Positions 1 to 40,847 of a DNA stretch of 40,847 nucleotides are shown in pieces. A program made the position numbers and the translations under genes. The stretch spans positions 2,029,505-2,070,351 of the forward strand of contig NW_001865041.1 of NCBI RefSeq assembly GCF_000002865.3, written 5' to 3'. Source of the stretch: Monosiga brevicollis MX1 (Eukaryota > Opisthokonta > Choanoflagellata > Craspedida > Salpingoecidae). The notes under the pieces are model-generated. The model was not told where the DNA came from and did no database searches. It was given only the letters and a program-made list of their open reading frames with translations. How positions within the stretch are numbered: position 1 is the first letter of the stretch; the number at the start of each line of letters is the position of its first letter.

Positions 1-325
1 GTAGCTGGCACTCACGAACAGCGCTTGGACATTGAGCGCAATGATGTAATGAGCCGTTATTTGTTCTGCGTTTCCCGTACATCTTGCTGCTGAGGCCCGG
101 CTTGACGGCGCGTGCGCGTACGCTGACGCTCGCGTCCTTTGACGCCTGACCTGATTCATGCCGCACCGCGTAGTATTACCTGAACACTTGGTACCTCGAC
201 TCTTTTTCGGCCGACTACCAGGTTTGATAGATTGGCTGGCTCGATCCGCCTACGGTTCAAGCCGATGCGAAGGAAGAAGTCTTTGACTCACGGCACGCTT
301 TCCTTCTGTACTGTTTTCATCTGTA

Positions 326-347
326 TTTTTTTTTTTTTTTTTTTTTT
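326..347. repeat. Poly-T run, 22 bases
   Basis: This is an uninterrupted T homopolymer just before the GT microsatellite. It could be promoter-proximal low-complexity DNA or the pyrimidine tract of an intron in the receptor gene. Confidence 0.9.
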
Positions 348-359
348 CCCAATCGTTTG

Positions 360-361
<2 letters not shown>

Positions 362-435
<74 letters not shown>
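362..435. repeat. (GT)n microsatellite, about 37 units
   Basis: This is a nearly perfect dinucleotide repeat of about 74 bases. It yields artefactual Val-Cys and Thr-His open frames on the two strands. It probably varies in length between isolates. Confidence 0.95.
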
Positions 436-439
<4 letters not shown>

Positions 440-616
440 GGCGATGCTTGATGTGCTGGCAGTTGGGGCTCCGTTTTCAGGGACGGCCCAGTGGTGTGGC
501 AAACTTTGCTGTTGCTGCGCTCTATTGCGAGGGAGTTACGGCCGGTGCGTATTGGCGCGCGGCGTCTTCTTTTCGCCAGTGGCGCACATTTTTTTTATAC
601 TGTAGCCCATGAGCCC

Positions 617-3600
617 ATGAGCCCTCATTGTTTCCTTCCTGTTGCGTTGTGTAATTCCTGCCGCGATCACCCACGCGCGGCGTTAGATTGCAACAACACG
701 GGGACCTACTTCAACACGAGTTTGGGGCTCTGTCTGAACTGTGATGGCAGCACCAACTATCAAGACGAAGTCAATCAAACAGCGTGCAAGCCCATGACGA
801 CCTGTACTTTGGCCCAGTACCAGTCGGTTCCTGGACAAAGCACGGCCGACCGGAGTTGCGCGGCTCTGCTCAACTGTACGAGTGAACAGTATGAGAGCGA
901 GAGCCCGACTGTTACTTCGAACCGCGCCTGTGCGGACTTGGAGCATTGTGGGGCCGGATCTTATGTGAGCGTGGCCGCAACTGCGACGTCGGATCGTGAG
1001 TGCGCGGCCTGTGTTGGAGGATATTCGGTGGCAGCGAATGCAGGCAGCTGTACTGCGTTTAGCAATTGTAGCAGTGGGACAGAGTATGCGAGCTTTTCTG
1101 GCAATGCCACCGCGGACCGGCTGTGTGCTGCAGTGACAGTCTGCAGGGAAAGCGAGTATGAGTCGTTGGCACCGACGCCGACAACGGATCGGCTGTGCAT
1201 GGCGGTGCAAAACTGTTCGGCTGGCTTTTACATCAGTGTTGTGGCAACTGCCACCAGCGACCGCACCTGCGCACGCTGTGAGATTTGTTCGGACGGGGAG
1301 ACGGCTCGCTATGATTGTGGACCAACTTCTGAAAGGGATTCGGAGTGCATGGCCTGTCCGGAGAACTGCGATGCCTGTACGTATGAGAGCGAGGGCGATG
1401 TGGTGGTATGCACGGAATGTGCGATTGGTATTGACGCTTATCCCAATGGCACTTGCCCTGGCGCATGTCCAGCCGATTACGTCGCCGACTTTACCCCCTG
1501 CTTTGCTTGCGGGGAATCATGCTACACATGTGACCTTGCAGGCTGCCTGTCGTGCTTCAACAATGCCAGCCGTGTTCCCAATAATGGACGAAGCATTCCG
1601 GCTGACCCAGCCCAGTACACGTACTTGGCGACGGGAAGTGCGTGTGTTTCGACTTGTCCGAACGGCCAGTTTGCGAACATGGGGACGGGTCGGTGCCAAT
1701 CTATTCGGACGTGCGGTGCTGGGACTTATGTGGTGGCGTCGCCGACGTCGACCAGTGATCGTGAGTGTGCGCCCTGTTTGGGTGGGACGTTTAGCACGGC
1801 GGTCAACCAGCCCATTGAGACGTGCGTGCCTTGTCCGGCAGGGTCGACTGACGCGGACAATGATCCAACGACACCTTGCAAGGTTTGCGGCGGCGGGCGG
1901 TACCTTGATCCCTCCGTCCTGCGAACAGAGGGGTGCGATGCTTACCTCTGTGCAGCCGGGACCACGGACGACGATGGCAACGTGAGCACGGCCTGTGTAG
2001 CTTGCAGTGCGGGGACGTACCTGAATGCCGCAACGGAGCGTGTTGGGCCGTGTTCAGCGTTTGCGTGTGCACTCGGAGCCACGGACGACGACAGCAACGT
2101 CAGCACGCCCTGTGTTACTTGCAGTGAGGGGGCGTTCCTGGACCCCTCTGAAGTGCGGACGGGACCTTGCAGCGACTATGCGTGCGGTGCGGGCACCACG
2201 GACGCGGACGCCAATGTCAGCACACCTTGCGTAACCTGTGACCCTGGGACGTTTCTGGCCGTTGACGAGGTTCATGTGGGACCATGCAGTACGTTGGCGT
2301 GTCGTCCGGGGACGACGGATGTTGATAGCGACACGAGCACTGCGTGCGTGGCGTGTGGACCGGGACACTATCTTGACACGGGAGCGGTGCGGACGGGGCC
2401 TTGTGCGGCATATGCGTGTCCGCTGGGGACTTGGGATGAGGACAATGACGCGACGACGCCGTGCAGGGGCTGCCCGGCTGGAACAGCGGGGGTGAGCAAC
2501 AACAGTTGTACGGCGTGTGAGGCAGGGACGTTTTCCAGCAGTACTGGCCGGCGGTCTTGTCAGTCTTGCGTGACCTGCACGGCTGATCAGGTTGAGTCTG
2601 AGGCCTGCACGGCGACGTCGAATCGTGTGTGCACATCAGGTAGGTGTGGAGTGAAACACTGCTTTTATTTTTGTGTGTGCTTTGTTTGTGTTTTGGCCGT
2701 GAAGCTTGTGCGGGGTTGTGAGTCGCACACGCGGGAGTTTGAGGGTGTGGTTGTGTGGGCTGTGGGTTGTTTGTGGGGTTTGGCTGCGAGCTGACGTTTT
2801 TGGCCAACATTGTTGTGGTGTAGCCAAGACGAGCTCTTCATCGGGCGGCAGTGCTGTGATTATTGGGGCTGCTGCCGGGGGGGTTGCGTTTATTGTGATT
2901 GTGGTGGTGGTTGTGTGCTGTTGCTGCGGGAGCGGGGCACTGGCCAAGCGCGGCAAGGACAAGCCTAGCGGCAACGATCTCACGATGCATCAGAACCAGA
3001 TGTTCTCGGCTGGGGATCGACGGAACAGGTATGTGTGAGAGTCAGGATTTTTGGTTTTCCTTTTTTTACTTGGAGAAGAGGAGTGTTTACTTTTGATGTT
3101 CTATGTCGCATGACACTGACTGATCGTTTCCTTGTATGACGATTGCTATGGCGATGGCATCAGTGTGCCTGTGGACCCTCGACTCTTTGAGCCGCACGGC
3201 ACTGGCAAAGAGATGGTTAGTTTCTGCATCGCGCCTTGGCGTTTGAAAATATATAACGTTTTCTTCAGGTGGAGTATGTTTAATTTTTGTGTGGTCAACC
3301 ACCCTTGCGCTCGGCTTTTCTCCTTGTTGTGTAGGCATATTCGCAAGTCAATGATCTCTCAAACTCTCAGGTAAATAGGAGTTGTGTGGCTTGCTTAGCC
3401 TATCGGTGTTGTAGTGGCTGCTGTTCTTAATGCCTGTATCCTGTTAGACGACAACCTCTTCGTTTGCCAATTATGCCGAGGTCGACATGGGAGCCCGAGG
3501 TGGACCCAATTACGAGGAGCCGCCGATGGTTGCCTATGGGGCTCCCGTTTATGCTAGCACTGTCCGTTCTGAGTGTGACGCACATTACGTTCCTGAGCTT

Positions 3601-4784
3601 GGCATGTCTCTCGTTGCATTTCTGATTGCACCAAACTGACCCTTTTTTTGGTATTGATTGAGCAGGACGGTCCAGATGCGAGCGTGATCTACTCACAGGT
3701 CAACAAACCCAATCAGGTTTGTGTGCTTCTGGACATGTGCCAAGAGACACAGTCTTGCAATGGCCGTCTTATGACAAGTGTGACATGCTTTACATAAACA
3801 GGGCAGTCAATTGTACGCTGATCCGGCACAGGAGATCAAGGTGGCCCCACCCAGCGTGAGTTGGTTGAGCATTTCGGCCGATCTGGCCGTGTGAATCCAT
3901 CTCCTCAGTCCGTGTGTGTACGCTGTTCCGCCTCATTTCGAGCCGGATGTATCATGTAGAGTGTGTATGCGCACTTGGAAATGATGGACGACGCCTCGCC
4001 GTGGGAGCGCGGGCCAACTCAAGTGCGGGGAGCGGCTGCTGCAAGTTCAAACTACAGTGATATTGATCACGTGGCGACCATGGCTGCCGCTGGCGCCGGC
4101 AGTGGAGTGAACTACTCCAACTTGGATGACATGCAAGGGGAGGAAGGCAAAATTGCTTTACGGCGTGACCAAGAGTAGGTTTGGCTTCGCCTGAGCGCCC
4201 GATGCTATGATCTTTATCGGTGCTTGCTTTTCTGACTCACGGTCAATCTCACTCATCATACAGAATGGCGGAGCCGATGGAAGCCGAAACCGACCCTTGC
4301 GTTCACTTCAATTTGACCACGCTGGTGGGTCCGCATAAAAATTGTCACGTCCACCGTGCCGAGTCTGTGCTTGAACTGATCGTGTTGCATCGGACTTGAA
4401 CTCAATCTTGCATGTGTCGAATAGGGTGCCGAGGCCCTGGTGCGTGAAACTAGCAAGGATAAAAAGCTGGGCGTGTTTATTGTTCGTCAAAAGGCTGGCG
4501 AGCCTCATGTCCTTCGTTTGGCCGTGCAAGAAGCACCTGGGATTGTACGTCTTTGCCGCACACTGCGCCTCACTATTTCGACGTCCACTCTGGTTGAGAT
4601 GGCTGTTTTATCGCTTCGTTTGCTTGGATAGGTGCGCCATCACGTCGTGGATCGCGTGGGCTCCAAGTACTTGCGGAGTGATAAGATGCCCTTTGATAGC
4701 CTGGCCGAATTTATCCGGTTTCATCAGCAACAAGTTTCCGTTTTTGCTTGCCGTTTGACTGACTGTGTTATGCCACATTCTTGA
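617..4784 (+). CDS. Single-pass receptor: Cys-rich ectodomain, tyrosine-motif tail and SH2 domain, no kinase
   Basis: This is a predicted plasma-membrane signalling protein. Exons: up to 2639, 2824-3028, 3164-3215, 3336-3371, 3448-3588, 3666-3716, 3802-3855, 3960-4174, 4264-4324, 4425-4544 and 4632-4784; all phases agree. Exon 1 has TNFR-like modules with a recurring TSDR-C signature, then five 39-residue Cys repeats. Exon 2 carries the membrane helix (VAFIVIVVVVVCCCC) and a basic stop-transfer. The tail holds YSQV twice, YAEV, YADP, YAHL, YSDI and YSNL, all suited to SH2 binding. The last exons form an SH2 domain with the FLVR-type motif GVFIVRQ, a HH pair after strand C, and an end (FACRLTDC) matching the usual SH2 C-terminus. 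No kinase domain follows. The in-frame ATG at 617 is only a placeholder, since it gives no convincing signal peptide. The donor at 3588 is weak. The whole SH2 end reads through without a final intron. Confidence 0.85.
1889..2473 (+). repeat. Coding tandem repeat, 117 bp x 5 (39-residue Cys modules)
   Basis: Five consecutive 39-residue units lie in the receptor ectodomain. Each has an aromatic near its start, a G-P-C or similar, a second Cys, an acidic stretch of the type TTDxDxN, an STPC and a closing C-x-x-C. The acidic D-x-D-x-N/D stretch could bind calcium. The units have diverged at the DNA level, so the array is old. Confidence 0.85.
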
Positions 4785-5071
4785 ACGAGGGCGGGGTAGT
4801 TCTTGAGCTTCTCCTGCTGCGCAGGCCATTCAAGCTTCTCAGTCTTGAGTTGTCTTCTCCCTTTGCTGTGTATGTGGTGCAATGTGCTTCCAGTGGATGG
4901 CCAGATCAATTTATTCTAAATCGAGATTTTTATCCGAGCCAGGACCTCGTGGAGCAAGGGCATCGGAGTATGGATCAATAAGCAAAGTGGCATGGGGGCA
5001 AAATACGGCACGGTGTTTTAGAATGCTACGCGCAGTCAGGACGCAAGAGGGAATGCCATCGAATCAATCGA
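4785..5071. other. Convergent intergenic region
   Basis: This is about 290 bases between the stop codons of the SH2 receptor (+) and the CAP-Gly gene (-). It should hold both 3' UTRs. I see no clear AATAAA for either gene and no conserved frame. Confidence 0.6.
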
Positions 5072-8000
5072 TTAGCTGCGCCCGTTCTCACGGCGAGTTG
5101 ATTTTCGCTTTCCCTTTGGAACCCAAGCAAAAAATAAAGGGGAGGGGTGAGATGACAAAAGAATGGGAGTACTGGCAGAGTGCAGTGCGCGACTCACTCG
5201 CGAAGACACGACTTGAAGCACGTCGTCGACCGGGCAAAAGTGACCATGGTTGTCGGGACAGGTAAAGTAGCGCTTGCCCTTGAACAGGCCATCCGTATCA
5301 CTGATTGGGTCATCTAGCTTGACGCCGATGTACAAGTTGTAGTCTGGCACATCATTGTCCAAGCGGCCCACGTATTTGACCACGGCCGAGCAAGCGCTGG
5401 CAGTAACCGCACCGCGTGGGCCAGGAACGGTCACCCGATCGCCAACTTTAATGGAACATTTCGCAACCTCATCCTAAGCCCATAAGCGAAGACGTCAGCG
5501 AGGAGCGGGCAGTGAAGACTGTTGAAGCAGGACTGGTGCTCACTTCTTCGGAGGGCATGCGATGGATTCGCGGCAAGGTTGTCACTGATTGGCCGCGTGT
5601 GGAAGAGCGGCCAGGTCCAGAGCTGTTGGACCAACTTTTTGGGCTCGTTGGCAACGCACCAACGTTGTTCAACAGCATCATCACAGCATCATCCACGACT
5701 GGTGAATGCGTCTATTTCAGACACACCCCAGAGTGTGCCGAAGCGTGCATTCACAAGAGGAAAGATGAGTGAAAAGCAGCCTTCTAGCGTGCTTTGCGCG
5801 TGTTGAGCTGACCTGTGCCTGAGCCTTGGGGTTTGGCGACGCTGATGCCGGGCGTGCGCGATCACCGTACACCAGCTCTTCAAGCTCGTTATGCGCACCG
5901 CGATCATGCTAACACAAAATCAAACCAACGGGTCAAAGATGTGCCCTGTCGAGAGAAAAAAACAAGGGTGGTTTTGTACACCTCAGTGAAGGCGACAAGG
6001 CAAGGTGACGCACGCGAGAATGCATTGATGCGGTCCGCTTGACCAAGTCCTCCAAGACCTTTTGGCGCCGCTTGTCTTGCGCTTCGAGCTGAGCCACTGC
6101 ACCCATACAGATTCGCGTAAGGAGGCCGAATATTATTCAATGCACGCTCGCCACTTAATCTGTGCCTTACCTTGGTCCTCCAATTCACGGATGCGAGCCT
6201 GTTTGTTGGAGATGAGTTTGGTTTTCGTGGCAAGAAAGGCCTTTGTTGTTTCCATTGCTGTCTGCAGCGCCTCCAGTTCTTGTTGAGTTTGAGACAGATG
6301 AGCTTGGCCCTTGCTCATTGAGACATTCTCCGCTTGAAAGTCTTTGAGCTGGCGTCGAGCGATGGCTAACTGTCGCTGGCGTTCTTCACTCAAAGCTCTC
6401 GCATCCTAGACTCACAAAGAATCCAAAACATTTATTTAAAAAAAAAAAAAAAAAAATTGAAAGAAAAACTTGGACAGGCGCAAAGCCAAGCCCTTGTAGC
6501 AGCTTGCTTGAGACACACCTGAAGCTGCTTGTGAAGCTTGGCTTTGTCCGCTTCGAGATCGTTTACCGTGCCAAGACGGCTTTCGGAAGTTGACAGCTGA
6601 TCACGCGCGGCCGTCACCGACGCACTGGCCGCGGCTAGCGCTTGTTGCAGGTTCTAGATGGAAGACGAGGATGTAATCAGTTGATGGATGATGCTTCCGA
6701 CTAGGTGTGCAAGTGCGCAACGAGGGAACCGACTGCAAACTCGGCTGACCTTGTTCTCTGCCTCCAGCTCAGTCACGCGAGACTGGAGCGTTTTCTTCGT
6801 TTCATTGGCCTGGGCCAACGAGGCCTCCAAATTTCCCGCCTTGGCTTTGTGAGATTGAAGAAGCTGGGCTTTGTCCTGCCGCAACTGATTGCGTTCAGCA
6901 ATGATGCCGCTCATATCAGCCTGTTCTTTGTTTTGCCCCTGGCGCAGGCTATCACATTCCTGCGTCTTGCCGGCCAGTTGAGATGATAATATTGTGTTCT
7001 CAGCTTTGAGTTGTGAAATATGGTCCTCAAGTTGCGTGACACGCGTCTGCAGTTCCGCATTTGTGGTGCGAAGTTGTTGAATCTCGGCGAGATGCCGCGC
7101 AATCTCCTGAACGCGCCGGCAATCGGTGTGAGTGAGCCTGCAAAGCGCAAATGTGCGGATGGAGGCCCTTTTCTGGCAAAAGCTGCAAACGAAGAAGGAA
7201 GCCAAAATATAACTCAAAAGAATAAAAAAAGGAGACACCGATCGACAACCAACCTCGGCGCCAGCCGAAGCGGATGAGGCATTTTGCTGAGCAACTCCCG
7301 ACGCCGAGGCAGCGGCAGCTACAGCATTGTTGGAAAGCTGCAGGGCCTCGTTCAATTTGGCAACTAGCTTTTCATCGACTACGAAGGGCCGTGGCGAGTG
7401 GAGGCAGTGGAGGAGTGGGAGGTGAGTAAGAACAAAGAAGGCGCATCAGCACAACAAAAGTTTGCGAGTCCAGTGCTGCCACTACTTACCAATGTTAGGG
7501 ATGAATCCGCCTGGGGCACCTTGAGCTGCCGTTAGGACCTCCACGGGCACGTCAGTTTGCGTTACGCCGGTCATCTTGTTGAACCAATATGTTCCATGGT
7601 GATGCGTGTGCAAACGGGCCCAATGACCTAAACAAACAAGGACGTGTGGGAGCGGCAAAGAGTGTTTTGTGAGTTTGGCATGGCATCCATCCGTCAACGG
7701 CCACTTCAACTGACCTGGGTGGGCGTCGCGCCCGGCGTAGAGCTGCATGATGTAGTCACAGACGGCTGGGGCAAGACTCGAGTAGTTGATGGTGTTACCA
7801 TCGGGTTCGGCGGGGTGTGCTGCCAGAATTGCTTCCACCTCATTTGCTTGCAAAAACAAGCCCAGTTCCTGGGTTTGCAGCTGTGTATAGCCACGAGACA
7901 CATGACCAGGTGAGTAAAAATGCCTGAGAGGCACGAGAGGCACCCGTGATAGGCACCATACAAAAAAACAAACAAACAAACAAACAAAAAACAAAAACAA

Positions 8001-9614
8001 AAAAAAAAAAAACAGGCATCTGTCCCTTCCCACCTACATCGACAGATAGGATGGTCACCGGAATCACGCCAAAGCCTTCTGTATCGCGTTTCTGCTTTGT
8101 CAAAAGGTTGCAAATGATAGAATAGGTGATGTTAGGGTTCAAAAGGGGAGCGAGCGAGAGCGGGAAGACTGCTGGCCAACTCATGGTCCTGGCGCTGGGG
8201 CACGCACGGCAAAATGGGTAAGGACGGCATCGGCCACAATGTCATCGCGAGTCAACACAAAGTCATCGGGGGTTGTTAGGCTGACGGTGCCCTTGACCTG
8301 TCAGTGGTAAGGTGTAGATGTAGCGACATGCTGTGAGAAAACGAAGGTGGGGTGCAAATAAAAAAAAAGAAAAGGTGAAGGCGCAGGCTCATTCGAACCA
8401 GGTGCAGAAAGGCCGGCCCTTCAGTGGGATGATAAAACTCAATCCACGGGGCCTGTTTTTGCTCAGGTCTAGATCCCAGTGTGGACACGAGATGCTACGA
8501 AATGGAACGACAGAACGACGCGATTATCTGCAGCGGAGCAAGTCAAGCATTCAAGCATTCAAGAGAGGCGTTTGTCAGTATGCCCCGACGAACTGTGCAG
8601 AGGTTGGCGAGGATATGGTCAATGCCAATTGTCGCTTCGCTGTTGCCTAGACCAATGGCTTTGCAGAGGTTCTGAGAGCCCAAGTGATAGTGGCGGTGAG
8701 TTTGATCGGCTTTGCCTACAAGTGTTTATGCCCGCACAAGCGCAGGGCAGGGGGGTCGTACGTCGAGGTCCTCTTGAGAGAGACGCAGTGCCGTGGGTAA
8801 ACTAAGCAGGGCACTTTGAAGCTCCAGCAATTCTAGCTTGCCATCTCCATCCCGGTCGTAGGCTACAAAAATATCCTGTCTCGGATCAAACAGAGAGGCC
8901 AGGACAAAGAGGATAAGATGTGAAGTTGAGGAGGCAGTGCGCAGGCCGAGGTGAGAACGAGGGCCAGTACGCACGCGCACGCGACGCGTGATCTGCTCGT
9001 TCTGTGCCTAAAGAGGGAACAGTCATCTTTGTCAGAAGGCACAGGGGAGCGATAGCAGTGATCTAAAGCCCGCCGATCTGCGCAGCTGCATACCATGGCT
9101 GCTTCAGGAATGAGAGTGGCGAGGAGGGTTCTCGCTTGCGGCTTGGCACGACTTGTTAAGGCAAAGAGCAGCCGGCTCGCTCCAAACAGGTTGTAGGTAT
9201 ACAGGCGATGGCAAGTTTGAGGTGAAGTCAAGAGAAGAAGTCAATCCTCTCGATCGAAGCGCGGCCGCCGGTTGCCGCGTTGTACTCTTCTGTTTTCACT
9301 TTGTGAACATGACACGCAACTTCAACAACTTCAAGTGTCAGCCCCGTCTAGTCTCGATCCTGCCGGAGTCAGGCATCGAGGAAGCGTCAGAGCCAGAGCG
9401 TACGCAAGTTCAGACCCGTCCTTCAACGGCGACCGGACCAGCACATGAGTTTCGCGTGAGCACGTCAGGGCACAACTCACCTGCTGCCGTTTGATCGAGA
9501 GAGGTGCAAAAATGAACCGCCGTGCTTTCTTTCGCGTACGGTTCACAGTCGTATCAATTCTCTGATTCGCGACAGCTTCTCGTCAATTCTCTGAAACCAG
9601 TTAATTTCCATCAT
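5072..9614 (-). CDS. EF-hand / degenerate WW / coiled-coil / CAP-Gly protein
   Basis: This is a probable microtubule-associated, calcium-responsive protein. Sixteen exons fit phase, in gene order: 9094-?, 8981-9007, 8762-8875, 8594-8671, 8208-8297, 8038-8091, 7715-7880, 7490-7627, 7254-7378, 6750-7106, 6519-6653, 6171-6405, 6014-6096, 5813-5908, 5544-5711, 5198-5473 and 5072-5113. A canonical EF-hand loop, DRDGDGKLELLE, lies in exon 8762-8875. More EF-like helices follow. A WW-like segment (GTYWFNKMTG) keeps the first Trp but has lost the second. Then come about 330 residues of heptad coiled coil and a Ser/Pro-rich linker. The CAP-Gly domain has GVKLDDP and GKRYFTCPDNHGHF, the signature that binds EEVDF/Y tails. 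The protein ends in a basic tail, GKRKSTRRENGRS. The 5' end is uncertain: an ATG at 9614 gives an amphipathic helix, but its link to the next exon is weak. Confidence 0.8.
6438..6456. repeat. Intronic A run (T run in the sense strand of the gene)
   Basis: This homopolymer lies inside an intron of the CAP-Gly gene. On the sense strand it reads as T and sits upstream of the 3' splice site of the exon ending at 6405-6171. Confidence 0.8.
7960..8012. repeat. (CAAA)n and A-rich low-complexity tract in an intron
   Basis: A tract of CAAA units passing into a pure A run fills most of an intron of the CAP-Gly gene. On the sense strand it is a TTTG/T tract upstream of the acceptor at 7881. Confidence 0.85.
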
Positions 9615-10159
9615 TGTTATCGTTCACCTTTCAGCTGATTCTCTGAATACTCTGCGGTTGCCATGCTCCCCTCTGCCTCCCTTGGTGTTTGCACTGGAAC
9701 CGTACCGTTGTTGCCAAGCGAGAAGTTAACAGTTGGTAATGAATTGTCATCATTTTTATTGCCTGGCAAGCTGGCTGGGTTTGGACCGATGCTCGTCGCC
9801 CCCAACACGTCTCGTCGATCATCGATCATCGGTCATCGGTCATCGGTCATCGGTCACTGGTCATTGGTCGTTGCGTCTCGTCGCTGCTGGTGTTGTTTGG
9901 GGCTTGGCTTTGGCGCCGTGTGTTGAGCCTGGCCCTGCTCTGTATGCAGTTGCGGGCTTTCTCACAGAGGCTGCGTCGACGATCTCTGCGTTACGCCCCT
10001 TCAACTCAGATGATTCACAAGTCTTCGCATTGGCTGTGTTGTTTGTGTTTTTCCTCCATGGGTGGTGCGAGTCGAACGACGGCTTCCTTGTGATATCCTC
10101 GAGACCAAGTGTGCCTGTTGGGCCGGGCGCAGTGGAATCTTGACAGACCATTGGGCAGC
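9615..10159. promoter_or_regulatory. Divergent promoter region between the CAP-Gly and TPR genes
   Basis: The two genes point away from each other, so both core promoters must lie in about 550 bases. I see no TATA box that I would trust. The region holds a 7-bp tandem repeat (listed separately). Open frames here are short and unlike known proteins. Confidence 0.55.
9818..9869. repeat. 7-bp tandem repeat (ATCGGTC-type)
   Basis: About seven head-to-tail copies of a unit close to ATCGGTC lie here. The flanking units have drifted to ATCGATC, ACTGGTC and ATTGGTC. The array is near the middle of the divergent promoter interval, so the unit might be a protein-binding site, or just a minisatellite. 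Confidence 0.85.
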
Positions 10160-13100
10160 ATGGGTCGCAAAAATGGCAGCTTTGACTTTGAGGCCGCCCC
10201 GACCGCCGCCCCACCCTCTGGTGGGGCGGGAGACACGGTGGATGCCCACTCTGGCCACTTCATGGGCCGACGCCAAGGCAGTGCCAACTTGAATGCAGCG
10301 CTGGAGGACAAAGCTTCTCCGCACGCCGCCGGTACAGTCGCAGAGTCGAGCCAGCCGCGCACGGCCATTGCTGGTCGCAAGGGTATATATGGTGGCATCT
10401 TCAAAAGTGCTGCTCAAATGGAGCGCGATCGCCAGCGTGATGCCCGTGAACAGCACCCAGATAGTGGGCATGTTTCCGTCGCCGTTGCTGCACACAATGG
10501 AGCCAATCCAAAGCGCCCAATGCCTGGCGCTCTGTCGGACAAGGAACGCGACCAGCGTTTCGTCGCGCTCGCCATTGTCGGTCGCCGTCATTTACGCCGG
10601 CGACAGTTTCACCAAGCCATCCCCTATTTTCGGGCGGCCCTCCAATATGCCCGAACCGTTGATGCCCGTCGTCGTCTTCCCTGCTACCGCTACCTGGGCA
10701 AATGCTACGTGGCCGTGCGCCAGTTTCCCAATGCCATCAAGGCACACGAACGCGAGCTCGCCTTGGCGCAGGAGGTGGAGGATGCCGCGCTGACTGCCCG
10801 TGGCTATGGCAATATCGGCCATGCCTTTCGCGCCAACCGTCAGTTCAACGATGCCATCACTCGCTTTGAGAAGCAGCTAGCTCTCAGTGAAATGATTCAT
10901 GATCGCCCTGGTCGTGTCGCTGCAACCGAAAACCTGGCGCGCAGCTACCAAGAGGTCGCTGCTGCGTGGTTGGCCAAGGGCAACAAAAAGCTTGCCCAGG
11001 TAAGCATCCCATCCATCTTACCTCTCTGCCATCTGCTTGGTTCCTTTTTCCCAGCTCCTATCCGATGTGCCTCACCCATCTTTCCTTCCAAACTCGTCTC
11101 AGGACTACTTTGCCAAGGCCATCAACTACTACCGGGTGTGCCTGCGCCTTTGCTCGCACAGGCGCCATCGAAACATTGTCATGCAAGGGCGTGCTTACGG
11201 TGGTCTTGGTGTCGTCTACGAGCAACTCGATGAGTACACCAAAGCTATCCAGGCCTACCAGCACCGTCTCAAGCTGGCAGAAAAATGCAATGATCGCGCT
11301 GCCGAGGGGCGCGCCTGGTGCAACATGGGCAATGCCTATCACGCCCTTCACCAGGACGATCGCGCTATTGAATGTTACCTCACTGACCTGCGCATCGCCG
11401 AGGACCTGGGCGATGCTATGAGCCAAGCCATTACCTGCAGGTTTGTCATGTCTTTGTGAACAAAAGCGGTCCTGTTGTTGTTCGACGTGCTGGAGCACTC
11501 CCAATCCCACCCAGCCCTTGTCAAGTGCACCCGCCGAAGCCTCATGATATCCTTACCGGGCGTTGTGCTTGCTATTTTTTTCACCTTGCGCTCTCTTTGC
11601 TGTTGACGCGCGCAGTAATCTGGGGCACTTGCACAAGACACTGGGCCACATTGAGGAAACGGTGGCATATTTTGAGCGCCACATTGCCATCGTGTCCTCC
11701 TTGAACAACCGCGAAGGTCTCGTGTACGGCCTGCTCAATCAGGGCAAGGTCCTCGAGACCATTGGTCGCTTCGATGACGCCGTTGCCGTTTTCAAGCAAC
11801 TTGCCAACTTGGCCGAGGACATGCAGCAGGATGAGGTCATGAGCACGGCACTGGCGGCCATTGGTCGCGTGCAGAAGAAGCAGTCGCAGGGCGTTCACAT
11901 TTCGCCTCGCGACGCAGTCATGGCTCTCATGGTCGATGCCGAGGGCGAAACCTTCCATCCACTGGCCAAGCGGTATGCAAAGCGTATCTGTGTCTCTGAC
12001 TTTTCCTTGCGCCAGGTGTCGCATGCTTTTGTTTTGTGGCTCGCGGCTCTTTTCGGCAGCGGGCCAGGGCACGATCCGTGCCAGTGGCTGGGTCATTGGG
12101 GCCATAGGGCTTGGTCATCGAGCAATATCTCTGCACTCTTGGCTCTTGCTCATCACATCTTTGATTTTTCATGCTTGATAGCACCATGCGCGGGATGTCA
12201 TCGCTGCGACGCGGCAAGCGTCAAAACGGCAAGGATGATGCTTGGACTGACTTGTATCACAGCGTAAGCAATTTTACTTGGCATGCTTTTGCACGGTCAT
12301 TTCGATTGGTTCTGACGTTTTAGGATGCGGATTTCATTTCCATTAGGCACCCGTCGGCTTGCGTGGCCGTTCCAACAGCATTGCGCAGCAGACACACCAG
12401 CTGGAGCTGCTGGCTAGCTACGAAGATGATACAAACTCGGCTGCCAAGGCCAAAGCGACAACGCTCGGCGAAACAAATGTCGATGCGCCCGGCCAAGCCT
12501 CACCGTCGCCCACCAGGTGCTGTGCACGCTGATGTTGCTCAAGCTCAAGTGTTCTCCCATTTCTGCTCCCGCCTCCTTCTTTCTTTCGCGCTCACGCCTC
12601 TTTGAACATGTGCAGGCCTGGTCCCTTTGGCGCCCGTCCCAAGTCTCAAACAGAATCACCTGCCGTTGCCTCCTCCTTGCAAAGCGCACCCAGCGCTCGA
12701 CCAGGCCCCTTTGCTCGCAGCCCCAAAGACGGCGCAGCAGCTCGCCCCAGCCCCTTTGCACGCGGCAGTCCCAGGCCGCTTTCAGCCAGCGACGAAGCCC
12801 CCGCGCGACCAGGCCCTTTTGGGCGCAAACCAGAGGCAGCTGCAGACGCGACCAGTCGGCCGGCCCCCTTTGGTCGGGGCAGCACGTCCTCCGAAGCCTC
12901 GCGCCCGGAAAGCGTCGTCGTGGACATTGATGCTGATAGTCCCTCCTCTGGCGCGGCAGATCTGGTTCCTACCGCCGCCCTTGGCGCTTCAGCCGAGTCT
13001 GCCGACGTTGATCTTGAGTCCCCTGTTCGACGCCGCTCCCAAACATCTGGCCTCAATTTGGCCGCCCGTTTGCGTCGTCGTGTTTCCAATCTTTTTGTTC

Positions 13101-13745
13101 GCCGTGATGGGGCAGACTTGTTTGTGCCCACTGAAGCTCGTGGAGGCGTTGGTGATGACGACCAATTTGGCTTTGATGTTGGCAATGACGATGAGTTTGG
13201 TTTTGTTGAAGCACCGATTGACTTGAATGCGCTCCAACTCATGCTGGCCAGCCTTCCCAAAAGTACGTTCGATCGTCTTATAATCGGGCTCAACCTAATT
13301 GTCATGCCTTTGCTGAGCTCACATCTCTCCCGCTGTTGCATCTTACTTTGCATCTATGGGGTGCCTTGCATCATCAGAATCCGAGGGACAGGCGCGCTCA
13401 GCCGTGGATGAGACGGACTTGGATGCAATTGACGACTTCCAAGTCAACGAATCGCTTGACGAGCAGGATATTTCCGCCCAGGGATTTGAAGAAACGGCGC
13501 GCAGCGCCCCTTTCAGCGGATCACAGCCCGATGACGATGCCTTTGATCACTATGACGGTGCCCATGAGGACGACGAGGACCACGTGATGCGTGGCCAGCG
13601 ACTATTGGATGCAATTGCCCAACTTGATGATAGCTTTGGTGGCAGCAGCACTCGTGCTTCTTCCGAGCAGAGCACCCGGCAACAGCGGGTAGACAACAGG
13701 GTCTCAGAACTGTTTGATGGCTTTGGAGACGAGGAGGCCTGCTAA
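10160..13745 (+). CDS. TPR-repeat scaffold protein, LGN/Pins/TTC28-type, with RPGPF repeats
   Basis: This is a 933-residue predicted cytoplasmic scaffold. Exons: 10160-10999, 11103-11440, 11616-11972, 12182-12263, 12347-12516, 12616-13262 and 13378-13745; every phase fits and the total is divisible by three. The N-terminus starts MGRKNGS, with Gly2 and Ser7, so N-myristoylation is conceivable. From about residue 135 to 510 there are 40-residue TPR units with the LGN-like pattern (for example RGYGNIGHAF, GRAYGGLGVVYEQL and GRAWCNMGNAYHAL). Such TPRs bind peptides of cortical and polarity proteins. After the TPRs comes a basic linker (RGMSSLRRGKRQ), then five RP(G/S/A)PF units, a basic patch (RLRRRVSNLFVRR) and an acidic C-terminus. 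I see no convincing GoLoco motif, so equating it with GPSM2 would go too far. It is convergent with the membrane-protein gene, 77 bases away. Confidence 0.88.
12614..12882 (+). repeat. Coding RPGPF-type short repeats (5 copies)
   Basis: Five copies of (A/S)RP(G/S/A)PF(G/A)R occur over about 85 residues of the TPR protein: RPGPFGARP, RPGPFARSP, RPSPFARGS, RPGPFGRKP and RPAPFGRGS. The spacing is irregular (about 16-25 residues), which suggests repeated linear binding motifs rather than a folded repeat. Confidence 0.85.
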
Positions 13746-13822
13746 GCCACCCGAATCAAGCTTCACATGCACCTTGAGTCCGCTGTGTAGTCATTTTCTT
13801 CCATTGCAAACAAGGCTCGGGC

Positions 13823-15432
13823 TCAGTGTGCTGGACGTTGTCGGGCGGCATGTTGCTGCTGCTCCAGCTCGACGCGCGCCAAGTGGCGACGCAAATCAGC
13901 CATGCTAACGACGCGCATGTGGCAAACTCTGTCGTAAATGCCGCGGCCATCAGCAAAAAAGAGCGGGGCCAAGAGGAGAAAGCTGGCACACCCCAATAAC
14001 AGTGTTTTGATCACCCCGCGCCCTACAATGCCAGCCTGTTGTTGTGCACGTGGCCCGACGCCATGGAGCGTCATTGTGAGCCGCTGCAGAATCTCAAGGT
14101 TATTCTTTTCACTCGTCTGCCAAACCTAATCGTATTTTTGACTGACCAATGTGAGGCGCCCACGCGCGTCGGAGGGTATCAGACAAAGTCCACATGCCAT
14201 TTTGCCAGGTGTCGAGCAAAACACAAACACAAATATCACTAAGCACGCGAACGTTTGGGCCAGCAGGGTGAGACGTTCCTGTTTCCCGGATCGGCACATG
14301 TGCGAGCGCCAGACAAGAAAGCGGAGCGTCCAGGGGGCTCAATAATAAGCCACGGCACCTTGGTACAGAATATAGAGGAGGTAGTACATGATGATGTCGT
14401 CCATGGCCATGGTCACGAGCGTATCGAGAAGAACCATCACATCCCTTTCCGTGAGATCCACGTCCACGTACTCGGCTGGGGCCAAGCGCAAGCGGTGATG
14501 AGCTTCGGACGACAAGCTGTTTTTCTGGCAAAGAGGCCATACAAATAACGGCCAGGACACCTCCTCCCCTTCTCCCACAGCCCAAGACGACCACTTCAGC
14601 AGTGCAACGTCTGACTTACAAAGGTCCACCTGCAAAAGCTCGCTTGCACCAAGCTGCAAAAGTGGGAAAGACGTTTGTGAGGAACGACGGGGGACAGCGC
14701 GAAGCGTGCTCGTGGCAGCAGTGAGGCATACCGCTGCAACGATAAAAGCCACAAAAATGAGGTCCAGGCTTTCGGCTAAAGCTCGAAGAGCTAGTGCCGC
14801 ATCCGGAACACGATCAAACATGCCTAATCAAGACACACAGCGTCCTGTCAGTGTTGTATCGCGATGCGCTGAGGGCAGGGCATGGTAAGCTTTGGGGAGG
14901 GGAGGTGCGTACGAGGTTGATTGGCATCATCCAAAGGTGCTGGCGTGCCTCTGGGCGAGGGGGCTGGGGGCCGAGGGTGGGGAGAGGGCACGTCGAGTCG
15001 TGCCGTTCTGTTCGTGTGCTCGGACGGCCAGAGGCCTCCGGCTCTTCTTGACTGTGCCCGGGACATCGTGGGCGGCGGCGGAGCAAAAGCGGCGAGGTCG
15101 CGTGCTTCTTGCTTTGCTGACCAGTAGCCATAGACGGGTCCCATAGGGGTGGGCACAAAGCCGAACACGGGCAGGCTGATGCTGGTGAGCGAATCCATGG
15201 CAGGAGTAGGCGCTGGGGTCGGGCTTGTGCTTGGCGTGGAACTTGCATCTGGGTGTGGAGTTGCCTGTGGGTCGTCTTCAGCTGAAGGCATGGCTGCTGC
15301 TTGGCGTGGCTGAGGGGCATCAATGTTCTGCTGCTCCCCTTGCTCAGGCGTCTGGATCACGAATCGGACCAGACAGAGAGAGACGAGCGAGAGCAGGATC
15401 AGTAGACCCGATAACACCACAATCAACCACAT
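13823..15432 (-). CDS. Multi-pass membrane protein, family not recognised
   Basis: It starts with ATG at 15432 and a signal anchor (LSGLLILLSLVSLCLVRFV). A long Pro/Ser/Thr-rich segment follows. Then come hydrophobic helices: LIFVAFIVAAV, IIMYYLLYILYQ, FACLVIFVFVFC and LLLGCASFLLLAPLFF. The tail is charged and ends HAARQRPAH. Exons 14913-15432, 14732-14823 and 13823-14083 are well supported. The middle ones (from 14653 and from 14524 down to about 14147) are less sure. One frame runs through the two middle helices but is broken by a TGA at 14339-14341. Either a very short intron, an error or a real break explains this. Pore, transporter or trafficking roles are all possible. It lies on the same strand just downstream of URI1, with 300 bases between. 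Confidence 0.6.
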
Positions 15433-15455
15433 GACACTTGAAAAATTTGATAGAA

Positions 15456-15504
<49 letters not shown>

Positions 15505-15732
15505 GATGTGCTGGGACTGGACTGAGAAGGAGAAGGCGAAGGAATTGAAACAACCAGCGTTAAAAAAAAAGAAGAAGAAAAAAAGAAAAAGATCTCAGTC
15601 GTGAAACTCATGTGTTCGATTCAATTTAGGAAGACGAGTAGGATGGGGTGGCGCCGTGGTTTGGCTCACGTCGCGGCTCAAAATGCAGCGCGACAGGGAG
15701 ACAGGGGTACCACGCCCAACTCCGGCGATGCA
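15433..15732. other. Intergenic region between URI1 and the membrane-protein gene
   Basis: This is 300 bases between two genes on the minus strand. It should contain the URI1 3' end and the promoter of the membrane protein. A 46-base A run and a second A/G-rich patch (15562-15592) dominate it. No further gene is visible. Confidence 0.7.
15457..15502. repeat. Poly-A run, 46 bases
   Basis: This is an uninterrupted A homopolymer, T on the sense strand of the adjacent minus-strand gene and only 25 bases upstream of its start codon. The length in an assembly is unreliable. A poly(dA:dT) promoter element is one possible role. Confidence 0.9.
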
Positions 15733-17521
15733 CTATTGTGATTGCATCTGCTGGCGAAAGAGGCTACCCTTCTTTTTGGCAGGTTTCTGGGCCCGCAGAG
15801 CACCTGCCTGAACAACGGGCACACCCTCCGCGGGGTCTTCCGGGGGCACAAACTAGAGTTGCAAAGAGGCAACGCACGCATGACACGTGCGCTTACAGGC
15901 AGGCTTGTGTTTGGGAGCGCGCGAGATCGAGATCGAGAGAGATCGAGAGATTGAGAGCGAGCGAGGAAGGAAGTAAAGAGGCAAGCACGTACCGGCGCAT
16001 CATCATGTTCATGGGCCATACGTTCGAGCAAGGCCGTCTCTGCCAGTGCCGCTTGAGCCTGGGCTGTTAGAATCTGCACCAGCATGCTTCATGTGAGAAG
16101 CTTACAATGCCAAGGAGAGTGTACACCGATCATGCAAAGGCAAAGATGCATGCCATGCAGCAGAGCCGGCGCGAAAACACGAGTGGTGTATCATTCTGCG
16201 TAGAACGTGGCTGTGCACAAGTCAGGTGGCCCAAATGCTGTTGGCAAGTCACTCACTTGGCGCGTCGACATGTCACGCTCAAAAACGCTTCGACCAGCAA
16301 GGTCACGGTGGTTGGGATCGCGTTGTGTTGGGGTACGCTCGCTGACTCTTCCCTGGAGGGTAGGATTGCCCTTGCGTTCTGCGACGCGCTCGGTGACGGC
16401 ACCGGCTGACGCGCGTTCAACGACTTGACCGGCGATGGCAGGGTTACCACGATTTGGCGGCGGGGGTCGTGATGGTGCTGCACTGGCATTGGTGTGAAAT
16501 TGATCCGAGGCTGTGGCTGGGCTTGCAGCAGCCTTTAAAAGCACGGAGTGGGAGTGGTCGCGGGGAGGGGGCGGGCGCTGGGGCTTTTGCACCGGATCGG
16601 GCACGGTGCCAGGACGGATGGGGACATTTTTTAGGATGGACCCCGAACGATGAGGCGGGGGTGGGTGACTTTCTGGCTGGACTTGCCCATCAAAAGAGAC
16701 ACGTTTCACGGGGCCTGAAGATGATGAGCCTCCACCTGCCGCCGCTGCTGCGACGTCAGCCGGTGATGCAAAAACCACTTGGGCCTGCGGCTGAGCCTTG
16801 GCCAAGGTGGTTGCTGATGTCACGGGCTGACTGGGCGCCGAGCTTCGAAACTTGATGGTTCTGGCGCAGGCAGAGAGACACGAAAGATCTCAGGTCAGAA
16901 TAAAGGCTGGCTTGCCAAGTGGAACCAATCGGGCAAGACCTACTTTGTGCTGGCCGTCGACGTGGGATGGTTTGCTGTGGGGGCTGACCGAGTGCTAGCA
17001 GGACTGGATTGGGCAGCCTCGGCCCGAGCAGTAGCTTCGTCCATAAACTTATCATACTCGGCAAAGTCGTTCAGAATGGCGGCTTGTTGCGCGGGGGTTC
17101 GCTCAGGAACATGTAGACCGGCCATTTCGAGGCGGGCACGCTCTTCCAGGCCTTCCTCCTCATCGTAGTCATCGCTGTCCAATTCATCCTCCAGAGCCTC
17201 AAGCTCGGCTGCCCGCGCCAGCCAGGAAGCCAGGGCATCGCCCCATGCCTGTTTTTGGTGTGTGCTGTCTTGGTTGTTTGTGGTCGAGACTGGCTCGGCG
17301 GGTTGCTCCGGCGCGGAGCCAGCAGCCGGCGAGCTCACAGCGGGTGTGGTTTTGGCCTGTGGCGGTGCAGGTCGGGGTGGCTTGGTGCCAGAAGTGGGGT
17401 TTGGGGAAGGCTGAACGGCTTTTACAGGTGCTTGGGTCACGGGCGGCTCGTTGGCATGGGTCTTGCCGGTAGGTCGCTCGTTGAATGGCTCATCGAGAGG
17501 CTCACAAATGTCCAAAAACTG

Positions 17522-17570
<49 letters not shown>

Positions 17571-18337
17571 GCGGGGTGAACTGAGGGCCATGTTCTTCGG
17601 GGCGTGGGCAGGTCAAGAGCAAGCAAGCAAGTTGGTCCGACTCACGTCTGTGTTGGCGCCCTGACCCTTGCCTTCGTGCATCACGTCCGAGCGCAGCTGT
17701 AGACCTTCCATTTCGTGCTGGAGTTGCTCGAGTGCCTTGTCCAGCTCTGAATTGACACGGGTGTGCTTGTGAACAAGCCCAGATGGCGCAAAGCAAGGGG
17801 TCCACTTGTGCCAATTGCCGCAAGCGCAGCGTTGCCCACCAAGAAGATTCGACCAACCTGTCAGGCGTCGCTGGATGATATCCTGCGTTTGGTAGCTTGT
17901 ACGGCGTAAAAAGTAATTGTCTCCAATCAACACAGTCAATTCATTGCAGTGGACCAGCTTGCCCGGCATGAAGGCCTTGCGCCCAAACGGCACCTGTTAT
18001 TCAGCAATATGATGAGGTGAGGGCAAGGAACGCGTGTGGAGCCCGGATACCACAGGCACAGTTCTTTCGAGTGAATGTCAAAGGTTGCGGGCACGTACCA
18101 TAATGGGATGGGCGACTCGTTTGGGCAGTTCGCCCAGCGTGGTGTGAACGGATTCATAAGTGTCTCTGATGGCGCGACGCTCACGGATGGCTTCCTCGGT
18201 GGCAGAAATCGCCTGCTCCACAAGCCCAGTCCTGCATGAGCACACAATGCGAGGACATTCGCACAGCAACAGGCGGTCAGCAATAGACGCACCCGGAGCC
18301 GTTGCTGCTCGTAGTAGGCAGCAAAGTTGCCCTCCAT
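15733..18337 (-). CDS. URI1: URI1, unconventional prefoldin RPB5 interactor
   Basis: This is a 592-residue URI homologue. Eight exons fit perfectly in phase: 18293-18337, 18099-18215, 17858-17993, 17646-17746, 16944-17518, 16257-16860, 15993-16073 and 15733-15852. The prefoldin-like helix (ISATEEAIRERRAIRDTYES) leads into VPFGRKAFMPGKLVH and TVLIGDNYFL, the hallmark beta-hairpin region of URI. A second helix (LDKALEQLQHEMEGLQ) closes the prefoldin part. URI works in the R2TP/prefoldin-like complex with RPB5 in RNA polymerase assembly (family knowledge). An acidic stretch (DELDSDDYDEEEGLEERA) lies in the middle. KRVSF is a canonical PP1-docking motif, and SGSILKN follows it. The C-terminal segment repeats G-x-V-x-E-R, as in other URI proteins, and ends KKGSLFRQQMQSQ. 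Proline-rich linkers are longer than in animal URI. The acceptor of exon 2 was chosen because it keeps frame. Confidence 0.92.
17527..17566. repeat. 40-base A run (T run in the sense strand) at a URI1 3' splice site
   Basis: On the coding strand this is 40 consecutive T, ending only 7 bases before the acceptor CAG of the 575-base exon. It is an extreme pyrimidine tract. Confidence 0.9.
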
Positions 18338-18492
18338 TCTGACTGATGGTGCCTATTGCAATGCTCACGTGGCCCCGTGAGCCAACGTCGTTCCGTTCAG
18401 AAAAATACAAGCGTTTCGAAATTGGTCGCATCGCTCTGCAACCTCTTTTCCACCTGGCCGTTCTTCCCGCATACGTCCCCCCCCCCCCCCCA

Positions 18493-18673
18493 NNNNNNNN
18501 NNNNNNNNNNNNNNNNNNNNNNNNNNNNNNNNNNNNNNNNNNNNNNNNNNNNNNNNNNNNNNNNNNNNNNNNNNNNNNNNNNNNNNNNNNNNNNNNNNNN
18601 NNNNNNNNNNNNNNNNNNNNNNNNNNNNNNNNNNNNNNNNNNNNNNNNNNNNNNNNNNNNNNNNNNNNNNNNN
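18493..18673. other. Assembly gap (181 N) with homopolymer flanks
   Basis: The gap is bounded by a C run on the left. On the right is a run of short homopolymer blocks (C, T, C, G, T, C, G, A), then another long C run to 18740. Such blocks are typical of poor read ends, so bases 18470-18745 should not be trusted. Confidence 0.95.
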
Positions 18674-19130
18674 ACCCTTTTTTCCCCGGGGGGTTTTTTC
18701 CCGGGAAAGGGTCCCCCCCCCCCCCCCCCCCCCCCCCCCCTCGCCCTGTGCTCTCGGCACTTCCGTGACCAACGCAACCCCATCCGCTCTCATTCCCCAG
18801 CCCTCGTCACTCACTCACGCGTCACGACACAGCTCGCGCGCGCGCGAGAGACTGACGATGGTCGTGTAAGCGATACTCTAACCGTTATTACACTTTAGCG
18901 GCTAACAAAATGTGACTTTGATCGCACTTTTGGTGTTGTTGTTTTCATTTCGAGGCTCAGTTCGGCGCTGATGTAGTCAAAGTCAAAGTTGATGCAGTTT
19001 ACAACTATAACGCATAGGAAGTTATTGAAGAGGATAATGGAGTATATGTCGTTGTCGCGGGCGGCATAAAATTTTTCTTCTTTTTGGTTGGTGCGCGGTT
19101 GGACCAACACTGACTGACAAACACTCAACA

Positions 19131-19157
19131 ACGACGACGACGACGACGACGACGACG
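19131..19157. repeat. (ACG)n trinucleotide repeat
   Basis: Nine units of a perfect ACG repeat are followed by imperfect ones. It lies in the upstream region of the BAR-SH3-I/LWEQ gene, outside the coding sequence I assign. Confidence 0.85.
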
Positions 19158-19452
19158 GCAGTGACGACAGCGACGGGCACGTCCTGGTTTGATCCGCTGG
19201 CTCGTTCAATTCGGTGTCTGGTCGACGGTCTAGAGGATCGTGTGGTGCTGGGGCTGTTGCGGCTGTGCGTGCCCATTCGGTCGCGCGTGAGCGAGGTGGG
19301 TGGGTCAACCTGCTGGCGCAACAACTTGCAGTGAGGCTCGGATTCTGCAGAGCAGGTCGCTCGAGCATACATTGCCCACATCCCGCGCGGCTAGACACTG
19401 TTTCAATGTGAATGGACATGAGCGTTTTTCTTTGACTGACCACAGCGACCCG

Positions 19453-22400
19453 ATGCCGGCCGTGCATTCAAAGCCTCACCGGGATACGCGCGCCCTTGTC
19501 TGCCAGGCCATTGCAGCCATCGAACACATCGTGTTTGCCAGCGATTCTTGATTGTGCACCGTCCAGCGCCATGGGTGAGACCGCGTTCTGCTCGTCATGT
19601 CCGTCTCCAATGTGACTCAGGCATCAGGTCCTGGCTTGGCTGTGCTCATGAAGCTTGCTGCAACATATTGGCGGCGGCCTCTAGCGACGGCCGTGCGCAA
19701 GGCTGCGCATGCTCTGGCCGAGGAAGGCGAACTGCTCAACGTGTATGCCGAGCTCAAAGACTTGCATCAGGCTTTCGAGCGACGTGTTCGCTACCAAGAA
19801 CGTGTATGTGGACTGCACGATCTGGATTTCGCTGATGCGCTTTGTCTTTAAACGGCGAGCCACCTGGGACGGGATGGCGTGTCTGACTTGGGCGACGTGA
19901 GCTTGTGTGTCTAGGCCTTCAAATCCATCTGCAAGTGGACTGAACGCAAGAAGGAGGATCCTCGCATCCAAAAGTTTCTACATGACCTTGCTGTTGTTGA
20001 CGAGGACGCAAGCAATATTGATCGCACGTACGCTTTTTGGTCCCTTTGCTGTGAAGCCTCGTGCCTGCCCTCATTGTCCGTGGCGCTCTTTGGCCCGGTC
20101 ATACGTGTTCTTACCCTCGCAGCTACAACGAGGAGTTTAAGATCTTCACGCAAATTTGGAAGGAGGTTCTAGCTGAGAAGAAAGAACTCAACGCCAAGGT
20201 CCCGTGTCATGCGCCGTGGCCACCCGTCACACTGTCCCCGCGAGGTGACGGCGGCAGCCTCATGCGCCACGCCCTGCTCGCAGGTTGAGGCCTTTCGAAA
20301 GGCGCAACGAAATTTGGATCAGGCCCAAAAGAAAGCCGCACAGCTCGAAGCCAAGCAGGTAGGCATCAGAACTTTGTCTCCATATTTGCAAGGCGCGAGA
20401 AAAAGACGCACGGGGTCTGACCCCAGCACGTCGAAGCTGGCCTTGCCGAGAACCTTGGCAATGACCAACGGCTGAAGGCAGCCGTTCATTTGGTTACAAT
20501 TTTCCTCATTATTGCTGGATGTTATATGATGTTGCCAGGAGCATGACAAGTTTCAAAAGGCCAAGAAGCAGCTCGAGTCGATGCAAGAAGGCCACGACGA
20601 GATCAAGCGGGCCATGGAGGTGAAGTTGCTCGAAGTCCAGCAGGACAAACACAAGCAGCTCCGCGAAGGGTACGCGCCTATGCCATTGAGCACGGTCGCC
20701 CTTGCCGAGAGCTTCAGTTGACCGCCGCTTACCCCGTCAATTTTGCATGTGTACCTGCCCTTTTCTCTGCGAGCAGCTACTTGAACCTTTATCGTGCCAC
20801 CAGTAGGTGTCGTGCCCTGTCAGTTATGCTGGATCTGTGCCGTGTTCCTCATGCACCTGTGCTTTGCTCGGGCAGTGTTGCGTCTGCGTAGCTTGGTTCA
20901 GATGCAGGACAAAGTGCGCCAGATCATTAACGATTTTCCAGCCGTCACAGATCGGTTTGTCCCACATGGCGCGGCATGCTTCTGTGACAAGTATACATCT
21001 GATATCAGATGCTCATGTCACTTGGCCACCTAGGCTTGGGGAGGATCTGTTTGAATTTGGTGCTTGGGGCGAGCCGTTGGAGGAATCACCCACATGGTGC
21101 CAGGGCGATGAGGTGCGCTCGGCAAAAAGGACGGACTGACATACTGTCTTCGGGGGCCATGGCTTACCCAATACGCATTTGTGCGCCATTTGCAGCTGGC
21201 AGACAAGCTCCGGCAGGCCGAGGCCATCCACAGCCGCGAAATCGATGCCCTTCATGCCAAGGTCTGTTTAACACGGCCTGTCATTGTACCTGCAGTACCT
21301 GTTGGCACGCCAGATGGTTGCCGCTTGTTGCCGAGTGTTTAGACAGCGGGTTTGGTGGGCCGCTGATGTTGTCTCACTGCGTGCCGACTCGTGTTCTAGC
21401 ACACGGCGGCGCTTGAAGCGTTGCTGCGTGAGCGCGATGAGATGGACGCGCAAAAGAACGAGTCCTACTCAGCCGAAGTGGTGTCCATGATGAATCAAAA
21501 CAAGCGCCTCAACGAACAACTCAAGACACAGCACCAACAAGAACTGGTTTGTAGACCCATCTCTACCCGCGAGTCTGCTTTCTTGATGCGCCCCGCAGTG
21601 GTGACTGCTGGCTCATGCATCCCTTTTGTGCCTGGCTTGTATCACGTAGCAATCGGCTGAAGCCAAACGTGTAAAAATGAAGGACACGTATGACAAGGTA
21701 AGATCATCCCCGGTGCTTCTTCCTCTCAACAGGGCCACAGTACGCGGACTAATGGACTATGCATGATTTGTAACAGGAAATCTCGGCGCTGCAAGGAAAG
21801 ATTGAGCAATTGTCAGCGGAAATCAAGTCGCGCCACGCCCAGATCACCGCACATGCTCAGGAGGCATTTCGCTTGGAGGATCACATTGAAGCTCTCAAGC
21901 GTGACACCCTAGAACGGGCACGCACACATCTAGCTAGTGGCTTGGACCGGGCTGCGAAGGATTTGCCCGAGCCCTGTAGCGAGGTTTTTGCCGCATCCCT
22001 GGCCGCTGCTCGCCATGCCCTGGACGTTCTTGCCACCGAGGTACGTGCGTGTTGAGCATGTTGTGCTGGTCGAGGCTTGTCAACTGGCGACGGTGTTTGT
22101 TTACGTGTTGCCAAGTCCCATAAAGCTCACGGTTCTCGCGCCGCCTGTGTCCTCATGATAGGTCAAGGCCCCACATCATGGTTCGTTTGACGACGCATGC
22201 GCCGGCTTTGAACAGACCCTAGTATCGGCTGTGTACGCTGGCTGGGGCTTGGCGCGCGCGTCCAAGGCAGAGCAAACCTCTGAGCTGCTTGAGGCACTGC
22301 AAGAGCTGGTCTCCGGTGCACGGGCACTCGTAGACAGTATGAAGCTACAGCAGCAGGAGGGGGCGAGCGGAGAAGCGAAGCGGGTTGTTACGCGTCAAAA

Positions 22401-24655
22401 CACCGCCGAGGATGGCGCGCAACCTGAGCACGCCGCTGCAGCCGCGGAGAAGGGCCCGGACAAGGATAAGGCCAAGGAAGGCGCAACGGGTGTTGTGATG
22501 ATGGAGGCTGTCTATGCCCACGAAGCCAAGGATCATCAGGGCACCAAGCTCATTGGGTTTGCCAAAGGTGAACAGATGGAGCTTCTCAAATCTCGCAAGG
22601 ATGGATGGTCCAAGGTGCGCATTCGCGGTCTGGAGGGCTGGGCCCCCACCTCATACCTAAAGCAAGTGGCGGCTGCAGCACCTGCCCCGGCGCCCACGGC
22701 CAAAGTAGCCATGCCTGCGGCCACTGTGGCAGCTGTTGAGACCCAAGGTTCGTCTTTGCCGTCTGGGCGGAGATTGGATGGCGCTTGAGTCGGGTCTCTC
22801 GCGATTGATTTTTGTCGGCACAGTCACCCTGTTCACCATATCTGCCCTCACCACGCCACCACACCATGTCTCAGTGAAAGAGGTCCAGGCACAACTGCAG
22901 CGGGTGGGAACCGTGGCCGACGCCATTATTGCGCGGGATCGCGAATTGGCTGCTCTGGCCAATACCTTGGTACGTCGCCATTACGTCGCGTGCAAGCCGA
23001 CCCTGCAGGGTTGTGAGCTGGATACACTTGTCCTAGTTTTGGCACGGCTCATGCGCCCATGCGTACTGCAGGCATCGGATGTTGAATCGAAGCTGTCGGC
23101 AGCTGAACAGTCAGTGTTGGACACACTTGGTCACATTGAGAAGCTTCGAGAGGAAAGCCGCCGCAATGATTCTGGCCGACGCCTGGAGGTCAACACCAAC
23201 TTGCTCGATTTTGCTGAAAAGGTGGGGGCTGAGGCGGCTCGATCTTCTTTGTCGTGCTCAAGCTCGCCGACAAGCCCGCCTGATGACCATATGTCTTTTA
23301 TTAGATGGCCAACAAGTTGCGTGAGCTGATGGTGACTGCCAAGACGGTTCGCAAGGTGTTGGAAGCGACACGCGGCCTCAGCAGCACTGATGAGGTGAGA
23401 GCAGTGAAGCAGCGAATAGAGAGGACGTTTTCACATATCTCGTGAGTGGATGAGACCGGCTCACCGTGCACATGGATGGTTGCTGTCCTTGCCCTTTTTA
23501 GTTCAACGCCAAGCACCAGTCTTGGTTTGAGGCGCTTACCAATGCCGTCGAAGCCATGTTTGATGGGTTGCCTCTTCTGTCGGAGGCGCTGCGCAGCGTT
23601 GTTCGCAAACAGGGCAAGCATGAGGAATTGCAAGTGGGCGCTCGCAACATCTCAGCCATGGTGGCACAGTTGGCTGCGCTGACTCGCACCAAGAGCATGC
23701 CGGACAACGACACGTCACAAAGCGAGGTACAAAGCAAAGTGGTTTTTGAGACTCGCTCAACTTTTCCCCTTTCTTTACACCACAGAGTTTACAAGAGTAG
23801 CCTGTGTAGTCCTGCCCACCCTGTGAATGAGCCTGTATCTCAATGTGCTGGTGTGTGTTTGATCATATGGTCCGACGTAGCTAAACCGGTTGGCCGAGGA
23901 GTTCAAGTCAACCGTGCATGAGCTTCTGGCTGCCGTTCGAGAATGCCATGAACTGGATCTGGCTTCCGTTATGCTCGAGGTATGACCTGTGACAGAGAGG
24001 GTGATTTTGATGGTAATCAGGTTGGGGCACGGCTGTTCCCACCGCTCACGTGAAAAAAAAAAAAAAAATGACACGGCTTGATTGCAGGACTTTGATGGTC
24101 TGTCTGAGACCGAGGCCAAGCGCCTTGTCATGTCAACCCAAGTCAATGTGCTGAAGCTTGAATCCCAGCTCGAAAAGTTTGTTTTTTTGCCCATTGTTTG
24201 TGACATTTAAGTTGGCCAATTGTCGAGTTGCTGATTGCTGCTCTTTTTCGGTGTACCCCAGGGAGCATGAAAAACTGCGCCGCTTGCGCCGCATGGTGAA
24301 CTATGAGGTTTGTTGCGAGCTGCTCCTGTGCGCTGGTGCGTCTTGCCAGTTTTCTCACTGCGCTGCCGGGTCCACTAGGAGCAATAAAATCTCGGATATC
24401 TGGTGCTTGACCGCACTTTGCGCCTCAGTGGCGCATGCCATCAAGGCGCAACATTTTACACTCGCACATGCCAATGACATGTAACAATGGCCACTGATTG
24501 CGCGTCGCCCTGTTCTCTCCGATTCTGGCCCATGCGTCGAGCGTTACTGAGCGCTGAGTGAAGCTTGCGAGTGTTTCGATGTTGATATGTGCCCAATGCT
24601 TACTAATCCATGACTGATGATGCAGCGAGGTGATGAGATGGGGAAAAAAACGTGA
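19453..24655 (+). CDS. BAR-like / SH3 / I/LWEQ (THATCH) actin-membrane linker
   Basis: This is a predicted endocytic or cortical adaptor linking membrane to F-actin. It has about twenty short exons: 19453-19530, 19621-19803, 19915-20027, 20123-20198, 20284-20358, 20539-20669, 20777-20806, 20892-20943, 21196-21261 and onward. The first roughly 250 residues are long helices in BAR/F-BAR style (YNEEFKIFTQIWKEVLAEKK; KKQLESMQEGHDEIKRAM). A coiled coil follows. Then comes one SH3 domain (EAVYAHEAKDHQG, KDGWSKVR, GWAPTSYLKQV). The C-terminus is an I/LWEQ module: SWFEALTNAVEAMFDGL, then RNISAMVAQLAALTRTK, and the terminal helix NVLKLESQLEKEHEKLRRLR, as in HIP1/Sla2 and talin. No ANTH domain is visible, unlike HIP1. 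The last exon (24626-24655, RGDEMGKKT) is my choice; reading through the previous donor would instead stop at 24484. It is convergent with the EF-hand gene, 63 bases away. Confidence 0.82.
24053..24068. repeat. Intronic A run
   Basis: A short A homopolymer lies in an intron of the I/LWEQ gene. Here the run is A, not T, on the sense strand. Confidence 0.8.
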
Positions 24656-24718
24656 ATTCACAAGTCTGTGCTTTGGAGCTGGAGGGGCCATCAATCGGCA
24701 AACGCCTGGCTCGCGATC

Positions 24719-25365
24719 TCAGAGTTCTTGATGCGTCGGGGTTTTCTTTTTGTTCTTTTTGGGCGTGGCCTTGGCACGTCGCTTGCCGCCTAATCGCCGC
24801 GCAGAGGGCACTTGGCCGTTGCGCAGGTTTTCCAGGGCGGGAAGGAGATCTTCGCCGTTGACAGCCTTGCCAAAGAACCGCTTGAACTCGTCATAGGACA
24901 TGTAGCCATCCTGGTCCTTGTCAATCACTTGCCAGACCTGGCGAGCACAGAAAGGGAAGGTGTGTGGCGGGGGGGGTGTGACACGGGTCAGTGGGCGTTG
25001 CGTGCGATCAATGAAGCGATGCCTGCAGATTGAACAGAACACACAGCTTGCAGTTCACGGGTAATCATGTCCTCAGTCATCATGTCATCCTCGTAAATGA
25101 CGCGCGCCTCGTCATGGCTGAGGTGGCCGTCGTTGTTTTTATCATAGGCATGGAAGGCAGCGTGGAGATCAAACCCTTTGGGAATGAAGCTCTTGCGCTT
25201 GTGCTTCTGTGAGCCAGGTGCAACCAAGCATCAGGGCACCGCCAAGCTGCCGCGAGGCTTGTGCAAATCAAGACGTACCTCAATCGAAGAGCCGAGCACG
25301 GGTGTCCCTGTCAGCGTCGCACAGAGGGCGATCAGCACCCAAGCATCTCGGATCGACCCGATCAT
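24719..25365 (-). CDS. Small ER-luminal EF-hand calcium-binding protein ending in HQEL
   Basis: This is a protein of about 156 residues in three exons (25279-25365, about 25046-25206, 24719-24939). Exon 1 encodes a signal peptide: MIGSIRDAW, the core VLIALCATLTGTPVLG, then SS. Exons 2 and 3 each carry an EF-hand with a canonical 12-residue loop, DKNNDGHLSHDE and DKDQDGYMSYDE, so both sites should bind calcium. A basic Lys-rich tail (KKNKKKTPT) ends in HQEL. HQEL is a KDEL-type signal variant, so the protein is probably retained in the ER lumen as a calcium buffer or chaperone cofactor (inference). It resembles a shortened CREC protein (calumenin/reticulocalbin have six EF-hands) or MCFD2, but I cannot choose between them. 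It is divergent from the HEAT gene across the GA satellite. Confidence 0.88.
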
Positions 25366-26260
<895 letters not shown>

Positions 26261-29200
26261 ATGGTCACCGCCACCGAATTTGCGGGCCCCCTGGGCAGTC
26301 ATCTCCGCATTGATCGCGAGAAGGCCCGCGATGGCTTGCTGCAAGCTCTCACCGATTCCGCCATTGATATGGTACCGTGTTTGCTTTTGGACTTTGGGTT
26401 ATTCTTTCTCGCTTTGGTTGTTCCTTGTTCTTCCCCACGCTGACAGCTATCCTTTGTCGCGCGATGATCATGGGATGTGTTGGTGCAGGCGAGTGTGGAA
26501 ACCATGCTTGAGGACCAGCTGAACCAGGCCGACGAGCCTTGGGAGTCTCTGCATGGTGCCCTCATCACCATTCATGCCATTTACCAGCGCACCACCGAAC
26601 AGACTCCAGGTTCGGTGTCCTGGCCGTCTGCCCATCTTTCCTCTCCTCCCGTGTTGCAGCCAAGGACCGCACACCACATGAAGTTTTAGCCTCCTGCTCT
26701 GCTCCGTCGTGCTGTACCCTTCTGTGGTTTGACAGTCACGCTCCTTTTCATCTGTCATTGCAGGCTTGTCACGCGAGTTTGCCGAACGCACAGCACCCCG
26801 GCTGACGGCCTTGCTGCGCCACCGAGAACCGCGTATCCGTGAATCGACCGGCCAGGCGCTTGCCGACGCCTGTGCTCGTCACGGCGTCTTCATCTACGAG
26901 AACCATGCTCGCGACGTGGTTATGAACTCGATCAAGGACAACTTGGAACGCCATGTCACAGCTGAAGAGCTGGCACTCAAGCGTGAACGACTTGGCATCA
27001 GCGAGAGCGACTCTAACGACGTGTTTCACGAATCAGAGGGATGGAAAACCCTTGAAACTGGCTGCAAGTGAGTCTAGCGTCTGCCTGGCTTCTTAGAATC
27101 TGTTGGTGAAAACCACATCGGCTTGAGCCAAAACAAGCATACGTGCCCGCAAGGGCTCGTGGTGGTCGGGCTAAGGTTTTTGTGACTTACTCTGGATGTG
27201 CCTGGTTATATCACCATCTCGTCAGGGCGTTGCGCCAAATTGCCGAGGCGTGTGGGCCCGCCTTTGCGCCATACATCACGAGTGACCTGCTTGAGCTTGT
27301 CTTTGCTGCCATCGCCCACACCAATCGCTTTGTGCGCGAGACCGGCTACTACCTCTGCAATCAGTTTGTTCGCATCATTCGCGAGGACGGCACCGTTGCG
27401 CCGCCCATGCCCTACGATGAGTTTAAGATGCGAATGGCCCAGCAGCTAGCCATTGGTCTGGCAGACAACTGGAGTCAGGTTTGTGCCAGCGAGCGCGTCT
27501 CCACTTCATCCTTTTTCATTGTGGTGCCAACCATGCATGGTTTGGCTGTTCCAGAGCCGCTGCTGACACTCTTGCATTGCTCACGCGTGGACGATGCTGT
27601 TTTTAGGTTCGCATGGCTGCTTCCGTGGCCACCCGCAGCTTCTTGGAGAGCATTTCGGAGGAAGGTCGCACGACTCTCTATGATCTCCTTCTTCCCCGTC
27701 TCTGCATTAACCGGTTCGTACAGGCGTGCGCGCGCGTGTTGGGCACATCATCTTAAGGATTGATTCGTGTTGCTTCATGGTGTCTTTTTTTTTTTTTTTT
27801 TTTTTTTTTGGACTCAACTTTACCCTGGTGCATGGTCACGCTGTCGCCTGCAGGTACTATGTGGCTGCTGGTGTCCGCAACTTTTGCCAAGAAGCCTGGA
27901 AAGAGCTGTTCCAAGATCGGGGCCGCCAGCTCATTGCCGAGCACATTGCTGCCACCGTACGTTTCAAAACCACAACAATTGGGGCAAATATGTTTCCTAT
28001 TCAGTGTTCTCAAAAAAGAAATTCTAAAATTGGCTTTGGTTAGGTGGAATTTTACGTCAAGCAAGCTCAGGCCGATAACCACGCCGTGCGCGAGGCAGCC
28101 TGTGCATGCATCGCCGAGCTGGGCCTCAAGATTGAGTACGATGCACTCCGCCCCTACGTCAAACAGCTTCTGGATTGTCTCCTGGAGGCCTTTGAGGATG
28201 AATCTTGGCCCGTACGCGATGGTCAGTCAAAAATGTAGCATCCTGCGCTGCAGAGCGCTTCTGGCCTTGTCCAAGGGCGCCTCGCCCTGCTTCACGATGC
28301 GAAAGCTCATGACATGTCTCTGCAGCGGCATGCATCGCCTCGGGCCGTTTCCTCGGCGCTTTCCCGATTGAGGCCAAGTATGTTGTGTGCCTCTTGTTGA
28401 GGAGTGTCGCCTTCTGACCTTCCCTTTGGAAAGACGTACGAAGGCCAACTTATCTGCATGCTCACATTTTGTTGCGTGCTCACATTTTGTAGGGGTGAGC
28501 CGCTGGACGCCTTCCTCAAGCTGTACTTCCACCATCTCGGGGACAACATCTGGTCCGTGCGTGAAAACGCCGCAGTGGCCATTGGTAACGTCTGCAAGTC
28601 TTTCGGTGAGTGAATTGGTGCCATAGAGTGCGTAGAGTCCATTGATGCGCCGTAGTTGTTTCCCTTTTGTTGATGCGAGGCTTTGGTCGTGCTGCTTGTA
28701 GGTGATGATCCCAAGGTGAAGGAGTTTGTGTTAAAGAAGATTGATGAGATGCTGCCACAAGCTCACCAGCAATCGGAAAACTCAGAGAGGTCCGTCTTCA
28801 CAGCCATGCAGCGGCAGCGCAGACGTGTCACTTGAGCAGACTGCAGTAAACTATGCATCCCCACTCGTTCGCTAAGTGGCATAAAATATCGTGTGCCGGC
28901 TATAGCTTTGTGGCTCTCGAGAATGTCACATCATTCGGCGTCGCTCCCTCTGGTATGCCCTGCTCTGGCTGATGCTTACTCCTTGCTCTTTTCTTATTCT
29001 CTTTTCTTTTGTCTGCACTTGACGTTGATGATCTCTGCTCTCGTGGGTCGCAGTGGGAACTCCAAACAAAGTCAGCTATAGCTTCAACGACCCCGACCCC
29101 ACGCACACCGACCAGCAGGTAAGCTTCCCGGTTTCAGAGGTTATTCCAGGTGGTGACCTTGCACGAACAGCATTGAAGTATCAAGACGATGCAGACGCAT

Positions 29201-29908
29201 GCTTCTGAACTTGATGGTGGTCCAGATGTTTTCCTGCGGGTCGCTGGCTCCCAAGCTGAAGCGCAAGGGAGGTTGCATGGACTGCGCGTTTCATCGCCCC
29301 CAAGAGCCATGGGAACGCAGCGATGGGTGCGTTTCGCGATCGCGGGCCACGCCGTTATCTTGTTCATGGCCTTTTGGCGCGCGCGTTCGTGTACACGTGT
29401 CTTCCGTTGACGCGCCTGTACTTGCTTTAGCTGCATGTATCTGCTGCGAGAACTCTCGGCGCTGCTGCCCGATGAGGTAGCTGGCCTGCTTTCTCAGGTG
29501 GTTGATCTGGCCAAGCTGCGTCACTACAAGCATTATTGCAACTTCTTGGAAACCCTTTGGAAGCAGGTTTGGTTTGCCTCGCCCCTTTATGGAGCCCCCT
29601 CCCCCCTTTTTTTTTTGTTAACGGAATGCACTTGAGATATGAAGCACACTCACCCACTGGTGCTTGTGTCGCAGCTCCCGATCATTGCGAAGAACATTAG
29701 TAAGAAGCGGTTCAAGCCTCACATCCAGGGCTTTATCCCTTCAATGGCACACTCGCTGCAGTCGAGCCACCAGCTGTCGCGTGCCGCGGCCGAAGACTGC
29801 ACGCGCCAACTTTGTGCATTGCTTGGTCCCACTATCTTTCTGGGTCGCGTGGAACTCGAGGATCCGTCTTTGGTCCCGGTTTTCGCTCCCTTTGCCCGTG
29901 CCCATTGA
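26261..29908 (+). CDS. HEAT-repeat protein of unknown function
   Basis: This is a protein of about 670 residues in fifteen exons that all join in phase, starting at the ATG at 26261 (first exon to 26371). It is an alpha-solenoid: repeated HEAT-like pairs such as REPRIRESTGQALADACARH, NHAVREAACACIAELGL, ESWPVRDAACIASGRFLGAF and DNIWSVRENAAVAIGNVCKS, with the usual Pro/Asp/Arg placing. Towards the C-terminus it departs from HEAT. There is a segment VSYSFNDPDPTHTDQQ, then a Cys-rich motif (KGGCMDCAFHRPQEPWERSD) leading into MYLLRELSALLPDE. The end is again helical (IQGFIPSMAHSLQSSHQ). No signal or membrane segment is seen, so it is probably a cytoplasmic or nuclear scaffold. I do not recognise a named orthologue. 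One small exon (FVALENVTSFGVAPS, near 28910) was needed to keep phase and fits exactly. Confidence 0.85.
27785..27809. repeat. Poly-T run in a HEAT-gene intron
   Basis: A run of 25 T lies about 45 bases upstream of the acceptor of the exon that starts YYVAAGVRNF. It is on the sense strand, so it can serve as a pyrimidine tract. Confidence 0.85.
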
Positions 29909-30150
29909 TGACTCCCCGACAGTGCACACCGTGTCCCCACGGTACCCGTAGTCTTGTTTGTCAATTCGATATTGTGCCTCCTGATATTGCCCATTTTGCT
30001 TCTGGAAACAAATGTGCAGTGATAAAGGCCACCAATCATTAGATTAAACAAAGAAAAAATCTAAATAAAGGTTAAAAGGTTTCATAAAAAAATCAGTCCG
30101 AAACAGATTTTCGTAGTGCCATTTTGGAACTTGGCGTTGATGCTCGTATC
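29909..30150. other. Tandem intergenic region, HEAT gene to JmjC receptor
   Basis: 242 bases hold the 3' end of one gene and the promoter of the next. The last 120 bases are AT-rich compared with the surroundings. No extra frame is visible. Confidence 0.7.
30064..30069 (+). terminator. Putative poly-A signal AATAAA of the HEAT gene
   Basis: A canonical AATAAA hexamer occurs 156 bases after the HEAT stop codon, in AT-rich sequence, and only about 80 bases before the start codon of the next gene on the same strand. Confidence 0.5.
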
Positions 30151-33100
30151 ATGTGGTGGCAGTCGCAGGCCGCGGTGGTGGTGCTGGTGGTGCATATGGG
30201 CCTTGTCCTTGGTGCACCGTGGGCACAGAAAAGCCTCCTCAAAGACCCTCTTCTCCGGCAAACGTTGTCTGGGGTGGAGTCGGCGATCCAGCGCAATGTT
30301 GCCCGAGTTGCTCTGCCAGAAACGGAGTCGGACTGGCCATTACTCGTAAATACCTTGAATTCTCACTTGCTGCCGTATTTGGAAGAGCGCGTGATCTTGC
30401 TGCGCGATGCACGTGGAAATCTCGTTGACTTTGAGAAGCTGGAGCTAGCAGCGCAGGGCCTCACCGTGGCTGGCCTGCTCTCAGAGAAATACTCCATTGT
30501 TGTCAAGCCCGAAGCATACCCGAGGCTGACAGGGGAGATCCCATTCTTTGCCGCCAACAGCGTCCACGAGGCACTGCAAAAGTTCCTCGGCGTACCCATG
30601 ACCCAACACTTTTATCTGTCGCCTTCTGCGCAGCGCGCGCTACCCCCGCACACAGACGGCGGTGACATTTTCGTGCACCAGTGGCGTGGCTCAAAGAACT
30701 GGACTTTGTGTGCCCCCAACAGCCAGTCGTCCACTTGTCCAAACTGCACATTTGCAGACCTCGCCCTGCAAGCCGAAGCCAAGCGCCAGGCCCTTGAAGG
30801 TCAGGCTCTTCTTAGGTCTCGTCATCCTTTCATGTACATCGCCCTTCAGGAAATTCGCGTTGTCGTCCCTGATGCGGTTTGTCTGCCTCACAGGTTGCTC
30901 GCAGTACAATGACCTCGACCTTGCCACAATGACTTGTCGTACCGTCTTGCTGTTGGAAAACGACCTGCTGTACATTCCGCGAGGAGTGGTGCACGTGGCA
31001 CAGACGCACTCTCTGGCTGCAAGCATCCACGCAACATATCAAGTCACGGCGCCTGCAGCCACCTGGCTGAGTTTGATGTTGGAACAGTGTCAAACCTTTA
31101 CTCCGCAGCGTACTTGTCTTGATATCCAGCGCCAGTTACTGCACGGTCATCTTGGTTTCCGCTGGCTTAATTATCGGCTACGCACGCCTCGAGTTCGGCC
31201 GCCCCTGCCTCCAAACTTGAAAGCTCAGGCCTACACACTACCTCGCACCAGGCTGATGCAGATGGTCTTGCGGCCAGCTTCCAGTGCCGTTGCTGGCATA
31301 CGCTCGGTGAGTCAATTCCTCTTTGAGCCTCGCGCTCTTCAAACGTGGTCTCATCGACAACCGTTGCACGCCCATCGATGTCTCTGTGTTCGGGCTGTTG
31401 ATGCGCAGCGGCGGTCGACGAAGACGGACTTCAACAGTGTTGACTGTGGCGCTTGCAAAAAGACCTGTGAGGATGGCTGGTATGGGTATTCGGCTTTTGG
31501 CACAGCCATGTTGTGCGCTAATATGATCGTGTTCTTTTGTTCGTCTTTGTCTCATGAGCGTTTGAGGTCTTTAGCGATGAAGGGTGTTTTTTATTTTTTC
31601 GTTGGTTTTGCCGAGAAGGATGCGATGATTCCTGCTGTAAGTTTCTCCGTGCAGTCTACAGACGCGCTTTGGCAACGCTTACCTTGTCATGGACGATTGT
31701 CATATTTGCAGCGGTCATGTGCGACGATACTTGTCGGTGCCCAGCAGGATGGGGAAGCGATTCGGAGGCATGCTTTAGTAAGGCCATGTTTTGGCTTTCC
31801 CAAATTTGGCTCACGTGCGTGCCTTGTGCAGCTTCCGTCTGATTCATGACGCTTGTGAATGTGACACCCAATCCTTGGTCTCAGAGTGCGATTCAGACTT
31901 TGTTACAGTCGATGATCGCTGCAGTGAGTCATGTCATCTGGCGATATGTTTTGTTTCGAACCCGTCTAATTCATGAGCCTGGCATCATCAGACATTATTG
32001 CGATTCTGCTTGAGCTGCCCAGGTCTTTGTTCGGAGGGAAAGTACCACGATGCCGTCACCTGCAGGAACTGCCCCGCAGGTAGGTGCGCTTGGCTAGTTG
32101 AATGCATTTGAAATAGTAAGTCATCAGAGACTAGCTTGCATGAGATCATGCTTGAATGAGGACCGCGTCAATATAGGAACCTATCAAAATGCACATAGTC
32201 ATTCTGAGGCATCGTGCAAGCCCCATGCTCAATGCCAGGCTGGCCAGATGGCCACCGGTAGCGCCAGGTGGGTACAGCGCGCCTGCGACTCTTGAAAATC
32301 CGATCTTCGCTCACACTTTGCGTTGCGCTCCTTTTCTCACTGGATCGACCGATCTGTAGCCCAACCACTGACCGGAGCTGCATTGCCTGTCCTTTGGGTT
32401 TGTGCTGGGCCTGCCAACGCGTCTCATACACCACTGCCGTTCGCTAACCAGCTCATTGTTTCAACAGGCACGTATCAAGATGCTGCTGTGCATACCTCGC
32501 TGGTTTGCAAAAACAAGACGCAATGTACTGGCGGGCAATACGATGCCAATGGAGCAAGGTTCGTGCGCACTCAGCTCTTTCACAGAGGGTCACTGAGAGC
32601 AAAATTCACCAGAGCCCGACGACGATGCATTTCAAGCTAAAAGACATGTCGTACATGCTTAGCCTTGTTCAAGACACAAACTGCACTGCGTGCCCAGGGG
32701 GTAGGTTCTGCGCCAATGCGTTGCGTTTTGAGGCTTGAGGCGTCTCCACACTCGTACTAATTCTTATCCACGCCTAGGCACATATCAAGATGCAACGTCA
32801 CACCTTCAGACACTGTGTCATGCCAAGTCGGGTCATTGCCCACCGGGCTTTCACCTCAATGCTGGGGATGGTGCCTTGGAAGATAACAGTTGTATCCCCT
32901 GTATTCCGGGTATGCATGCCCGACCCAAACTTGCTTGTTTGTCAGACTCTGCCACCACCTCACTTCTTCCATCTTGCAAAGGTACTTGGATCAACATGAC
33001 CAACAATGCATCGCGTTGCTGGGACAAGCAACCATGCAGCGCTGGCACTGAGGCTGTGAATCCCACGGACACAATTGCTGACAGCCTGTGCATTCGTTGC

Positions 33101-35321
33101 CCCCCAGGTTAGCACGAGCGCATGCCGGCTTTTATGTATCAGCCACAGCTCTCACTCAAACGGGCAATAGGCACATTTCAAAATGCGTCAGGGGCTACTG
33201 TACTTTGCACGAACAAAACAAGGACTTGCGACTCTGGCGAATTTGTAGCCAACTTCAACGCCACGAACCAAGACTACGAATGCAGCCCGTGCCCTGTTGG
33301 AACCGCTCAGGCGTACAGCGCCCATGTCAACACAACTTGTGCTGGTGTGTTCGTCCTCGGGCGCATGCACCTTTTGCTCTTCTCAACCTGTCAAGCCAAA
33401 AGCAAACGCCCAGGACATGCAGAGTTTTGTTCTTGAGTTGCTCTCAATACCACTCAACTCGTTTGTTGTGTCGATATAGCCTGTGTTTCCGGCAAGTATC
33501 AACCTTGGCCAGGACAAGCAACATGCCTTGACTGTCCCGGTGGTTCTCCGACGGGAGCTTTTATTTGTGCTTCGGCCCAACACAGCTCAGGCAACCCAGA
33601 AACCTCCTTCCCCTTTGAAATCGTGACAAGCAGTGCCCTTGCAGCTGTTGTCGTCGTTTTGGGTGTGCTCCTTCTGTTGCGAGCTCGTCGACATAAAAGA
33701 AGTAAACTCAGCGCTCAGCCTATTCACGCCGATGGCCAGCTTGCGTTGCACACAATGTCAACGGATTTGGTGGGAGCCGTACATCCCAGCAGTGTGCACC
33801 TGGCCCATCAGTTGGGCTCTGGAGCCTTTGGCCTTGTGTACCAAGGCTTGGTGCAGCTGCAGGGCATGAACACAACGCAGATTGTGGCGGTTGAAGTCCT
33901 GCCGGGCTCCGCCTCTCTGGAGGAACAGGATGCGTTTTGCACGTACCTCGGTCGCCTTGAGGCACTGGGCCCGCATCCAAATCTTGTTGATTTGCTCGGG
34001 CACTGCCTCGGCGATACGCCCCTGATGGGGCTCTTTACTCTGGGTAATCTGGGCAGCCTTCGCGAACTTTTACGCGCAAGCCGGCAACCTTCAGATTCTT
34101 TAAGCTTGAAGGGGGCAAATCTCACCTCATTGGCTCGAGATGTGGCATGCGGTATGGCTTACCTAAGCCTACATGGCATACAGCACGGCTACCTGTGCGC
34201 TGCAAACGTAAGCCATGCTTTCCAATACACAATTAACACTCAATCGGCCAGCGACACGAGGGACGACGCGTTGTGTGTTCCTGTCACCAAACCGCTTTCT
34301 CTTCCTAGGTCTTGGTGGATTCTGATCGAGCATGCCGCGTTTCGCGGCATTGTGCCCCTTTGCCTGCACACAGAACCTATGAGCGGTGGTTGGCGCCCGA
34401 GCTCTGGGAGGCCTCTGCACCCTTGTCTCAGCCGGGTGATGGTGCGTACTTTTTTTGAACACCCGTCTTGTGATACAAATCAGCATCTGCTCAGTCACAT
34501 AATGACCTCCCTCTCGCCTGGTAGTTTGGGCCTTTGGCGTCACGGCATGGGAGATCTTCACGCTTGGCGCAACACCGTACGTAACGCAGCCCGTTTTCGA
34601 GCTCAAACCATGGCTGGCATCGGGTCATCGCCTTGAAAAGCCTAGATTGGCTTCTGCGGCAACATTTGCCCTCTTGACAGACTGTTGGGCAGCTGAAGCA
34701 CAACAGCGTCCAGATTTCACTGCTCTCAATGACGCATTCGGTCAAAGTGAAGCCTGCCATATTCCCGTCGACGGTGCCGAGGCTGCTGGGGCTTTTGAAA
34801 GCGCTGTCCCATCGTATGAGGTCATTGATTACGAGCTCGAAGGCCAGCAACCATCAGGCTTGGCGGCGGCATCCCGCCCGCAGTTTGCGCGTGATCCTGA
34901 CGCGGGCGGAGTGCCGACATTCACCATGAACCCAGTGTTTCAGCCCAGTTATGTGGACGCAACATACGTCCACCTCACGTCCCCATACCAGACGACCCCG
35001 GGAGAACTCCAGACGCAGCCAACGTACAACAAACTTTGTCCGTCATCAAGAACCTCAAGAACCACGCTGTCATCATCAGCAGCTGGCACAGAACCATGCT
35101 ACGCCTTGGTCGACGAGGCATCATTTTCAGCATGTACTGCCAACAATGACGGGATGGGCACAAATCCGTCAGTCAGCATCGCTCACAATGACACCGAGAC
35201 GACGGCTTTGCCTTCCACAGTCACTGGAAACAACTTGTACGGCGTTCTTATGACTCTGCAACACCTTGCGAACTCGCCGACATCAGATCCAAATTCTCAG
35301 GGCACCGACACCCTTGCGTAA
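30151..35321 (+). CDS. Receptor with extracellular JmjC/cupin domain, Cys-rich modules and intracellular tyrosine pseudokinase
   Basis: Start ATG at 30151 gives a signal peptide (AAVVVLVVHMGLVLG). Exons 30151-30799 and 30894-31306 encode a JmjC fold of the NO66/JMJD type. The iron ligands are His167 and Asp169 (PPHTDGGDIFVHQWRGSKNW) and His250 (LLYIPRGVVHVAQT). A phase-0 intron then joins exon 31409-31479 in the same frame, beginning about ten Cys-rich exons with modules such as GTYQDA, TDRSCIACP and CRCPAGWGSD. Exon 33480-34207 has the membrane helix (LAAVVVVLGVLLLLRARR) and the kinase N-lobe with G-loop LGSGAFGLVY. The remaining exons are 34309-34441 and 34525-35321. The kinase fold is complete (APELW, DVWAFGVTAWEIFTLGATPY, CWAAEAQQRPDF), but catalytic residues are lost: VAVEVL for VAIK, HGYLCAAN for HRDLAARN, and no DFG. 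The tail has YVHL, YNKL, YALV and YGVL. One small Cys-rich exon near 31.8 kb is not resolved. Confidence 0.85.
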
Positions 35322-35325
35322 TAAA
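35320..35325 (+). terminator. Putative poly-A signal overlapping the stop codon of the JmjC receptor
   Basis: The TAA stop at 35319-35321 runs directly into AATAAA, so the hexamer and the stop share two bases. If it is used, the 3' UTR would be only about 10-30 bases. Confidence 0.45.
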
Positions 35326-35778
35326 AAGACTGTGAATTGTCATCACACAACTTTCACCCACAAGTCATTAATTGATCTTCAGCATTTATATTGAAAAACA
35401 AGTTGTGCTGTAGTCAGCTTGTTGGACGTTCAAAGCGAACATATCTTTCGCCTTTTACTGAAGATGCAAACAACAGCTGTGGTAGCTTCGGCTCCACAGA
35501 TGCTTGCTTGAGATCCGTGGACGTCCAACGCGTAAGCATTATGCTTATTTTTGGAGATCTTTTGAACACTCTCTCTTGTTCAATAGTCATGTTCTTATCT
35601 GAATTACAACTGAAGCCCTTTGAATTTTCACAATGTCATATTAATTGGCTTGATGATCATGGCGAACTTTTATCTGACATTTTAAGCAGAGAAGAAGAGC
35701 AGGTTAATTCTTGTTGCTGTGCGCTGCGTTTCAACTTGGTCGCGCTTGTGCTTGAGCTGCGGTGGACGAATCTGTACC
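35326..35778. other. AT-rich intergenic region upstream of the helicase gene
   Basis: About 450 bases are clearly richer in A/T than their surroundings. An open frame starting near 35391 crosses into the helicase region but has no domain and conflicts with the zinc-finger frame. I see no inverted repeats that would mark a transposon end. Confidence 0.55.
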
Positions 35779-38700
35779 ATGCCCCATGTCGACGCGGTGC
35801 CGTGCAAACAGTGCGGCCAGACGTTTCCCAACAGAGGGGCCAAAGATCAGCACGTCTCTCGGGTGCGTCCATCGCCGCACAGACCTTGGTCAACAACATC
35901 ACGGCTCATCATGCTCGAATGATAGGTCCACCAGAGGAGCACGTACATCAAGCTCGATGGACAAGCTATACTCCGACATCGAGAAGATGACGGCAACTTT
36001 TCTTGCCCCGTAGACGAGTGCGACTACCGGCATGATCGCTCGGCTGGCCTCAAATCGCATCTTCGCCACATGCATGACCGAGAAGCACCTGGTCCTGCAA
36101 CACCGATCCCATCCAATGATCATCCGCTCCAGCACCGAAAACATAGACGCGTGCGCTCCCAGAAGCGTCGAGTTGCTTTTGACCAACAGCACGGCGTGGC
36201 CGGGGCTCGGGTGTTCATGACCGACATTGGCTGTCTCGTTTCCCCTGGTTCTGCGTCACTGGTGTGCACGCCCTGCAAACGCGTGCTTTGTGGGAGCGTG
36301 CCAAATCACCTGCTCAAGAAGCATCACATTCGATGCAGTCAAGATGACATTGATGCAGCCACGGCACTCCTGCGCTCCCTGCAGCCCGGGGAGCCGCCGA
36401 TGGATATTGCAACCGTCTCCGGGCCGCGCGCCCCTCTGGAAGGCATACCTATTCTGAACGGCGTGGGTTGCCCCCTGTGTCAGGCATGCTTCACGACCAA
36501 GAAAAGCCTGCAATATCACTTGCACACAAAACATGTTGGTGACCCGGGCATCAACCACCCACCCCGACGCGTCAAGTTGCAAAAGCCGCAGCGTGGTGCC
36601 GGGGCCCGCTGTGTTGAGGTGCTTGTCGAGGAGAGCCACGACGCCTCGGCAGCCGATGTCAGCGAGAATGAGGAGGAGCTGGAGGAGCAGCAGCGGTTCA
36701 ATCAGCTGGTATCTAGTATCCAGGCCATGGCATCAGATGCCGAAGAAAAGCGCTGCCCGCATGGCGTTCACCAGATGCACCCGTTCTACGATAGCGTGGG
36801 CATGACGCTGATCCTGAGTGAGCTGACCCCAGAGCAAATTCTCAAGCTGGGCCACGACACCCCGCCCGCACCACTTGTGTCGGGCATGCAAGAGCTCTTC
36901 TGGGAGGCCCACGCACAACTGTCCCAGCACGGTCTGGCGGCTGCTTCCGTGGCGTCCTTGTTCGAAGATGAAGAGTTTCAAGTTCAGCCGCAATCTTTAC
37001 CCCAAGTATCTCCTGGCACGATGAGCAGGTACCTGAACATCGCAGCGCGCCTGGTGCATTTTTTACTGCTGCTGGAAGCGATGCCAGCCCCCGAGCCATC
37101 CAGCTTTTTGAGCCAGGTGCTTGCCAGCCGTGGGGAGGTCATAACTACAGCTGCCTTGGCTGTGCAAGAGGAGCTGGATGCGGGACTGAGCGGGGCAGAT
37201 CTTGTCGAGCCCTTGGCGGCCCTGTGGCTGGCGCTGGTGAATGCAGAGCTACACCTCTTTGACAACGACAAGGTGCACTTTGTCAACGTGTTTTTGTTGT
37301 GCACGGCCGTTTCCACGGGAAGCGGTCTTTTGCAGGACATCCGGCGCTGGACCACGACGCTGGCCGGCCTGATTTATATTTTCAAGCTGTTTTTGCTCCG
37401 GTTTGGCAAGGCACAGCGATGGGCCACTGCGGGTAAACTCAGGCCTTTCCTACAGCCCGGACGGCTGGTGCATTTTTTGAGCCAGCGCATGGCGGCGGCT
37501 CGCTCTGCCAGCACGGCCGAGGGGCAGGTTGGAGTGGATATTGAGGTGCAAGCGGACGGTGACATGAGGGACGAGGCGTTGCACACTATCGTTTGTCAGG
37601 GTACTGAACTCAACGTGAAAGAGATTGGAACCGCCCTGGCACAGATGCGCAACGATATGAAGGAGGTCTTGGACACCCATCTCTTGCTGGGATCTGGTCT
37701 GCGAGAGCAACACATTGGCGAGTATGCTCGGCTACGGTCGAAGGAGGATCGGACCAACAGGGTCAAGAATTGGTGGGTGGGCCATGGCAGCCCAGCTGAG
37801 CGGGCCCTATTGGATCACATTGGCCAGACTCCGAGCTTGCGGCAAGAGTTTATCTGCACAGGGCTTGGCCCAGAAGGAGCTAATGAAGAGCGGACCTTTC
37901 GGGAAGACCGCGTGCGGGAATGGCTTCTATTTGTGGGAAGGTTCAACCAGCTGGCGCTCACCTACACGCACGTGGCTGGAGGTATGATTGCGATTGAGCA
38001 AAGACTCTGTTTGAGAAGCTTGGCATGTTTATTGTACCACTCTTATCTGTTTGCATTGGCTTTGGCGTTTTGTTAGGTCTGCCACCTCAAGCAACCGTAT
38101 ATCAAGGGCTATCCTACAGAAATGGCGTGGGCCGGCAACGGGCCGTATTTTTTGCTGAAAAGCAACTCTTCATATTGACCCGTCTGGGTCAAACCCACGG
38201 GCTCTCTCCGGATGAGCAGCACGCCTATCGGTACATGGACGAGGAAGTCAGCAAGCTGATTTTCATGTATTTGCTCTTGTGCAAGCCCCTGGAGCAGATG
38301 CTGACGAGCTGGCTGGAAAAGCGGGGTGTTCTTCAAACCCCTTGCGATGGCGGGCGTGGGACCTACGACGATGATCAGGAAGAGGAGGATCTGTTGGAGG
38401 ACGAGCAGGATGAAGACCACATGAGCCTCGACGATGGCATGACCTTGCGACGCGAGGTACAAGACGCTCAACGCCACTATAACAACAGCCATTTGCTCTT
38501 CAACATTGCGCCTCTGCAGACCATGCTCAGCCCAGCCTCCATCTACGCTGCCTTTCGTCGACAAATGACCACCTACCTGCATCAGCCTACGCTGGGAGTG
38601 GCAAAGTGGCGACACGCCGCGACCTTCTGGATGACAACATTTGTGACAAACCGGCTCTTTGCCGACCCCGCGAGCACTTTGGGTAGCCTGATGCGCACCC

Positions 38701-40847
38701 AGGCACAGCCCTTGGGCAACATGGCCAAAGACTTCTTTGCTACCGCAACAAGCAACCAAGTGCAAGCCAAAATGTCATCACGTCTGATGCATCAGCTGGC
38801 CTCACAAAGCTGGCATGCCTTTTTGGGTCTTGACCGCAAGCGCAGCGTGGCCGAGCTCACAGCCGCCAAGGAAGCTTTGGAAGTTCGCCACCCCATAAGC
38901 TGGAGCGGGTCATCAAAGCTTGAAGTAGGCGGGCGCGTCATCATGGATACGCAAGCTGAGCATGATGTAGCCTACATGACCCAACTGGCCCAGCAGGCAC
39001 GCATCTCGTGGGGCCACGGCTTTAAAAGCCAAGAACAATTGGACCTGGCAGCGGCCATTGACCAGCATCGGGCCGAGGACGGCTGGCTGATTGTCGTTGC
39101 ACCGTCAGGCATGGACAAGACGCTTTGTACCATGCCCAAACTGGGTTGTCACCCGCATGCCGGCACGGTGCTGTGGATTGTGCCTTTTGCGACCTCGGCA
39201 GACGATTTGTTGCGGCGTTTGCAGGCGGCTGGCCACAGTGCGCAAAGGTGGCTGGGCCCCTCGACGCCGGTAGCAGCTGGCCTGGACGTGCTTATCATCA
39301 CGACTGGCAAGTTTGTTCGCACAGGGTCTGACGCCCTGCACGCACGTGCTTGCTTCCAGGGCATCCGCACTGTGGTTATGGACGAGGCGCACACGCTCAT
39401 CTCTGATGCCAGCCACCGGAACATGATGGCTCAAGTCGGGGCCTGCGTGGCCTCTGGCGGATGGACCAACATAAAGCGCGTGGCTTTGACCGATACTTTA
39501 TGCATGTGCGACCAAGAGCGGCTTTTTCGTCAGCTGGGTCAGCAAGCAGGGGGCAAACTGTACCGCCTGGAAACAATGCATCACAATGTGGAGCTGCGTG
39601 TGCATCATGGCGACCAGCGGGCCTTCTTGTCGCACGCGCAAGGTCTTGTAGACAGACAGCGGATGACGCGTCGGGAGAATGAGGAGCGTGTGCACATGAT
39701 GGTCTTTTGTGACACGGTGGCCGAGGTAAAGCTGCTGTGTGACCAGCTGCACGCACGCGGCTATGCAGCCTTGCCCTGCTATGCAGACTTGGAAGAGATG
39801 GCGCAGAAGGACCATCTGGCGCGGTGGAAACAGAGTCAATGCGACGTCATTGTCGCCACCAGCTGTTTGAGCATGGATGTGGACCTGCATACCGTCCGCC
39901 ACGTGCTGTGGTATGGCAGTGGTCATGACGTCTATACCCTGGTAAAGGTGAGTTGCTGCTCAAACGTTCATGGGACTGTCTCAATTTTAAAAAAAAAAAA
40001 AATGAATTGTTCATTGAGCTAATGGTGTGCATGTGCATGCAATCGGCTACAGGCATTTGGTCGGGCTGGCCGTGATGGAAAGGGCGGAGCTGCCGAGCTG
40101 TGGCTGCCAGTCAGGTGTGCCCCAGCACCGGGCATGGAAGCCTTTGTCGAGGGCAGTGTGTGTCGAAGGTGGACGCTTGGCAAAATGTTGGATCCTCGCG
40201 CTGCTACATGCCTTGCCACCGGCCAGGCTCCCTGTGACGTGTGCACGAACATGGCACAGGAAGTGCAGCCAAGCAGCGTCTCACAGAGTGAACGTGTCGC
40301 TCAATCGGGTGAGATTGCACTGGAACCAGTGATGGCTGATGCATCGCCACGGCCAATTGCTGGACGACTTGATGCAGCCACCACAGAGCCCATGGCCGTG
40401 CCATATTTACCCACGGCGTCAGATTCCGAGCTTCAGGCACAGCGACAGGAAGAAGCTTGGGCGCAGCCAGTGCAGAACAGTGACACTCGTCAAGCGCCGG
40501 CATCCGGCGTGACGTCGGCCTCTGAAGCAGGCTCGGCCATGGCTGATGGTTTGCCAAGGCCACGTGCTGGACGACTTGACGAAGAGGCCGCGGAACCCAT
40601 CATGTCTCTGCCAGCAACACCGACGGCATCTGACTTTGAGCTTGAGTTTGATTCCCTGACAGAACTTCAAGAAGATGATGCACCATGCTCTTCCATGCCA
40701 GATCTGCGGGCCAAAACCACTTCAGAGAGTGGGAGTGTGCCTCGGCCCGCAACAGAAGCTGCAGCTTCAAACGAGGCTACGCAGACTTCCACAGCTTTAT
40801 TGCCTAGTCGTGGAGCACCGCTGCCATCTCTACCGGTACCTTCGGCA
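35779..40847 (+). CDS. C2H2/OrsD-like zinc-finger RecQ-type helicase, 3' end beyond the window
   Basis: Four exons agree in phase: 35779-35862, 35926-37981, 38077-39947 and 40053 to the window end (open). A C2H2 finger spans the first intron (CKQCGQTFPNRGAKDQH, then VSRV-H). A second (CPVDECDYRH...HLRHMH) and two more fingers (CTPCKRVLCGSVPNH and CPLCQACFTTKKSLQYHLHTKH) follow; the last two resemble the OrsD/DUF3505 type frequent in fungi. A large helical middle region has segments recalling telomere-linked helicases. The SF2 helicase has motif II DEAH (VVMDEAHTLISD) and motif VI (FGRAGRDGKGG). It also has a RecQ zinc site (CRRWTLGKM...CDVCTNM). Motif I reads APSGMDKT instead of PTGxGKS, so ATP hydrolysis may be impaired. 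An acidic, Ser/Pro-rich tail with a two-fold repeat follows. It is probably a selfish or subtelomeric helicase family rather than a housekeeping RecQ (inference). Confidence 0.85.
40331..40640 (+). repeat. Two-copy coding repeat in the helicase tail
   Basis: Two related segments of about 37 residues, some 208 bases apart, share the pattern MADxxPRPxAGRLD, then EP(M/I) and P-TASD-EL. The DNA is clearly similar as well, so this is a recent-looking internal duplication. Confidence 0.8.

Follow-up and report, generated by a model that had tools for sequence, protein, structure and literature searches.

A predicted receptor pseudokinase with a JmjC ectodomain in Monosiga brevicollis and the family to which it belongs

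Structure of the locus

The window analysed in this study is a stretch of 40,847 nucleotides from the genome of Monosiga brevicollis MX1 (contig NW_001865041.1, positions 2,029,505 to 2,070,351). Its positions 30151 to 35321 are covered by a gene model of 17 exons and 16 introns with one frame of 1,234 aa, which was assembled by hand with homology between exons, intron phase and splice sites as guides. Exons 4, 6, 7, 9 and 11, which are small, are supported mainly by frame and splice sites. All 16 introns are of the GT-AG type and range from 63 to 135 bp. The encoded parts are, in order, a hydrophobic leader, a JmjC_2 domain, a Cys-rich stalk, a single transmembrane helix (aa 730-748, 33620-33676), a tyrosine-kinase fold and a Tyr-bearing tail, with leader and helix called from hydrophobicity rather than by a dedicated signal-peptide predictor. 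The features are as follows:

30151..30216, + strand: probable signal peptide, aa 1-22 (Kyte-Doolittle hydrophobic leader, cut point placed by eye)
30151..30799, + strand: exon 1, N-terminal region and first half of JmjC_2
30649-30651, 30655-30657 and 30694-30696, + strand: H167, D169 and Lys182, exon 1
30894..31306, + strand: exon 2, second half of JmjC_2
30992-30994, + strand: distal iron ligand His250, exon 2
31301..31414, + strand: furin-type R-S-R-R, aa 353-356, split by intron 2 (31307-31408, phase 0)
31409-31479, 31575-31636, 31712-31777 and 31885-31923, + strand: exons 3-6, Cys-rich stalk
32023-32079, 32177-32267, 32360-32397 and 32468-32558, + strand: exons 7-10, Cys-rich stalk
32663-32700, 32778-32909, 32982-33107 and 33171-33344, + strand: exons 11-14, Cys-rich stalk
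33480..34207, + strand: exon 15, end of stalk, transmembrane helix and start of kinase fold
33797..34733, + strand: tyrosine-kinase fold (pseudokinase), spliced across exons 15-17
33893-33895 and 34184-34192, + strand: VAIK Lys replaced by Glu and HRD by HGY, exon 15
34309..34441, + strand: exon 16, activation-loop region, DFG lost
34525..35321, + strand: exon 17, C-lobe and tail, stop codon TAA at 35319-35321

The initial annotation had placed a signal peptide on the JmjC exons, and the hydrophobicity scan agrees with this (aa 1-22). It had also described a junction between JmjC and stalk in phase 0 on both sides, which was found again as a GT-AG intron of 102 bp that stays open in frame if retained. 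Coding-potential scores separate the frames of exon 1 (7.4 versus -56 and -61) and exon 2 (-0.5 versus -24 and -40), although the same scores barely distinguish coding from non-coding sequence.

Automated gene finding gave a different picture of the locus, in line with a pair of neighbouring genes, the first encoding a secreted JmjC protein and the second a Cys-rich receptor pseudokinase. Both runs split the locus: the unsupervised, self-trained gene finder called only 33755-35321 between 30151 and 35321, and a run in which exon cores were rewarded and intergenic sequence was allowed returned two pieces, 30151-33112 and 33122-35321. The latter split was rejected, as it leaves a gap of 9 bp and a second gene without a hydrophobic leader, and is contradicted by the paralogues described below. 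Furthermore, the widest distance between neighbouring exons of the model is 135 bp. Among the 54 ATGs checked between the JmjC and receptor parts, those at 31508, 31577 and 31973 could open a hydrophobic alternative first exon, so that a second start at these three positions is possible though weak; their donor sites are mostly poor and exon 3 would be left unexplained.

The JmjC domain and the kinase fold

A Pfam search with the spliced protein, as proposed in the initial annotation, matched JmjC_2 (PF08007) at aa 132-272 with an E-value of 3.2e-13 (49.8 bits against a cut-off of 22). By sequence, the top matches among solved structures were MINA53 (E-value 5.8e-9) and NO66 (1.3e-5). The iron triad reported earlier as intact lines up with MINA53 as H167-x-D169 and H250, together with K182, in an alignment of two pieces of which the second is weak on its own (i-Evalue 0.44); we take the counterparts of these four residues to be the Fe/2-oxoglutarate (2OG) ligands of MINA53. 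MINA53 (RIOX2) and NO66 (RIOX1) are nuclear, stand-alone oxygenases with a C-terminal winged-helix domain, and their ribosomal-oxygenase kin hydroxylate His or Arg side chains. Work on JmjC oxygenases has mostly concerned the nucleus, the cytosol or the ER. In contrast to MINA53 and NO66, the JmjC domain in the window bears cysteines, follows a hydrophobic leader and forms the N-terminal part of a receptor. A bacterial or viral source was sought with peptide patterns suited to close relatives; these matched 2 stretches in IMG/VR and 25 in GTDB, none of which was confirmed as a relative.

At the other end of the protein, the claim of an intracellular tyrosine-kinase fold holds for the fold (PK_Tyr_Ser-Thr, E-value 4.5e-48 on the spliced 1,234-aa protein) but not for a working kinase, since the VAIK Lys, HRD and DFG are all lost. 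Because of these lost catalytic residues the gene is, as read from its sequence, a receptor pseudokinase and not a working receptor tyrosine kinase. The tail behind the fold, encoded by exon 17, carries eight tyrosines. Metazoan receptor pseudokinases such as CCK4/PTK7 and ErbB3 resemble this layout, being single-pass receptors with a kinase fold devoid of catalytic residues; their ectodomains are unrelated to the one described here. Catalytic residues are lost in three of the five kinase-bearing members of the JmjC family, and in three of nine RTKB kinases (PMC3584944, as far as the accessible sections report).

A family of JmjC-ectodomain receptors including RTKB2

A protein search detected 22 JmjC loci of this kind in the M. 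brevicollis genome, and the H-x-D, the Lys and the distal His are kept in every one of them, which favours binding of metal and 2OG over an empty fold. A tyrosine-kinase fold follows in at least five of the 22 loci, and a transmembrane helix is found in at least eight of the approximately 22 proteins. Among the loci C38, C51 and C55, dN/dS in JmjC exons 1 and 2 lies between 0.08 and 0.23. That the oxygenase residues have been retained next to a kinase that has decayed reveals at which end of the protein selection has kept its grip.

The stalk connects these paralogues to the locus in the window. Its exons 3-14 contain Ephrin_rec_like and, below the cut-off, TNFR_c6-like matches. With 12 stalk-exon queries (exon 4 not among them), seven were matched behind the JmjC domain in C51, C55 and C38 alike at an E-value of 2e-4 or better, all in the same order and orientation, with two of them falling at a single common position; one more was matched in two of the three loci, and the other four were weak or out of place. 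The homologues of exon 3 start directly after a stop codon in C38 and C51 and three codons after one in C55, without a Met ahead of the Cys motif, which speaks against an independent start of the receptor part. In locus L024, a single open frame of 1,467 codons comprises JmjC_2, six Ephrin_rec_like and two TNFR_c6 stretches, and thus the fusion there needs no splicing argument. In ten further loci (L010, L012, L019, L021, L022, L028, L033, L034, L035 and L039), one frame runs from the JmjC half to the first stalk Cys or beyond.

Taken with the 17-exon frame, the ordered stalk matches and the single-frame fusions support one receptor with a JmjC ectodomain, as was first proposed, and make two adjacent genes very improbable. 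The single gene joining the JmjC ectodomain to the receptor part is thereby confirmed at the level of sequence and is larger than first noted, and we hold this architecture with high confidence. The arrangement is, judging from the paralogues, common to a family and not an accident of gene modelling; this, the furin-type site and the pseudokinase are new with respect to the initial annotation.

One member of the family has been studied before. The C51 paralogue carries SEEVYGAVVD, the core of the RTKB2-1 tail peptide published in PMC3584944, and by this peptide, as given in the accessible sections, it is RTKB2. Its parts (Cys-rich, HYR/Ig-like, SCR, EGF, transmembrane helix, kinase and RM2-like tail) fit, as judged by eye, those described for RTKB2 in the same sections. 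The C51 models were built with intergenic sequence forbidden, so that their single-gene outcome is not evidence in itself, and in one of them a probable intron within the kinase has been kept as in-frame sequence. In a tree made from the JmjC halves, the copy in the window groups with C51; it differs from RTKB2 in having no HYR match and a dead kinase. JmjC is missing from the RTKB2 architecture and figure legend in the accessible part of PMC3584944, although the C51 locus has one. A literature search for JmjC with choanoflagellate or Monosiga, outside which Manning 2008 and King 2008 fell, returned no receptor paper by title. RTKC8 of the RTKC family likewise combines a Cys-rich and HYR ectodomain, a single transmembrane helix and a kinase, but the accessible part of PMC10263333 mentions no JmjC and describes an active kinase and a CAP-Gly tail.

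The linker and possible roles of the ectodomain

Between JmjC and stalk, the motif R-X-[KR]-R occurs in 10 of 14 linkers tested and in none of the upstream 32-aa segments of the same 14 linkers. Shuffling the set gave a mean of 0.47 and none of 20,000 shuffles reached ten, a test that overstates independence because the linkers are related. A [KR]R cluster just before the stalk was counted in 12 of 14 linkers, prior to correction of the C38, C51 and C55 splice sites. The count of the strict motif leaves aside 8 of the 22 loci. These are C44, C28 and C34:179k, in which the linker crosses an intron (L029 and L031 show RHRR there), C46, which nearly duplicates C32, the two C41 loci (unextracted), and C12:71k and C47 (ambiguous linkers). 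Exon 3 of the linker is weakly constrained (dN/dS 0.40-1.02 over 22 codons), and R353-S-R-R356 is presumably placed in an exposed position. The genome has three P_proprotein domain matches (best E-value 4.8e-17), two of which lie in very long frames and may not be convertases. We read the JmjC part as a putative lumenal or extracellular oxygenase subunit, whose probable cleavage from the receptor is suggested by the furin-type site.

In the resulting model, the gene product would be a type I surface receptor and one member of a JmjC-ectodomain family. The JmjC domain would take on its fold as an Fe(II)/2OG oxygenase within the secretory lumen. A furin-like convertase would separate it from the stalk, after which it would either stay bound as N-terminal subunit or be released; its substrate would be the stalk of the same receptor or a partner outside the cell. 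The membrane part would signal via whatever tail it bears; in the window copy, pseudokinase and tail tyrosines might form a scaffold and be phosphorylated in trans, perhaps by RTKB2 or another RTKB partner. Since little 2OG or Fe(II) is present outside cells, catalysis may be confined to the lumen, or the fold may merely bind. We lean slightly towards this model as a whole.

Receptors often reuse enzyme folds, and the strict furin motif is absent from 4 of the 14 linkers; both points would suit a JmjC ectodomain that binds a ligand or metal without catalysis, in a receptor that is not cleaved and serves to sense a small molecule, Fe or 2OG. The complete HxD...K...H set in 22 of 22 loci argues against mere binding, and the basic cluster in most linkers against an uncut protein, so that we regard this explanation as unlikely, though deserving serious attention. 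The position of the domain, the furin-type site, the Cys-rich partner and the leader would all fit a prodomain or intramolecular chaperone as well, which modifies or folds the stalk and, after a furin-like cut, has no role at the surface. Published diagrams, as far as accessible, are no guide to whether Cys-rich receptors of this species exist without JmjC, the one of RTKB2 omitting its own. We consider a prodomain distinctly improbable.

Returning to the processed oxygenase subunit, a far-reaching version extends it to the approximately 22 proteins of this unicellular relative of animals, in which an active, furin-processed N-terminal 2OG oxygenase would couple outside oxygen, iron, 2OG or ligand hydroxylation to the tails; we put this forward only tentatively. 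Among these diverse tails are active kinases and pseudokinases as well as Tyr/SH2 tails that have no kinase.

According to the accessible part of the RTKB2 paper (PMC3584944), the ligands of all M. brevicollis RTKs are unknown. The JmjC ectodomain would provide a clue for such receptors. If the model is true, a receptor family including RTKB2 would allow one to ask about surface sensing of oxygen, iron or 2OG, or about ligand hydroxylation, and the RTKB2 kinase, already studied biochemically, would offer a direct route to the question of a surface oxygenase.

Gene model and joining of the JmjC, stalk and kinase parts

The receptor gene of the window (30151-35321, plus strand), which was assembled by hand from exon homology to its paralogues and from the consistency of phases and splice sites, is modelled with 17 exons, 16 GT-AG introns of 63-135 bp and a single frame of 1,234 aa, in a stretch that reaches the contig end (G000:C54:2029505-2070351). 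Unaided, a self-trained gene finder called only 33755-35321 within the gene, and with exon cores rewarded it split the gene into 30151-33112 and 33122-35321. The initial annotation had proposed a receptor with a JmjC ectodomain and a kinase fold, and a domain search of the spliced protein bore this out. The parts lie in the following order.

Parts of the predicted window protein
aa 1-22, plus strand, leader
aa 132-272, plus strand, JmjC_2 (E 3.2e-13)
after JmjC_2 and before the TM helix, plus strand, Cys-rich stalk (Ephrin_rec_like, E 5.6e-10; TNFR_c6-like stretch below the cut-off)
aa 730-748, plus strand, TM helix
aa 789-1039, plus strand, PK_Tyr_Ser-Thr (E 4.5e-48)

The first 354 residues contain seven Cys, and eight Tyr lie C-terminal to the kinase fold.

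There is little room for two separate genes, since the largest intron measures 135 bp. Against one gene, 3 of the 54 ATGs in 31307-33480 (31508, 31577, 31973) could be joined by splicing, with the frame kept, to a stalk exon further downstream; their hydrophobic starts peak at 2.13-2.32 versus 2.83 in the real leader, and their donors are mostly poor. In the paralogues on contigs C38 and C51 a stop stands immediately 5′ of the exon 3 homologue, and in that on C55 three codons 5′, with no Met ahead of the Cys motif. Twelve stalk queries were taken from the window, leaving out exon 4 and with the last extending into exon 15. Seven, two of which share one place, match C51, C55 and C38 alike at E 2e-4 or better in window order and strand; an eighth does so only for C55 and C38, and the other four (exons 6, 7, 9, 11) gave weak or partly misplaced matches in the three paralogues. 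At least 22 JmjC loci of this type were found by protein search of the genome, and at least five (window, C38, C51, C18, C56) carry a tyrosine-kinase fold downstream on the same strand, for which a crude chance estimate, assuming 120 kinase loci and 8 kb, is 6e-6. In one locus (L024) a single unbroken frame of 1,467 codons runs through the distal half of JmjC_2 (E 2.8e-7) as well as six stretches of Ephrin_rec_like and two of TNFR_c6, and in ten further loci (L010, L012, L019, L021, L022, L028, L033, L034, L035, L039) the JmjC half continues in frame through at least the first stalk Cys. Judged from sequence, leader, JmjC_2, stalk, TM helix and kinase fold very probably belong to one gene.

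The JmjC domain and a putative furin-type site

By sequence, the solved structures nearest to the window JmjC are MINA53 (E 5.8e-9) and NO66 (1.3e-5). The H-x-D...H iron triad, described beforehand as intact, was recovered in the MINA53 alignment together with a Lys: one aligned piece covers H167, D169 and K182, and another, of lower strength, covers H250; we take their MINA53 counterparts to be H179, D181, K194 and H240. The H, D, K and distal H are present in all 22 loci, in piecewise readings rather than full models. For C38, C51 and C55, dN/dS is 0.08-0.23 in the homologues of exons 1 and 2 and 0.40-1.02 in that of exon 3 (22 codons, stalk start).

Immediately 5′ of the stalk stands an R-X-[KR]-R motif, RSRR in the window, RKRR in C51 and RTRR in C38 and C55, with RNRR, RSRR, RLRR, RQRR, RRRR and RMRR as variants in other linkers. 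The intron at the JmjC-receptor junction is, as claimed initially, of phase 0, and it interrupts the window RSRR. The motif occurs in 10 of 14 linkers tested from the 22 loci (related sequences and thus not 14 independent events) and in none of their 14 upstream 32-aa segments; shuffled linkers averaged 0.47, and none of 20,000 shuffles scored as high. The window protein has only two further such motifs, both at the juxtamembrane boundary. P_proprotein matches were found at three places in the genome (best E 4.8e-17), two of which are parts of very long frames that may encode something other than convertases. Taken jointly, it is slightly more likely than not that the JmjC domain acts as an oxygenase, in the secretory lumen or outside the cell, and that a furin-like protease cuts it from the stalk.

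The kinase fold and RTKB2

The proposed tyrosine-kinase fold stands (E 4.5e-48), but its catalytic residues do not: compared with the C51 kinase, which keeps the VAIK Lys, HRD and DFG, the folds of the window, C18 and C56 carry Glu for the Lys and lack HRD and DFG. This makes the window copy a pseudokinase, and its signalling, if any, would be as a scaffold. The C38 kinase has the Lys and HRD in a recovered sequence without the DFG exon. According to PMC3584944, catalytic residues are missing in three of nine RTKB kinases; we infer that these are the window, C18 and C56 genes.

An UNC18 exon of this genome is identical at 47 of 48 positions to PDB 2XHE, a Monosiga brevicollis structure. The C51 tail contains the core of the published RTKB2-1 peptide (SEEVYGAVVD) and, from RTKB2-2, EEVYEAIAD, which follows a Cys in C51 and an Ala in the peptide, so that the C51 gene is RTKB2. 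PMC3584944 reports that the RTKB2 kinase domain, obtained by amplification from a cDNA library, is active. The figure legend there lists Cys, HYR, SCR, E, tm and RM2 without JmjC, whereas the C51 locus bears a JmjC domain. In a C51 model forced to one gene, the kinase start is shifted by 134 residues towards the C-terminus relative to the published numbering; an internal Met133 of JmjC exon 1 as the published start would fit this offset, which is only suggestive.

Diversity and genomic setting of the family

At least eight of the 22 loci (window, C38, C51, C55, C18, C56, C12:71k, C47) show a TM helix, identified in part by eye, and tails vary across the family. C51 ends in a kinase that looks active, together with RM2-like repeats; the tails of C55 and C47 are rich in Tyr and show no kinase in the stretch examined. 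At C12:71k (L020, G000:C12, 6005-9901, with L048) the last frame carries Ig-like/HYR repeats along with a TM helix, and numerous YEEP/YASPYEP motifs and two SH2 stretches precede its stop, with no kinase in this frame; for a receptor, this tail is unusual. A tree of 16 distal JmjC halves, whose depth is unsafe because of long branches, groups window, C38, C51 and C55 (97/95), apart from a pairing of C18 and C56 (90/85). A second JmjC subgroup comprises five loci (L009/L019, L010, L012, L014, L015), with a Cys-rich continuation where read; L010 and L012 are almost identical.

Downstream of the window receptor lies a zinc-finger-like frame (35926-38076), and a similar stretch lies downstream of RTKB2 (L049 of G000:C51, 221-72, minus strand; 36% over 50 aa, E 3e-7), possibly as part of a duplicated block. 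Three kinase-bearing receptors (C54, C38, C51) stand about 20 kb or less from a contig end and may have a subtelomeric home. Tyrosine-kinase matches at G000:C41:162147, C15:194198, C20:231140 and C22:285031, with breaks between their pieces at much the same profile positions as in C51, had no JmjC match found near them and may be JmjC-less RTKB members.

A literature search, mostly at title level and with the key 2008 kinome paper outside its scope, did not turn up any published JmjC-ectodomain receptor, and the term "JmjC" does not occur in the main texts of PMC8662651, PMC3584944 and PMC6993872. Receptors of the window type belong with receptors of the choanoflagellate tyrosine-kinase kind, with an ectodomain class that lacks description in the literature examined.
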